A stretch of 55,319 nucleotides of DNA, from assembly GCA_021733925.1 (NCBI GenBank), contig JAIPJY010000048.1, positions 1 through 55,319 of the forward strand, read 5' to 3'. Shown in pieces: positions 1-55,319 of this stretch. Numbering within the stretch: position 1 is the first letter of the stretch; each line of letters opens with the position of its first letter. The notes beneath the pieces were generated by a model. The model saw only the letters and a list, made by a program, of their open reading frames with translations. It was not told the origin of the DNA and made no database searches. The stretch comes from Prosthecobacter sp. GTDB lineage: Bacteria > Verrucomicrobiota > Verrucomicrobiia > Verrucomicrobiales > Verrucomicrobiaceae. The position numbers and the translations under genes are program-made.

Positions 1-202
1 GAACATTGATGTGGTGACGTGCTGGCTGAGTGGCTGGTGTGTGTTTTGTTTTAGACATCGCACTCCAAATCAAGCCGCTTCCCGCCCTCAGTCAGCGCAC
101 TTCACTTCAAAAATGCATCCACCTATGGGATGCCTGTGTCTTTAATGTAATATTTATAGTTAGTAGGCCACCCTCATAGAAATCGGTCAGGCAGCCGGAC
201 AG
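1..202. other. Left-edge non-coding stretch
   Basis: No open frame that I recognise. The plus frame entering from the left edge closes by about position 54. The rest is AT-richer spacer downstream of the histidine kinase stop on the minus strand. No clear terminator hairpin was seen. Confidence 0.5.
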
Positions 203-1366
203 TTACAGCTCAGTTTTTGCCTCCAGATTCCGCCCCGCCTCCAGCATCCTCACATTTTTCGCCACCAGCGGCAGCCACAAACTCACCCGGGTACCCAACC
301 CCTCACGGCTTTCAATGTCGATCTCCCCCCCATGCTCACGGATGATACGGCGGACAATGAGCAGCCCCAGCCCGGTGCCCGTGGTCCGTGTCGTGGAGAA
401 AGGCTGGAAAAGCTTCCCCATCTGCTCCGCATTGATCCCCTTCCCCGTGTCCTCAAAACTCAGCCGCACCTCAAAGTCGGTAAAAGTGCCGTTAATCGTC
501 AGCGTGCCACCCTTCGGCATGGCCTGGCACGCATTGCGGATCAGATTGTACACCGCCTGCTTCATCTGACCCGGATCCAGCGGCATGGCGGGCAAATCGG
601 ATCGCAGGTCCAGCTTCAGCTTCACCTTGCTCGCCTCGATCTCCGGCTGAAGAAAGCGCACACTCTCCTCCAGCAGCTCGCGCAACTGCACGCGCTGGAA
701 CTGCGGCTTCGTCGGCCGGATGGCCGCAAGAAACTGACCGATGATGAAATCCAGCCTCTTAATCTCCCCCGTGGCCACATCCAGATGCTCCCGCAGGCTC
801 GCCCCCTTCGCCCCCATCTTCTTGAGTCTACGTTCGAGGAGCTGCAAATGGATCGTCAATGAATTCAGCGGATTGCCCAGCTCATGCGCCACCCCGGCCG
901 CCAGCAGCGTGAAGGCATTCAGGCGCTCGCTTTCCAGCTGCTCCTCCGTGCGCTTGCGCGTTTCCGTCACATCGCGGATAAGCATCACAAAGCCCAGCGC
1001 CGAATCGTCATCGATGCTCGTGATGTAAAAATTGAGATAGCGATTCTCCGGGTAAAACACCTCCAGGTCGCGGCTCACCACCGTGCCCGGCTTCAGCAAC
1101 TCGTTCCAGTCCAGCCCCCGCACCCCCTGCGCCAGCCGCTGGCCCCGCACCTGATCCTGATTCAAGCCGAAGAACGTGCACGCCGCACGGTTCACGTAGG
1201 TGACCTTGCCCTCCGTATCCAGCAGGATCACCCCCTCCTGCAGCGCCTCGAACACCTTTTCCTGAAACTTCTTCTCCCGCACCAGGTCCATCACAATGCC
1301 CTGAACCTCGCCCGGTTCCAGGCGGTCCATGCGTTTGATAAGCTTGTCAATGAAGGCAGATCTCAT
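203..1366 (-). CDS. PAS-domain sensor histidine kinase, NtrB-like, soluble
   Basis: A cytoplasmic two-component sensor kinase of 387 residues. Residues 35-135 form a PAS domain (GVILLDTEGKVTYVNRAA). The H-box AGVAHELGNPLNSL has its phospho-acceptor at His161. The ATPase domain has the N-box with Asn278, DTGKG at 306-310 and GTGLGL at 330-335. No membrane segment is visible, so the PAS probably senses an internal signal. No response regulator is adjacent, so its partner is unknown. The frame stays open upstream to 1609, but those 81 codons are the antisense of cutA and Gly/Asp-rich, so I start at the ATG at 1366. This leaves only 12 bp between its start codon and that of the divergent cutA. 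Confidence 0.9.
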   Translation of the reverse strand: MRSAFIDKLIKRMDRLEPGEVQGIVMDLVREKKFQEKVFEALQEGVILLDTEGKVTYVNRAACTFFGLNQDQVRGQRLAQGVRGLDWNELLKPGTVVSRDLEVFYPENRYLNFYITSIDDDSALGFVMLIRDVTETRKRTEEQLESERLNAFTLLAAGVAHELGNPLNSLTIHLQLLERRLKKMGAKGASLREHLDVATGEIKRLDFIIGQFLAAIRPTKPQFQRVQLRELLEESVRFLQPEIEASKVKLKLDLRSDLPAMPLDPGQMKQAVYNLIRNACQAMPKGGTLTINGTFTDFEVRLSFEDTGKGINAEQMGKLFQPFSTTRTTGTGLGLLIVRRIIREHGGEIDIESREGLGTRVSLWLPLVAKNVRMLEAGRNLEAKTEL

Positions 1367-1378
1367 AGGCTGACGATT

Positions 1379-1696
1379 ATGAACGACCTCCTGATCGTCT
1401 TTTGCACCTTCCCCGACATCGGGAAAGCCCGCGAGACTGGCACGGCACTGGTGGAATCGCAACTCGCCGCCTGCGTGAATCTCATCCCCGCCATCGAATC
1501 CATCTACCGCTGGCAGGGAAAAGTCGAAACCGCCCCCGAAGTCCTCGCCATCTTCAAAACCACCCCCACCGCCTGGCCCCGATTCGAATCCCGCCTCCAC
1601 GAACTCCACCCCTACGACGTCCCAGAAATCATCGCCCTAAAGCCGGAGCAGGTGGCGGCAGCGTACGCGCGGTGGGTGGGGGATAGCGTGAAGTGA
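1379..1696 (+). CDS. cutA: Divalent-cation tolerance protein CutA
   Basis: A 105-residue trimeric ferredoxin-like protein of the CutA1 family, whose members are linked to divalent metal (copper) tolerance, though the exact biochemical role is unsettled. Diagnostic motifs are visible: QLAACVNLIP (residues about 28-37), IYRWQGKV and HPYDVPEIIAL. Full family length. It starts 12 bp from the divergent histidine kinase, without a clear Shine-Dalgarno sequence. The GxxExxY repeat unit begins about 8 bp after its stop, so any native terminator has been displaced or was never there. Confidence 0.93.
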   Translation: MNDLLIVFCTFPDIGKARETGTALVESQLAACVNLIPAIESIYRWQGKVETAPEVLAIFKTTPTAWPRFESRLHELHPYDVPEIIALKPEQVAAAYARWVGDSVK

Positions 1697-1704
1697 TGAC
1701 TGAA

Positions 1705-1748
1705 ATTTTTACACCGCAGAGATGGGAACGCCGCAGAGTTTTTTTCAG
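1705..1748. repeat. Left outer inverted arm of the GxxExxY unit
   Basis: About 40 bp containing ACCGCAGAGATGGGAACGCC, repeated in reverse complement at 2651-2693. The two arms agree throughout except for T-run lengths. A degenerate inverted copy follows at about 1748-1775 (CTCAGCGGTATAAATC), so this end can also fold back on itself. CTGA directly precedes the arm here and directly follows the right arm, a possible 4-bp target duplication. Confidence 0.85.
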
Positions 1749-1784
1749 CAACGAATCTCAGCGGTATAAATCTTATCGTGTCGG

Positions 1785-2603
1785 TTATTTCCCTTGGGTT
1801 CGAATTCTGCGAATTTCGGTGACGAGGGATTCGGCATGGAAGTTGATGCAGAGGCCTGCAGCCACGTCGGCGGTCTTCAGCAAAGATCGATCTCTGGCGA
1901 GTTGGAGTGGACTGAGTTCCTTGATGCAATGGCAGGCCACCATCAGTTTGTTTTCAACGATCACTGGAAGTTCCTTGCTGCTGAGAATAAGCTGATCACG
2001 ATAGATGAGATTCGCAGGCAGCTTTACCTGCGTCTGGATGCCTCTCAATTGCAGCTCCCGCACCAGACAGGCTTCATAGGCACTGCGAAGCAGTCCATGG
2101 CCAAGCTCGTGCTGCACTTCCAAAGCAGCTGCCAAAACTTCACGGGAAAGTTCATCGAAATCAGTCGAAGGAGCCGTCTCATTGTAGGTACGACGTGAGT
2201 CCGGTTGCACCGAATACGCCCGCCGGACAATGCCATTCCTCAGGATCAGTGTGTTGAAATTCATGAGCAACCCCAGAGAGATCAAGGAAAGGCGTAGGTA
2301 GGTAAGCAGTTGCGCCTCGTGCATTGGATGGAGCTTTTCCACGGCTTTGAGTTCCAAGAGCAGTCGTCCCGAAACAACCAAGTCCATTCGATAACCGCAA
2401 TCGAGCGCCTTCCCTTTGTAACAAAGAGGCAATGGCACCTGATACTCGTGCTCTATGCCAAGAGCTTCCAGTTCCAGATGCAGCGCTTCTTCATAGTCCG
2501 CCTCATTCAATCCTGGTCCGAGAGTCCGATGCACGGCAATTGCGGCTCCAATGGCAAGCTTGGTGAGATCACCGCCGAGGTCGGGATGTAATGAGGCTGG
2601 CAT
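1785..2603 (-). CDS. Tandem GxxExxY (PD-(D/E)xK-like) protein
   Basis: A 272-residue protein made of two consecutive GxxExxY domains. Domain 1 (about 8-125) carries GLNEADY at 31-37 and a nuclease-like core with Asp74 and Glu84-x-Lys86 (LLELK). Domain 2 (about 148-268) is degenerate: GLLRSAY at 170-176 has Arg where the Glu should be, the position matching Asp74 is Gln204, and only Glu217-x-Lys219 remains. The family belongs to the PD-(D/E)xK fold superfamily, but its cellular role is not established. The gene lies between inverted repeats, with little spacer to cutA and gltX, as if delivered as a unit. A pseudo-domain fused to an intact one suggests duplication followed by decay. Nuclease activity is inferred only. 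Confidence 0.85.
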   Translation of the reverse strand: MPASLHPDLGGDLTKLAIGAAIAVHRTLGPGLNEADYEEALHLELEALGIEHEYQVPLPLCYKGKALDCGYRMDLVVSGRLLLELKAVEKLHPMHEAQLLTYLRLSLISLGLLMNFNTLILRNGIVRRAYSVQPDSRRTYNETAPSTDFDELSREVLAAALEVQHELGHGLLRSAYEACLVRELQLRGIQTQVKLPANLIYRDQLILSSKELPVIVENKLMVACHCIKELSPLQLARDRSLLKTADVAAGLCINFHAESLVTEIRRIRTQGK

Positions 2604-2610
2604 GATGCAA

Positions 2611-2693
2611 GATTTTTACACCTCAGTCTGAAAAGCAGCAGAGTTTGTTTCTGAAAAACTCTGCGGCGTTCCCATCTCTGCGGTGTAAAATCT
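2611..2693. repeat. Right arms of the GxxExxY unit (fold-back end)
   Basis: Positions 2651-2693 are the reverse complement of the left outer arm at 1705-1748. Just inside, 2611-2653 is a degenerate copy in the opposite orientation (begins GATTTTTACACC, ends GCAGAGTTTGTTTCTG). The two together can form a long hairpin directly upstream of the GxxExxY start codon (2603), where it could affect expression. CTGA follows the arm. Confidence 0.8.
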
Positions 2694-2709
2694 GACATAG
2701 TTTAGACTC

Positions 2710-4032
2710 CTACCCCGCCAGCACCTCACTCAACGCCCTCTCAATCCGCGCCAGCGTCTTCTCCTTCCCAATCAAATGCGCAATCGTCGTCACCCCCGGC
2801 CCGCGTGACTGCCCGCTCAGCGCAAAGCGCAGCAGCGGCATCATCGCACCCGGCTTCACACTCAGCGCCTTCGCCGCCGCTTCCACGGCATCATGCACCC
2901 CCTGCTCCGTCCATTCCGCAGCCTGGGCGAGTTGCTCGCCCGCTGCCTTCAGCAGCCCAGCATTCTCCGGCTTCGCCTTGAGCTTCGTCACCACATCCGC
3001 CTCAAAGGGATAGTCCTCGCGGAAGAAGTAATGCACCCATTCCGGCAACTCAGTGAGCAGGCTCACCTTCTCCCGCACACTATACACAGCAGCCGCAGCC
3101 ACAGCATCATCCTCCCAGACGAGCCCTTTGGCCGTAAGGAAAGTGCGCCCCTGCTCCAACAACTCTTCAGGACTCAGCTCACGCAAATACTGCGCATTGA
3201 ACCACAGTGCTTTCTTAAGATCAAACTTCGCGTTGCTGCTGTGAATCGCATCCGCGTCAAACAACGCCGTCAGCTCCTCACGCGAAAGCTTCTCACTCTC
3301 CGCCTTCGGCGTCCACCCCAGCATGCAGAGGTAGTTAAACACCGCCGCAGGCAAGAACCCGGCATTCATGTAGCTGTGCTCAATGGCACTCCCCTCATCC
3401 CGCTTGCTCATCTTGCTGCCATCCGGGTTCAGGATCAGCGGAATGTGCGCATAAGTCGGCGGCGTCGCCCCAAACGCATTGAAAAGATCAATGTGCTTCC
3501 AGGTATTGGACAAATGATCCTCGCCACGCAGCACATGCGTCATGCGCATCTCGATATCATCCACCACATTCACAAAGTGGAAAATGTAGCTGCCATCCGG
3601 GCGGCGGATCGTCATGTCCGGCTCCTCGGTCGGTGCAAAGGTTACATCCCCGCACACCAGGTCATGCACCGTGATGGCCGTGCGGCTGAATTTGAAACGC
3701 ATCGCGCCATCGTCCTCGGCATACACGCGCCCGGCGTCCTCCAGCTTTTTGAAATACGCGTCGTAGATGTCCTTGCGCTGGCTTTGGAAATAAGGGCCGT
3801 AGTCACCGCCCGCTTCCGGGCCTTCATCCCAGTCCAGCCCGAGCCAGCGCATCCCTTTGATGATGCCCGCCGCAGCCTCCGCCGTATTGCGCGCGCCGTC
3901 GGTGTCTTCCACCCGCAGAATGAAGGTGCCACCGCTCTTGCGCGCCATCAGCCAGTTGAACAACGCCGTGCGGGCGCCTCCGACATGAAGATCACCAGTG
4001 GGGGAAGGAGCAAAGCGAACGCGAATGGACAT
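2710..4032 (-). CDS. gltX: Glutamyl-tRNA synthetase
   Basis: A class I aminoacyl-tRNA synthetase that charges tRNA-Glu (440 residues). The start at 4032 gives the classical N-terminus MSIRVRFAPSPTGDLHVGG, in which HVGG is the HIGH signature. SKMSKRDEG is the KMSKS loop. The C-terminal anticodon-binding region ends LARIERALSEVLAG. At 440 residues it is shorter than the usual 465-500, mainly in the C-terminal half. The frame is open 29 codons further upstream, but that stretch has no family similarity. Whether it is discriminating or non-discriminating cannot be read from sequence alone. Confidence 0.95.
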   Translation of the reverse strand: MSIRVRFAPSPTGDLHVGGARTALFNWLMARKSGGTFILRVEDTDGARNTAEAAAGIIKGMRWLGLDWDEGPEAGGDYGPYFQSQRKDIYDAYFKKLEDAGRVYAEDDGAMRFKFSRTAITVHDLVCGDVTFAPTEEPDMTIRRPDGSYIFHFVNVVDDIEMRMTHVLRGEDHLSNTWKHIDLFNAFGATPPTYAHIPLILNPDGSKMSKRDEGSAIEHSYMNAGFLPAAVFNYLCMLGWTPKAESEKLSREELTALFDADAIHSSNAKFDLKKALWFNAQYLRELSPEELLEQGRTFLTAKGLVWEDDAVAAAAVYSVREKVSLLTELPEWVHYFFREDYPFEADVVTKLKAKPENAGLLKAAGEQLAQAAEWTEQGVHDAVEAAAKALSVKPGAMMPLLRFALSGQSRGPGVTTIAHLIGKEKTLARIERALSEVLAG

Positions 4033-4112
4033 GATTGGAAAGAAGTAGTGCGGGCAATCCTGCCCGCTCAGAACGAGCTTAAACAGGGGCCTGACAATAG
4101 CCGGGATTCGCC

Positions 4113-4143
4113 AATTCAAATTTCAAATCTCAAATTTCAAATC
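4113..4143. repeat. Short TCAAATTTCAAAT-type tandem repeat
   Basis: Four overlapping copies of a TCAAAT/TTTCAAAT unit fill the spacer between the divergent gltX and AsmA-like genes, ending about 15 bp before the latter's start. It is much lower in GC than the surroundings. No function is assigned. Confidence 0.7.
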
Positions 4144-4157
4144 GCGCAGGACTGTTT

Positions 4158-5630
4158 ATGCTTACCGGCATGAAGAAGATCACCCGCATCCTGCTCATCC
4201 TTTTCGGTCTCGGTGTGCTGCTCGCCGTGGCCGCCCCTTTGGGCGGCGTCTGGTGGCTGCGCCGCTATGTGAACCAGGAGCGCCTCACGCTGGAGACGGA
4301 AAAGAACATCAATGCCCGCGTCCAGCTCGATGAAGTCAACCTCTCGATCCTCTCCTGGCCTCCCAGCCTTCGCCTTTCGGGAATCAAAATCGGCCCGCGT
4401 GATCAATACGCCGGCACCCCCATCGCAGCACGCCCGCCGATGCAACACGCACCGGTAAATATCGAAATGGCCTACCTGGAACTGGTGCCCGAAGGCCTGT
4501 GGCACCGGCATTTTTATCCACGCGTGCTGCGCATCATCGGCCTGGACGTGACTGAAACCGTCAGCCCGCAGGAAGGCAGCTCTCTGCAAAAGCTCTTTCA
4601 GCCACCTCCGGAGAAACTGGCCCAGATGCAGCAGGAAGAAGTGCCTCGCGCCATCCCGGTCCAGTCTCCACCGCCCGTGGCCGCAGTGCCTTCGCCCGGA
4701 GCGCCAGCACCCGCTTTGACCGTTCCACCTGTCTCGGAACAACCCGCCACGCCCCAGCCCAGCGCCGAACGTCTGTCCCTGCAGGAGATCAGCATCGAGC
4801 AGGCGCATTTCCGCATCACCAATCAAGGGGTGGATTCACAGTTCAAAGCCGACATCAGCGACTTCAGCCTCGCACTCACCGAGATCGACATCGACCCCGA
4901 AGACCTCACGGCGCACAACCGCCTGCACGTCCGTCTCGCCGCCAAGGCCGTGGTGGATGGCGTCGCCACGATCGGCGGCCAGACCCGCCAGGTGCGCTTT
5001 GCCGACATGACCCTCCATGGCGAAGGCGACGTCAATCCCGTGGATCCCGCCACACGCATGTGGTCCCCTGCGGCGGACCTGAACCTCATCATCGACCGCG
5101 GCTCCTCCATCGGCGGAAACATGACCATCGGCGAAACCGCCGGCCAGCATCTGGACAAGCTCATGAAGTACGGCATCGACCTCAGCGCCGTCCGCATCGG
5201 TGGCATGCTCGCGCAGGACGTCCATGCCCACATCCTCTACCGCCAGCAGTCGATGCGCTTCCAGGAAGACACGCAGTTTGCACTGCCAGACTACGAATAC
5301 ACCATCAAGCGTGACTCCTGGATGGACTTCGCCAAAGACCAGCAGGGCATGCTCACCCGCCTCTCCTGTGGTGATGCGATGAAGCAAAGCCTCATGCAGG
5401 GCATCGCCAGCCGCGGCATCAACCGCACCCTCTCAAAACTCATCGTTGAGGGCCTCTCCGACAGCCGCGGCCGCCTGACCTTCGACCTCACCATCACCGG
5501 ATCACTCTCCCATCCCGAGGTCAAACCCGACATCCAGGTGAAGCTCGAAAGCCTGCTGGGAAATGACATCGAAGAACAAGCCAAAGGCCTGATCAACACC
5601 TTCAAAGGCCTTAAAGGCCTCTTCAAATAA
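4158..5630 (+). CDS. AsmA-like / DUF748-type envelope protein
   Basis: A 490-residue protein with one N-terminal membrane anchor (about 8-32, RILLILFGLGVLLAVAAPLG) and a large periplasmic part. The opening NARVQLDEVNLSILSWPPSLRLSGI and the closing GRLTFDLTITGSLSHPEVKP are typical of AsmA/DUF748 beta-rich repeat proteins, which are associated with outer-membrane assembly or lipid transfer. Residues about 150-205 are a Pro/Ala/Gln-rich linker. AGGA at 4148-4151 supports the ATG at 4158; MKK four codons later is the alternative. It stands alone, divergent from gltX. Family-level assignment only. Confidence 0.7.
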   Translation: MLTGMKKITRILLILFGLGVLLAVAAPLGGVWWLRRYVNQERLTLETEKNINARVQLDEVNLSILSWPPSLRLSGIKIGPRDQYAGTPIAARPPMQHAPVNIEMAYLELVPEGLWHRHFYPRVLRIIGLDVTETVSPQEGSSLQKLFQPPPEKLAQMQQEEVPRAIPVQSPPPVAAVPSPGAPAPALTVPPVSEQPATPQPSAERLSLQEISIEQAHFRITNQGVDSQFKADISDFSLALTEIDIDPEDLTAHNRLHVRLAAKAVVDGVATIGGQTRQVRFADMTLHGEGDVNPVDPATRMWSPAADLNLIIDRGSSIGGNMTIGETAGQHLDKLMKYGIDLSAVRIGGMLAQDVHAHILYRQQSMRFQEDTQFALPDYEYTIKRDSWMDFAKDQQGMLTRLSCGDAMKQSLMQGIASRGINRTLSKLIVEGLSDSRGRLTFDLTITGSLSHPEVKPDIQVKLESLLGNDIEEQAKGLINTFKGLKGLFK

Positions 5631-5790
5631 CGCGACAGCGGCACCTCCCTGTAGTTTGAATCTACCACTAGTGCACTCCTCCTAAAAGGGTTGAAATGTG
5701 GCGTAAACTTTCCTGGCAAGAATGCCACTCGATTTAGGCGACATCTTTGGAGCATCGTTCACTGCCTCGGAACTTCCTTGGCAGACTGGC
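5631..5790. other. Spacer with no recognised feature
   Basis: 160 bp after the AsmA-like gene. No convincing ORF, RNA gene or terminator was found. It leads into the dispersed structured repeat. Confidence 0.4.
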
Positions 5791-5973
5791 ATCATCTTTC
5801 GCCACTCCTCCCCGCACCACACCAGCCCTGAAGGGGCTGCGTAATTCAGCCCAGGGTCAGCCGAGCCTCAGCGAGGCGACCCAGGGGTATATCAATACAC
5901 GACCGGGAAGCAAACCCAGAACACCGCCACACCCCACGCCCACCAGCAGCGTCTGCACAGAACTCCGCCGCAC
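5791..5973 (+). repeat. Dispersed structured repeat, copy 1
   Basis: One of four copies of a roughly 150-bp repeat (others at about 10715, 19862 and 20195). Hairpin 1 is AGCCC-tgaag-GGGCT. Hairpin 2 is closed by GGGTC/GACCC with GCC/GGC inside. These are followed by the conserved strings GAAGCAAACCCAG and CCACCAGCAGCGTCTGCA. The hairpin sequences differ between copies but remain paired. An unrelated short ORF in this stretch is an artefact. Confidence 0.85.
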
Positions 5974-6074
5974 GGAGAGCGTCCCGCCAGCCTCCAAAAC
6001 CCACCATCAGCCCTCTTAACTGACTGCCATTCACGCTTGGCAAGTTCGCACCCGCCGCTTAGCATTCGCCACTT

Positions 6075-7109
6075 ATGAGCAATAAATCTTATGGATGCCT
6101 GATCGCCCTGCTGCTGATCGGACTCATTGTGAGTCTCGGCCTGAATGTGGGCCAGTTCCTCGGCATGCTGGACCTCGATGTCGGCGCTGACGCCGGCTTT
6201 TCACCGGCACGGCCCAAGCGCCATCTGCATGAATCCACCGTCGAGTCCCCCAAGAAGTCCTCACACGACAAGATCGTCCACATTGATCTCGAAGGTGTCA
6301 TTTCCTCCATGTCCGTAAGCGGGCTTTTTGCCGAAGCCCTGCCGAGCGTCGATTCAATCAAGCAGGCACTGGAACAGGCTGTGGCTGACACCAACGTGAA
6401 AGCCATCGTCCTTCGGGTGAACTCCCCCGGCGGCGAGGTCACGGCCTCCGACATCATCTACAATGCGGTCAAGAAAGCCGCCAAGGTAAAACCGGTCGTC
6501 GTCTACATGGACGCCATGGCCGCCTCAGGCGGCTACTACGTGGCCTGCGGCGCCACCAAGATCGTGGCCAGTGAAACCACACTCACCGCCAGCATCGGCG
6601 TGATCATCGAAACCATGAACTACAGCGAGCTCTTTGGCAAAGTGGGCCTGTCGATGACCGCCTTCACCAGCGGCGCCTTCAAAGACTCGCTGAGCGGCGC
6701 ACGCCCCATGCGTGAGGATGAAAAGGCCTACGTGCAGAATCTGGTCATGCAGATGTATGACCGCTTCCTCGGCATCGTCTCCGAGGCACGCGGTGTGCCA
6801 AAAGAGCTGCTCAAGAGCACCGTCGCCGACGGCCGCGTGGTGACGGGTCGTGAAGCATTGGCTGCCAAGTTGGTCGATCAAATCGGCTACGTTGAGGATG
6901 CCTATGAACTGGCACGCACCCTCGGCAAAGCGGCAGATGCCGGTGTGGTGAAGTATCGCCACGAAGTGAGTCTGTTTGATGCACTGGGCATGGCCTCAGC
7001 CAAAGCAGGAGCACAACCGGCCAAGGTCCAGCTGGATCTGAGCAGCGGACTGCTGCCGAAGTTGCTGCCAGGTGTGCCGTATTACCTTCCCCCGAGCTTC
7101 GCCCACTGA
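6075..7109 (+). CDS. sppA: Signal peptide peptidase SppA, short form (S49)
   Basis: A membrane-anchored serine protease of 344 residues that degrades cleaved signal peptides. One N-terminal membrane segment (about 7-31) is followed by the S49 ClpP-like domain. The motif VNSPGGEV is present, the nucleophile is Ser151 in MAASGGYY, and the general base is Lys203 in SGAFKD. This is the single-domain SppA36 type, not the double-length E. coli form. The next gene, a CPBP-family protease, starts 2 nt after the stop, so the two form a membrane-proteolysis operon. No clear Shine-Dalgarno sequence is seen. Confidence 0.93.
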   Translation: MSNKSYGCLIALLLIGLIVSLGLNVGQFLGMLDLDVGADAGFSPARPKRHLHESTVESPKKSSHDKIVHIDLEGVISSMSVSGLFAEALPSVDSIKQALEQAVADTNVKAIVLRVNSPGGEVTASDIIYNAVKKAAKVKPVVVYMDAMAASGGYYVACGATKIVASETTLTASIGVIIETMNYSELFGKVGLSMTAFTSGAFKDSLSGARPMREDEKAYVQNLVMQMYDRFLGIVSEARGVPKELLKSTVADGRVVTGREALAAKLVDQIGYVEDAYELARTLGKAADAGVVKYRHEVSLFDALGMASAKAGAQPAKVQLDLSSGLLPKLLPGVPYYLPPSFAH

Positions 7110-7111
7110 TC

Positions 7112-7948
7112 ATGCTGGATGTGAATTCATTCGGGGTCCTGCACGATCTGTCCATCTTTGTCAGCATCGCCACGGCGCTGGCCCTGGTCAGTTACTGGCT
7201 GCTGCGACACCTGCGGCCCGAAGTCTCCTGGAATCATGAAGGATCCGTGCTCTCGCGCCCCTATGGTGCGCCAGATTTGCTGGTGCTGGCCGGGATAGGG
7301 CTCCTTTTCATCCTCACCATGCAGCCGCAAGCATCAGGCGGAAGCAGTGGCAGTGATACGGTCAACGACAGCAGCCTGGTCTTCGGCATGGTGTTCCATC
7401 TCACCGTGTGCGCAGGGCTGCTGCTCTACCTGTTTCAAGTCCGGGGCCTGAATCCGGCTGAACTCTTTGGCCTGCAGCATCTGCACTGGCGCTCGCTGGC
7501 GGTAACGCTGGGCATCTTCACCATCATCATTTTGATCTCTGTGAATGCGGTTGCGTCCATGACGGTGGCCTGGTTGCAGAGCTTCTGGCCGGATCTCGAT
7601 GCGCAGGAGACAGTGAAGGCCTTCCAAAAATCGGACAGCATCGGCCTCAAGTTTCTCGTCATCTTCCTGGCAGTGGTTATCGCCCCGCTGGCCGAGGAGA
7701 CGCTGTTTCGCGGCTTTGTCTATGGCGTCCTAAAGCGCTACACCGATGCCCCTTTCGCGGCGCTCAGTTCATCTCTGATGTTCGCCATCATCCACATGCA
7801 CGTCGGCAGCCTGCTCCCCCTGTGGATGCTCGCCGTGCTGTTCTGTCTCGCCTACGAAATCACCGGCTGCCTCCTCGTCCCCATGCTCCTTCACGCCATC
7901 TTCAATGCCGTCAGCATCATCGCCATGCTGTTCGCAGACAAAACTTAA
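7112..7948 (+). CDS. CPBP (Abi/CAAX-type) intramembrane metalloprotease
   Basis: A polytopic membrane protein of 278 residues with about seven hydrophobic segments. The family motifs are in order: EETLFRGF (Glu195, Glu196, Arg200), an internal His228 in FAIIHMH, and HAIFN (His261, Asn265). Family members include CAAX prenyl endopeptidase Rce1 and bacterial CPBP proteins, some acting in bacteriocin immunity; substrates are usually unknown. It starts 2 nt downstream of the sppA stop and is surely cotranscribed with it. N-terminal Met-Leu-Asp is the only sensible start. Confidence 0.88.
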   Translation: MLDVNSFGVLHDLSIFVSIATALALVSYWLLRHLRPEVSWNHEGSVLSRPYGAPDLLVLAGIGLLFILTMQPQASGGSSGSDTVNDSSLVFGMVFHLTVCAGLLLYLFQVRGLNPAELFGLQHLHWRSLAVTLGIFTIIILISVNAVASMTVAWLQSFWPDLDAQETVKAFQKSDSIGLKFLVIFLAVVIAPLAEETLFRGFVYGVLKRYTDAPFAALSSSLMFAIIHMHVGSLLPLWMLAVLFCLAYEITGCLLVPMLLHAIFNAVSIIAMLFADKT

Positions 7949-7999
7949 GTTGTGTCTCAATATCTCCGTGCCGCAAAAGCAGCGCGATCCCAGCTCTTC

Positions 8000-8019
8000 G
8001 GAGCGCGGAATTGATTCCG
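8000..8019 (+). repeat. GGAG-headed REP-like palindrome
   Basis: GGAGCG followed by CGGAAT-tg-ATTCCG (8006-8011 and 8014-8019). The same GGAGCG head precedes a different self-complementary stem at 19606-19627. Confidence 0.6.
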
Positions 8020-8200
8020 TAGCAGGTACCACCCGCTCCACGCAAGTTCCTCACAAGACGTCCCGCAAGCAGCGCGGCTGCGAACACGCGGCGAGACAAG
8101 ATGAAAGCACGAAGTTCTCAACATCGTTGGCGCCCTCATCCCTCTGCCATCCCCCATGCACCCCCTGTACACGGCCCACCCCACCACTGCAGGTGCCCCA

Positions 8201-8280
8201 GGGCTGGTAGGGAACCGCTGTGCCGGGTCCGAAGTTTCGGGTCTGTAGCGTCGCAGGCGCTGAAAAAGGTGCGCCGTCCT
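8201..8280 (+). repeat. GTAG-headed repeat, copy 1 (pair with 10391-10470)
   Basis: GTAG at 8207-8210, then an imperfect stem GGAACC/GGGTCC. The following 46 bp (TTCGGGTCTGTAGCGTCGCA and onward, ending TGCGCCGTCCT) recur at 10425-10470 with three differences. The tail contains GGCGC/GCGCC around an A-rich loop. Confidence 0.75.
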
Positions 8281-8388
8281 AAAATCGTGGAAAGGCACCT
8301 CATCCGGGACGCTAGCCGCAAATCAATGTGAAGGCCCCATCAGACCTCCTGCCTCATGCTCCCAGCATCCTCGATCCGATGCCGGAAA

Positions 8389-8421
8389 CCAGCATCCAGC
8401 ATCCAGCATCCAGCATCCAGC
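8389..8421. repeat. 7-bp tandem microrepeat (ATCCAGC)
   Basis: About four and a half consecutive copies of AGCATCC/ATCCAGC, ending six bases before the fabG stop on the minus strand. Slippage-prone; no function is evident. Confidence 0.8.
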
Positions 8422-8427
8422 CACTAG

Positions 8428-9174
8428 CTACATCACCATCCCGCCATCCACGGCCAGCACCTGACCAGTGATATAACGCGCCGCCGGGCTGGCAAGAAAG
8501 AGCACCGCCGAGGCAATGTCCTCGCCTGTGCCGAGATCACCGAGCGGGATCTTCTTCAAAATCTCCCCCTTGACCGCATCATTGAGCACATGCGTCATGT
8601 CCGTGGCGATGAAGCCGGGGCAGACCACATTGGCAGTAACGCCACGACCAGCGAACTCGCGCGCGAGTGACTTGGTGAAACCAATGAGGCCCGCCTTGCT
8701 GGCCGCATAGTTGGCCTGCCCGGCGTTGCCAATAAGGCCGATCACAGAACTGATGTTGATAATGCGGGCACCCTTTTGCTTCAGAATGCTGCGTTGAAAC
8801 GCCTTCACCATGTTGAAAGCTCCTTTGAGGTTCGTGTCCAGCACGACATCCCAGTCTTCCTCGCTCATGCGCAGCAGCAGACCGTCCTTGGTGACACCTG
8901 CATTATTCACCAAGATGTCCACGTGATCATAATCCGCCAGGATCTGCTTGCCCACTTCGGCGCAGGCTGCCCCATCGGCCACGTCGAGCGCATAGGCCTT
9001 CGCGGCATCGGGATAGGTGGCGTTGATGGCATCCGCAGCGCTTTGCGCATTGGCCTGCGTGCGGCTGACGATGGCCACTTTCGCGCCCTCGGCGGCGAAA
9101 GTTTCGGCGATGGCTTTGCCAATGCCGCGTCCGGCACCGGTGACGACTGCGATCTTATCTTGAAGTTTACCCAT
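8428..9174 (-). CDS. fabG: 3-oxoacyl-ACP reductase FabG
   Basis: An NADPH-dependent short-chain dehydrogenase of 248 residues that reduces 3-oxoacyl-ACP in fatty-acid elongation. Cofactor motif TGAGRGIG (12-19), NNAG (90-93), catalytic Ser142/143, Tyr156 and Lys160 (YAASK), and the C-terminal GQVLAVDGGMVM are all typical of FabG rather than other SDRs. It is separate from plsX-fabH 38 kb away, so fatty-acid genes are split in this genome. It diverges from the endonuclease-family gene across an 83-bp spacer holding a perfect 12-bp palindrome (9216-9227). Confidence 0.92.
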   Translation of the reverse strand: MGKLQDKIAVVTGAGRGIGKAIAETFAAEGAKVAIVSRTQANAQSAADAINATYPDAAKAYALDVADGAACAEVGKQILADYDHVDILVNNAGVTKDGLLLRMSEEDWDVVLDTNLKGAFNMVKAFQRSILKQKGARIINISSVIGLIGNAGQANYAASKAGLIGFTKSLAREFAGRGVTANVVCPGFIATDMTHVLNDAVKGEILKKIPLGDLGTGEDIASAVLFLASPAARYITGQVLAVDGGMVM

Positions 9175-9215
9175 GCCTTAATCCATGAACGGCATGCATC
9201 ACCGTGCAAGAAGAA

Positions 9216-9227
9216 GGTGCATGCACC
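9216..9227. promoter_or_regulatory. 12-bp palindrome in a divergent promoter region
   Basis: GGTGCATGCACC lies between the divergent starts of fabG (9174) and the 9258 gene. A second GCATGCATCACC sequence is 15 bp away. This could be an operator, but no regulator is identified. Confidence 0.3.
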
Positions 9228-9257
9228 CCCATGCAGGCTTACCCTCCCTCATTGCCG

Positions 9258-10259
9258 ATGAGTGACGACGCGCCGCCAGCCGACAAACCTAAACCTGTAA
9301 AAAGGGCCGTCACACTGAGCGGGCTTTGCGATGTCATCGTCTTTTTGTCCCTCTCCGGCACCTGGCTCGGCAGTTTGGGCCGGTACGGCTGGCTTTTCGA
9401 TCTCATGTCCCACTTCCGCCTGCAGTACGCCGTTGTCTGCGCCCTCGTGGTGATCTACGCGCTGATTCGTCGTCGCGCCTGGCTGGTGCTCATCTCGCTC
9501 ATCTCCCTGCTCTGGAATGCCCAGATCATCCACGCCTTCCATCAAACCGCTGAGGTAACGCCCTCCTCCGGCGAAAAACCCCTGCGCGTCATGACCTTCA
9601 ATGTCCTGACGGAAAACAAGAACCAGTCGGCGGCCATCAGCCACGTGATGCAAACCGACGCGGACATCGTCTGCCTGCTGGAAGTCGATGACTCCTGGCG
9701 CGCCGCCTTGGAGCCGCTTCGCATCAAATATCCCCATCGCGTGGAAGAGCTTGATGATGTCAATTTTGGCATCGCCTGCTACACCCGGCTGCCCATGAAA
9801 AGCTCCGAAGTCCGCCGCTTCACCATCTGGTGGCTGCCCACAATCGTGCTCAATCTCGATCACCTTGGCAGACCTCTCACCTTCATCGGCACCCATGCCA
9901 TCGCGCCGATGAGCGGCCAGAAAGCGCATGAATGGCGTGAGCAATTGACAGACATCACCAACCTCGTCTCAGGCCTCCCTGGCGAAGTCATCGCTGCCGG
10001 CGACCTCAACGCCACCCCCTGGTGCGAAGGCATGCGCCTGCTCCGCGAAAACAGCGGCCTCGACTTCCGCTCCGTCGATCCCGTCTGGCCCCCCACCTGG
10101 GGCCTCAACCTCCCCATGATGATCCCCATCGACCACGTCCTCGTAAAGCGCGGCCTCACCATCCAAAAGCGCACCCTCGGCCCTGCCATGGGCTCCGACC
10201 ACCGCTCAGTGACCGTGGAAATCACCCATAGCACCCCCTGGACGGTGCTTCGCAAATAG
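9258..10259 (+). CDS. Membrane-anchored endonuclease/exonuclease/phosphatase family protein
   Basis: 333 residues. The N-terminal third has two or three membrane segments (from about residue 18 to 95). The C-terminal domain has the EEP fold (DNase I/exonuclease III-like): VMTFNVLTEN, the metal-binding Glu in VCLLEVDD, GTHAIAP, AAGDLNATPW, and the C-terminal PIDHVLV and GSDHRSV. The family includes phosphodiesterases and phosphatases acting on nucleic acids or lipids; the membrane-anchored bacterial versions are poorly characterised. The frame opens at 9204 but MSDDAPP at 9258 gives a normal N-terminus. Single gene. Confidence 0.85.
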   Translation: MSDDAPPADKPKPVKRAVTLSGLCDVIVFLSLSGTWLGSLGRYGWLFDLMSHFRLQYAVVCALVVIYALIRRRAWLVLISLISLLWNAQIIHAFHQTAEVTPSSGEKPLRVMTFNVLTENKNQSAAISHVMQTDADIVCLLEVDDSWRAALEPLRIKYPHRVEELDDVNFGIACYTRLPMKSSEVRRFTIWWLPTIVLNLDHLGRPLTFIGTHAIAPMSGQKAHEWREQLTDITNLVSGLPGEVIAAGDLNATPWCEGMRLLRENSGLDFRSVDPVWPPTWGLNLPMMIPIDHVLVKRGLTIQKRTLGPAMGSDHRSVTVEITHSTPWTVLRK

Positions 10260-10340
10260 AAGCAGGTGGTGAGGGAGGGAGTTCTTGGAATGGGGGAGAA
10301 TGAAGGGTTAAGCAGCCGGCGCTGGGACAAAAGGATTCCA

Positions 10341-10470
10341 GGGAGGCGCACAAACCATCCCTACCAAGTCGCAGGCGGCAGCGGGCGAAGAGGGATGGTA
10401 GGGACGCGTTGTGCGCGTCCGTGATTTCGGGTCTGTCGCGTCGCAGGCGCTCAAAAAGCTGCGCCGTCCT
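10341..10470. repeat. GTAG-headed REPIN-like pair plus conserved tail, copy 2
   Basis: The right half has GTAG at 10398-10401 and the perfect stem GGACGCG/CGCGTCC (10402-10408, 10414-10420). The left half is inverted: GGGA at 10341-10344 pairs with TCCC at 10358-10361, followed by TACC, the complement of the GTAG head. The tail 10425-10470 matches 8235-8280. Two REP-like units facing each other is the REPIN architecture. Confidence 0.7.
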
Positions 10471-10714
10471 TGGTGCGTTAAACAGCAAGCTCCCCCCCCA
10501 ACGGCTTGGCACTCCTTCTATTTGCAAAGCCACCCCCTAGCTCACGCGTACGCGAAGCGTCTTGGAGTGCGTGCGGCAAGCCTAGGCGCGACGCCACTTT
10601 CGCTGGCTAGCAGGCGTACTATACTATCTCTCATCACAAAATTTCATTTTGGACAAATGCTCTTTTGAAGTTGGGTGATGCGCCGACGATATAAACTCGC
10701 GAAAGCCTCCTTCT

Positions 10715-10864
10715 TGAAGGCCAACGGCCTTCCGTAATATAGCCCAGGGATGCCGAGCCTTGGCGAGTGCTTCCCTGGGTTGCAGGTATCAGCCTGTGAA
10801 GCAAACCGGGCACTTCGTATCACCCAGCGTCCACCAGTAGCGTCTGCAAAGAACCCCGCCACAC
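10715..10864 (+). repeat. Dispersed structured repeat, copy 2
   Basis: Hairpin 1 is GAAGGCC-aac-GGCCTTC. Hairpin 2 is CCCAGGGA/TCCCTGGG around CGAGCCTTGGCGAG. Conserved GAAGCAAACC and CCACCAGTAGCGTCTGCA follow. Same family as copies at 5791, 19862 and 20195. Confidence 0.85.
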
Positions 10865-11078
10865 ATTGGCGCCGTCACTTCCCAAAATGAAAACTTGTGA
10901 TGCGCGGCAGAATACACACACAGTGCATTCTACACCTCTCAAAACCGGAGTCGTTTGGCCACTTCAACAATCAAAAATCGATGGCTCAACAATCATCAAT
11001 CCATCTGGCCTCACAGCGCAGTCGCTGAACGTGATTGACGATTGATGCACAACCGTTGTTGCTGTTACGACGTTCACC

Positions 11079-12539
11079 TCACGCCAGCACCGCCTTCACC
11101 GGACTGTGCTCCTCCACCCCCGTGAGCCGCTGGTCCAGCCCTTGGAATTTGAAGCTGAACTTGCGGTGATCAATGCCCATCAGATGCAGAATCGTCGCGT
11201 TGAGATCATTGATGTGCACCGGGTCCTTGGCCACGTTGTAGCTGAAGTCGTCAGTCTCACCATGCTCAATGCCCCCCTTCACCCCGCCGCCCGCCATCCA
11301 CATGGTAAAGCAGCGCGGATGGTGGTCACGCCCATAGTTTTCCTTCGTCAGCGTGCCCTGTGAATAGACCGTGCGTCCAAATTCGCCACCCCAGACAACC
11401 AGCGTATCCTGCAGCAGCCCCCGCTGTTTCAAATCCATGATCAGCGCCGCACAAGCACGCTCAGTGTCCTCCACCTGCCCACGCAGTAGCTTGGGCAGAT
11501 TGCTGTGCTGGTCCCAGCCGCGATGCAGAATCTGCACCACCCGCGTCCCCCTCTCAATCAGCCGCCGCGCCATGATGGCGCTGTGAGTAAAGCTCCCGCT
11601 GCGGTTCACATCATCCCCATACATCTCCAGCGTCGCCTTGCTCTCCTTGCTCAGATCCGTCAGCTCCGGCACACTCGTCTGCATCCGAAAAGCCATTTCA
11701 TACTGCGCAATGCGCGTCTGAATCTCAGGATCACCAATGCGGTCGTGATTGATCGTGTTCAGCCTGTTCAGCGCGTCCAGCATCGTGCGGCGCTCACTGC
11801 CATCCACCCCCGGCGGATTCTTCACATACAGCACCGGATCACCCTGCCCCCGCAGTGCCACGCCCGTGTACTTCGTGGGCAGAAACCCACTGCTCCACAT
11901 GCGCGTGAACAAAGCCTGCGCCTGACTCGCCGCAGGAAATGTCGGCGTGAAGACCACAAACGATGGCAGGTCATTGCTCTCACTCCCCAGCCCATACCCC
12001 AGCCACGAACCAATGCTCGGCTTCCCCGGCACCTCGCTCCCAGTCATGACAAACGTACACGCCGGGTCATGATTGATCGCGCTCGTGTGCACGCTTTTGA
12101 TCACCGCGATCTCATCCACAATCTTCGCCGTGTGCGGCAGCAGCTCACTCACAAACCGCCCGCACTGACCGTGCTGCGTAAACTTGAACATGCTCGGCGC
12201 CACCGGAAACCGCGCCTGACCACTCGTCATCGTCGTGATGCGCTGCCCATTGCGGATGCTGTCCGGCAAATCCTTGTCAAAATGCTGCTGCAGCTGCGGC
12301 TTGTGGTCCCACAGATCAAGCTGCGACGGCGCCCCATTCATATGCAGATAGATCAGACGCTTCGCCTTCGGCGCAAAATGCGGCAGCCCGGGCAGAGCCG
12401 GCTGCACCAGACTCGAAGCCCCGCTCGCAAACTCCTCCCCCAGCATTCCGGCCAGCGCCACGCCACCCAATCGCAAGCCCGTCTGGCCAAAAAACTGCCG
12501 GCGAGTCTGACTGCAGTGATATTCAAGGAAAGGATCCAT
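11079..12539 (-). CDS. DUF1501 Tat-exported protein
   Basis: A 486-residue secreted protein of the DUF1501 family (alkaline-phosphatase-like fold), abundant in planctomycetes and verrucomicrobia and often paired with cytochrome or sulfatase genes. The N-terminus has a twin-arginine signal ([16 protein letters not shown], about residues 11-26). Family signatures include [37 protein letters not shown] and [17 protein letters not shown]. Its biochemical function is unknown. The start at 12539 is chosen because the 238 upstream codons of open frame lie antisense to the sulfatase. It is divergent from a sulfatase 120 bp away. Confidence 0.92.
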
Positions 12540-12659
12540 GCGGAGAAAACGCACGCAAAGAGCGCAGGCTTGCGCCAGAGGCGAAAAGGAAGAATGGAAA
12601 ATGGAGGTGGCGCGTGTTTGCGGAAAGCTTGGATAAGGAAGCTGCGTTTTCAGCGGCCC

Positions 12660-14036
12660 ATGCTGCTCCGCCTTCTTCTGACCCTCGCCTTGCTCTGCCC
12701 TTTGCTGGCCCAGGCCGCCCCCACACGACCCAATGTCGTCTTTCTCCTCGTCGATGATCTGCGCTTCAACGCACTCGGCTACATGGGCGACAAGATCGTG
12801 AAGACGCCAAACATCGACCGCCTGGCGCAGGAGGGCGTGCGTTTCGCCAACATGTTTGTCACCACCTCCATCTGCTCCGTCAGCCGCGCAACCTGCCTCA
12901 CCGGCCAGTGGATGCGCCGGCACGGCATCGAGGACTTTGCCAAAGGCATCAGCGATGCGGCCTGGAAGGACACCTACCCGGCACGCTTTCAGGCCGCAGG
13001 ATATTACACCGGCTTCATCGGCAAATACGGCGTGGGCAGCGCGCCGGTGATCAAAGCACGCGGCGCAAGCTTCGACTTCTGGCGCGGCGACCCCGGCCAG
13101 GCAGGCAAGTTTTTCATCGAACCCAACGACCCCACCCGCACCCACAAGACCGCCCGGATGGGCAACGACGCCCTGGAGTTCCTGACCACCGCCCCCAAAG
13201 ACAAGCCCTTCTCCCTGAGCATCAGCTTCAACGCCGTCCATGCCCGCGATCACGAAAAGCGCGAGTATGAACCCGATGTGCGTGACGACGGCATGTACGA
13301 CGGCATCGAAATCCCACTGTCAAAACTCGCAACCGATGAAGCCTTCAAGCGCCTCCCCGAATTCGTGCAGAAAAGCGAAGGCCGCCGCCGCTGGGAGTGG
13401 CGCTTTGATGAACCGCAGAAGGCCCAGTCCATCCTGCACGACTACTACAGCCTCATCTCCGGCGTGGACCGCGAGGTCGGGCGCATTTTGGAAACCCTGC
13501 AGCAGCAGCACCTGACCGAAAACACCATCGTCATCTTCACCGGCGACAACGGCTACTCCCTCGCCGACCGCGGCATGGCCGACAAATGGTATGCGTATGA
13601 GGAGGATCTGCGCGTGCCCCTGATCATCAAGGACCCGCGCCTGCCAAAGTCCCGCTCAGGCACCACGGTCGATGCGATGGCACTGAACGTGGATCTCGCC
13701 CCCACCATGCTCGATCTCGCGGGCATCCCCGTGCCTGCCGCCATGCAGGGCCGCAGCCTGAAGCCCCTGCTCAATGGCGAAAACCCCAAGGACTGGCGCA
13801 CCGAATATTTCTACGAGCACCACAGCGTGAAAGACCGCATCCCGCCCAGTGAAGCCGTTCGCACCCTGCACTGGAAATACATCCGCTGGATGGAACCCAA
13901 CCCCCTCGTCGAAGAACTCTACAATCTGGATGCCGACCCCCTGGAGGAACACAATCTCGCCGCCGATCCCGCCCATGCGGATAAGCTCAAGGAACTGCGC
14001 GAAAAGTGGGCAAAGTACCGTGAAACATTGAAGTAG
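12660..14036 (+). CDS. Sulfatase (S1 family) with a CSVSR active-site motif
   Basis: A secreted sulfatase-like hydrolase of 458 residues. Signal peptide about 1-20 ([18 protein letters not shown]), metal-binding Asp32-Asp33 (LLVDDL), the nucleophile region [13 protein letters not shown] with Cys72 as candidate formylglycine, TGDNG, and C-terminal [16 protein letters not shown]. The canonical motif is C/S-x-P-S-R; here Val replaces Pro, a variant that keeps Cys and Arg and could still be matured. The frame opens far upstream; ATG 12594 has an AGGAA but would bury the signal peptide, so 12660 is preferred. Substrate cannot be read. The divergent DUF1501 gene suggests a shared catabolic role. 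Confidence 0.9.
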
Positions 14037-14043
14037 CCTCCGC

Positions 14044-14778
14044 TCACCGAAACAGCTTCTTCTCCACCACCGGCCCGTTCACCAGCACACGCCGCTTCGC
14101 AAAATCCAGCACCATGATCGCATCAGCCTTCGCACCCTTGATGTGCTGCTGCCCGGACTGCACCGTCGGGTCACCCTCCAGCAACACCTCCGAAGTTGTA
14201 CTGCGAAAGTAAATGCGCTGCGCGATGCCGAAAAAAGTACCGTCCTTCGTGATGATCGTGACTTTACTGCGTTTGTCAGCACGTGCGAGGCTCGGCCATA
14301 TCTGCTTGTCATGCTTCACATAAATTAACTCATCCCCCTGCAGCAGAACGAATGGAAACTCATGGACTGCAAGCTGCCGGCGCGTGTCATCAATCGACCC
14401 CAGCTTGTCATCCGATGTGGACCCAGCAGCGATGGCCAGCAGCGAGGTCACCATCCCCATGAGATCCCCCGCCCTGCCCGTCAGTCCCGAGCTAGGTCGT
14501 TTGGCCTTGGGCGATCCCTTCGGCAACTCCTCATCGCGAATGAAAAGACTGCGCGGGATGGATTTTCCACTCTGCACCTCCAGCATCGGCCCCGGTCTGG
14601 CAGCCCACTGCTTCAGATCCGGAAACGGCAGATAGTCCAGCGGCTCCGAGGTCAGCGGGTTGGACACACGATGCAAGGCCCTGTAGGCGAGGGAGCCCAC
14701 GTGCATCTTGCAGGAGGTAAATGCGAAAAGGCAGAAGCTGAGCGTCGGCACCACGCGCCGAGAGCGTTTCCAAATCAT
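14044..14778 (-). CDS. Lipoprotein with LptA/OstA-like C-terminal strand region
   Basis: 244 residues, with a lipoprotein signal ending FAFTSC (Cys near 23). The middle is unrecognised. The C-terminal part (about 165-240) resembles LptA/OstA-type beta-jellyroll proteins: SEVLLEGDPTVQSGQQHIKGAK followed by VLDFAKRRVLVNGP is the typical rhythm. A role in envelope transport is an inference from that resemblance only. It is convergent with the CSVSR sulfatase (7 bp between stops) and divergent from the second sulfatase, with a 114-bp promoter region. Confidence 0.6.
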   Translation of the reverse strand: MIWKRSRRVVPTLSFCLFAFTSCKMHVGSLAYRALHRVSNPLTSEPLDYLPFPDLKQWAARPGPMLEVQSGKSIPRSLFIRDEELPKGSPKAKRPSSGLTGRAGDLMGMVTSLLAIAAGSTSDDKLGSIDDTRRQLAVHEFPFVLLQGDELIYVKHDKQIWPSLARADKRSKVTIITKDGTFFGIAQRIYFRSTTSEVLLEGDPTVQSGQQHIKGAKADAIMVLDFAKRRVLVNGPVVEKKLFR

Positions 14779-14892
14779 GCCGTTAGGCTGTCGTTCTCAA
14801 GTGCGTGCGCAAGTCGGGAATGCCTTATTCCTGCAATTCAGGCCCGAATTGCCCGGTAAGATGCCCTGCATGCCCATCGTTCTCATGCACCC

Positions 14893-16176
14893 ATGATCCG
14901 CCGCCTCTTCCTCTCACTGCTTGCCCTGCCCTGCCTCCTCAGCGCCGCCGATGCCCCGCCAAACATCGTCATGATCATCTCGGATGACCAGTTGTGGAGT
15001 GACTACAGCTTCATGGGCCACCCCGTCATCCAGACACCAAATCTAGACCGCCTGGCAAAAGAAAGCCTCACCTTCACCCGTGGCTACGTGCCCTGCAGCC
15101 TCTGCTGCCCGAGTCTCGCTTCACTGATCACCGGCCTCTACCCGCATCAGCACAAGGTCACCAGCAACGATCCCCCCATCCCCGCCGGCATGAAGCCTCG
15201 CGAGTTTCAAAGCAGCCCGCAGTTTGATGCAGGCCGCGAAGTGGTGAGCAAGCACCTCGAAGAAGCCGGCACCCTGCCCACAATGCTCAAAGAAAAAGGC
15301 TACCTCAGCCTGCAAACCGGCAAGTGGTGGCAGAAAAGCTACCAGCGCGGCGGCTTCACCCATGGCATGACCCACGGCGGCCGCCATGGCGACGAGGGCC
15401 TCAACATCGGCCGCAAGACCATGCAGCCCATCTATGACTTCATCAGCGAAGCCAAAAAGGAACAAAAGCCCTTCTTTGTCTGGTATGCGCCCATGATGCC
15501 GCACGATCCACACACCCCACCCCAGCGCCTGTTCGACAAATACAAGGACAAGGCTCCCAGCGAAAAAATCGCCAAATACTGGGCCATGGTCGACTGGTTT
15601 GACGAGACCTGCGGCGAACTCATCAAGCACATCGACGACAATGGCATGAAGGAAAACACCATCTTCGTCTATCTCAGCGACAACGGCTGGATCACCAACC
15701 CCAAGACCGGACGCTACGCCGAAAAATCCAAGCAAAGCCAGTACGACGGCGGCCTGCGCACCCCCATCATGATCCGCTGGCCCGGCCACGTGCAGCCAAA
15801 AATGTCCGAAGACCTCGCCGAGTCCATTGACCTCGTGCCCACACTCCTCCACGCCGTCGGCATCAAGCCCACCAAAACCTTCCCCGGCATCGACCTCCTC
15901 GATGACGCCGCCGTCACCGCCCGCAAGACCATCTACGGCGAATGCTTCACTCACAACTTCGTCGACCTCAACAATCCCGCCGCCAGCCTGCGCTGGCGCT
16001 GGCTCATCAACGGCTACGACAAACTCATCGTCCCCAACAAAGCCAATCAACCCGATGACGTCGTGGAACTCTACGACCTCAAAGCAGACCCCACGGAAGA
16101 AAAAAATCTCGCTCCCGAAAACGCAGACAAAGTCAAAGCACTGACAGCAAAGCTGAATGCCTGGTGGCAGCCATGA
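14893..16176 (+). CDS. Sulfatase-like hydrolase with a CCPSL active-site motif
   Basis: 427 residues, signal peptide about 1-19. Metal site IISDD (Asp31, Asp32). The nucleophile region is SLCCPSLASLITGLYPHQH: Cys71-Cys72-Pro73-Ser74-Leu75, so Cys71 sits in C-x-P-S but the usual Arg is Leu. Later motifs are YAPMMPHDPHTPP, LSDNGWITNP and LYDLKADPTEEKNLAPE. From memory, this CCPSL-type motif recurs in planctomycete and verrucomicrobial sulfatase homologues, so it is probably a real subfamily and not a mutation. Whether formylglycine forms without the Arg is open. Same strand as the sulfatase at 12660, with the LptA-like gene between. Confidence 0.88.
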   Translation: MIRRLFLSLLALPCLLSAADAPPNIVMIISDDQLWSDYSFMGHPVIQTPNLDRLAKESLTFTRGYVPCSLCCPSLASLITGLYPHQHKVTSNDPPIPAGMKPREFQSSPQFDAGREVVSKHLEEAGTLPTMLKEKGYLSLQTGKWWQKSYQRGGFTHGMTHGGRHGDEGLNIGRKTMQPIYDFISEAKKEQKPFFVWYAPMMPHDPHTPPQRLFDKYKDKAPSEKIAKYWAMVDWFDETCGELIKHIDDNGMKENTIFVYLSDNGWITNPKTGRYAEKSKQSQYDGGLRTPIMIRWPGHVQPKMSEDLAESIDLVPTLLHAVGIKPTKTFPGIDLLDDAAVTARKTIYGECFTHNFVDLNNPAASLRWRWLINGYDKLIVPNKANQPDDVVELYDLKADPTEEKNLAPENADKVKALTAKLNAWWQP

Positions 16177-16199
16177 AGAAACACCCAGCGCGGCGTGGT

Positions 16200-16218
16200 T
16201 CGCACTCTCCGAGTGCGA
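16200..16218. terminator. Hairpin downstream of the second sulfatase
   Basis: TCGCACTC-tcc-GAGTGCGA, an 8-bp perfect stem 24 bp after the sulfatase stop, extended by GCGT/ACGC outside. There is no T-run, so it may be a repeat-derived hairpin instead of a true intrinsic terminator. Confidence 0.4.
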
Positions 16219-16292
16219 CACGCACACCCCTGAGCACCGAAATCCCCAGACACCTCCCAGCCTAAGTTTTCTCATACCAAAACTCAGCGTTA

Positions 16293-16306
16293 GTCTGTCG
16301 ACAGAC
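16293..16306. promoter_or_regulatory. Perfect 14-bp palindrome upstream of a methyltransferase
   Basis: GTCTGTCGACAGAC ends 25 bp before the GTG start of the next gene. Size and location fit an operator, but the binding protein is unknown. Confidence 0.3.
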
Positions 16307-16331
16307 AAGCGCGTCAGTTGTACTTCAAGAC

Positions 16332-17027
16332 GTGCCCACTCGCCTTTACCCCCAAAGCCCGGCTCCACCCATCGAGTCCGACAGCGAATTCCTGACCGCC
16401 TTCAGAGATCACGAATTCGACCGCGACTATCCCGAGGACATCTACCAGCAGTCCGCTTGCCACTGGACTCCGATCGATGTTTGCCAGATGGCCGCAGAGT
16501 GGCTGGTCGAGAAGCCGGGCACCCGCGTATTGGACATCGGCTGCGGCCCTGGAAAATTCTGCGTCATCGGTGCCACCACCACCCAGGGTCACTTCACCGG
16601 CGTGGAGCAGCGCAGCAGGCTCGTCAAAGCCGCGCGCGACCTGCTGGATCGCCACCGCATCACGCGCGCCGAGATCGTTCACGGCAACATCACATCCGTG
16701 TCTTTTGACGCCTTCGACGCCTTTTACCTCTTCAATCCCTTCGAAGAAAACATCCTCCCCATGCTGCGCATCGACCACGACGTGCAGATGCAGCCACATC
16801 TGTACGACGACTACACCCTGCACGTACAGCAGCAGCTTGAGCTCAAGCCTCTGGGCACCCGCATCGTCACCTACTACGGCAGCTGCGCCGAAGTCCCCGA
16901 ATGCTACACCTGCACAAAAACAGCCTACGATGGCACCTTGAAGCTGTGGCTAAAAACACGCTCCCACCACGAAGACACAGAGGATGCCACGCCACCTGAC
17001 CCCTGTCGCTTTCCCCATCTCATCTAG
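16332..17027 (+). CDS. Class I SAM-dependent methyltransferase
   Basis: 231 residues, GTG start. The Rossmann motif I is VLDIGCGPGKFCVIGA (about 66-81), followed by FTGVEQRSRLV with the ribose-binding Glu, and motif IV is FDAFYLFNPFEEN. The substrate is unknown. Cysteines near the C-terminus (SCAEVPECYTC) are of note. The last roughly 20 residues (RSHHEDTEDATPP...) look like translated spacer, so the real domain ends earlier. A palindrome 26 bp upstream of the start may be regulatory. Confidence 0.75.
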   Translation: MPTRLYPQSPAPPIESDSEFLTAFRDHEFDRDYPEDIYQQSACHWTPIDVCQMAAEWLVEKPGTRVLDIGCGPGKFCVIGATTTQGHFTGVEQRSRLVKAARDLLDRHRITRAEIVHGNITSVSFDAFDAFYLFNPFEENILPMLRIDHDVQMQPHLYDDYTLHVQQQLELKPLGTRIVTYYGSCAEVPECYTCTKTAYDGTLKLWLKTRSHHEDTEDATPPDPCRFPHLI

Positions 17028-17067
17028 CACATAGAAAATAGTATAGCGTCCGATAAATCCAGAGCGG

Positions 17068-17141
17068 CTCTCCCTCTCCCCGCCCCTGCCTCACGACGAA
17101 AACACAAATTTTACCTCGGGGGAGAGGGCCGGGGTGAGGGG
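17068..17141. repeat. CCCTCTCCCC / GGGGAGAGGG inverted dispersed repeat
   Basis: CTCTCCCTCTCCCCGCCCC on the left and GGGGGAGAGGGCCGGGGTGA on the right, around an AT-rich loop. This is a long GC-rich fold between the convergent methyltransferase and ccoI genes. The GGGGAGAGGGCCGGGGTGAGGG motif is a familiar intergenic element in many bacteria and may act as a bidirectional terminator. Confidence 0.65.
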
Positions 17142-17206
17142 CCAGATGAACCCTTCGCCAGCTTGGGGTTCAGTCTTCAATAGCGCTGCTCATCCCAACA
17201 AACCAC

Positions 17207-19558
17207 TCAACACGCCGTCACACACGGAACCCCGCCCTCGACATCCGGCTCCACATACTTCCACACCCCGGCGTTCCCTCCACGCCGAAACACCAGCGCC
17301 ACCAGCGACAGCGTCGCCACCGAACTCAGTGGCATCAAAATCGCAGCCAGCAGCGGACTCAAATATCCCGCGAGCGCAACAATCACCGTGACAATATTGT
17401 ACGTCACCGAAAATCCAAAAACCGCATGCACAGCGCGGCGGTGCGTGGCGGCAATATCGAGCAGGCTGCTCATAAATCGCATGCTGTGCCCCAGGAAATA
17501 AAAGTCCGCTTTGTGCTCCAAAAAGCTGCGCCCCGTCACCGGACTTCCCGCACACGCCGCAGCGTCAAAGGCCAGGCTGTCATTCGCTCCGTCACCAATA
17601 TAAAGCGTGCTTTGCGGCTCATGCCCTGAGATCCAATCCGCTTTTTCGTCAGGCGTGAGACTGTGCTGCCACTGCTCCGCATCAAGATGCAACTGCTCGG
17701 CGATGGCGGCCACCTTGGCCTCGCGATCACCACTGAGAATGCTCACGCGTAGGCCGCGCGCCTGCAGAGCATCCATCTGCGCCAGAGATTCAGCACGCAG
17801 AGCATCGCGAAAGCGGAAAGCGCAGAGCGTCTGCCCGTCCCGTGTGAAAACGGCATCCGCCGACGAATCCTGCGGACGTGAGATGGCCCACTCAGATCCC
17901 GCATGCTCACAGCGCAGCCCCTGCCCGGGTTCTTCATTGACTTCGTCATCGAGACTTTCGTCATGCATACCCCCGAGTGCATCAAACAAGCTGCGGCTCA
18001 CCGGGTGCAAGTTGCCACTGGTGAGATGGCGCAGCATCTGGCGTGAAGAGTCATCCAGTTCATCCAGCGCAGCGGGATTGATCAGCAGCGGATTTTCCAG
18101 CGTGAGCGTCCCCGTTTTATCAAACACAACCTGACGCAGCCGCGTGAGCTTCTTCCAAAGGCCAAGCGTGCGCACAAAGACACCCTGATCTGCCGCACGG
18201 CTCGCAGCAATATCATCCGCCAGCGGCGCAGCCACCCCGAGCGCACAGGGACATGAAACGACAAACACCGAAATCATGACCTGCAGCGCACGCGCCCATT
18301 CACCCGTGTGCCACCACCACCACAGTCCACCCACGACGCCAGCAAATACGACCACCACCAAATAGCCACGCAGCAGCTTTTCCAGCCGCAGATCACGGTG
18401 GACACCACCACGCCGAGCTTCCAGCAGCTTGTGCAGCGTCGAGTCTTTCCAAGCTTCCAGAGCCACCGCATTCAGCGCACGTGTACCTGCGTTCAGCGCA
18501 CCCGAAGGCAGAAGCTGACCGCTGCTGCGCATGCACGAGTCGCTCTCACCACTGATCCACTCCAGGCTGATGCTCGCATGCGCATCGGTGAGTTTGGCAG
18601 CCACCGGCACCGCTTGTCCGGGCTTCACACTGAAGGTCGCGCCAGCTTGCAGAGACTCCAGCATCTCCGCCTCAGGAATGGACGGATCACGCAGCAGTCG
18701 GCGGCGATTTCTCACCACGGCCATCTGCTGCACCAGCCTGCCACCCAGCATCAGAAAGATGAACATCGCCACAAAGTCGAAGTACTTCAGCCCCGGCTCG
18801 CCGCTGATCCATCCGATGAGCGAACCCGCATACGCAGCAATGATGCCGAGCGTGATCGGCGTGTCGATGTGCAGCACCCCGGCCCGCAGCGCATGCCACG
18901 CACGCTGCGCAAAGTAACTGCCACCCACCAGCATCGACAGCGTGGCCGAGGCCGCCGCCACAAGATCAAACCAGTGGGCAAAGGCAAAGTCCGCAGGCAT
19001 CCCGAAATACGCAGGCAGCGAGAACGCCATCGCATTCATCGCAAACGCACCACACACACCAGTGCGTCTCTCCAAACTGTTGTCACTAGCCTGTCCACCA
19101 TCCGCACGCTGCATGCCCAGCAGATAGCCAAAGCGCTGCAGCTCACGCGCAAACTCCACCGGCTGAAACTTCCCCGGCTGCCACGCCATGCGCAGTTCGC
19201 CGCTGGAGATATCCACCTGAATCTGCGTCCCGCCAAGTTTGGCAAACACTCGCTCAATGAGCCAGATGCACGCCATGCACGAAAGCCCCTGCACGGACAC
19301 GGTCAATTCAGCCGCCACATCCTCACTCACCCGAGTCGCTTCTGCTGCCACCGTAGCGGTTTCCAGCCAGCCATAATCCTGCTGCCGCATCGCCTGCGCA
19401 GGCACAGGCGGCAGGTTCAGCCCAGATTTAAGATCATAGAAATGCTCCAGCCCCTGCTGCTGCAGCAGATCATGCACCGACCGGCACCCCCCGCAGCAAA
19501 ACCCATCGCTCCGCGTGCTCGGCACCGGTGTCCCACAATGCTGGCAAATGGTATTCAT
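17207..19558 (-). CDS. ccoI: Copper P1B-type ATPase CcoI/FixI
   Basis: 783 residues. Copper-transporting ATPase required for cbb3 oxidase assembly. The N-terminal zinc-finger-like region CQHCGTPVP...FCCGGC (5-25) is typical of the FixI branch. It is followed by an HMA domain with GLSCMAC (Cys94, Cys97), membrane helices, SGES in place of the usual TGES, the transmembrane SCPCAL metal site, the phosphorylation site FDKTGTLT, and hinge IGDGANDS. Downstream of safE in the cco locus but separated by an 860-bp duplicated repeat block, so it may have its own promoter there. Full family length. Confidence 0.93.
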   Translation of the reverse strand: MNTICQHCGTPVPSTRSDGFCCGGCRSVHDLLQQQGLEHFYDLKSGLNLPPVPAQAMRQQDYGWLETATVAAEATRVSEDVAAELTVSVQGLSCMACIWLIERVFAKLGGTQIQVDISSGELRMAWQPGKFQPVEFARELQRFGYLLGMQRADGGQASDNSLERRTGVCGAFAMNAMAFSLPAYFGMPADFAFAHWFDLVAAASATLSMLVGGSYFAQRAWHALRAGVLHIDTPITLGIIAAYAGSLIGWISGEPGLKYFDFVAMFIFLMLGGRLVQQMAVVRNRRRLLRDPSIPEAEMLESLQAGATFSVKPGQAVPVAAKLTDAHASISLEWISGESDSCMRSSGQLLPSGALNAGTRALNAVALEAWKDSTLHKLLEARRGGVHRDLRLEKLLRGYLVVVVFAGVVGGLWWWWHTGEWARALQVMISVFVVSCPCALGVAAPLADDIAASRAADQGVFVRTLGLWKKLTRLRQVVFDKTGTLTLENPLLINPAALDELDDSSRQMLRHLTSGNLHPVSRSLFDALGGMHDESLDDEVNEEPGQGLRCEHAGSEWAISRPQDSSADAVFTRDGQTLCAFRFRDALRAESLAQMDALQARGLRVSILSGDREAKVAAIAEQLHLDAEQWQHSLTPDEKADWISGHEPQSTLYIGDGANDSLAFDAAACAGSPVTGRSFLEHKADFYFLGHSMRFMSSLLDIAATHRRAVHAVFGFSVTYNIVTVIVALAGYLSPLLAAILMPLSSVATLSLVALVFRRGGNAGVWKYVEPDVEGGVPCVTAC

Positions 19559-19605
19559 AGATAGCCCCTCATAGCATCATTCGTATCCAAGCCCCCAGCG
19601 CCTCT

Positions 19606-19627
19606 GGAGCGCGGACCTCCGAGTCCG
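19606..19627 (+). repeat. GGAG-headed REP-like palindrome
   Basis: GGAGCG followed by CGGAC-ctccga-GTCCG (19612-19616 and 19623-19627). Same head as 8000-8019, different stem, still complementary. A further palindrome GGCTTCGAAGCC lies just downstream. Confidence 0.6.
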
Positions 19628-19832
19628 TCTTGGGCTTCGAAGCCTTGGCGAAGTAGGCAGCACTCCGCCAGCACCATGCACTCCGCTTTGCCACATCCTC
19701 TAAAAGACGCCGCACCCAGAGCCAGCGTGCCGACCACATGCCTCATCGAAAAATGAACAGGCATAAATGAATGCCTCACAATCAAGCCATGCCGTCCTTC
19801 ATTTGCCACCCCCTCTCGCATCACCTCCTGCA

Positions 19833-20133
19833 CATTGCCCCCTCCTAAACACGAACCACAATTTCTCTCCCTTCCACCCCACCTCACACCAGTCCCAAAG
19901 GGACTGTGCATCATAGCGAAGGGTTGCAGAGCCTTGGCGAGGCTACCCTGGTAAATGCGTATCAATGACCGTAAAGCAAACCCAGCACTTCTCAACACCC
20001 CAGGCTCACCAGCAGCGTCTTCAAAGAGTCCCGCCACACACCTGCCGCGCTCAATGCCTCTGTTAAGTGTCCTCATATTACTAAACATCAGTTCATGGCA
20101 TGGCAGCAGCTCGCCGCCGCACTGCTCCCAAAA
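19833..20133. repeat. 333-bp-period tandem duplication, distal unit
   Basis: Matches 20166-20466 at a constant offset of 333 bp at both ends (CATTGCCCC at 19833/20166; CAGTTCAT at 20089/20422). The proximal unit includes the last roughly 45 bp of the safE-like gene, so the distal unit carries a non-coding copy of that gene end (CATGGCAGCAGCTCGCCGCC). The units have diverged substantially. Confidence 0.85.
19862..20040 (+). repeat. Dispersed structured repeat, copy 3
   Basis: Hairpin 1 is CAGTCCC-aaa-GGGACTG. Hairpin 2 is GGGT/ACCC with AGCC/GGCT around TTGGCG. Conserved AAGCAAACCCAGCAC and CACCAGCAGCGTCT. Lies in the distal duplication unit. Confidence 0.85.
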
Positions 20134-20194
20134 CCAAGGAGTGGTCTCCCGCCCCCGATTCAGCACATTGCCCCTTCTTAAACAGGCACCACCA

Positions 20195-20373
20195 TCCTTC
20201 GCCATTCCACTCCGCCTCACACCAACCCCAAAGGGGTTGCATAACATAGCCCAGGGATGCCGAGCTTTAGCGAGTGCTTCCCTGGGTCTTGCCATGCCAA
20301 TCCGGGAAGCAAACCCAGCGGCTCGCCGCGCAAAGCGTCCACCAGCAGCGTCTGCAACGAGCTCCGCCACGCA
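20195..20373 (+). repeat. Dispersed structured repeat, copy 4
   Basis: Hairpin 1 is CAACCCC-aaa-GGGGTTG. Hairpin 2 is CCCAGGGA/TCCCTGGG around CGAGCTTTAGCGAG. Conserved GAAGCAAACCCAGC and CCACCAGCAGCGTCTGCA. It is the tandem partner of copy 3, yet both stems differ by compensating changes. Confidence 0.85.
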
Positions 20374-20420
20374 CCTGCCGCGCTCAATGCCTCTATTAAA
20401 TATCCTCATAATAGTTAGCA

Positions 20421-21113
20421 TCAGTTCATCGCATGGCAGCAGCTCGCCGCCTCACTGCTTCCAAAGTCCAGCGTATCACGCAGCCTCCACGCCAGAACCA
20501 CCGCCGTCACCAGCGCCAGCCCCCGCTGCACCTTCCGCATCGTCGCAGGCTGCATCCGCCCCCCCATCAAGTGAAGCTGCGTCTGCGCCAGAAACAGCAG
20601 CGGCAGCGTGCCCAGACCAAAGGCCACCGCAAACCCCGCCCCCTTCGCTGCGCTGCCATTCGCCGAGGCCAGCGCCAGCATCATGTAAAGCGGCCCGCAA
20701 GGCAGCAGTGGCGTGGCCAGTCCGAGGATCGCAGCACGCATCGTGCTCTTCATTTTAAAAGCCGCCGTCTGCACCCGTCGCAGCCCGGCGGAGAGAAAGC
20801 GCGGCTTCGGCAGCCACGCATCCAGTCCCAGCCCCACGCAGGTAAAGGCCAGCACCAGCAGCCACGGCAGCACCATGCCCGCCCCATGCTGAAAAAACGC
20901 CAGCGGCACCGCACCAATCGCTCCGGCGATCGCACCCGCAATGCCATACGAAATCATGCGCCCGCTGTGGTACAGCGCCGTGCTGCGCATGAAGCCACTC
21001 CCTTTCGGCCCGATGGCCCACGAACACGACAGCGGCCCGCACATCCCCACACAGTGGACGCTGGTGACAATGCCCGCCACGAAGGCTGCGGCGCTGGTGT
21101 CGATCTGCATCAT
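20421..21113 (-). CDS. SafE/DsbD-like membrane protein of the cbb3 assembly locus
   Basis: A polytopic membrane protein of 230 residues in the sulfite exporter TauE/SafE (DsbD-related, 'UPF0721/CcoH-linked') group commonly encoded after ccoGH. The N-terminal GIVTSVHCVGMCGPLS and central LGLATPLLPCGPLYMM are the paired Cys-Pro-containing half-motifs typical of this group; a role in copper delivery or redox during oxidase maturation is inferred from neighbours. Its ATG (21113) overlaps the TGA of the upstream 60-codon gene (ATGA), implying translational coupling. Its last roughly 45 bp are duplicated 333 bp downstream. The longer frame to 21227 overlaps that gene and is not used. Confidence 0.85.
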   Translation of the reverse strand: MMQIDTSAAAFVAGIVTSVHCVGMCGPLSCSWAIGPKGSGFMRSTALYHSGRMISYGIAGAIAGAIGAVPLAFFQHGAGMVLPWLLVLAFTCVGLGLDAWLPKPRFLSAGLRRVQTAAFKMKSTMRAAILGLATPLLPCGPLYMMLALASANGSAAKGAGFAVAFGLGTLPLLFLAQTQLHLMGGRMQPATMRKVQRGLALVTAVVLAWRLRDTLDFGSSEAASCCHAMN

Positions 21114-21292
21114 GCCGGTATCAGATGCTGCAGCGGCACGACCTCCGGTTGATTGTTCAGCGCGATGTAAAACAGCACGCTCCACGCGCTGAGCAGCACC
21201 ACAAACGCAAGCACCACCCACAGCCATGGCCGGCTTGCGACCCAGCCCAGGGTTTCACTTTTGCAGGTATTGGCGGGGGTCGAGGTAGTCAT
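21110..21292 (-). CDS. Short single-TM protein at the ccoH position
   Basis: 60 residues: a polar N-terminus (MTTSTPANTCKSET), one membrane segment (about 22-44, WLWVVLAFVVLLSAWSVLFYIAL), and a short outer tail NNQPEVVPLQHL. The order ccoG - this gene - safE matches where ccoH/fixH normally sits, and the TM followed by a PPxVV-like string resembles the FixH N-terminus, but FixH proteins are about 150 residues. It may be a reduced CcoH. It overlaps the ccoG 3' end by 38 bp and the safE start by 4 bp. Confidence 0.65.
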   Translation of the reverse strand: MTTSTPANTCKSETLGWVASRPWLWVVLAFVVLLSAWSVLFYIALNNQPEVVPLQHLIPA

Positions 21293-22688
21293 TGGATTTG
21301 AGGCCTGAGTCAGGGCCGTTGAATTCGAAGGGCTTGGTATGGTAGCTTTTGCCATCCTTCGTGTCCGTGATGCGGATGCTGAGCTTGAAAGGTGCTTTGA
21401 AGGCGGTCTCCGGCAGCGTGATCATGAGCGGCTTCAGTTCCTCGCCCTGCGCGTCGATGGTGACCGGCGCGTCCGCACCAGCGGCGGCCAGTCCCTCGGG
21501 CAGTGTGCCCTCCAGGGCCAGCATGAAGGTGCGCGGCTCATTGCGCTTGTTGATCAGGCGCACCAGAAACTGGTTCCGCACGATTTTGTTCGTCACATAA
21601 TACGGCGAGCCCTGCATGCGCAGCACATTGGCCCGCATCGGCTCGATCCGGCTCGCCGAAAAGGCAAACACCGCGATCCCGAGCAACAGCAGCCCGGTAT
21701 ACAAAATAATGCGCGGGCGGATGAAACGCGTTTTGCCGCCTTCAAACGCAGTCAGCGAGGAGTAGCGCACCAGCCCGGTCTTACGTCCCAGCTTCGTCAT
21801 GATGGTGTCGCAGGCGTCCACGCATGCAGCGCAGCCGATGCACTCCAGCTGCAGCCCGTTGCGGATGTCGATGCCCGTGGGGCACACCTGCACGCAGCGC
21901 AGGCAGTTCACGCAGTCTCCTGCTCCGGTCGTGCCCGCCTTGCCGCGGGGCTCGCCGCGCTTTTTGTCGTAGCCCACATTGATCGTGTGGTCGTCCACCA
22001 GCGCGGACTGCATGCGTCCATACGGGCACATGATCACGCAAAACTGCTCACGGAACCAGCTGAACGCCCCATACAGCCCCACGGTGAGAAACATCACCAC
22101 CCCAAAGGCGATGATGTGCGCCTTCGGCGAGTGGTGCATCATTTCATACAGCTTCTCCAGCGAGACAAAGTAGCTCAGGAAAATGTGCGCGATGATGAGC
22201 GAGGACAGGATGTAAAGTCCGTGCTTGGTGACTCTCCGTGTGATCTTGCCCGCCGTCCACGGCGCGGCATCCAGCTTGCGCCGTGCCGAGGCATCGCCAT
22301 CCACCAGCCTCTCAATTCGGCGGTAGATGTGCTCCAGAAACACCGTGTAGGGGCAGGTCCACCCGCACCACACGCGCCCAAACAATGCCGTGATATAAAA
22401 CAGCGAGAACCCCAGGCCCGTCACGAGGAAGAAGCCCACCCACAGATCCTGCACCGCCAGCGTCAGGCCCATGAAGTGAAAGCGGCGGTTCAGCACATCC
22501 AGAAACACCGCTGGGAAACCATTCACGGGTATCCACGGCAGCGCCACATAAACAAGGAGCAGCAGCAGGGCCACCATCCGCCGGCTCCGCGTGAACTTGC
22601 CGGACACATCGGCCGGGTGCAGCGTTTTCTTGCTGCCATCTTCATTGATGGACCCAAGGGAAACGAGGTTCAGGGGATTGAGTGGCAT
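21255..22688 (-). CDS. ccoG: Cytochrome c oxidase accessory protein CcoG (ferredoxin-type)
   Basis: 477 residues. A membrane protein with two 4Fe-4S clusters that acts in cbb3 oxidase maturation, linked to copper reduction. Features: several membrane helices, conserved RVWCGWTCPYTVFLE (about 105-119) and FCVIMCPYGRMQ, two ferredoxin motifs with Cys259/262/265/269 and Cys283/286/289/293, and a C-terminal FixG-like Ig domain from about 345. Full family length. It follows ccoP by 15 bp. Confidence 0.95.
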   Translation of the reverse strand: MPLNPLNLVSLGSINEDGSKKTLHPADVSGKFTRSRRMVALLLLLVYVALPWIPVNGFPAVFLDVLNRRFHFMGLTLAVQDLWVGFFLVTGLGFSLFYITALFGRVWCGWTCPYTVFLEHIYRRIERLVDGDASARRKLDAAPWTAGKITRRVTKHGLYILSSLIIAHIFLSYFVSLEKLYEMMHHSPKAHIIAFGVVMFLTVGLYGAFSWFREQFCVIMCPYGRMQSALVDDHTINVGYDKKRGEPRGKAGTTGAGDCVNCLRCVQVCPTGIDIRNGLQLECIGCAACVDACDTIMTKLGRKTGLVRYSSLTAFEGGKTRFIRPRIILYTGLLLLGIAVFAFSASRIEPMRANVLRMQGSPYYVTNKIVRNQFLVRLINKRNEPRTFMLALEGTLPEGLAAAGADAPVTIDAQGEELKPLMITLPETAFKAPFKLSIRITDTKDGKSYHTKPFEFNGPDSGLKSNDYLDPRQYLQK

Positions 22689-22703
22689 AGGGAGGCCTTG
22701 CGG

Positions 22704-23417
22704 CTATTTGGACGCAGGCGGTGGTGAAACAGCGGGCGCAGCAGCGGGCGCAGCAGCGGCTGCTGCGGGCGCTGTGCCGGGTGTGGTTGCTGCGGGGGCG
22801 GTGGTTGCTGCGCCGGGTGTGGCGGGTGGTGAATCTGCTGCGCGCGTGATCGGCTCGCCTTCCTTGTGGTGGCTCAGGACAAACGCGACCACTTCGCTCA
22901 CGCGCTTCATCCCCAGCACCAGCTCCCATGCGGCCATGCCTTTGGTGATGTCAGGCGAGCCTTTGCGCACGATTTTGAAAATCTCCGTCGGCTTGCCGCC
23001 ATGCTTCCATTCCTGGTCGCTCAATGGCAGGCCCGGCAGCTTCGCGCCGCTGAGCATGCCGGTAAGATCCGGCCCGTGGCAGGTCACGCACATGCCCGGT
23101 GTCATGAAGGTGGCCTTGCCGGCCTCCACTGCGGCAGGGTCTCGGGACAGCGCCCAGAGCTGCTCATCGTTGATGGATTCCATCTGCTTGTCGCGTGCCG
23201 TCTGCATTTCAGCCATCGCCTTGTCGATGACAAGGGTGTCGCTGCTGCCTATGCCCAGCTGGTAGTAGCACAGCCAGTAAATCACAAAGTAAACGATGGC
23301 GATGTAGAGGGTGAACAGCCACCAGTTCGGCAGCTTCTGGTCATACTCCTGAATGCCGTCGTAGCTGTGTTCGCGAAGTATTGGCTCGTTGTTGGGGGAT
23401 GGCTTCTTGGGGTCCAT
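22704..23417 (-). CDS. ccoP: cbb3 oxidase subunit CcoP, monoheme form
   Basis: 237 residues. Membrane-bound cytochrome c subunit that passes electrons to the oxidase. The N-terminus has the CcoP signature HSYDGIQEYDQKLPNWWLFTLY with one membrane segment, then one cytochrome c domain with CVTCH. Canonical CcoP has two CxxCH sites; only one is present, so this is a single-heme version. The last roughly 45 residues are an Ala/Pro/Thr-rich tail. The frame extends to a TTG at 23435 overlapping ccoQ, but ATG 23417, 10 bp after the ccoQ stop, gives the family N-terminus. Confidence 0.88.
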   Translation of the reverse strand: MDPKKPSPNNEPILREHSYDGIQEYDQKLPNWWLFTLYIAIVYFVIYWLCYYQLGIGSSDTLVIDKAMAEMQTARDKQMESINDEQLWALSRDPAAVEAGKATFMTPGMCVTCHGPDLTGMLSGAKLPGLPLSDQEWKHGGKPTEIFKIVRKGSPDITKGMAAWELVLGMKRVSEVVAFVLSHHKEGEPITRAADSPPATPGAATTAPAATTPGTAPAAAAAAPAAAPAVSPPPASK

Positions 23418-23427
23418 GGCGGGGGGA

Positions 23428-23580
23428 TTATTCAAGTGGCAGACGTGACATGTGCTCGGCCTTGTCTTTGCGCAGCAGCATGCCGCGCAGGGTCATGATG
23501 CCGAAGACCAGCACGGTGGTGGCGAAGGAGATGACGGGCACAACGAGGTGCCAGTTTTCGTAAATGATGCGCTTGTACAT
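23428..23580 (-). CDS. ccoQ: CcoQ-like small subunit
   Basis: A 50-residue protein beginning MYKRIIYENWHLVVPVIS and ending KDKAEHMSRLPLE, with one membrane segment and a charged C-terminal tail. Length, topology and position between ccoNO and ccoP match CcoQ/FixQ, which stabilises cbb3 oxidase. It starts 24 bp after the ccoNO stop. Assignment rests mainly on context because CcoQ sequences are poorly conserved. Confidence 0.8.
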   Translation of the reverse strand: MYKRIIYENWHLVVPVISFATTVLVFGIMTLRGMLLRKDKAEHMSRLPLE

Positions 23581-23604
23581 GGGCTGCTTTGGAGGGGCGT
23601 GGGG

Positions 23605-25989
23605 TTACTGTGCACCGTTGGCGCGGCGGCCGTCGTCTGGAATGATCGGGGAGAGCGGGAATGGCACTCCCTGGCCTTTTTTGCTGAGGGCATCCTCCAC
23701 CGCTGGCTGCTCAAACTGGCCCAGCTTCTGCAGGTAGGCGATCACCGCCACCATCTCGCTGTCAGGCCGCACCACGATGTTCGACTTCTTCAGCTCCGTG
23801 GCGATCTTCACGCCCTGCTCCAGCGCCTTCATCTTGATCTCCGTCGCATCCATCGGCGGATACGGAACGCCCAGCTGACGCATCACGGCGATCTTCCTGG
23901 GAAGGGTTTTTTGATCAAACGGCTTCGTGTTCAGGTGCGCATATGGCGGCATGTTGGACATCGGGGACATCGAGCGCGGGTCCATCAAATGCTCGTAGTG
24001 CCAGGAGTCCGGACGCTGTCCGCCTTCACGTGCCAGATCTGGACCCGTGCGCTTGGAGCCCCACTGGAACGGATGATCATAAATGCTCTCACCCAGGCGG
24101 GAGTAGTCACCGTAGCGCATCACGTCCGGCACCAGCGTGCGGATCATCTGCGAGTGGCAGTTGTAGCAGCCTTCACTCACGTAGATGTCACGGCCCGCAA
24201 GTTCCAGCGGTTCATAGAGCTTCTGAATGCGGTCTTCCACGTTCTTCGCGCTGTTCACCGTCACGGTCGGGATGATCTGGATCAGACCACCAATCACCAC
24301 GGCCACAAACGTCAGCACCGTGAAGGGCAGGTAGTTGTGCAGCAGGCTCTCATACCAGAGCGCCCAGGTGTGGCTCGTCTTCTGGAAGCGGCGCACCGCC
24401 ATGAAGCCGAAGATGATTGCGCAGATCAGGGAGGCGATGTCAGCGCCAGGAGGGAGAAAGATCCAGCCAAAGACAAGCAGCATCGCACCAAAGGTGCAGG
24501 CCGTGGGGTCGTTGAAGAAGGTTTCCTTCATGCCCATCGTGTCCGTGCCGCCACGCTGAAGCAGGGCCACCTCACGCACTTCGTTCACAGGCTTGCCGCT
24601 GCGGATGGTCTTCCACAGATTGACGCACATCACGATCCAGCCCAGCAGGAACATGCCGCCGCCGATGATGCGCAGCCCCATGAGCGGGCGGATCGCCTGC
24701 AGCGTGTCCAGAAAGGTGTTCTTCACAGCCAGCCCGTCAGCAGTGACCTGATTCAGCATCAGCCCCTGCATCACGCCGCTGATCCACATCGCCACCACAT
24801 AGAGCAGGATGCCCAGCGTGCCGATCCAGAAGTGGAAGTTCGCCATGCTGATGGAGTACAGCTTGGTGCCCCACAGGCGCGGTGCCAGCCAGTAAAACAT
24901 GCCGGCCGCCATGAAGCCGTTCCAGCCGAGCGCCCCGCTGTGCACATGGCCGATCGTCCAGTCGGAGTAATGGGAGAGCGAATTCACCGCACGAATCGAA
25001 AGCAGCGGTCCTTCAAAGGTGGACATGCCGTAGAAGGTCACACCGGCGATGAAGAACTTGATCACCGGATCTGTGCGCAGTTTGTCCCAGGCTCCGCGCA
25101 GTGTGAGCAGGCCGTTGAGCATGCCGCCCCAGCTCGGTGCCCACAGCATCAGACTGAAGAACATGCCCAGCATCTGCAACCACTTCGGCAGCGCCGTGTG
25201 CAGCAGATGATGCGGACCCGCCCAGATGTAGAGGAACACCAGCGACCAGAAATGCACAATCGACAGCCGGTAGGAGTACACCGGACGTTCCGCCGCCTTC
25301 GGCAGGAAATAATACATGATGCCGAGGATCGGCGTCGTCAGGAAGAAGGCCACGGCGTTGTGCCCGTACCACCACTGCACCAGCCCGTCCTGCACACCGC
25401 CAAAGATGCCGTAGCTGTGCGTCCAGCTCGTGGGGATGGAAAGATGGTTGACGATGTAGAGCATCGCCACCGTCACAATCGTGGCGATGTAGAACCACAG
25501 CGCCACGTACAGGCTGGGCTCGTTGCGCTTGTGCAGCGTCAGGAAGAAGTTCACCGCAAACACCACCCAGATCACCGCCACGGCGATGTTGATGGGCCAG
25601 ATCAGCTCGGCGTATTCCTTGCCGCGTGAAAGGCCCAGCGGCAGCGTGATCGCCGCCGCCACGATGATGAGCTGCCAGCCCCAGAAGTGAATGGAGCTCA
25701 GCGTGTCATTGCCCATGCGGCACTTGCACAGTCGCTGCGTGGAGTAGTAGATGCCTGCGAACATCATGTTCCCCACGAACGCAAAAATCGCCGCATTGGT
25801 ATGCAGCGGGCGCAGCCGCCCGAAGGTCAGCCATTCAGCGAGGTTGAGCTGGTGGAAGTTGAGCTGGCTGGCGATGAAAACGCCTGCGAGCATGGCAACG
25901 ACGCCGAAGATGATCGAGGCCAGCATAAACTGGCGCACGACTTTGTCGTTGAATTCAATGGGTACTTTGGAGGCTGCTGTGCTGGTCAT
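23605..25989 (-). CDS. ccoNO: Fused cbb3 oxidase subunits I and II (CcoNO)
   Basis: 794 residues. Residues about 1-470 are CcoN, the catalytic subunit with about 12 helices and heme/copper ligands in LRPLHTNAAIF, WWYGHNAVAFF, AGPHHLLHTALP and GHVHSGALGWNG. After a linker with two extra hydrophobic stretches (about 490-535), the rest is CcoO, a monoheme cytochrome c with CYNCH at 608-612 and the Met-ligand region SNMPPYAHL. N and O are separate genes in proteobacteria; fusions occur in Bacteroidota and some other phyla. It reduces oxygen to water at high affinity. Its start overlaps ccoS by 35 bp. Confidence 0.93.
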   Translation of the reverse strand: MTSTAASKVPIEFNDKVVRQFMLASIIFGVVAMLAGVFIASQLNFHQLNLAEWLTFGRLRPLHTNAAIFAFVGNMMFAGIYYSTQRLCKCRMGNDTLSSIHFWGWQLIIVAAAITLPLGLSRGKEYAELIWPINIAVAVIWVVFAVNFFLTLHKRNEPSLYVALWFYIATIVTVAMLYIVNHLSIPTSWTHSYGIFGGVQDGLVQWWYGHNAVAFFLTTPILGIMYYFLPKAAERPVYSYRLSIVHFWSLVFLYIWAGPHHLLHTALPKWLQMLGMFFSLMLWAPSWGGMLNGLLTLRGAWDKLRTDPVIKFFIAGVTFYGMSTFEGPLLSIRAVNSLSHYSDWTIGHVHSGALGWNGFMAAGMFYWLAPRLWGTKLYSISMANFHFWIGTLGILLYVVAMWISGVMQGLMLNQVTADGLAVKNTFLDTLQAIRPLMGLRIIGGGMFLLGWIVMCVNLWKTIRSGKPVNEVREVALLQRGGTDTMGMKETFFNDPTACTFGAMLLVFGWIFLPPGADIASLICAIIFGFMAVRRFQKTSHTWALWYESLLHNYLPFTVLTFVAVVIGGLIQIIPTVTVNSAKNVEDRIQKLYEPLELAGRDIYVSEGCYNCHSQMIRTLVPDVMRYGDYSRLGESIYDHPFQWGSKRTGPDLAREGGQRPDSWHYEHLMDPRSMSPMSNMPPYAHLNTKPFDQKTLPRKIAVMRQLGVPYPPMDATEIKMKALEQGVKIATELKKSNIVVRPDSEMVAVIAYLQKLGQFEQPAVEDALSKKGQGVPFPLSPIIPDDGRRANGAQ

Positions 25990-26176
25990 GGGAAAAGGAG
26001 TGTTGGGAAAGTGATGCAGGCACGGTCATGCGTGGAGCCTCAGGCTCATCCAGCGGCAGCAGTGCATCCTGTTCGATGCTGCCCCTTCGTCTCTGCGTCC
26101 GCTCCGCCAGATAAAGGGCCGCAAACAAGACGGCGAACATCAGGCTGACGAAGATGGTGACGGCAAAAACTTCCAT
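25955..26176 (-). CDS. ccoS: cbb3 oxidase maturation protein CcoS
   Basis: 73 residues: one membrane segment (about 4-24, VTIFVSLMFAVLFAALYLA) followed by a charged stretch and DALLPLDEPE, which is the CcoS/FixS pattern. CcoS is needed for cofactor insertion into cbb3 oxidase. Here it is the first gene of the cco operon; it more often follows ccoI. The C-terminal roughly 25 residues (Ser/His/Gln-rich) are extra and overlap the ccoNO start. No FNR-type TTGAT-N4-ATCAA box was seen in the 100 bp upstream. Confidence 0.78.
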   Translation of the reverse strand: MEVFAVTIFVSLMFAVLFAALYLAERTQRRRGSIEQDALLPLDEPEAPRMTVPASLSQHSFSHDQHSSLQSTH

Positions 26177-26276
26177 GAGGTGTCGCGGAGCACTGGCTCA
26201 CGCTGAACGCATAGAAGCGCAGATCATGTGACCTCGCTCCCCTCCCCTTGGTAATGCCTCACCCGATCTTGTTGGC

Positions 26277-27917
26277 TCACCTCTCAAAAATCGACTTCTC
26301 TTCCCGATCCGCGACCTTCAGGTAACGGAAATAAACCTCGAGCTGCAAAGTACACAGGCACTGCCGGTAAATCGGGTCCGCAGCATCACCCGCAGGCCAG
26401 TTGGGCCGCCCACGTTTAAAAGAACCATCCGCCTGCTGCGCACCGAGCACCTGCGGCAAAAACTGGGCATTGTAAAACTTCCAGTCATCCGCCCCCGCCT
26501 GGAAAAACGCCTGCGTGTAATAATACCAGCAGTACAAGTTGCAGTTGCGCTCCCAGTCCAGCGGTTCGCTGGTCAGAAACTCCCGCAGAAACCGAATCCC
26601 CTTCTTCACCGGCGTCGCCTTGTTGTGCGCCAACGTCTGCAACCCCAGCACCCCACAACCCGTGAGACTCCACTGGTTGTAATGGTCATCCCGGTTCGTT
26701 TTTCCAAAACCGCCGTCCTTCGTCTGCTTCGACTCCAGGTAATCGCAGCAGCGTTTGATGGCCGTATCCAGCCCCTCAATCTTCAACCCCGAATGCTTCG
26801 CCGCTTTGAGCGCCTGAAACTGCCACCCACTGACCGACAAATCCTCACCCCGGCTGTCCTTGTTGTAAGCAGTCGGCATGCCCGCATCTTTTCCACCATA
26901 CGTCCACGACCCCTGCTGATTCTGCTGCTCGATGATGATCTTCACCCCCTTTTCAAAAGTCTCGCGCAATCCAGGCAGACTCCGGCCGCCCAAACGATAA
27001 AACGAGTACATTTCGCCAAGCGCATAAGTCGCGATTCCATGCTCATAAGTTGCGGAATTCGACACAACATTGTCCGCCAATATCCCATACGAATTCTTCC
27101 TCCCCAGCTCCACCAAGAAGAGCATCCCATTTCGCACATTGTCGCCAAAGAACTCAGAATCAGGCGTTTCGCAGCGCCCCAGGTAGCAAAGCAGCGTCAA
27201 ACCCGTCATCGCCGCCTTGTTCCTGCTCCCCCACGAACCATCCACATTCTGCTGCCCCTTCAACCACGCCAATGAGCGCGAAACTGCCATCTCACACTCC
27301 GGCGTTCCCCCATTTTCCCTCAATTTCTCCAAACGGCTCTGAACCGAACAGCGCCCCGCAAACAGAGGCGGAAATCTGGCCACATAGACGGGAGACGTCG
27401 CCTCATGCAGTCCAGGACCACTTATATCACTATCTATCAACCTCCTGCCCGCCGCCCCACCCTGCCCCACCTCCGGCAGCACCACGACTTCGCCCCCTGG
27501 CAGTGAAACAACCCTTGGTCCTTCCACCCCAATTCGTGTCTGCGGCACCCTGCGCATCATGGCACTCATCTGCTTCATGCTGACTCGATGTTCCAAATCT
27601 TGCGAAGCCTCCACGCTCGCCTGCGTTTGCCCCGGCGGAATGAAGTCCACCTCCTTCTTCGCGATCTGGGAGCCGACGATGATCACCCCTGCCAGCAGCA
27701 ACAAACCGAAATGCACCGCAATGCTGAGCAAAAGTGAACCACCGCCGATCTGCCGCCAGCAGCGCAGCCACACCGAAGTGCGCACCTGCGGTATTAGTGC
27801 AGCATCTTCCACCATAACCGCCTGGAGAATGGGTTCCACCACAGGCGGCGGCTGAAACCGCTCCCAACCGGGTGGCACTTGATACGCAGACGGTTGTTTA
27901 GGAGCGTTCGTGTTCAT
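26277..27917 (-). CDS. Membrane-anchored alpha/alpha-toroid (prenyltransferase/squalene-oxidase repeat) protein
   Basis: 546 residues. The N-terminal roughly 55 residues are cytoplasmic and Pro-rich. One membrane segment follows (about 58-83, GGGSLLLSIAVHFGLLLLAGVIIVG), then a linker, then a toroid domain from about 205 built of repeats such as SLAWLKGQQNVDGSWG, QNQQGSWTYGG, SKQTKDGGFGKTN and GAQQADGSFKRG. Such QxxDGSW repeats are shared by terpene cyclases, prenyltransferases and many uncharacterised PVC proteins. No DxDD cyclase motif was seen, so enzymatic activity is doubtful. Single gene upstream of the cco operon on the same strand, 100 bp away. Confidence 0.82.
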   Translation of the reverse strand: MNTNAPKQPSAYQVPPGWERFQPPPVVEPILQAVMVEDAALIPQVRTSVWLRCWRQIGGGSLLLSIAVHFGLLLLAGVIIVGSQIAKKEVDFIPPGQTQASVEASQDLEHRVSMKQMSAMMRRVPQTRIGVEGPRVVSLPGGEVVVLPEVGQGGAAGRRLIDSDISGPGLHEATSPVYVARFPPLFAGRCSVQSRLEKLRENGGTPECEMAVSRSLAWLKGQQNVDGSWGSRNKAAMTGLTLLCYLGRCETPDSEFFGDNVRNGMLFLVELGRKNSYGILADNVVSNSATYEHGIATYALGEMYSFYRLGGRSLPGLRETFEKGVKIIIEQQNQQGSWTYGGKDAGMPTAYNKDSRGEDLSVSGWQFQALKAAKHSGLKIEGLDTAIKRCCDYLESKQTKDGGFGKTNRDDHYNQWSLTGCGVLGLQTLAHNKATPVKKGIRFLREFLTSEPLDWERNCNLYCWYYYTQAFFQAGADDWKFYNAQFLPQVLGAQQADGSFKRGRPNWPAGDAADPIYRQCLCTLQLEVYFRYLKVADREEKSIFER

Positions 27918-27972
27918 GGCGGTGTGGAATCACACCGCATGACGCTGCACTGAAGATCCTCTTGGGATAAAT

Positions 27973-29388
27973 CTATCGGCCGCGCCGCAGATGCCGGTAC
28001 GGCAGCGTCAGCAGATTGCTGCTGCATGGCCCCGGGGTGTCAACCCACAGCATGCGGCTGGCGATCTTGTCATAGGCACGGCGGTGAGCCACGGCGGCTT
28101 TGACGGCGACCACCGATAGATTTTCCACCGCGATGCCCTGGCTGTGCCACTGGCCTAGGTCGAAGGGCGGTGTCTTCACGCTGGTGATGAGAATGGTGAG
28201 GCCTGCATGCCTGACCACAGCGCAGCGGCCCATGTCGAAGACATCGCCGCACATACTGGCGAGGTGGCTATTTTTGTCTTCGAGTTCAAAGCGTCCGTCA
28301 TTCAGAGCAATGAGTTCGACTTCGAGCTCAAGTGGCCCTGGGTCAAGACGGCTGCCTTTGCCGCCGAGTTTGAGGGTGCGTGCACCGGCTTCGATCTCGC
28401 TGACGGACTGCGGATCGTTGACGCAAATGGCAGCATTCGGAATGCCATGGCGAATGAGCGCACGCAGCAGCCCGGTGCAGTCTCCGGGGGCACCGCCGCC
28501 GATGTTGTCTGAGGGCTCCACGAGCACGGTCAGTCCCGCAGGCAATGGCTTGAGTTGTTCGAGAACTTCATCCGCAGAAGGATCGGTGATCTGGCCGAGG
28601 TGGCTGAGTTCATGCGCACGCTTGCCAAGCGCTTCCAACGGCTGCGTAGCATCCGCAGTGGTGCAGGCGACGAAGCTGACTCCAGTGTCTGGGGTGTCGG
28701 CAAAGCTGAAGCCTGCGACAATGTTCATGGCCCAGAGCGAATCGCCTTCAAACTGCCGCGCCATCGCTTCCAGCGTCAGCATGGGATCATTCGCCGTACC
28801 TGTGCCGGTGGGCGGCCAGTTGAGGCCAGGTTGCAGGAGTTGCATGTGCGGACGCTGGCCCGTGGTGAGGCAGCGGTTCAGCAGGCGTGCAGCAATCAAT
28901 CCGGCCTCGCGTGCGTCAGTATGCGGATTCTCGCGATAACCTACCAAACAGTCGGCCAGCGCGGCCATCTGCGGAGAGAAATTGGCATGCAGATCGAAGA
29001 CGCCGAAGATGGGCACGGTGGTGAGGGTGCGCAGTCGGCGGAGGATCTCGCCTTCCACATCCAGAATGGTTTGGGAGACCATGGCACCATGCAGCACGAG
29101 GTAGATGGCATCGTAGTCGGCTTTGGCAACGGCGGGGGCGATGTCGTTCCAGAACTGCTCGATGACGTCATCCGCCACGGTGACGGAAGGCTGAGCGCGG
29201 TAGTCGGCGGTTGGAATCATCTCCCAGCCGAACTCATCGGCCAGTTCGAGCACGCCGCCGAGGGGTGAAGAATCCCCTTTGCTGGCCCATAATTCTTCTC
29301 CTCGCCGGATTTGGAAGTCAGAGAGCGGGGTGAGGCCGTCGAGAAAGGTGTGGGTCTCGTGGAAGAGACCGGCGATGAGAATGCGCAT
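27973..29388 (-). CDS. M81 family metallopeptidase (MlrC-like)
   Basis: 471 residues. The family includes microcystinase C (MlrC), a zinc peptidase; most members have unknown substrates. Visible signatures are AGLFHETHTF at the N-terminus, YLVLHGAMV, FGVFDLHANFS, GYRENPHTD and the C-terminal domain opening VLVEPSDNIGGGAPGD. No signal peptide, so likely cytoplasmic. It lies 9 bp downstream of the L,D-transpeptidase stop and may be in one operon with it, which would fit peptide or amino-acid turnover. Confidence 0.88.
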   Translation of the reverse strand: MRILIAGLFHETHTFLDGLTPLSDFQIRRGEELWASKGDSSPLGGVLELADEFGWEMIPTADYRAQPSVTVADDVIEQFWNDIAPAVAKADYDAIYLVLHGAMVSQTILDVEGEILRRLRTLTTVPIFGVFDLHANFSPQMAALADCLVGYRENPHTDAREAGLIAARLLNRCLTTGQRPHMQLLQPGLNWPPTGTGTANDPMLTLEAMARQFEGDSLWAMNIVAGFSFADTPDTGVSFVACTTADATQPLEALGKRAHELSHLGQITDPSADEVLEQLKPLPAGLTVLVEPSDNIGGGAPGDCTGLLRALIRHGIPNAAICVNDPQSVSEIEAGARTLKLGGKGSRLDPGPLELEVELIALNDGRFELEDKNSHLASMCGDVFDMGRCAVVRHAGLTILITSVKTPPFDLGQWHSQGIAVENLSVVAVKAAVAHRRAYDKIASRMLWVDTPGPCSSNLLTLPYRHLRRGR

Positions 29389-29397
29389 GGTGGAAGA

Positions 29398-30369
29398 TTA
29401 ACGCACGATGACGCGCGTTCCTGGCCGAATGAGTTGCGGAAGACGAATGGCGTCCCAGTTGGCAAAGCGGACGCAGCCTGCGCTGCGCGTACGGCCAATG
29501 GTGCGCGGCATTGCAGTGCCATGCAGTCCGATGCCAGATTTGCTCAAGCCGCACCAGATGACGCCGATGGGGCTGTTCGGCCCGGGCGGGATTTGAAAGG
29601 ATTCATCTCCACGCACGCCTTCTTCGAGGAACTGTTTGTCGTAACGGAAGGTCGGCGTCGCCATCATGGTCACCACTTTCCAAGTGCCGACGGGGATGAA
29701 CTGCGGTTTGCCGGGGGTGATGGGAAAAGCTGCCAGCATTGTCTCTTTTTCGCTGTAAACTGCGGCCATTCTCTCAGTTGTGTCAACCACGATGGTATGG
29801 CTGCTGAGCGTGGCGTCCGTTTTGAAGCCCTGCATCGGCTTAATGTCCTCGATGCGGAAGGATTTCACGTTGGGCACCACGATGATGTCGCCAGGCTTGA
29901 GCGTGGCCATGTTCCTCTTTGGATTGATGGTGGCCAGGAAGGACTCGTCCGTATGAAATCGCTCGGCGATGAGCTCCAGCATGCTGCGGTAGGCCATGAA
30001 GGGATAGACCGACGCCTTCTCGTAGTCTTCGGGTAGATCGGCGGTCACATATCGGGTCAGAATGGGCTGAATCTTGAACGCGGCGAAGATGATGGGAACC
30101 TCAGCCTCAGCAGCCGCCTGAATGCGCGCCCAGTTGTAGAGATCCTTGTGGCCGTGCGCATAATTGTAGTTCACCACGGCCTTGTAGGTGAACTCGCCGA
30201 CGGCGCCGTCCAGCTTGCCGGGGCCAAAGAGGTTTTTGTCGAGGAAGATCTGGATGCGCAGGATGGTGTCGCGATCCTTGGGCACGGAAGGATCGTCCTT
30301 GGCCGGTCCCAGATCCTGAGCGCGGGCCGCCAGCGTGAAGAGGCAGAGCAAAAGAAGGTGTTTCAGCAT
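29398..30369 (-). CDS. L,D-transpeptidase (YkuD) with LysM-like module
   Basis: 323 residues with a signal peptide (MLKHLLLLCLFTLAARA). Middle part: FHTDESFLATINPKRNMATLKPGDIIVVPN, a LysM-like fold. C-terminal catalytic YkuD domain: GIGLHGTAMPRTIGRTRSAGC contains the conserved His and, with the following VRF, the S-x-G-C-V-R nucleophile motif. It cross-links peptidoglycan or attaches proteins to it. MGS three codons upstream (30378) is an alternative start. Divergent from a methyltransferase 90 bp away. Confidence 0.9.
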   Translation of the reverse strand: MLKHLLLLCLFTLAARAQDLGPAKDDPSVPKDRDTILRIQIFLDKNLFGPGKLDGAVGEFTYKAVVNYNYAHGHKDLYNWARIQAAAEAEVPIIFAAFKIQPILTRYVTADLPEDYEKASVYPFMAYRSMLELIAERFHTDESFLATINPKRNMATLKPGDIIVVPNVKSFRIEDIKPMQGFKTDATLSSHTIVVDTTERMAAVYSEKETMLAAFPITPGKPQFIPVGTWKVVTMMATPTFRYDKQFLEEGVRGDESFQIPPGPNSPIGVIWCGLSKSGIGLHGTAMPRTIGRTRSAGCVRFANWDAIRLPQLIRPGTRVIVR

Positions 30370-30459
30370 CGACCCCATGCTAATTCGCCTTCGGCAATGA
30401 GCAAGAGAGTGCGAACCCTTGCCTGAAACGGATCTGACGCTTAGCTTTTAGGCACACAC

Positions 30460-31299
30460 ATGCCCGTCACCGTCACCGATTCCCGCACCCCGGAACAACT
30501 CCGCCAGCACTATGAGGTGGAGCGCGAACTCGCCGACCGGCTGCGACATGCGACCAAGGAACAGCGCCGCACGCTCTACTCCGAGGTCTATGATGAGCTT
30601 TTCAAACGCGTGCCGGAGCATCCGCAGCATACGAACAAGTCCTCCCCTGAACGGCTGGCTGCCGATGTGGCGGAGAAGATGGAGATCCTGACACCTTTTT
30701 TAACTCCAAAAACGGTGTTCCTCGAAGTCGGCCCGGGAGATTGTGAGCTGGCCAAAACGGTGGCGGCCCAAGTCGCTCAGGTGCTGGCGGTGGATGTGTC
30801 CGATGAAATCACCCGCAAACGCACGCTGCCGGAGAATCTGCGGCTGGTGCTGTCTGACGGCAGCACGATCCCCGTGGCACCGGGCAGCGTGAACGTGGCC
30901 TACAGCAACCAGTTGATGGAGCACCTGCATCCGGAGGATGCGGTGGAGCAACTGCGGCACCTGCATGCCGCACTCGCCCCCGGTGGCGTCTATCTTTGCA
31001 TCACCCCCAGCCGCCTGACCGGGCCGCATGACATCAGCTGCATCATTGATCGTGAAGCGAAGGGGTTTCACCTCAAGGAATACACCGTGGGCGATCTCTC
31101 CGCGCTTTTCCGGCAGGTTGGCTTTGCCAAAACACGCATCATTTTCGGCGGGCGCGGCAAATTCATGCTGCTGCCCACATGGCCTGCGGTGATTTGCGAA
31201 AATCTGCTTTGCCTGCTGCCTCATGGCCTGCGTAAGGCTCTCGCCCTGAAGCCGCCGTTCCGCTGGCTGTTTGGGGTGCGGCTGGCGGGATTTAAGTAG
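30460..31299 (+). CDS. Class I SAM-dependent methyltransferase
   Basis: 279 residues. Motif I FLEVGPGDCELAKTVA (about 87-102), the acidic LAVDVSDEI, and post-motif SVNVAYSNQLMEHLHPED and LAPGGVYLCITPSR are typical of methyltransferase 11/23-like enzymes. The first roughly 70 residues form a helical charged region. The basic C-terminus (GLRKALALKPPFRWLFGVRLAG) is hydrophobic and may touch the membrane. The substrate is unknown. A REPIN-like pair begins at its stop codon. Confidence 0.78.
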   Translation: MPVTVTDSRTPEQLRQHYEVERELADRLRHATKEQRRTLYSEVYDELFKRVPEHPQHTNKSSPERLAADVAEKMEILTPFLTPKTVFLEVGPGDCELAKTVAAQVAQVLAVDVSDEITRKRTLPENLRLVLSDGSTIPVAPGSVNVAYSNQLMEHLHPEDAVEQLRHLHAALAPGGVYLCITPSRLTGPHDISCIIDREAKGFHLKEYTVGDLSALFRQVGFAKTRIIFGGRGKFMLLPTWPAVICENLLCLLPHGLRKALALKPPFRWLFGVRLAGFK

Positions 31300-31361
31300 T
31301 CCAGTTGCGCTGCAACTGGAGGAATTCGACCAGACCAGTTGCGGCGCAACTGGACTACTTT
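31293..31361. repeat. REPIN-like inverted pair between convergent genes
   Basis: The left unit is AGTAGTCC followed by AGTTGCG-ct-GCAACT. The right unit is the same on the other strand with AGTTGCG-cc-GCAACT, ending in TACTTTT. Both heads carry GTAG. The left copy overlaps the methyltransferase stop and the right copy abuts the stop of the protease fusion gene. It may also act as a bidirectional terminator. Confidence 0.8.
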
Positions 31362-33586
31362 TAATCCCGCAGCGACTGCAGCCAGCGGTCGAGCTGCTGC
31401 ATGAGTTCCGGAGGGCCGTCGGTGGGAAAGTTGTCAATCAGCCAGCTCACGTCTTCACGGGCCCCTGTTTTTTCTCCAAGACGCTGACGCATCTGCGCAC
31501 GGGTGAGGCGTTCTGCGGCGGACTGCGGGTCAATGGCAAGGACGAGGTTTAAATACGGAAGGGATTCGCGAAGGGAGCGGCTGGCATCAAACACGCTGCT
31601 CATCAGGTTGCGCAGCATGCGCAGGAGAATGGCCTGCTTGGTGGTGGGTGAGAGCGCGCCTTCTGGGAAATGACCATCCTCGGTGAGATCAAGCGCCGCC
31701 TGCTCCACCGTGACGAGTTGCCCATGCTCAAAGACATCGACGAGCTGGAGTTCGCCCTCAGGGCCGTCGCGATAGCCCACCATGAACTTGCCGGGGAGCG
31801 GCACGCCAAACACGCCCTGCACGCCGAGTGCCGAGGCGAGCTCTACGTAGAGCACGCTGAGGGTGATGGGCAGGCCTTCGCGGTCGTCGAGGACTTCATT
31901 GAGGTAGCTGTTGGAGCGGCTGCCGTAGTCGCCGCGGCTGCCGTGAAAGCCGTTCTCTTCAAATAGATAGCGGTTGAGGCGCTTCACGGCGGGGATGGTT
32001 CCTTTGGTAATTTCGGGATCGTCTTTGAGATCGAGCACCATGGCCTTGAAGCTGTTGAGGTAGGTATGGATGTCGATCTCTGGATTGTCGTGGCGTGCCA
32101 GCAGCAGGGCGCAGCGCAGCAGGTTGATTTCCGGCTCGGGCTTGGCGAGTTCGGCGAGGATTTCCTTGGTCATCGCGCGGCGGTGCAGTTCGTGCTCAAG
32201 CTCGCGCAGCTTCGTGGCTTCTTCTTCGAGCTTGCGACGCTGCTCCATCAGCACACGGCGGGCAGCGGCAGGGTTTTCCAGCAGGCCGTCCAGGGTTTTA
32301 TCGGCCGTGGCTGCGGCGGCAATGTATTCCTCCACCTTAGAGCGGAGCTGTGAGGCGAGTTCAGGTTGAAGCGGCTTTTCGGCGAGGTCGGTGCCGATGC
32401 GGAAATTGCGAAACTGCGCCACGGTCGTCCTGAATTTGCACAAACCAGCAGCGCCGCCACGCAGGCCAGTGTCGTCACTTTCGATGACCTGTTGGCCATT
32501 CACAAAGCAGACGATGCGCTCAGGCTCGACGCGGACACGCAGAGAGTTCCATTCAGCGGCTTTGTAGGAATCACTCGGAATATCGGCGAGGATGGTCCAG
32601 GAATAGACATCGGGGCCGTCAAAGCGGGTAAGGCGCAGCTTGCCGCCCGAGGCGTAGAAGCCGTAATGCTTGTCCGAGCCATCCGAGCAAAAGGTGAGGC
32701 CGGCGGCCCCGGATTCATCATCAAGGCGCACCGTGGCGGCGATCTCAAAAGTGCCTTCGGGCACCTTTTGCGTCGAAAGGCAGAGCGCACGCCCGCCGAA
32801 GCCTGCACCGGGAAACTCGGAGCGGATGACGCCGGCATGCTGGGTCCACTGCGCCCCGAGATGGGTCTGCCACTGTTTGGGATTCAGAGCGCCGATGGTC
32901 AGCCAGCGGGACATAGGCACAGGATTTGGCTTTTCGATGAGTGTTTTGAGGTCGTTCACCGGCATGGCGAAGCCGAGGTTGTCAGTCTTGAGCGACTTAA
33001 GCGTGAGCAGTCCCAGAACGTTACCCTGCATGTCGAGCAATGGGCCGCCGCTGTTGCCTTTCTCGATGGGCACGGCCACCTGCAGCATCTCCAGGCCATC
33101 CACATCGCGTGTGGCGGAAAGCACGCCCTGGACGATGCTGAAACCCAGACCTTCCGGTGCGCCCATGGCGACGATGGGCTCGCCCTGGCGGACCTTGCTG
33201 GAATCTCCCAGTGGCAAGGGTTTGAGGCCTTTGGCGTCGATCTTGAGCAGGGCGAGGTCGTGGTGGCTGTCGCTGGCCTGGACGGCGGTGACATCGTAGG
33301 TTTTGCCATCATGCATCTCGATTTGCAGGCGGCGGGCTTCGCCGATGACGTGCAGATTGGTGGCAATGAGGCCGTCCTCGCTCACGATGAAGCCGGAGCC
33401 AATGCCGTCGGTGCCTTCACGGCCGATCTGGGTGATTTTGACCAGCGACGGACGGATGCTCGCGGCCAGGAAGGTGACGGTGTGGGCGGCGGGGCTTTGG
33501 GGTTTGGCGCCGTCCTTGGGTGCGGCGGTGAGGTTGACCCCGAAACTCACGAAAAACACGGCAAGGAAAAAGAGGGTGCGTTTCAT
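31361..33586 (-). CDS. Secreted trypsin-like protease fused to LamG-like and SirB1/transglutaminase-like domains
   Basis: 741 residues. Signal peptide about 1-22 (MKRTLFFLAVFFVSFG). Residues 35-215 are an HtrA-type serine protease with a complete triad: His79 (ATNLHVIG), Asp110 (SHHDLALL) and Ser179 (GNSGGPLL). No PDZ domain follows. Instead about 225-400 is a concanavalin/LamG-type sandwich (GFYASGGKLRLTRFDG, VRVEPERIVCFVNGQ), then a coiled coil (about 415-475), then a SirB1/transglutaminase-like region (YLNEVLDDREGLPITLSVLY, GVPLPGKFMVGYRD), then a TPR-like tail. The start at 33586 is set by the signal peptide. Divergent from the PVC cytochrome, 56 bp apart. Confidence 0.85.
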   Translation of the reverse strand: MKRTLFFLAVFFVSFGVNLTAAPKDGAKPQSPAAHTVTFLAASIRPSLVKITQIGREGTDGIGSGFIVSEDGLIATNLHVIGEARRLQIEMHDGKTYDVTAVQASDSHHDLALLKIDAKGLKPLPLGDSSKVRQGEPIVAMGAPEGLGFSIVQGVLSATRDVDGLEMLQVAVPIEKGNSGGPLLDMQGNVLGLLTLKSLKTDNLGFAMPVNDLKTLIEKPNPVPMSRWLTIGALNPKQWQTHLGAQWTQHAGVIRSEFPGAGFGGRALCLSTQKVPEGTFEIAATVRLDDESGAAGLTFCSDGSDKHYGFYASGGKLRLTRFDGPDVYSWTILADIPSDSYKAAEWNSLRVRVEPERIVCFVNGQQVIESDDTGLRGGAAGLCKFRTTVAQFRNFRIGTDLAEKPLQPELASQLRSKVEEYIAAAATADKTLDGLLENPAAARRVLMEQRRKLEEEATKLRELEHELHRRAMTKEILAELAKPEPEINLLRCALLLARHDNPEIDIHTYLNSFKAMVLDLKDDPEITKGTIPAVKRLNRYLFEENGFHGSRGDYGSRSNSYLNEVLDDREGLPITLSVLYVELASALGVQGVFGVPLPGKFMVGYRDGPEGELQLVDVFEHGQLVTVEQAALDLTEDGHFPEGALSPTTKQAILLRMLRNLMSSVFDASRSLRESLPYLNLVLAIDPQSAAERLTRAQMRQRLGEKTGAREDVSWLIDNFPTDGPPELMQQLDRWLQSLRD

Positions 33587-33642
33587 GGGATGATTTGAAG
33601 ATTGCGTACGAGCCGGGCGTTTGGAAAGGTCCACTTTCGTTT

Positions 33643-36600
33643 ATGAGCATACGTCACGCCGCCTTTCTGTCATTCTTGTCCTTTTCAACTCTCGCCGTAA
33701 TGGCGGACGAGTTTCCAAAGCCCTTCAACACCGAAAAGGGCGATCCGATGCCTGCCGAGGAGGTGGCGCGGACGATGGAACTGCCGAAGGGCTTCAAATG
33801 CGTGGTGTTTGCCGCCGAGCCGGATGTGCAGCAGCCCATCGCGATGAGCTGGGACAGCAAGGGCCGCCTCTGGGTGGCGGAAAACTATACCTATGCTGAA
33901 AACCCCATGCGCTGGGACACGAAGCTGCGGGACCGCATCATCATCCTGGAAGACAAGGACGGCGACGGCAAGCACGACGGGCGGAAGGTGTTCTGGGAAG
34001 GCGGCAGCTACCTGACGAGCGTGGAAACCGGTTACGGCGGCGTGTGGGTGCTGCACAATGGGACGCTGAGCTTCATCGCTGACAAAAACGGTGACGACGT
34101 GCCGGATGGCGAGCCTGAGGTGCTGCTGGATGGATTCAACGTGAAGACCATCGGCCACAACATCGTGAATGGTCTGCGCTGGGGGCCGGACGGCTGGCTG
34201 TATGGACGGCATGGCATCACGGACACCTCGAGTGTGGGCGCACCGGGCACGCCTGCAGACAAGCGTGTGAAAATGAACTGCGCGATCTGGCGCTACCACC
34301 CCACGCTGAAGATTTTGGAAACTGTGGCCCACGGCGGCACGAATTCCTGGGGCCATGACTGGAATGAAAACGGCGACTTGTTCATGATCAACACGGTGAT
34401 CGGCCACCTGTGGCATGTGATCCCCGGTGCGTACTACCGCCGCATGTTCGGCACGCATTTGAACCCGCATGTGTATGAGGTCATCGAGCAGACGGCGGAC
34501 CACTTTCACTGGGACACGGGCTCGGAAAGCTGGAGCGACATCCGCAAAGGCATCAGCAACAAGACGCTCGAACTCGGCGGGGGCCACGCGCATGTGGGAC
34601 TGCTGATCTATCAGGGCGGCGTCTGGCCCAAGGAATACAATGGCGCCGTCCTCACCTGCAATTTGCACGGCAACCGCATCAACATGGACCGTCTGGAGCG
34701 CCAGGGCTGCGGCTACGTGGGCAAGCATGCGCCCGACTTCATGCAGGCCAAGGACAAGTGGTTCCGCGGGATCGACCTCCTCACCTGCCCGGATGGCAAC
34801 GTGGTCGTGTCTGACTGGAGCGACAGCGGTGAGTGCCACGACAATGATGGCGTGCACCGGACGAGCGGGCGCATTTATAAGATCGTGTATGGCGAGTCGA
34901 AGAAGGCGGAGTTGCCAACAAACCTTTCCAAATCAAATGATTCTGATCTGATCAAAGTATTGATGGAGAACAAAAACAATTGGTGGACGCGAGCAGCCGC
35001 AAAACGGCTTTATGAGAAAAACCCTCAATATCCGACCCCATATTTGAATGCGAGCACTCATGCGATTGTTTTGAATGCACTTGAGTGGCAAAAGCTCTCT
35101 TCGAAAGTAACCGCAAAAGAATATAGAGATGCCTCTGGTGACCCCAGTATCTATGAGGTTCGTCGACGCAACAATGTGATTTCAAACATCGAGCAGGGAA
35201 GTTACGACCACCCATTGAAAGTCACCTTCCTAGCCCCGGCTGAACTCGACAAACGAATAAAAGAGAGAAGTAAAGACCCCAAAGTTGCGGACAAAAATCC
35301 TTCCTTGGAAAACTACTATCTCAATCTTTACGAAGCTGCCTTCGACAGTTCCGGCCTCGTCCGCCTCCAACTAGCCTCTGCCCTCCAGCGCCTCCCGCTC
35401 GAAGCCCGCTGGTCCCTCGCCACCGCGCTGGCGAAGCACGAAGAAGACGCCAATGACCGCCAGCAGCCGCTCATGATTTGGTATGGCATCGAGCCTGCCG
35501 TGGCGGCTGATCCGATGAAGGGCGTGGAATTGATCAAGGAGGCGAAGATCCCCACCGTACGCCGTTTGGTGGCGCGTCGGATCGCGGAGATGATTGAGGC
35601 GAAGCCGGAAGCGGTGGATGCGCTGGTGGCGCTGATGACGGAGCAGAAGGACATGCGTGAGGATGTGCTCGCGGGCATTGCTGCGGGTCTGGATGGCTTC
35701 AGCACTGCGAAGAAGCCGAAGGGCTGGGATGAGTTTGTTCGCGGTGTCGCACCAGAACCGGCTAAAGCCGGGACTACAATACAAAACCTTTCCGTCGTCT
35801 TCGGCAGCGGGCGTGCTTCGGACGAGCTGATCGTGATTGTGAAGAACACCGAGGGCGATGCGAATGCGCGACTGAACGCCTTCAAGAGCGTCACGCGCAC
35901 CGCCAAGCCGGAGCTGCTGCCGGTCATTCGAGGGCTGATCAATGACAAGGTGCTGGGCATCGTCGCCCGCAGTGCGCTGGCGGCGTATGATGATCCGAAC
36001 ATTCCGAAGGCGATGCTGAATCCCTGGCCCGGCCGCAGCGAAGAGCAGCAGGCGGCGACGGTGGCGACGCTGACCTCACGCCCGAGCTACGCGAAGGCTC
36101 TGCTGGAGGCGATCAAGGCGAAGAAGGTGCCGGCCACGGCGATCTCCCCTTTCCAGGCGCGGCAGATCCGCAGCCTGGGCGATGAGTCGGTGAACACGCT
36201 GCTCACTGAAGTCTGGGGTGAGATTCGTGACACGCCGGAAGCGAAGAAGGCGGAGTTTGCGAAGTGGGAGGGCCTGCTGCAGCCGGAGGTGGTGGCCAAA
36301 GCCGACCCCTCCAAAGGGCGCATGATCTTCATGGCGGCATGCAGCGCGTGCCATAAGCTCTACGGCCAGGGCGGCGCCATCGGCCCCGAACTGACGGGCA
36401 GCGACCGCCACAACCTGAAGTATCTTCTCGAAAACATTCTGGACCCCAGCGCTGTCGTGCCAGCCGATTACCGCGTGAGCGTGCTCAATCTGAAGGACGG
36501 CCGTACCATCACTGGCGTCATCCCCGAGCAGACCGAGCGCACCCTGACCGTGCAGACGCCTGCCGAGAGGATCACCATTGAGCGCACGCAGATCGTGAAG

Positions 36601-36720
36601 CAAGCGCAGCTGCCCATGTCCCTGATGCCGGAAGGGCTGCTGGCTGCGCTGGGAGATGAGAATGTGAAGAATCTGATCGCGTACCTGATGTCGAACGGGC
36701 AGGTGGAGATGCCTAAGTAA
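33643..36720 (+). CDS. PVC-type membrane-bound dehydrogenase-like protein with c-type heme
   Basis: 1025 residues, signal peptide about 1-22. Residues 30-430 form a six-bladed beta-propeller (SWDSKGRLWVAENYTY, ILEDKDGDGKHDG, GLRWGPDGWLYGRHG, SDSGECHDNDG). HEAT-type helices follow. A C-terminal cytochrome domain has CSACH at 900-904. The family is large in planctomycetes and verrucomicrobia, proposed to oxidise sugars, with function unproven. Two oddities: about 34921-35340 is only about 43% GC by hand count with different codon use, and a REP-like palindrome (35753-35783) is read through in frame as PEPAKAGTTIQN. Confidence 0.9.
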   Translation: MSIRHAAFLSFLSFSTLAVMADEFPKPFNTEKGDPMPAEEVARTMELPKGFKCVVFAAEPDVQQPIAMSWDSKGRLWVAENYTYAENPMRWDTKLRDRIIILEDKDGDGKHDGRKVFWEGGSYLTSVETGYGGVWVLHNGTLSFIADKNGDDVPDGEPEVLLDGFNVKTIGHNIVNGLRWGPDGWLYGRHGITDTSSVGAPGTPADKRVKMNCAIWRYHPTLKILETVAHGGTNSWGHDWNENGDLFMINTVIGHLWHVIPGAYYRRMFGTHLNPHVYEVIEQTADHFHWDTGSESWSDIRKGISNKTLELGGGHAHVGLLIYQGGVWPKEYNGAVLTCNLHGNRINMDRLERQGCGYVGKHAPDFMQAKDKWFRGIDLLTCPDGNVVVSDWSDSGECHDNDGVHRTSGRIYKIVYGESKKAELPTNLSKSNDSDLIKVLMENKNNWWTRAAAKRLYEKNPQYPTPYLNASTHAIVLNALEWQKLSSKVTAKEYRDASGDPSIYEVRRRNNVISNIEQGSYDHPLKVTFLAPAELDKRIKERSKDPKVADKNPSLENYYLNLYEAAFDSSGLVRLQLASALQRLPLEARWSLATALAKHEEDANDRQQPLMIWYGIEPAVAADPMKGVELIKEAKIPTVRRLVARRIAEMIEAKPEAVDALVALMTEQKDMREDVLAGIAAGLDGFSTAKKPKGWDEFVRGVAPEPAKAGTTIQNLSVVFGSGRASDELIVIVKNTEGDANARLNAFKSVTRTAKPELLPVIRGLINDKVLGIVARSALAAYDDPNIPKAMLNPWPGRSEEQQAATVATLTSRPSYAKALLEAIKAKKVPATAISPFQARQIRSLGDESVNTLLTEVWGEIRDTPEAKKAEFAKWEGLLQPEVVAKADPSKGRMIFMAACSACHKLYGQGGAIGPELTGSDRHNLKYLLENILDPSAVVPADYRVSVLNLKDGRTITGVIPEQTERTLTVQTPAERITIERTQIVKQAQLPMSLMPEGLLAALGDENVKNLIAYLMSNGQVEMPK
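35753..35783 (-). repeat. GTAG-headed REP-like palindrome inside a coding sequence
   Basis: On the minus strand GTAGTCC is followed by CGGCTTTAGCCG and GTTCTGG. The same outline, with a different paired stem, is at 36861-36889. It is translated in frame in the PVC cytochrome. Confidence 0.75.
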
Positions 36721-36907
36721 TGACGAATGTCGAATTTCCGAATGCCTAATTAATGACCAAGGATCGAATAACGAAGTGATTGCGGGAGCGCGGTCATGCG
36801 TCATTGATTCGCTTCGCTCGGCTCTGCATTCGTCATTCGATCACATATCGCCTCGCGATTCCAGAACGAGCTAAAGCTCTGGAGTACTTTCGTCATTCCC
36901 CTTCCTC
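36721..36907. repeat. GAATGACGAAT-type repeats and a REP-like palindrome upstream of menA
   Basis: TGACGAATGTCGAAT near 36721 and the inverted ATTCGTCATTCGATC near 36828 face each other. At 36861-36889 (minus strand) AGTACTCC is followed by AGAGCTTTAGCTC and GTTCTGG. Related GAATGACGAAT units lie just after menA at 37811-37840. No ORF is credible here. Confidence 0.7.
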
Positions 36908-37804
36908 ATGCCTCATCTCTTCGACTGGATCGCCGCTGCACGCCCGAAAACCCTCGGGGCAGCCATCGCGCCTGTGGTGGTGGGTTGTGCGCTGGCGGCG
37001 AAGATTTCGGGGAAGTTCGACTGGTGGCTGGCAGCGTGCACGCTGGGAAGCTGCGGGGCGTTGCAGATCGCGACGAACTTTTTCAATGACGCGCTGGATT
37101 CGATCCAAGGGGCGGACACGCAGGCACGCATCGGCCCACGTCGCATCACGGCCAGTGGTGTGGCCTCGCCGGGAGCGGTGAAGTTTGCCGCTTGGCTGAT
37201 GCTGGCCGTGGCGACGCTGCTGGCGGTGCCGCTGTTTGAGGCGCGAGGGCTGCCGATTCTCTTCATCGGCATTCCATCGCTGTATTTCTGCTTTGGCTAC
37301 ACGGGCGGGCCGGTGCCGCTGGCGTATCGCGGGCTGGGGGAGCTGTTTGTGATTATCTTCTTCGGCTTCGTGGCGGTGACGGGCACGGCCTTTGTACAAA
37401 CCGGGGAGTGGTATGAAGCCGCCATCGTGGCGGGGTTTCAGATCGGCTGCCTGAGCACGGTCTTGATCGCCATCAACAACCTGCGAGATGTCGTGGAGGA
37501 CGGGCAGACCGGCAAGAAAACGCTGGCCGTGCGCTTCGGCGTGGGCTTTGCGCGGGCTGAGATTGTTGGACTCATCGTCGCGGCTCATGCGGCGGGGATT
37601 TACTGGTGTCAGCAGGGCTGGCCGCGTGCTTTCACCCTGCCGTTGATCACGCTGCCCATCGGCCTGTTCGTGGCCTGGCGGGTGATCGCCGAACCGCCAA
37701 GCCGAGGGCACAACCGCCTGCTGGCGATGAGCGGGGGGCAGTTGCTGGCATTTGCCGCACTGATGAGCTGGGCCATCGTCAAAGCACGCGATGTGATGCC
37801 CTGA
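36908..37804 (+). CDS. menA: 1,4-dihydroxy-2-naphthoate polyprenyltransferase MenA
   Basis: 298 residues, about eight or nine membrane helices. UbiA-family enzyme attaching the isoprenoid tail to DHNA in menaquinone synthesis. N-terminal AARPKTLGAAIAPVVVG and the first Asp-rich-type motif NFFNDALDSIQGAD are MenA-like; the second site is INNLRDVVEDGQTGKKTLAVRFG. First gene of a menA-menC-menE run; menD, menB, menF and the methylase are not in the window. Short GAATGACGAAT repeats lie on both sides. Confidence 0.93.
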   Translation: MPHLFDWIAAARPKTLGAAIAPVVVGCALAAKISGKFDWWLAACTLGSCGALQIATNFFNDALDSIQGADTQARIGPRRITASGVASPGAVKFAAWLMLAVATLLAVPLFEARGLPILFIGIPSLYFCFGYTGGPVPLAYRGLGELFVIIFFGFVAVTGTAFVQTGEWYEAAIVAGFQIGCLSTVLIAINNLRDVVEDGQTGKKTLAVRFGVGFARAEIVGLIVAAHAAGIYWCQQGWPRAFTLPLITLPIGLFVAWRVIAEPPSRGHNRLLAMSGGQLLAFAALMSWAIVKARDVMP

Positions 37805-37856
37805 AAAAATGTCGAATGACGAATGCGGAATGACGAATGAAGGTCTCCGTCTCGAA

Positions 37857-38819
37857 ATGACGCCGCCTATTTACGTCCACGAATACCTCCTGCGCAGCGG
37901 GGTGGCGCTGAATGCGGTGTCCATGCGGCGGGTGTTTGCGGGAGCGCTGATCTCTGTGAATGGTGGCTATGGCTGCGTGCATCCGTGGCCGGAGTTTGGC
38001 GATGCGCCGGTGGAGGAGCAGCTGCGTCTGCTTGGCCAGTGTGTCACGACTCCGTTGACGGCGATGGCACTGCGTTGTGCGGAGATCGACGGTGCGGCAC
38101 GGCGTGCGGGGGTGAGTTTGTTTGAGGGGTTGGAGATTCCGCGCAGCCATTACTCCTGGAGTTTTGCCACAGACACTGAAGAGCAGACGGAGCGCGTGCT
38201 GGCGGAAGGCTGGCCCGCGATCAAGGCCAAGGGATTTGCGAACTACGGCGAAACGACACGTTTTCTCGAAGGCTGCGCGAAGCGATTTGAAGCGCAGGGC
38301 GTGCGGCTGCGGGTGGATTTCAACGCCGTGCTGGACCGGCTGGAGTTCGGAAAGTTCATCGAGTTCATGCCGCTACGGGTGTACCGTGCGCTGGATTTCG
38401 TGGAGGATCCCTTTCCATATGATGCGGAGGCATGGGAGGCCATGCGGAAGAAATGGGGCGTGAAGCTGGCGCTGGACAAAGGCTGGAAGGACGGCACGCA
38501 GGGCTTTGATGCCGTGGTGGTCAAACCGGCGCGGCGTGACTGGCGCACCGTGGCGCAAACCCACCCGCAGCACCCGCTGGTGCTCACCTCGGCGATGGAT
38601 CATGCGCTTGGCCAGATGTTTGCGGCGTATGAGTCGGCGGTGGCGCTGTCCGAGGGGCAGGCCCTGGATTTTTGCGGACTGTGCACGGAGCATCTGTTTG
38701 AGCAGGACGCGTTCTTTGAACGTGTGACATCTCATGGCGGCCATTTGTCGGCAGACCGCAGCGGCGGCGGGTTGGGATTTGGCGAAGTTTTGGAGGGTTT
38801 GCCATGGAGACGGCTGTAA
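37857..38819 (+). CDS. menC: o-Succinylbenzoate synthase MenC
   Basis: 320 residues, enolase superfamily; dehydrates SHCHC to o-succinylbenzoate. Barrel features in order: the lysine region AIKAKGF, metal ligands in RLRVDFNAVL, FVEDPFPYD and KLALDKGWKD, and the second lysine in VVKPARRD. The frame opens at 37809, but the first 16 codons read the GAATGACGAAT repeat, so ATG 37857 (MTPPIYVHEYLLRSG) is chosen. The last 16 bp overlap menE. It is shorter than E. coli MenC only slightly. Confidence 0.88.
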   Translation: MTPPIYVHEYLLRSGVALNAVSMRRVFAGALISVNGGYGCVHPWPEFGDAPVEEQLRLLGQCVTTPLTAMALRCAEIDGAARRAGVSLFEGLEIPRSHYSWSFATDTEEQTERVLAEGWPAIKAKGFANYGETTRFLEGCAKRFEAQGVRLRVDFNAVLDRLEFGKFIEFMPLRVYRALDFVEDPFPYDAEAWEAMRKKWGVKLALDKGWKDGTQGFDAVVVKPARRDWRTVAQTHPQHPLVLTSAMDHALGQMFAAYESAVALSEGQALDFCGLCTEHLFEQDAFFERVTSHGGHLSADRSGGGLGFGEVLEGLPWRRL

Positions 38820-39937
38820 AAATCGAACCCGAATTCTGGACGGATGGCAGCGTGTGGGTCGGGCTCTCCGAGCACACGCCGGAAGGTGCAGGATTGGCCG
38901 AGATGGCGCTGCGCGAACTGAAGGTGAAGGACTGGTGCTTTTTTCAAACCAGCGGTTCCGAAGGTACACGCAAATGGGTGGGGCTGACGAAAGAGGCGCT
39001 GCTCACCTCAGCACGTGCCGTGAATGAGCGTTTCGACATTACGGCGCAGGACCACTGGCTGCTGGCGCTGCCGACGCATCATGTGGGAGGCTTCGGCATT
39101 CTGGCGCGTGCGCATTTGAGTGGCAGCCCCGTCACCCGGCTGACGGGCAAATGGAATGCCGCCGAATTTTTGAAGAAGTGCGAGGAGGTGGGGGCCACAC
39201 TCGCCTCGCTGGTGCCCACGCAGGTCTTTGATTTGGTGGCGGCCAAACTGAGCGCGCCCAAATCCATACGGGTCGTTTTGGTGGGCGGTGGTGCGCTGAA
39301 CGGCGAACTGGAAGCTGCGGCGCTGCACCTCGGCTGGCCCATTCACCGCACGTATGGAATGACGGAGACGGCCTCAGGCGTGGCAGCCCAGCGGAGTCCC
39401 GGTGCCGACATGGAGGTGCTGCCCATCTGGCAGGTAAGCACGGATGAGGAGGGTGTGCTCAGCGTGCGTGGAGAGGCGCTGGCCAAAGGCTATGCCATCT
39501 GCACCGCAGGTGTGTGGCGATGGGAGGCCATTTCCGCCGACACGGGGCTGAGAACACGCGACCGCGTGAAAGTACTGGAGGTTGAAGGCAGGTGCTGCCT
39601 CCGCTTCTTGGGTCGTGAATCTGGCACCGTGAAAATTCTTGGCGAGTTGGTGGCGCTGGAGCCGATCCAGGATCAAATCGAAGCCTTGAAACTCACGCTC
39701 GGACTGCACAGGGCGGATGCGGCGGTGTGTGACGTCACTGATCCCCGCAAAGAAAGCCGTCTGGTGCTGGTGGTGAGCGGGATGGACGCGGCAGATGCCG
39801 CACGGCTGCAAAAAGGCCTCAACGAAACGTTGAGGCCTTTGGAGCATATTCAGGAGATGCGCATTCTTGATGCAATTCCCCGCAGCGAACTCGGCAAAGT
39901 GCAGCTGGCGGACCTGCGCGCACTGCTTTTAAACTGA
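38804..39937 (+). CDS. menE: o-Succinylbenzoate-CoA ligase MenE
   Basis: 377 residues, an adenylate-forming enzyme that activates OSB with CoA. Motifs: FFQTSGSEGTRKWVGLTK (P-loop-like), LPTHHVGGFGILAR, YGMTETASGVA, and the C-terminal PRSELGKVQLADL with the catalytic Lys. Shorter than typical MenE (450+), lacking part of the N-terminal subdomain. Strong GGAGGG Shine-Dalgarno (38792-38797) inside menC. Near the 3' end the coding sequence holds a perfect 13-bp-stem hairpin that looks like the terminator of the opposing gene. Confidence 0.88.
   Translation: METAVKIEPEFWTDGSVWVGLSEHTPEGAGLAEMALRELKVKDWCFFQTSGSEGTRKWVGLTKEALLTSARAVNERFDITAQDHWLLALPTHHVGGFGILARAHLSGSPVTRLTGKWNAAEFLKKCEEVGATLASLVPTQVFDLVAAKLSAPKSIRVVLVGGGALNGELEAAALHLGWPIHRTYGMTETASGVAAQRSPGADMEVLPIWQVSTDEEGVLSVRGEALAKGYAICTAGVWRWEAISADTGLRTRDRVKVLEVEGRCCLRFLGRESGTVKILGELVALEPIQDQIEALKLTLGLHRADAAVCDVTDPRKESRLVLVVSGMDAADAARLQKGLNETLRPLEHIQEMRILDAIPRSELGKVQLADLRALLLN
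39811..39840 (-). terminator. Intrinsic terminator embedded in menE, serving the minus strand
   Basis: AAAGGCCTCAACG-aaa-CGTTGAGGCCTTT (39812-39824 and 39828-39840), a perfect 13-bp stem. On the minus strand it ends in five T (CTTTTTGC), placed about 100 nt after the stop of the 39941 gene. On the plus strand the T-run is only three. Confidence 0.75.
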
Positions 39938-39940
39938 CAT

Positions 39941-40549
39941 TTATTCCTTCGGAGCCGAGCCATCCAGCGGGGTGATGACGGGACGGTCTTTCATCTCAGG
40001 AGAGATGAGCCAGTTTTTCGGGTTGGAAGGATCGGTGATGAAAGAGATGAGAAAGAGCTCCTCAATCTTGTCGGTGAGCGTTTCCTGAGAAGTGCGCACG
40101 GTGGCGTGGACGTACCCCTTGTCTTTTTCTTGGACGAGCCCGAGCACGGTGACTTTGAGCGTCTCCTGCTTCCGCTTGGTGGCTTCAGGGGTGAGCTTGA
40201 GCTTTTTGTGCCAGGCTTCGCGGTCCACCTGATAAAACTCCTGCGGAGTCATTTTATCCAGATCGCCGACACCCTTCACATTGTAACCGGAGAGCATGTT
40301 CTCCTCGTCAGACATGGTGGGGGCGGATTTGATGATGTTGACCGTTTCACGCTGACGGCGCTCCAAGGAGGAGGGCACCAGCATCTGAGATGCGGTTTTC
40401 CAGTCCTGCTGCACGACGGCAGTGAGATATTTTTTCACCAGAGCGGCGCAGGGGTGATCCAGCGGCAACTGCTCTGCCTGAACCGGCAAAACGGTGAGGC
40501 TGAGAAGGGAAACGGCAAACAGGCAACGAAGAAAGGAACGCACGTGCAT
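39941..40549 (-). CDS. Secreted protein of unknown function
   Basis: 202 residues with a signal peptide (about 1-25, LRCLFAVSLLSLTVLPVQA). The mature part begins PLDHPCAALVKKYLTAVVQQDWKTASQML, resembling helical NTF2/DUF-type 'stress response' folds in rhythm, but I do not recognise a named family. It is rich in Lys and Glu. Its stop is 3 bp from the convergent menE stop, and its likely terminator lies within menE. Divergent from the glycine-zipper lipoprotein pair with about 205 bp between, where no clear promoter could be chosen. Confidence 0.7.
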   Translation of the reverse strand: MHVRSFLRCLFAVSLLSLTVLPVQAEQLPLDHPCAALVKKYLTAVVQQDWKTASQMLVPSSLERRQRETVNIIKSAPTMSDEENMLSGYNVKGVGDLDKMTPQEFYQVDREAWHKKLKLTPEATKRKQETLKVTVLGLVQEKDKGYVHATVRTSQETLTDKIEELFLISFITDPSNPKNWLISPEMKDRPVITPLDGSAPKE

Positions 40550-40755
40550 AGAAAAGTTGGAAGGGGGCGGGAGGCTTTGTAGCCGCTGGCAGAATGCGCG
40601 TCAAATAAAGAAAGCCGGAGGGAGCCGGAGATGAGGCGTGCGGCGTATGATAGGTGGCAACTTGACCAAACGTGCAGGATTTCGCTTTTCTTTATGAACA
40701 ATTCGGGCCTATTTTACGACAAAGCAGTCTGCTTGATCACAACAAACACATTATT

Positions 40756-40992
40756 ATGAAACACCTGATCCTCTCCATCATCACTGCTGCATCATTCTCA
40801 TCCTGCGCCACCGGCCCGGCTGCTCAACAGGGAGCCGTCATTGGCGGCCTCGGCGGAGCTGCCGTCGGCGGCATCATCGGATCGCAAAGTGGCCGTGGCC
40901 TCGAAGGCGCACTCATCGGTGGCGCACTCGGTGCCGCAGGTGGCAATGCCATCGGCAATTCTAAGGACCGTCGTCGCGGTTACTACTATTAA
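40756..40992 (+). CDS. Glycine-zipper lipoprotein, copy 1
   Basis: 78 residues. Lipoprotein signal MKHLILSIITAASFSSC with acylated Cys near 17, then a Gly-zipper hairpin (GAVIGGLGGAAVGGIIGSQSG, GALIGGALGAAGGNAIG) and a basic/Tyr tail DRRRGYYY. Outer-membrane Gly-zipper lipoproteins (SlyB/OmpA-like YMGG group) are linked to envelope stress. It is a tandem paralogue of the next gene, about 40 bp apart. The frame opens at 40672 but only the ATG at 40756 gives a signal peptide. Confidence 0.85.
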   Translation: MKHLILSIITAASFSSCATGPAAQQGAVIGGLGGAAVGGIIGSQSGRGLEGALIGGALGAAGGNAIGNSKDRRRGYYY

Positions 40993-41031
40993 TCAAGGCG
41001 CCCCTGATTCGCTTAATTCAATCACAAAAAC

Positions 41032-41349
41032 ATGAAAAAAATACTCCTCACAGCCCTCACAGGTCTTTCACTGGTCTCCTGCGCTTCTGGTCCGAATGCT
41101 CAAACCGGCTCCGTCATTGGTGCGCTGGGCGGTGCCGCCGTCGGTGGCATCATCGGTAATCAAAGTGGCCGTGGCCTCGAAGGTGCCGCCATTGGTGCCG
41201 GCCTCGGCGCCCTGGGTGGCAATGCCATCGGCAATTCCCGTGACCAGCGCAACCAGCAGCAATACTACCAAGGCCAGCAGCAGGGTTACCGTGGCCGTCA
41301 GCAGCAGCAGGGCTACTACGACCGCAACGGCAACTACCACTACTACTAA
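41032..41349 (+). CDS. Glycine-zipper lipoprotein, copy 2
   Basis: 105 residues. Lipobox LSLVSC, then the same zipper core (AVGGIIGNQSGRGLEGAAIG, ALGGNAIGNSRDQRN) as its neighbour, followed by a Gln/Tyr-rich tail (QQQYYQGQQQGYRGRQQQQG) absent from copy 1. DNA identity in the zipper region is high, so the duplication is recent or gene-converted. A strong intrinsic terminator follows at 41390-41437, overlapping the start of gtrA. Confidence 0.85.
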   Translation: MKKILLTALTGLSLVSCASGPNAQTGSVIGALGGAAVGGIIGNQSGRGLEGAAIGAGLGALGGNAIGNSRDQRNQQQYYQGQQQGYRGRQQQQGYYDRNGNYHYY

Positions 41350-41389
41350 ACGCATCGCATCTTTGCTTGCAGAGCAACGATCCCCGGAG

Positions 41390-41437
41390 AGCCTCACCCG
41401 ATGATGTCAAAAATCGGTGAGGCTTTTCTATTTTTTC
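41390..41437 (+). terminator. Intrinsic terminator overlapping the gtrA start codon
   Basis: AGCCTCACCCGAT (41390-41402) pairs with ATCGGTGAGGCT (41413-41424) with one bulged C, followed by TTTTCTATTTTTT. The loop contains ATGATG, the only usable gtrA start. It terminates the glycine-zipper transcript and may gate gtrA. Confidence 0.8.
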
Positions 41438-41910
41438 GGGAGAACGACTGGCGTACAATTCTTGAGCGCCTGAACTCGCGCAGCACACATCCGCTAATCC
41501 AGTTCATCAAATATGGCATCTGCGGGGTGGGCTCGCTGACCCTCACCACGGTGATCTTTTATGCCCTGTCCAGGTGGGGGACGTATCCAGCTCTCGTCAG
41601 CAGCGGCGTGACCGATGAGGTGCGTGCGCTGCACAGCATCTATAACAACATCATTGCTTTTTTCTTTGGCAATATTTTCGCCTATGTCTCCAATTCGCTG
41701 TGGGTGTTCACCCCCGGACGGCACCATCGGGTGCTGGAGTTTGTTTATTTTTCGGTGGTCAGTTCGACGGGGTTTGCCATCGGACTGCTCTCGGGGCCGT
41801 ACCTGATCAAGTGGTACGGCATCAGCACATTGACCGCGCAGTTGCTGCTGATCGTTTCATCTACCCTGGTGAATTTTATCTGCCGGAAACTCTTTGTTTT
41901 CAAAGGCTGA
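41401..41910 (+). CDS. GtrA-family membrane protein
   Basis: 169 residues with four membrane helices: FIKYGICGVGSLTLTTVIFYAL, IAFFFGNIFAYVSNSLWVF, a third (about 117-137), and LLLIVSSTLVNFICRKLFVF. GtrA-like proteins flip or assist transfer of lipid-linked sugars. The start is ATG 41401 or 41404; both lie in the loop of an upstream gene's terminator, and there is no ATG, GTG or TTG between there and the first helix. trmL starts 6 bp after its stop. Confidence 0.82.
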   Translation: MMSKIGEAFLFFRENDWRTILERLNSRSTHPLIQFIKYGICGVGSLTLTTVIFYALSRWGTYPALVSSGVTDEVRALHSIYNNIIAFFFGNIFAYVSNSLWVFTPGRHHRVLEFVYFSVVSSTGFAIGLLSGPYLIKWYGISTLTAQLLLIVSSTLVNFICRKLFVFKG

Positions 41911-41916
41911 GAACGC

Positions 41917-42378
41917 ATGCTGAACGTCGTCCTGTTTCAGCCGGAGATTCCGCACAACACGGGTGCCATCGGGCGGCTGTGCCTGGCCACGAGTGCACGG
42001 CTGCATCTGATCAAGCCGCTCGGATTCAGCCTGGAGGACAAGCAGCTCAAGCGCGCCGGTCTGGACTACTGGCCGGAGGTGGATGTGCGCGTCTGGAACG
42101 CCTGGGAAGAGCTGGTGGCGGAGATCCCAGCCGGGGCCGCATGCTACTTCATCGAATGCCAGGGCGAACACACCTACTGGGAGGCGGACCTCGCAGCTGC
42201 GGAGATTTTTCTCGTCTTCGGCCCGGAAACACGTGGCATCCCGGCCTCGGTGATCCAGCCTGAGCGCTGTCTGCATATCCCGATGCAGGGCACACGGAGC
42301 CTGAATCTGGCCACGGCGGCGGGCATCGTGATGTATGAGACGCTCAGACAACGCACGCTGGCGGGCATCAAGTCTTGA
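41917..42378 (+). CDS. trmL: tRNA (cytidine/uridine-34 2'-O)-methyltransferase TrmL
   Basis: 153 residues, minimal SPOUT enzyme that methylates the wobble ribose of certain tRNA-Leu. Motifs: NVVLFQPEIPHNTGAIGRLC at the N-terminus, FLVFGPETRGIP (the knot), and IPMQGTRSLNLATAAGIVMYE at the C-terminus, all diagnostic. Full family length. Placed between gtrA and a LolD-type ATPase; no functional link is obvious. Confidence 0.94.
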   Translation: MLNVVLFQPEIPHNTGAIGRLCLATSARLHLIKPLGFSLEDKQLKRAGLDYWPEVDVRVWNAWEELVAEIPAGAACYFIECQGEHTYWEADLAAAEIFLVFGPETRGIPASVIQPERCLHIPMQGTRSLNLATAAGIVMYETLRQRTLAGIKS

Positions 42379-42416
42379 CGCCGCGTGGCATCTGCGGAGC
42401 GTACACCCTTACATAC

Positions 42417-43094
42417 ATGAGCCAGCAAGCAGCCCCACTCGCCGCACACGATGTGCATCGTACTTACCACCTTGCCGGGCATGAACTGCCTGTGCTTCGC
42501 GGCGTGAATGTCGAAGTTGCGGCCGGTGAAAAAGTGTTCCTGTGCGGCCAGTCCGGCGCCGGTAAAACCACTTTGCTTTACGTTCTCGGCGGGCTGGAGC
42601 AGCCCACATCGGGTGATGTGCTGGTGCATGGCCGCTCATTGTATCAGGCAGCGGCGGTGGAGCGTGCGCGCACGCGGAATGAAGTCATGGGTTTTGTTTT
42701 CCAGCATTACTTCCTGCTGCCGGAGCTCACGGCATTGGAAAATGTGATGCTGCCGGCCATGATCGGCGGCAAAAAAGGCGAGACACGTGCGCGTGAACTG
42801 CTGGACAAGGTGGGCCTCAGCGCACGTCTCCAGCACCTGCCCACCGAACTTTCCGGTGGCGAGCAGCAGCGCGTTGCCATCGCCCGCGCACTCATCAACA
42901 ACCCCGGCATCATCTACGCCGACGAACCCACCGGCAACCTCGACGCGAGCACTGGCAGCGGAGTCATCGACATGCTGATGCAGGTGGTCGATGAGGCCAA
43001 AAAAACACTCATTGTCGTCACGCATGATCAAACCCTGGCCAAGCGCGGAGACCGCCGTCTTCTTCTTAAAGAGGGCCGCCTCGAAGAAGGATGA
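42417..43094 (+). CDS. ABC transporter ATPase, LolD/MacB type
   Basis: 225 residues. Walker A GQSGAGKTT, Q-loop VFQHYFLLPELTALENVMLPAM, signature LSGGEQQR, Walker B IIYADEPTGNLD and H-loop VVTHDQ. The DEPTGNLD and LLPELTALENV strings place it in the LolD/MacB/FtsE subfamily, acting with a FtsX-like permease in lipoprotein release or export. No permease gene is adjacent, so the partner lies elsewhere. The frame opens at 42375 but MSQQAAPLAAHDV is the sensible start. Confidence 0.88.
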   Translation: MSQQAAPLAAHDVHRTYHLAGHELPVLRGVNVEVAAGEKVFLCGQSGAGKTTLLYVLGGLEQPTSGDVLVHGRSLYQAAAVERARTRNEVMGFVFQHYFLLPELTALENVMLPAMIGGKKGETRARELLDKVGLSARLQHLPTELSGGEQQRVAIARALINNPGIIYADEPTGNLDASTGSGVIDMLMQVVDEAKKTLIVVTHDQTLAKRGDRRLLLKEGRLEEG

Positions 43095-43139
43095 TACGCT
43101 CGCCTTGGTGCTGAAACGAGATTAAACTTCTGCACGTGT

Positions 43140-44699
43140 ATGTCTTCGGAACCTCCCACGCCCGCCACGGACACCCCTCCCCCGTATCAATCAGAACGCC
43201 GGAAGCGCGGCTGCTTTGGGTCCCTGATCCGCCTGCTGTTTCTATTCTCGCTGGTTGTCGCGCTGGTGCTGCCATTCACCCCTTTTGCCGGAAAGATTAA
43301 AAAAGCCATTCAGGATATCGTCGCTTCCGCGCGGAGCACGAAGGAACGCATCATCACGCGCGATGTGATGCGCGATGTGATCAAAGAGGTGCCTGTCATC
43401 AAAGAAGTAACCAAGGAGGTCATCCGTGAAGTGCAGCCGCCTCTGCCGGAGAAATTCATCCCTCGCAAGGACATCGACGTAGCCACGCTCTTCAACGGCA
43501 TCACGGTCAAAACGAACCTGATCACCGAGCAGGGCGGTTTTGCCAGTTTGGAACGGCTTGATCCCGAAGCTTACAAGGCGGAGTTCCAGCTCAGCATCCG
43601 TGTGCCGAAGGCAAACCAGACGCTGGACGAACTCTCACGCATCAACAAAAACCTGCCCGGCATCCTGCCCGGACTCGAGGTCATGCTGCCAGAGGCGAAG
43701 GTCAGCGGCTTCTACCACAAGCTTTACGAGAACAAAACCAACCGCGTGCAGAACGATCTCACGCGCCTGAGTAAAATCCTCGACGTTCACAACTTCTACG
43801 ATACCGAGACCATCCTCGAACTGACCCACCCGGCCACTCAACGGCGCGCCCTGCTCATTCAATCGGAGATGGATGTCGTGGCAGACGGCTCGGACGGCGA
43901 CCGCATGCCGACGCTGGACGAGTACATCTACCTCTCCGACTACTACCAGCCCTTCACCAGCTATGCGTGGGCGAAGACAACGAAGACCCCCAACCCGCTC
44001 CTCGCCAAATGGGAAGACCGCCTGCAAAAGGCGCAGGATGAATATGCCAAAAAAGGCCTGAGCGCGTCACGCAATCGTGAGCTCAAGGTGATGATCGACC
44101 AGCTCAAACTTGAGGTCGCCGACTTCAAATCCCGCAGCAGTCTCATCGCGGACAAAGACCCCTTCATCGTCATCTCGCTGCTGTTCCGTGGCTATGGGGA
44201 TCAGAACAAATTCACACCGCAAATCGGCGACTACGCGGCCGTCATTCACGAAGGCAAGATCTATCCCGCCATCTGCGGCGACTACGGCCCCAGCTTCAAA
44301 ATGGGCGAAGCTTCGCTGCGCATGGCCAAAACCCTCAATCCCAAGGCCACTCCTTACATCCGCCCCGAGAGCGATCTCAAGGTCACCTACCTTATCTTTC
44401 CCGGCACGGCTGAGAAAGAGCGCAGCGCGCCAGATCTCGCCAAATGGCGGGAAAAATGCCTGGCACTGCTGGGAGAAGTCGGCGGCGTGGGCGCTGGTTA
44501 TGAGCTGTACACCTGGGAAGACCCGTTCAAGAAACCGGAGCCGCCACCCGTCACGCCTCCGCCGACCGATGACACCGTCACTCCAGGCACCCCCGGAACG
44601 CTGACCCCAGCGGCAGCGTCCCCTTCCCTACCCGCACCAGCCACATCGCCGATCATCATCACACCTAGCGGGCCACCGCCAGAAGCGAAGAAAAAGTAA
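43140..44699 (+). CDS. Membrane-anchored GH75 chitosanase-like protein
   Basis: 519 residues. N-terminal cytoplasmic basic stretch (SERRKRGCFGS), one membrane segment (about 29-52), then a KEV-rich coiled region (VIKEVPVIKEVTKEVIREV), then a domain (about 225-450) resembling glycoside hydrolase family 75 chitosanases: MDVVADGSDGDRMPTLDEY, GDYAAVIHEGKIYPAICGDYG, FKMGEASLRMAKTLNPKA. The IYPAICGDYGP...GEAS string matches the GH75 catalytic region. The C-terminal roughly 65 residues are Pro/Thr-rich. Catalytic activity is inferred. Confidence 0.65.
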   Translation: MSSEPPTPATDTPPPYQSERRKRGCFGSLIRLLFLFSLVVALVLPFTPFAGKIKKAIQDIVASARSTKERIITRDVMRDVIKEVPVIKEVTKEVIREVQPPLPEKFIPRKDIDVATLFNGITVKTNLITEQGGFASLERLDPEAYKAEFQLSIRVPKANQTLDELSRINKNLPGILPGLEVMLPEAKVSGFYHKLYENKTNRVQNDLTRLSKILDVHNFYDTETILELTHPATQRRALLIQSEMDVVADGSDGDRMPTLDEYIYLSDYYQPFTSYAWAKTTKTPNPLLAKWEDRLQKAQDEYAKKGLSASRNRELKVMIDQLKLEVADFKSRSSLIADKDPFIVISLLFRGYGDQNKFTPQIGDYAAVIHEGKIYPAICGDYGPSFKMGEASLRMAKTLNPKATPYIRPESDLKVTYLIFPGTAEKERSAPDLAKWREKCLALLGEVGGVGAGYELYTWEDPFKKPEPPPVTPPPTDDTVTPGTPGTLTPAAASPSLPAPATSPIIITPSGPPPEAKKK

Positions 44700-44711
44700 G
44701 CGTCACGCACG

Positions 44712-45572
44712 TCAATCAAACACCACGGTCTTGTTCTTGACCACCAGGACGCGGTCACGGGCGTGCCACCAGAGGGCTTTGGCGAGGACGGTTTTCTCCA
44801 GATCCCGCCCCAAACGAACTAGATCCTGAACGCTGTCTTCGTGACTGACGCGCATGACGTCCTGATGGATGATCGGACCTTCATCGAGATCCGCAGTGAC
44901 GTAGTGGCTGGTGGCGCCGATGATCTTCACACCGCGCTGGAAGGCCTGATGGTAGGGCTTGGCACCGACGAAGGCGGGCAGAAAGCTGTGATGAATGTTC
45001 AGGATGCGATGCGGATACTCGGCAATCATCGCCGGGCTGATGATCTGCATGTAGCGTGCCAGCACGACGGTATCGACGCGGTTTTGGCGCAGCAGTTCAA
45101 TCTGCGCGGCCTCCTGCTCGAGCTTGTTGTCCTTCGTGATGGGAAAATGATGGAACGGAATGCCGAAGCGCTCCGCCGCCGGCCGCAGGGTTTCGTGATT
45201 GGCGACGATGAGCGGGATGTCCACGGGCAGGTCGCCGGATTCATGGCGGGCGAGGAGATCGTAGAGGCAGTGGTTCTCCTTGGTGACAAACAACGCGATG
45301 CGTTTGCGCTGGCTGGCGAAGCTCAGGCGCATCTGCATTTCATGGCGGCGTGCCATGGGCTGCAGGCGTGATTCGATCTCTTCATTGTCGAGTGTGAAGT
45401 TCTCCAGGCTCCATTCCAGACGCATGAAGAAGGCATTCTGCTCCGGATCAATGTGCTGCTGCAGATCGATGATGTTCCCCTGATGGGAGAAAATGAAGCC
45501 GGTCACATCATGCACGAGCCCCGGGCGGTCCGGGCAGTGGATGAGCAGTGTGGCGATGTCAGAAGAGGCCAT
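44712..45572 (-). CDS. purU: Formyltetrahydrofolate deformylase PurU
   Basis: 286 residues. Hydrolyses 10-formyl-THF to formate and THF, balancing one-carbon pools. N-terminal ACT domain (IATLLIHCPDRPGLVHDVTG, residues 6-25), then a formyltransferase domain with catalytic Asn192 and His194 (ILNIHHSFLPAF) and Asp230 (TADLDEGPI). Full family length. proB lies 12 bp upstream on the same strand, so the two may be cotranscribed. Confidence 0.94.
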   Translation of the reverse strand: MASSDIATLLIHCPDRPGLVHDVTGFIFSHQGNIIDLQQHIDPEQNAFFMRLEWSLENFTLDNEEIESRLQPMARRHEMQMRLSFASQRKRIALFVTKENHCLYDLLARHESGDLPVDIPLIVANHETLRPAAERFGIPFHHFPITKDNKLEQEAAQIELLRQNRVDTVVLARYMQIISPAMIAEYPHRILNIHHSFLPAFVGAKPYHQAFQRGVKIIGATSHYVTADLDEGPIIHQDVMRVSHEDSVQDLVRLGRDLEKTVLAKALWWHARDRVLVVKNKTVVFD

Positions 45573-45584
45573 GGTGAATCAGGA

Positions 45585-46361
45585 TTACGAACGTGAGGCC
45601 GGAAAACGTGTACAAATGCCGTGGCCTTCGATCAGCCCCGGAATCTGCTCGGCATGACGACCGGAGGCGATGATGCACTCCACGCCGCCATGTACTGCGT
45701 CCTGCACGGCGCGCAGTTTGGAAATCATGCCGCCGGTGCCGAGGGTGGATTTCTCTTCCTCGGCGTGGTGGATCACGTCATCGACGTTATCAACGACGGG
45801 GATCGGGCCTTCTTCGGGCTTCTTGGTGTCACGCAGGAGTCCGGGCGCGCTGGTCAGCAGGATAAGCACATCGGCACCCCAGAAGCGGGCAACGCGGGAG
45901 GAGAGCTTGTCGTTGTCGCCGTAGCGAAGTTCTTCGATGGCGACGGAGTCGTTTTCATTGATGACGGGGACCACCTGAGAGAACTCCATGAGGCGATCAA
46001 GCACGGCTTTGACGCGTGGCGCGCGATCCGCGTTTTCGAAATCCTCATGGGTTACGAGCAACTGCGCGACGTGCAGGCCATGATCCCGCAGGAGTGATTC
46101 ATAGGCGTGCATGAGGTGCGTCTGGCCTACGGCGGCGAGCGCCTGCAGGGTGGTCACATCTGATGGACGTTGTTTGAAATCGAGCGGTTTCAGACCGGAG
46201 GCAACGGCTCCGCTGCTGACGACGACGACGTGATGCCCGGCGCGCTTCAGAAGCGCTACGGCCTCAACGAGTTTGCGCAGTTGTACGGGATCGGGTTCAG
46301 GCGCATCTTTGCGCGTGAGAATGCCGGAGCCGAATTTGAGAACGATGCGCTTGGGGGCCAT
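45585..46361 (-). CDS. proB: Glutamate 5-kinase ProB without PUA domain
   Basis: 258 residues. Amino-acid kinase fold; phosphorylates glutamate in proline synthesis. Motifs: IVLKFGSGILTRKD, VVVVSSGAVASG, QLLVTHEDFENADR, VVPVINENDSVAIEELRYGDNDKLS, and LGTGGMISKLRAV. Most bacterial ProB proteins are about 370 residues with a C-terminal PUA domain; this one ends after the kinase domain, a form known in some lineages. proA is not adjacent. Confidence 0.92.
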   Translation of the reverse strand: MAPKRIVLKFGSGILTRKDAPEPDPVQLRKLVEAVALLKRAGHHVVVVSSGAVASGLKPLDFKQRPSDVTTLQALAAVGQTHLMHAYESLLRDHGLHVAQLLVTHEDFENADRAPRVKAVLDRLMEFSQVVPVINENDSVAIEELRYGDNDKLSSRVARFWGADVLILLTSAPGLLRDTKKPEEGPIPVVDNVDDVIHHAEEEKSTLGTGGMISKLRAVQDAVHGGVECIIASGRHAEQIPGLIEGHGICTRFPASRS

Positions 46362-46430
46362 GAGTCAGGGGAAACGAAGGGCGGCGAATATGGCGGGGTG
46401 AGCTCTTATGCAAAGGGCAAAAGCCGGAGA

Positions 46431-46571
46431 GATGGCCGCAAAAAGCAGACAGATGGCCGCAAAAAGACGCAAAGCGGTTCAAAAAAAGAGGCTGATCGGG
46501 GCTGCACCCGCTCCGAAAGAAGATCAGATCAGACTCTGATTTTGCGCCCTTTTTGCGTCTCTTTGCGGCCA
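46431..46571. repeat. Gene-less inverted CCGCAAAAAGACGCAAAG element
   Basis: The left arm GGCCGCAAAAAGACGCAAAG starts at 46454, preceded by a partial direct copy of AGATGGCCGCAAAAAG at about 46431. The right arm at 46545-46570 is its reverse complement with one mismatch in 19. About 70 bp of unrecognised sequence separates them. The motif resembles the ACCGCAGAG/CGCAGAG arms of the GxxExxY unit at 1705-2693. Confidence 0.75.
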
Positions 46572-46580
46572 ATCCGTATC

Positions 46581-47600
46581 TTACCACCGAACGACCGAGC
46601 TGGCCCATGTGAAGCCGCCGCCGAAGGCGACGAGCAGCACGACATCGCCCTTTTTGAGGCGACCGGCCTTGTTGGCCTCGTCGAGGGCGACGGGGATCGT
46701 GGCAGCGCTGGTATTGCCGTATTTGTCGAGATTCATGAAGACACGCTCCAACGGCAAATTCAGGCGTTCAGCGATGGCGCTGATGATGCGCGCATTGGCC
46801 TGATGGGGAATGACCAGAGCCACGTCGGCGGCGGTCAATCCGGCCATTTCCAGCGCCTGCTGAGAAGCCTCCAGCATGCGGGTGACGGCGTGCTTGAAGG
46901 TTTCGCGACCCTCCATGTGGATCGTGTTGGGGTGCTCATTGACGTTTTCGGGAGTGATCGGGCAGGCGGAGCCGCCGCCGGGGACTTTGAGGACGTCTGC
47001 GAGGGTGCCGTCAGTGCCCATGACCGTGGAAAGAACGCGTCCGGGGGCATCGGTTTCCGTTTCATCGGCTCTCCGAATGACCACGGCGCCTGCGCCATCG
47101 CCAAAGAGCACGCAGGTGTTGCGGTCCTTCCAATTGATGAGGCTGCTGAGCTTTTCCGCGCCGATCACGAGTGCGGTGGTGCGGTTTCCGGTGTTGATGA
47201 AATGACGTGCGACCTGCAGCGCATACAAAAAGCCGGAGCAGGCGGCCGAGATGTCAAAGCAGACGGCGTTCATGGCCCCGATCTTCTTCTGCACAAAGCA
47301 GGCAGTGGACGGGAAGAACATGTCCGGAGTGACGGTGGCCACGATGATAAGCTGAATATCTTCGGGGGCTACTCCGGCGCTTTCCATGGCGCGGCGTGCG
47401 GCTTCGGTAGCGAGATCGCTGGTAGCCTGATTCGCAGCGGCGACGCGGCGCTCCTTGATGCCTGTACGGGAGGTGATCCACTCGTCGGAGGTCTCGACAA
47501 TCTTGGACAGATCGTCATTGGTCAGCACTTTTTCAGGCATGTAACTGCCTGTGCCAATGATGCTGGAGGCGCAAAAGGGCTGGGATCTAGGAGCGGGCAT
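46581..47600 (-). CDS. fabH: 3-oxoacyl-ACP synthase III FabH
   Basis: 339 residues. Condenses acetyl-CoA with malonyl-ACP to start fatty-acid synthesis. Catalytic triad Cys121 (ISAACSGFLYAL), His266 (VIPHQANARI) and Asn296 (YGNTSAAT). N-terminal TGSYMPEKVLTNDDL and SRTGIKERRVAA are typical. It overlaps the end of plsX by 14 bp, so it is coupled to it. The start at 47600 leaves a short leader (MPAPRSQPFC) before the conserved core. Confidence 0.95.
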   Translation of the reverse strand: MPAPRSQPFCASSIIGTGSYMPEKVLTNDDLSKIVETSDEWITSRTGIKERRVAAANQATSDLATEAARRAMESAGVAPEDIQLIIVATVTPDMFFPSTACFVQKKIGAMNAVCFDISAACSGFLYALQVARHFINTGNRTTALVIGAEKLSSLINWKDRNTCVLFGDGAGAVVIRRADETETDAPGRVLSTVMGTDGTLADVLKVPGGGSACPITPENVNEHPNTIHMEGRETFKHAVTRMLEASQQALEMAGLTAADVALVIPHQANARIISAIAERLNLPLERVFMNLDKYGNTSAATIPVALDEANKAGRLKKGDVVLLVAFGGGFTWASSVVRW

Positions 47601-48609
47601 GGAGAGAAATGGAATGGGCGGTGGCGGCGGCTTCGATGTGCGGCCCCACCTGGTGTTGGATGGATTCGCAAGCCTGACGGATTGCGTTCTTCATGGCAAG
47701 CGGAGATGCACTGCCATGGGCGATGATGGTGATGCCCCGCAGGCCCAGCAGCGGCATGCCGCCGACCTCGTCGGGATTGGTGCGGGTGTGGACACGCTTG
47801 AAGGCGGGCTTGGCCAGCAGGCCGCCAATCTTGGTCCAAAAGCCGCTCTTAATCTCGCTCTTCACCATGCTAAAGATGGTGTGGGCCAGTGCTTCGGCGT
47901 TTTTCAAAATGACATTGCCGGTGAAGCCGTCGCACACGACGACATCCGGCGGCGTTTCCCAAACGTCATGGCCTTCGACGTTGCCGATGAAGTTCAGACC
48001 TGCGGTCTCGCGCAGCAGCTTGCCGGTTTCTTTGCACAGTGCATTGCCCTTTTCAGCCTCGGTGCCATTGGACATGAGGCCGACGCTTGGATTGTCACGG
48101 CCCAGCACGTGGCGGGCATAAGCACTGCCCATGATGGCGTTCTGCACCAAATGCGAAGGCTCGCTGTCCGGATTGGCCCCGGCATCGATCAGGAGCCAAT
48201 GCCTGGTCAATGACGGCATGATCGAGGCGATGGCCGGCCGCTCGATGTGCGTCAGGGTGCGCAATTTGATCAGGGAGGCAGTCACGGCGGCACCGGTGTG
48301 CCCGGCGCTGACCACGGCATCTGCCCGACCATCTTTGACCATGTCCACAGCCACGCTGATGGAGCTGTCCTTCTTCTTGCGCACGGCATCGATGCCACTG
48401 TCAGACATTTCCACGATCTGGCTGGCGGGGACGATTTCCAGTTTCGGGCTGGAGATGCCCTGTTTCTTCAATTCCTGCTCAATGGCAGCGGGAACACCCA
48501 CCAAAAAGAGCTTGGTGATGGCGGGCAGCGACTCGAGGGCGAGTTTGACGCCGCCGATGGGGTTTTGCGGGGCGAAATCGCCCCCCATGACGTCCAGTGC
48601 GATCTTCAT
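47587..48609 (-). CDS. plsX: Phosphate acyltransferase PlsX
   Basis: 340 residues. Makes acyl-phosphate from acyl-ACP for phospholipid synthesis. Diagnostic strings: MKIALDVMGGDFAPQNPIGG, VSAGHTGAAVTASL, IERPAIASIMPS, LLIDAGANPDS, VCDGFTGNVILKN, and GGMPLLGLRGITIIAHG. The upstream 14 codons of open frame are discarded in favour of MKIALDVMGGD. The usual upstream partner rpmF is not here; the preceding gene is an adenylate-forming enzyme followed by a terminator. Confidence 0.95.
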   Translation of the reverse strand: MKIALDVMGGDFAPQNPIGGVKLALESLPAITKLFLVGVPAAIEQELKKQGISSPKLEIVPASQIVEMSDSGIDAVRKKKDSSISVAVDMVKDGRADAVVSAGHTGAAVTASLIKLRTLTHIERPAIASIMPSLTRHWLLIDAGANPDSEPSHLVQNAIMGSAYARHVLGRDNPSVGLMSNGTEAEKGNALCKETGKLLRETAGLNFIGNVEGHDVWETPPDVVVCDGFTGNVILKNAEALAHTIFSMVKSEIKSGFWTKIGGLLAKPAFKRVHTRTNPDEVGGMPLLGLRGITIIAHGSASPLAMKNAIRQACESIQHQVGPHIEAAATAHSISLHARS

Positions 48610-48705
48610 TCCTGCGGTTGCGTGAGAGTCTTCAAGAGTATCGGGAGACAAGTCTTAAAGCGTGCGGAGGGAGGAATGCAAATGGGAGTTTTTGACCATC
48701 CCGGA

Positions 48706-48742
48706 CAAAAACAAACCGGGAGTGCATTGGTTGCACTCCCGG
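48706..48742 (-). terminator. Rho-independent terminator
   Basis: CCGGGAGTGCA-accaa-TGCACTCCCGG read on the minus strand (48716-48742), followed by TTTGTTTTTG. It lies about 30 bp after the stop of the adenylate-forming gene and separates it from plsX-fabH. Confidence 0.9.
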
Positions 48743-48771
48743 CTGAAAAAACGCAGGCTCGAATGCAGCGT

Positions 48772-49833
48772 TTAGTAAACGCCTTCCACGATGGTTTTCT
48801 CCATCGCGCCGAAGGGGCGCACGTCGGCGACTCCGTCCCATGCATAGGGAGCGCGGGGCCTGCGGCGCATGGCCTCGTCGCGCTCCAGAAAGCGGGGCAT
48901 GAAGAATTCCTTGGTGAGAGTGGTGAGTTCCACACGGCCCCAGGCGTCGTATTCGACGGTCTGGTCGGTGTTCTTGGGATCCACCACACGCAGCACAGCA
49001 CGGGGCTGAGGGGCGTAGTAGGAGATGGAGAAGTTATCTTCCGGGGTCAGCGGGACGCTGGCGGCCAAGCCCATGAGGGTGTTGCCGTAGGTGGGGTAGA
49101 AGCCGATGCGGTTTTCCAGCACTTCTTCAACGATGAAGCGCACATACTGCGGCGTCATGGTCGTGCCGCCCACGAAGCAGCCGCGGATGCCTGCGGCGTA
49201 GAGGTCCAGCTTTTCAGCCAGGGCTTCGAGCAGCTTGGGCGTGGTGAAGATCGCGGAAATCTTGCGGTTTTTCAAAATGAGCACGGCCTGGTCGATCACG
49301 TGGTCCATGTACTGGCGCGCGACGTCGAACTGCTTGTTGGAAATGGCCTTCTTCACGAAGCGCGGGTCAAGATCGACGAAGTAGCAGGAGCTGCCGCGAT
49401 AGTTGGCCAGATGCTCCACGGCGAGGCGCAGGCGGCGCGGGCCGGTCGGGCCGACCATGATCCAGGCTTCACCAGGCGGGAAGTGCTTGTCATCGAGCTT
49501 GTGGCTGAACTCTTCGTAATCGACGCGGAAGTCATTCCAGCCGATGCGCTGCTTCGGCATGCCGGTGGTGCCGCCGGTTTCGAAAATGTTGAAGGGCTTG
49601 CCTTTGAATGCGGCAGGCACCCAGACCTCGGGCTGGAGGTCGCGCAGCCACTCGTCTTGAAAGTGCGGAAACTGGGCCACGATGTCCTCGTAGCTGTTCA
49701 CCTTGCCACGGGGGTCAAAATTCTTTTGGGCCCAGTCGAGCCAGAAGGGGCAGCCGGTTTCCGGCGAGAAATGCCAGTTGATAATTTCGCGGACTTGGGT
49801 GTCGAGTTGGGTTTTAGCTTCGGCTGGAGTCAT
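48772..49833 (-). CDS. Adenylate-forming enzyme related to phenylacetate-CoA ligase
   Basis: 353 residues. The phosphate-binding motif is ETGGTTGMPK (about 85-94). FGVGGTTMTP-like FVGGTTMTPQ, YPTYGNTLMG and WGRVELTTLTKEFFMPRF correspond to later ANL motifs. Length is well below the roughly 430 of PaaK, with most of the C-terminal subdomain missing, so it may only adenylate or use a separate partner. Substrate unknown. The region just downstream has an intrinsic terminator, so it is transcribed alone. Confidence 0.7.
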   Translation of the reverse strand: MTPAEAKTQLDTQVREIINWHFSPETGCPFWLDWAQKNFDPRGKVNSYEDIVAQFPHFQDEWLRDLQPEVWVPAAFKGKPFNIFETGGTTGMPKQRIGWNDFRVDYEEFSHKLDDKHFPPGEAWIMVGPTGPRRLRLAVEHLANYRGSSCYFVDLDPRFVKKAISNKQFDVARQYMDHVIDQAVLILKNRKISAIFTTPKLLEALAEKLDLYAAGIRGCFVGGTTMTPQYVRFIVEEVLENRIGFYPTYGNTLMGLAASVPLTPEDNFSISYYAPQPRAVLRVVDPKNTDQTVEYDAWGRVELTTLTKEFFMPRFLERDEAMRRRPRAPYAWDGVADVRPFGAMEKTIVEGVY

Positions 49834-49968
49834 GGACGGGACGGGGGATGGGAGCAGGGAATGTGAAAAGGGCGGCAGTAAACGAAAGTGGAAATCACAG
49901 ACTTTCGGCCAATCGGCCTTGAATTTTATTTCAGCAGCTTCGTCAGATTGGGCTACTAATAACCCGCC

Positions 49969-50226
49969 ATGAAACTACAACAGCTTCTCTGCTCGGCCAT
50001 TGTCCTGTTCACATTGACCTCATGCTATGTCGGCCCTGGCTATGGTCGTCCGATCGGCAGGCCCGTCGGCGTCAGACCGGTCGGAACCCGACCTATAGGG
50101 AGGCCCATTGTGCTCCCCCACGGCGCCAGCCCCTACCATCACAACGGTGTGAGATACTACCAGCATCGTGGCGTCTGGTACCGCCCTCACGCCGGTGGGC
50201 ACATCATCGTTCCGCGCCCCTATTGA
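49969..50226 (+). CDS. Small lipoprotein with GRPIGRPVG repeats
   Basis: 85 residues. Lipoprotein signal with LTSC (Cys near 19), then imperfect repeats of G-R/V-P-I/V-G (GRPIGRPVGVRPVGTRPIG), then HNGVRYYQHRGVWYRPHAGG, a His/Tyr-rich module seen in small bacterial envelope proteins. Function unknown. A stem-loop (AGCGT/ACGCT with inner CGCT/AGCG) directly follows the stop without a T-run. Confidence 0.72.
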   Translation: MKLQQLLCSAIVLFTLTSCYVGPGYGRPIGRPVGVRPVGTRPIGRPIVLPHGASPYHHNGVRYYQHRGVWYRPHAGGHIIVPRPY

Positions 50227-50397
50227 GCGTCGCTGCAAGCGAACGCTGGCATGGATTGATTGGGTAAATGAGCCTTGTGAAACTCGGCATGGCGGTGGTG
50301 CCGTGGTTGAAAACCCGTCTTGAAAAATGAGAATGGTGCTCAATGGCATCGCCTCTATGCTCGCTCTCGGCCGCACCGGCCCTGTATCTCGCAAAAC

Positions 50398-51105
50398 ATG
50401 AGCCTTTCTCTCACTCAAGACGACAACACCGCCCTTTTTCGCAAAGCCTGGACGCTCTATGACGCCATCTCTGAAAAGAACTACATGTTCCATCGTGAGA
50501 TCTACGGCCATGTCACCCGGGTTTTGCAAGAGCGCCATGCGCAGGGGCCCTACCACCTCCTTGATCTCGGCTGTGGGAACGCTCGCTTTCTGGCCCCCTG
50601 CCTGCAAACCGCCCCGCCAGCCAGCTATGACGGCGTGGATCTCTCCGCCTCTGCTCTGGATGAAGCGCACACCTATTTAAACGGCATCTCCAACACCGCA
50701 CTGCACCACAAAGACATGCTGAAGGCCGTGGAGGACACGGATTCGGCCTTTGACGTCATCTTTACCGGTTTCGCCGTGCATCATCTGGATGCAGCGGGCA
50801 AGCAGCGCCTCTTCAGTGCCTGCGCCGAGCGCCTCGCCCCGGGCGGTCAGTTCATCATGGTCGATGTCGTGCGTGAGGACGGCCAAACGCGAGAGCAATA
50901 CCTCGATGGCTACCTGAACTTCATGCGAATGCAGTGGACGGAGGTCCTGCCTGAGCATCTCGAAGAAGCCTGCAACCACGTCGCCGCCTACGACTTTCCT
51001 GAGACCCTCGCGGATCTCACACAGATGGCGAAGCAGGCGGCGCTGTCAGAGCCACAGCTCATCAGCCGCTACGAGCAGCATTACATTCTGCGGTTCACGG
51101 CCTGA
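50398..51105 (+). CDS. Class I SAM-dependent methyltransferase
   Basis: 235 residues. Motif I LLDLGCGNARFLAPCL, acidic YDGVDLSASALDEA, motif IV FDVIFTGFAVHHLD, and LAPGGQFIMVDVVREDG identify a methyltransferase 12/25-like enzyme. C-terminal helical part with FMRMQWTEVLPEHLEEA may bind substrate; substrate unknown. The open frame begins at 50320, but MSLSLTQDD at 50398 starts the recognisable domain. Next gene begins 40 bp later on the same strand. Confidence 0.8.
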   Translation: MSLSLTQDDNTALFRKAWTLYDAISEKNYMFHREIYGHVTRVLQERHAQGPYHLLDLGCGNARFLAPCLQTAPPASYDGVDLSASALDEAHTYLNGISNTALHHKDMLKAVEDTDSAFDVIFTGFAVHHLDAAGKQRLFSACAERLAPGGQFIMVDVVREDGQTREQYLDGYLNFMRMQWTEVLPEHLEEACNHVAAYDFPETLADLTQMAKQAALSEPQLISRYEQHYILRFTA

Positions 51106-51145
51106 AAGAGGTTCCAAACGCGTCTCGTTTGCCTCTGCACCCCTG

Positions 51146-53977
51146 ATGATCCGACGCGCCCTCGTATTTGCTTCTCTGACCGCCGCTGCAGGTGCTGCGG
51201 ACATGACGCATTTTGAACAGCGCATCCGCCCGCTGCTCATTGCGAATTGCATCGAATGCCACGGCCCCGACAAGCAGAAGGGTGGTCTACGCCTCGACTC
51301 CCGTGACGGCTGGCAGACCGGGGGCGACTCTGGCCCTGCGCTGGTTCCCGGCAAGATCGCTGAGAGCAAGCTCTGGCAGGCCGTCAGCTATGCGGATCGA
51401 GATTTAAAAATGCCGCCCAAGCGCAAGCTGAAGGAGAGTGAAGTCGCCGACCTCAAGCTCTGGATCGAATCCGGCGCGGCCGACCCTCGCGATGAAGTCG
51501 CCAGCACCGGCGGCAAAACCAAATCTGTGCGTGCCGATGCCAGCTTCTGGTCCTTTCAGCCGCCGCAGGCCACGCCGCCACCGGCAGTGAAAAACACCGC
51601 ATGGCCTGCAAATGACATTGATCGCTTCATTCTCGCCAAGCTGGAGGCCAACCATCTTAAACCAGTACCAGATGCCAGTGCTTCCATTTTGCAGCGCCGA
51701 CTGGCCTTTGATCTCACAGGACTGCCGCCGGACCTGACCCGGCCAGTACCGCTGACGCCTGAAGCGTATGAGAAGCGGGTGGACGAACTCCTCGCCTCCA
51801 GCGCTTTTGCCGAACGCTTTGCCTCGCACTGGCTGGACATCACCCGCTTTGCGGAGTCCTCCGGTGGGGGTCGTTCCCTCCCCTTCAAAGATGCATGGCG
51901 ATTCCGTGATTACGTCATCGAATCCATTCGCGACAACGTGCCGGTGGACCGCATGATCACCGAGCATCTGGCGGGCGATCTCCTGCCCGCCAAAGACGCC
52001 GCCGCCCGCCGCCGGCAGGTCACGGCCACTGGTTTTCTTGCGCTCGGTCCCACGAATTACGAAGAGCAGGACAAAGGCATGCTGCGCATGGACATCGTCG
52101 ATGAACAACTCGATACCCTGGGCCGCGCCTTTCTCGGCCTCACCATCGGCTGCGCGCGCTGTCATGATCACAAGTTTGATCCCATCTCCGCCCGCGACTA
52201 CTACGCGCTCGCGGGTATCCTGCGCAGCACCAAGACCCTCAGAAACTACACTGACAACGTGGCGCATTGGCTCGACACGCCACTTCCGCTTGATGGCTCC
52301 GCCGAAGTCGCACTGCAAAAGCACGAGGAGCAGGTCAACGCGCTCAAGGATCAAATCGCCACGCTCAAAGACAGCCTGCGAGACGCTGGCAGCGCTGATC
52401 TAAGAACGCGCAAGACCATCGCACTGAGCGACCTCCCCGGCATCGTCGTCGATGACACTGCCGCGCAGAAAGTCGGCATATGGAAGCAGTCCACCAGCTA
52501 CGCCCCTTACATTGGCAGCGGCTACCTCAGTGACAAAAACGAAGGCAAAGGTGAGAAGACCGTCACCTTCACGCCCAAGATTCCAAAGACTGGCCGCTAC
52601 GAGGTGCGTGTGGCCTTCAATGCCGGGCCCGACCGCGCCGAGAGCGCCACCGTGACCATTCTGCATGCGGACGGCGAGGAATTGAAAGGCGTCAAGATGA
52701 CCACAGGCGCTCTCAAGGGGCTGCAATTTGCCTCTTTAGGCACCTATCGATTTGAGGCGAATGGTCAGGGCTTTGTCCTCATCTCCAACGCCGGTTCTCA
52801 GGGTTACGTCACCGTGGATGCGGTGCAGTTCCTGCCTGCGGATGAAACCCTCGCTGAACCGGCGGTCAAAAAAGAATCCCCAACCGCAAACAAGCTCAAG
52901 CAGCGGCTCGCTGAGCTGGAAAAAGAACTCAAAGCGCTGCAAAAGGACCATCCTGACCGCCCCGAGGCCATGTCCGTGGCGGATGACAGCGTGCCTGAAG
53001 ATGCCCAGATTCACATTCGCGGCAGCGTTCGTAATTTGGGTGCCAGCGTCCCACGCGGTTTCATCCAGGCGGCTCTACATGGCAAGGCTCCAGGAATCCC
53101 CGCCGAAGCCAGCGGCCGCCTGCAACTCGCGCAATGGATCACCTCCCGTGAGAATCCGCTGACGGCACGCATCATGGTCAATCGCGTCTGGCACTGGCTC
53201 TTTGGCGCGGGCATTGTCCGCACCACCGATAATTTTGGCTCCACCGGCGAGCCTCCAAGCCATCCCGAACTGCTCGATCATCTCGCCATCAAGTTTATCG
53301 AAGATGGCTGGAGCTTGAAGCATCTGGTGAAGCAGATGGTGATGAGCCGCACGTATCGCATGAGTTCCAGCGCACCCATGGTCAGAGAGGATCCGGACAA
53401 CCGCCTGCTCAGTCATATGAACCGCAAGCGTCTCGATGCCGAGTGCCTGCGCGATGCCATGCTGACAGCCGCAGGCACCTTGGATCGCGAATTCGGCGGC
53501 CCCGGTGTCAGCGACGTCAAAGCGGTCGATGCCAACGATCAGAAGATTCAGAACATCGAATACGGCTACCAGTTCCTCGACACCCGCCGCAGCCTTTACA
53601 CCGCCGCCTTCCGCAACGTGCGCCATCCGCTGTTTGAAGTCTTCGATTTCGCCGACATCAACCAGCCCATCGCGCAGCGCACCACCAGCACGGTCGCCAC
53701 GCAGGCCCTCTTCCTGATGAACTCCCCCAAAGTCATCGAGCAGGCCCGCAACGCCGCCGATCTCGTGCTCAAGTCATCAGCTGAGACTGACAAGCGTATT
53801 GATACCGCTTTCCAAAACTCCTTGCAGCGTCCCCCAACCGAAACGGAGCAGGGCCAGGTCCGTGAATTCCTCGAATCCAGCCTCTCAGGCAATGCCAACG
53901 CCAATGACGTGCGCGACCTCTGGGCGCGCTTCATCCAGACGCTGTGGTCCACGCCGGAGTTTCGGTTCTTGGATTAG
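51146..53977 (+). CDS. PSD1 / DUF1549-DUF1553 cytochrome protein with golvesin-like insert
   Basis: 943 residues, secreted (signal about 1-18). Planctomycete-type cytochrome c domain with CIECH at Cys35-Cys38-His39. DUF1549 (about 145-370): IDRFILAKLEANHLKPVPDA, GCARCHDHKFDPI adds a second CxxCH-type string. Then an inserted beta domain (about 445-570, GYLSDKNEGKGEKTVTFTP, GRYEVRVAFNAGPDR) resembling golvesin/xanthan-lyase C-terminal modules, a coiled-coil, and DUF1553 (about 655-940). These proteins usually pair with a DUF1501 gene; here DUF1501 lies 40 kb away. Function unproven, presumed oxidative polysaccharide metabolism. Confidence 0.9.
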   Translation: MIRRALVFASLTAAAGAADMTHFEQRIRPLLIANCIECHGPDKQKGGLRLDSRDGWQTGGDSGPALVPGKIAESKLWQAVSYADRDLKMPPKRKLKESEVADLKLWIESGAADPRDEVASTGGKTKSVRADASFWSFQPPQATPPPAVKNTAWPANDIDRFILAKLEANHLKPVPDASASILQRRLAFDLTGLPPDLTRPVPLTPEAYEKRVDELLASSAFAERFASHWLDITRFAESSGGGRSLPFKDAWRFRDYVIESIRDNVPVDRMITEHLAGDLLPAKDAAARRRQVTATGFLALGPTNYEEQDKGMLRMDIVDEQLDTLGRAFLGLTIGCARCHDHKFDPISARDYYALAGILRSTKTLRNYTDNVAHWLDTPLPLDGSAEVALQKHEEQVNALKDQIATLKDSLRDAGSADLRTRKTIALSDLPGIVVDDTAAQKVGIWKQSTSYAPYIGSGYLSDKNEGKGEKTVTFTPKIPKTGRYEVRVAFNAGPDRAESATVTILHADGEELKGVKMTTGALKGLQFASLGTYRFEANGQGFVLISNAGSQGYVTVDAVQFLPADETLAEPAVKKESPTANKLKQRLAELEKELKALQKDHPDRPEAMSVADDSVPEDAQIHIRGSVRNLGASVPRGFIQAALHGKAPGIPAEASGRLQLAQWITSRENPLTARIMVNRVWHWLFGAGIVRTTDNFGSTGEPPSHPELLDHLAIKFIEDGWSLKHLVKQMVMSRTYRMSSSAPMVREDPDNRLLSHMNRKRLDAECLRDAMLTAAGTLDREFGGPGVSDVKAVDANDQKIQNIEYGYQFLDTRRSLYTAAFRNVRHPLFEVFDFADINQPIAQRTTSTVATQALFLMNSPKVIEQARNAADLVLKSSAETDKRIDTAFQNSLQRPPTETEQGQVREFLESSLSGNANANDVRDLWARFIQTLWSTPEFRFLD

Positions 53978-54001
53978 GGCGCGTTTGACGCGGAGCGTAC
54001 A

Positions 54002-54125
54002 GTAGTAGTCCTCTCGCTCCGCGAGAGGACCCAGCGCTATCGCAAGCCACAGCGTCCTCTTCCTTTCGATACGCTGTGCAAGCACGCCCACGCTCAGCTC
54101 ATCTCGCGGAGCGAGATGGCTACTG
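54002..54125. repeat. REPIN-like inverted pair between PSD1 and hemB
   Basis: Left unit AGTAGTCC then TCTCGC-tcc-GCGAGA and GGA (hairpin 54008-54030). Right unit, inverted, AGTAGCCA then the same TCTCGC-tcc-GCGAGA and TG (hairpin 54100-54118). The extra outer pair changed from C-G to A-T, so the stem is preserved. Lies between convergent stops and overlaps the hemB stop region. Confidence 0.82.
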
Positions 54126-55091
54126 TGCCGCCGCCCACTGCTTCGCGAAATACGTCAGAATCATGTCCGCGCCGGCACGGCGGATGCCGATGAGGGATTC
54201 GTTCACAATCTTGGTTTCGTCGATCCATCCACCGGCGGCACCGGCTTTGATCATCAAATACTCGCCGCTGACCTGATATGCAGCGATGGGCAGCGTGGTG
54301 GCGGCGCGGAGTTTGGCAATGATGTCGAGGTAGGGGCCCGCAGGCTTGACCATGAGGATGTCGGCGCCTTCGGCTTCATCGAGCGCGGCTTCGCGCAGGG
54401 CCTCACGCGCATTAGCGGGGTCCATTTGGTAGGTCTTCTTGTCTCCTGCCTTCGGCGCGGAGTCCAGCGCGCCACGGAAAGGCCCGTAGTAGGCGCTGGC
54501 ATACTTGGCGGTGTAGCTCATGATCGAGACGGACTGAAATCCTGCGCCATCCAGCGCGGCACGCAACGCGGCCACGCGTCCGTCCATCATATCGCTTGGC
54601 GAGACGATGTCCGCACCGGCGCGTGCATGGCAGAGCGCCTGCTGGCAGAGCACGGCGACCGTTTCGTCATTCAAAATGCGGCCGTCATCGGTCACGAGGC
54701 CGTCGTGGCCGTCGCTGTTGTAGGGATCGAGCGCCACATCGGTGATCACCGTCAGCGTGGGGTGCGCGTTTTTCAGCGCCCGGATGGCACGCGGCACGAG
54801 TCCGTGATCTGCGTGGCAGGCTTCGGCACCACGGGTCTTCAGTTCATCGGGAATACGTGGAAACAACACGACTGCTGGCACACCGAGTGCATGCGCGGCT
54901 CCTGCTTCTTGGACGAGACCGTCGAGGCTCCAGCGTGTGCAGCCTGGCATCGACTCAATGGGCGTGTTTATGGTTCCTTCCTGCAGGAAGAGAGGATAGA
55001 TCAAATGGCCCGGCGTCAGCTCCGTCTCGCGAACGAGATCGCGAATGGCTGGAGACTGGCGGTTGCGACGGGGGCGGATCGGAAGGTTCAT
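54120..55091 (-). CDS. hemB: Delta-aminolevulinic acid dehydratase HemB
   Basis: 323 residues. Condenses two ALA molecules to porphobilinogen in tetrapyrrole synthesis, supplying heme for the cytochromes encoded nearby. Active-site lysines are Lys196 (SYTAKYASAYYGPFR) and Lys249 (LMVKPAGPYLD). The metal region ITDVALDPYNSDGHDG lacks the Cys cluster of zinc enzymes, so it is the Mg/Asp-rich type. ATG 55091 begins MNLPIRPRRNRQSPAIRDL; an in-frame Met at 55133 would overlap the proposed promoter. Confidence 0.95.
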   Translation of the reverse strand: MNLPIRPRRNRQSPAIRDLVRETELTPGHLIYPLFLQEGTINTPIESMPGCTRWSLDGLVQEAGAAHALGVPAVVLFPRIPDELKTRGAEACHADHGLVPRAIRALKNAHPTLTVITDVALDPYNSDGHDGLVTDDGRILNDETVAVLCQQALCHARAGADIVSPSDMMDGRVAALRAALDGAGFQSVSIMSYTAKYASAYYGPFRGALDSAPKAGDKKTYQMDPANAREALREAALDEAEGADILMVKPAGPYLDIIAKLRAATTLPIAAYQVSGEYLMIKAGAAGGWIDETKIVNESLIGIRRAGADMILTYFAKQWAAAQ

Positions 55092-55099
55092 CTGCCGTG

Positions 55100-55129
55100 A
55101 ATATAGGCGGAGAGGTAAGCCAAGGGCAA
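55100..55129 (-). promoter_or_regulatory. Possible sigma70-type promoter of hemB
   Basis: On the minus strand TTGCCC (55124-55129), an 18-bp spacer and TATATT (55100-55105). The -10 box lies 8 nt from the ATG, which would make the transcript leaderless or nearly so. Only sequence resemblance supports it. Confidence 0.35.
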
Positions 55130-55133
55130 ACAC

Positions 55134-55319
55134 CGAATTTTACCAGGGCATACGCATGAAATGAGTAACTAAGCATGGACATTTGACGGCGAAGAAACCG
55201 CTGTACAAATTTCCATACCCACTGATGAGAGTGAGGATGGAACCTGTCCCCACTATTGCAGCGAGAGATCCGGCCACTGAAGCCCAAGCCGGTCTGCCAA
55301 GCATTCTCCGACTCAAAGA
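55134..55319. other. Right-edge spacer with no recognised feature
   Basis: No ORF or RNA gene was recognised. A weak TTGACG (55183) with TACAAAT 15 bp on could be a plus-strand promoter for a gene beyond the edge; not convincing. Confidence 0.35.

Follow-up and report, generated by a model that had tools for sequence, protein, structure and literature searches.

The question raised by this locus is whether a gene of the GxxExxY family which lies between matching inverted repeats is functionally joined to those repeats and, if so, whether gene and repeats move together. We know of no agreed function for this family. The locus was found in a 55,319-nucleotide stretch of DNA from Prosthecobacter sp. 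(contig JAIPJY010000048.1 of assembly GCA_021733925.1), the whole of which is referred to here as the window, and an earlier note had proposed that the gene and its palindromic ends are a possible mobile unit. The features of the window that enter the argument are listed below; the names of the two flanking host genes are those assigned in the earlier note.

1379..1696, plus strand: cutA, flanking host gene (stop codon 1694-1696)
1707..1743, plus strand: left outer arm, A1 type, two copies of the word CCGCAGAG at a spacing of 17 nt, oriented towards the gene
1749..1771, no strand: inverted and degenerate copy of the left arm on its inner side, seen in the letters (weak hairpin, z -1.7)
1785..2603, minus strand: GxxExxY gene, an open reading frame of 272 aa with two PDDEXK_3 domains
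2612..2646, no strand: inverted and degenerate copy of the right arm on its inner side, copies I2 and I3 (hairpin, z -5.0)
2654..2690, minus strand: right outer arm, upstream of the GxxExxY gene start, 37/37 inverted match to the left arm
2710..4119, minus strand: gltX, flanking host gene (stop codon 2710-2712)
46434..46570, no strand: gene-less inverted pair of A6 type (GGCCGCAAAAAGACGCAAA...), whose cognate gene (L018) is on another contig at C23:100339-100680

The unit is placed between the stop codons of cutA (1696) and gltX (2710). Its outer arms, 1707-1743 and 2654-2690, are reverse complements of each other at 37 of 37 positions with 910 nt between them, and a perfect inverted match of this length within 1.5 kb would be far beyond what is expected by chance. 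The near-identical arms of about 40 bp described in the earlier note are confirmed, the wider ranges 1705-1748 and 2651-2693 adding uneven T-runs to the perfect core. The further statement that each end forms its own hairpin stands for the right end, where the hairpin at 2608-2698 is strong (z -5.0, none of 200 shuffles being equally stable), but at the left end the hairpin at 1700-1775 is weak (z -1.7, with 13 of 200 shuffles equally stable). CTGA is present on both sides of the unit, as had been reported, at 1700-1703 and 2692-2695. The unit had no match among plasmid sequences. An empty cutA-gltX junction, which the earlier note had proposed to seek in a close relative, was found in genome G002, where 7 nt separate the two stop codons; it contains no CTGA and, at 82% identity, is too diverged for base-level placing of the joint. 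Genomes G001, G004 and G008 have other sequence in the cutA-gltX gap. The different fillings of this gap in three relatives (L052, L056 and L057) mark it as an insertion-prone spot.

The window genome contains eight GxxExxY genes, with nine domain matches, and the flanks of most of these genes seem to carry inverted repeats, each different (ACCACTAAT.., ACAGGATTAACAG.., ACCACGGAATACACAGAATACACGGA, GGCCGCAAA.. and GGCAAAGGAAT...). With this the question was widened from one element to the whole family. Inverted repeats were scored as the best local alignment between the upstream 450 bp of a gene and the reverse complement of its downstream 450 bp, with a threshold of at least 18. Four of the eight genes reach this threshold (L013, L017, L018 and L021) and L016 scores 17.5; in L015 and L014, which score 13.5 and 11.5, words are visible, and in L019 there are none. 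The first set of genes was drawn from the window genome, from order-level relatives (29 loci and 60 further stretches) and from 38 loci of named genomes, which are mostly of other phyla yet include Verrucomicrobiota (for example L079 and L080). It comprised 140 GxxExxY genes in 135 loci, of which 5 were dropped as duplicate proteins or for lying near a locus edge, leaving 135; longer proteins at the end of the list of order-level relatives were mostly left out and added later, and loci retrieved through the repeat or through gltX were excluded from the enrichment count.

Inverted repeats at or above the threshold bracket 72 of these 135 genes, compared to 13 of 806 shuffled pairings and 5 of 229 control open reading frames of the same loci. 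By origin, the counts are 58 of 97 for the window genome and its relatives and 14 of 38 for the named-genome loci, several of which are set in direct-copy arrays instead. Four loci of marine Gammaproteobacteria (L087, L090, L096 and L097) combine high direct-repeat scores with low inverted-repeat scores, and are seemingly arrays of this kind. A second set, for which the matches with the highest scores were taken from 288 phylum genomes (90 loci, with 2 edge cases dropped and the same threshold), gave 58 of 88 genes compared to 19 of 868 shuffled pairings; without L273, a gene already present in the first set as L083, the counts are 57 of 87 and 17 of 864. The control open reading frames of the second set, just 3 of which were usable, include none that reaches the threshold. 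The search for pairing between arms and GxxExxY genes that the earlier note recommended thus bears the pairing out, and the state of affairs that it named as contrary to its proposal, in which all relatives share the locus and no such pairing occurs elsewhere, is not the one observed. GxxExxY (PDDEXK_3) matches are present in 163 of the 288 genomes drawn from the phylum, with at most 13 in any one genome. Among the match-free genomes listed, 19 of 20 belong to a single genus, g2 (105 further genomes are match-free), and since one g2 genome, G084, has three GxxExxY matches, the genus suits a comparison of repeat loads.

The arms share a simple grammar, each being composed of 2-4 copies of a word of 6-8 nt at a usual period of 9-11 nt. 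The word differs by gene (CACAGAG, CGCTAAT and CACGGAA, repeated every 8-11 nt, are examples, and ACAGGATT is one natural type beside the A1, A5 and CGCTAAT types). Arm self-identity at a lag of 9 is 0.41, compared to 0.28 for shuffled arms, and the word matches CRC-NRAN, in 14 versions, in 103 of 137 arms (72 from the first set and 65 from the second, the latter with scores of at least 16). The spacing of the words follows the number of domains in the protein. Among 123 clear arms, all 7 belonging to two-domain (long) proteins have a word spacing of 16-18 nt, and 100 of the 116 belonging to single-domain proteins have a spacing of 8-11 nt; the other 16 single-domain arms have a spacing of at least 14, which in several probably represents the double of the basic period in three-word arms. 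Further long proteins were added to test the spacing, 26 being kept after 2 at contig edges were dropped and 1 duplicate stretch was removed (the first set had already included one of them, L379, with a score under the threshold). Inverted repeats at or above the threshold flank 19 of the 26, and 17 of the 18 with a clear internal repeat have a spacing of 14-18 nt, the exception being L381 with a spacing of 9, so that 24 of 25 two-domain proteins in total fall at 14-18 nt. Relatedness is common among these proteins (L370 shares its arm with L371, and L364 and L365 resemble L021), and the number of independent lineages behind the rule is therefore smaller than the counts. Without contact between protein and arms, a rule which joins domain number to word spacing would have no easy explanation.

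The word also co-varies with the protein. Mantel comparisons of protein with arm gave r = 0.316 in the first set (reached by 0 of 500 permutations), r = 0.289 after removal of 44 syntenic pairs (0 of 1000) and r = 0.393 for 57 genes of the second set (0 of 500). Similar arms, with a score of at least 12, are found in 6 of 6 unlinked pairs with a protein identity of at least 70% and in 1-3% of pairs with an identity below 40%. On the protein tree the word changes 34 times, compared to a mean of 68 and a minimum of 61 for shuffled words, and its last letter changes 4 times, compared to 39. In 41 of 44 syntenic pairs, a comparison which the threshold of 18 biases toward matched same-locus arms, the arms of a locus match each other better than those of the ortholog (medians 24.5 and 12.4), and 40 nt outside the arms score 6.0. 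In genome G007 both arms have a shifted word that was located at no other place in 37 genomes. A recognition code was considered for the residue that precedes the Y of QxxTY, T being found with a last letter G in 52 of 52 cases and N with A or T in 31 of 32, and was rejected, because G and A/T switch only once on the tree and the association therefore amounts to one event. Residue 14 of the protein and letter 2 of the word, which were chosen after a scan of columns, change on the same branch nine times (hypergeometric 1.5e-4), an association that is a lead only in the search for a putative recognition determinant.

Repeats of the same types are dispersed without the gene. A BLAST search with the window arm found ten further places at eight sites in the same genome, and one of these sites, on contig C64, consists of two A1 arms that face each other as a palindrome without a gene. 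With up to one mismatch, the two-word A1 pattern was located at 17 places of the genome including both window arms, and the A5 and A6 patterns occur at 20 and 25 places, in each case including two gene arms and one overlapping match; none of the three patterns occurs when reversed. A solo copy consists either of one arm or of two facing arms, the word-to-word distance being mostly about 69-78 bp. Across genomes, the A1 pattern is found in 23 of 37 (the window genome included), and the A5 repeat is found in 6 of 34 genomes that have no A5-type gene among the genes in hand. Arms in gene-anchored loci have a density of 19.6 per Mb in the same genome compared to 8.0 per Mb in other genomes, a ratio of 2.5, with reversed-arm control densities of 0 and 0.19 per Mb, and 14 of 72 arms have a same-genome match. 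The C64 hairpin is present in G000 and G002, and at the corresponding spot in seven relatives no intact arm was found, G001 having a single word; the surrounding intergenic DNA is too diverged for the joint to be placed. Genome G002 has 21 A1 and 18 A5 places, and its one GxxExxY match is without an active site, a state which may reflect either a recent loss of the gene or an assembly gap (L205 and L206). The A6 pair of the window, at 46417-46570, is bordered on the left by a short tandem repeat. Within another pair, of A1 type (L005 1501-1680; G000 C111:18948-19127), a foreign palindromic repeat of AAGTACTCGTGAGCT type is nested, and a repeat of this type also adjoins the Y1_Tnp locus L248.

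The window protein matches PF13366 with E = 5e-59 (198 bits, cut-off 22) and TIGR04256 with E = 1e-60 (203 bits, cut-off 35), and at E <= 1 a domain search returned PF13366 alone and no HUH/Y1 transposase domain (PF01797). Inspection by eye finds D..ELK..QLLTY in domain 1, which includes the catalytic D..E/DxK, and in domain 2 finds the E of GxxExxY changed to R, the ENK retained and the QxxxY without its Y. Residues 11-130 are predicted by AlphaFold with a pLDDT of 89-98 per ten-residue block, domain 2 being poorly predicted in the full protein, and the core of the relative L085 is predicted with a pLDDT of 96. The Foldseek matches of this core include Cas4 SSO0001, lambda exonuclease and Hjc, the best E being 1.1e-3 and the rmsd poor; a sequence search for solved structures matched no relative of the GxxExxY protein. 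The QxxxY motif marks the group of PD-(D/E)XK nucleases of Cas4, lambda exonuclease and AddB-RecB type, with which GxxExxY has the core fold and D..ExK..QxxxY in common. Cas4 is characterized by the cysteines of an Fe-S cluster and by a CRISPR context, and GxxExxY differs from nucleases of this type in its length of about 120 aa, in its pairing with private repeats and in the distance expressed by the Foldseek score.

The explanation that we favour, at somewhat better than an even chance, is a system of nuclease and cognate repeat in which the protein recognises its own word, gene-less arms spread and the gene is mostly inherited vertically, in a manner like that of RAYTs and REPs with an unrelated enzyme. 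The GxxExxY gene would encode a small Cas4/lambda-exonuclease-like PD-(D/E)XK protein, bracketed by inverted arms of the word which that protein would recognise as its own; the words read would stand about one helical turn from each other for a single-domain protein and about 1.5 turns for a tandem two-domain protein such as that of the window. The nuclease would act on the arms, or on a cruciform or hairpin formed by them, and this would be followed by the copying of gene-less arms and hairpins to new intergenic places, with arms copied or converted, and the gene would mostly stay put and be inherited vertically. Binding and nuclease action on the arms would explain the matched ends, the gene-less pairs, the link to the active site and the co-variation of protein and word. 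The bracketing, the co-variation of word and protein, the tie between domain number and spacing, the dispersed solo copies and the lack of arms at genes whose active site is unrecognisable are observed, and direct binding, cleavage and the spreading of the repeats by the protein are inferred. Against this explanation, the shifted-word gene of G007 has no solo copies in 37 genomes, repeats are present in G002 and in 6 of 34 genomes for A5 where no intact cognate gene is among those in hand, 14 of the 38 named-genome genes reach the threshold, the same-genome excess of arms is modest, L091 and L097 have tandem gene copies, the paired elements gave no target duplication and no jump was observed.

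It is possible, but unlikely, that the protein is instead a sequence-specific DNA-binding protein for which the arms are operator or processing sites (in autoregulation, in chromosome structure or as hairpin ends of mRNA), the solo copies having arisen via recombination or being relics. Arms that lie close to both gene ends, at medians of 30 and 20 nt, are consistent with this, as is G007, which has arms and no solo copies of its shifted word in 37 genomes, and co-variation needs recognition only, with mobility unnecessary. Operator sites do not account as readily for arms that are inverted at both ends, beyond the promoter side, or for a solo hairpin that is present in some relatives and missing in others. 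The state of the active site also argues against them. Arms are found at 72 of the 115 genes in which D..E/DxK is intact and at 0 of the 20 in which it is unrecognisable, and this absence, although the 20 are not independent (15 appear by synteny to be one orthologous group), suggests that cutting matters. The remaining five are the L033 piece and L111, which are fragments whose site is missing from the alignment, and L047, L049 and L153. The apparent orthologous group (L019, L050, L155-L162, L164-L166, L168 and L170) is armless and has lost its ExK site; many of its pairs are syntenic, and it has perhaps been domesticated.

Rather less likely again is a complete transposable unit, in which the gene and its terminal repeats move together and the solo copies derive from it by internal deletion (as MITEs). 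The G002 junction without the unit and the resemblance of the solo hairpins to an element minus its gene fit this explanation, and of 127 cross-genome pairs with an identity of at least 70%, 46 are not syntenic; the other 81 are syntenic, which speaks against it. Recent copies would be expected to leave near-identical genes within a genome, but the closest within-genome pair reaches at most 80% identity in 24 genomes of the phylum (under 60% in 22 of them) and at most 82% in 21 further genomes, maxima which refer to the genes in hand, a part of each genome's matches. Against the transposable unit too, a search with one query protein matched 8 of 72,556 plasmids and none of the 50,697 phage records. 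The suggestion that CTGA is a target-site duplication found no support at the level tested, since over 20 paired elements, the boundaries of which are uncertain, the mean best direct flank repeat is 3.35 compared to 2.92, a value reached by 48 of 400 shuffles, and the diverged G002 junction has no CTGA. Joint copying does occur locally in marine Gammaproteobacteria, as the tandem GxxExxY genes of two Pseudoalteromonas loci indicate (L091, 95% amino acid identity and about 3.7 kb apart; L097, 100% and about 0.8 kb apart; similar flanks in both). The earlier proposal that the gene and its ends move or are copied together therefore fits these tandems but finds no support among the genes in hand of the phylum, where repeat presence varies and the gene is mostly syntenic, so that repeats come and go and the gene mostly stays.

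A defence or toxin-like nuclease, with the repeats as self-recognition or antidote sites, is very improbable: a PD-(D/E)XK nuclease that has DNA words of its own, and of which a genome contains several different kinds, would suit such a role, but neither synteny nor the dispersal of the repeats suggests defence. Least probable of all is mobilisation of the repeats in trans by a RAYT or other transposase with the GxxExxY genes as passengers, since, although Y1_Tnp is matched 21 times in the genome and some of the loci (L242-L244) have their own strong inverted repeats, no A1, A2 or A4-A7 arm was found at these 21 loci, the loose A3 pattern being found at 3, and a passenger is not expected to co-vary with the word or spacing of a repeat.

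The favoured reading, of a nuclease with its cognate repeats, invites comparison with the REPtron, which consists of a RAYT (TnpA_REP) and its REP, REPIN or BIME sequences (PMC8266576 and PMC3733652); in the former, tnpA_REP genes are described as mostly single-copy without evidence of mobility, with cognate REPs genome-wide. The likeness extends to a gene between inverted repeats, to cognate repeats dispersed singly and as inverted pairs, to an enzyme and repeat that co-evolve and, probably, to a gene that is mostly single-copy without evident mobility. Dispersal is found here for A1, A5 and A6 but not for the G007 gene, and the single-copy feature is suggested by the identity limits of 80% and 82% among the genes in hand of 45 phylum genomes and by the rarity on plasmids with one query, with the tandems of 95-100% identity in L091 and L097 as departures from it. 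The differences begin with the enzyme, since GxxExxY is a PD-(D/E)XK protein (PF13366) and RAYTs are HUH/tyrosine proteins (PF01797). The consensus outside the arm is AATTTTA in 40 A1 copies and GATTAA in 39 A5 copies, and the GTAG/CTAC tag is absent from both, which leaves the repeat consensus without the GTAG tag of REPs. The GxxExxY arms are direct runs of short words at helical spacing, in contrast to the single compact palindrome of REPs, and the RAYTs of the window genome have other repeats. Because RAYTs are HUH enzymes and GxxExxY proteins are not, and because the RAYT repeats of the same genome differ, the comparison is that the one works like the other, not that it is the other. L242, L243 and L244, which are RAYT-like Y1_Tnp loci of the window genome, have long GC-rich inverted repeats, and a classical REPtron-like system is thus present alongside. 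We judge the chances to be evenly balanced that GxxExxY proteins are a PD-(D/E)XK counterpart of RAYTs, a widespread class of resident nucleases by which private repeats built of words are spread in bacterial genomes, with core residues setting letters of the word and domain number its spacing, and that much unexplained intergenic repeat DNA of ACCACAGAG, ACCACGGAA and CGCTAAT type in environmental bacteria is their product.

Other known systems correspond less completely. MITEs and transposons with terminal inverted repeats resemble the present system in having such repeats, and in that inverted pairs with a gene and those without one have identical types of end, but here target duplication was not found over the paired elements, the gene has no transposase domain, and recent gene copies were not seen among the genes in hand of the phylum genomes, the tandems of L091 and L097 standing apart. 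A homing endonuclease, whose gene would be copied into intact cognate sites, would be a further comparison; no dispersed near-identical genes were seen among those in hand of the 45 phylum genomes, and the empty sites are too diverged for comparison at the level of single bases. The multicopy nucleotide sequences of Geobacter bemidjiensis form families of palindromes and direct repeats, 6-42 nt in length, in intergenic DNA, and their insertion is reported not to be random (PMC2996986); the passages that describe them name no gene partner, and they may be of the same kind as the GxxExxY repeats.

In searches of the literature by name, with most subscription papers and all preprints outside the scope, GxxExxY was found rarely and was incidental in a passage of one of the papers in which it appeared, and PF13366 was also rare. 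Searches, mostly of open papers, for TIGR04256 and for a repeat sequence found nothing, none of the papers listed for PDDEXK_3 or inverted repeats contained PDDEXK_3, and the searches for REPtrons with PDDEXK, again mostly of open papers, found RAYT work alone. If the favoured reading is true, a common protein family gains a concrete and testable job, and a class of dispersed repeats is explained; it would also suggest that the REP way of life arose with two unrelated enzymes, and would provide a compact scaffold for DNA recognition with natural variation in both protein and target.

One further repeat lies in the window. At 4116-4143, between gltX and its neighbouring gene, TCAAATTTCAAATC occurs in two perfect copies, and a string resembling TCAAATTTCAAATC is present near the gltX start in locus L058.
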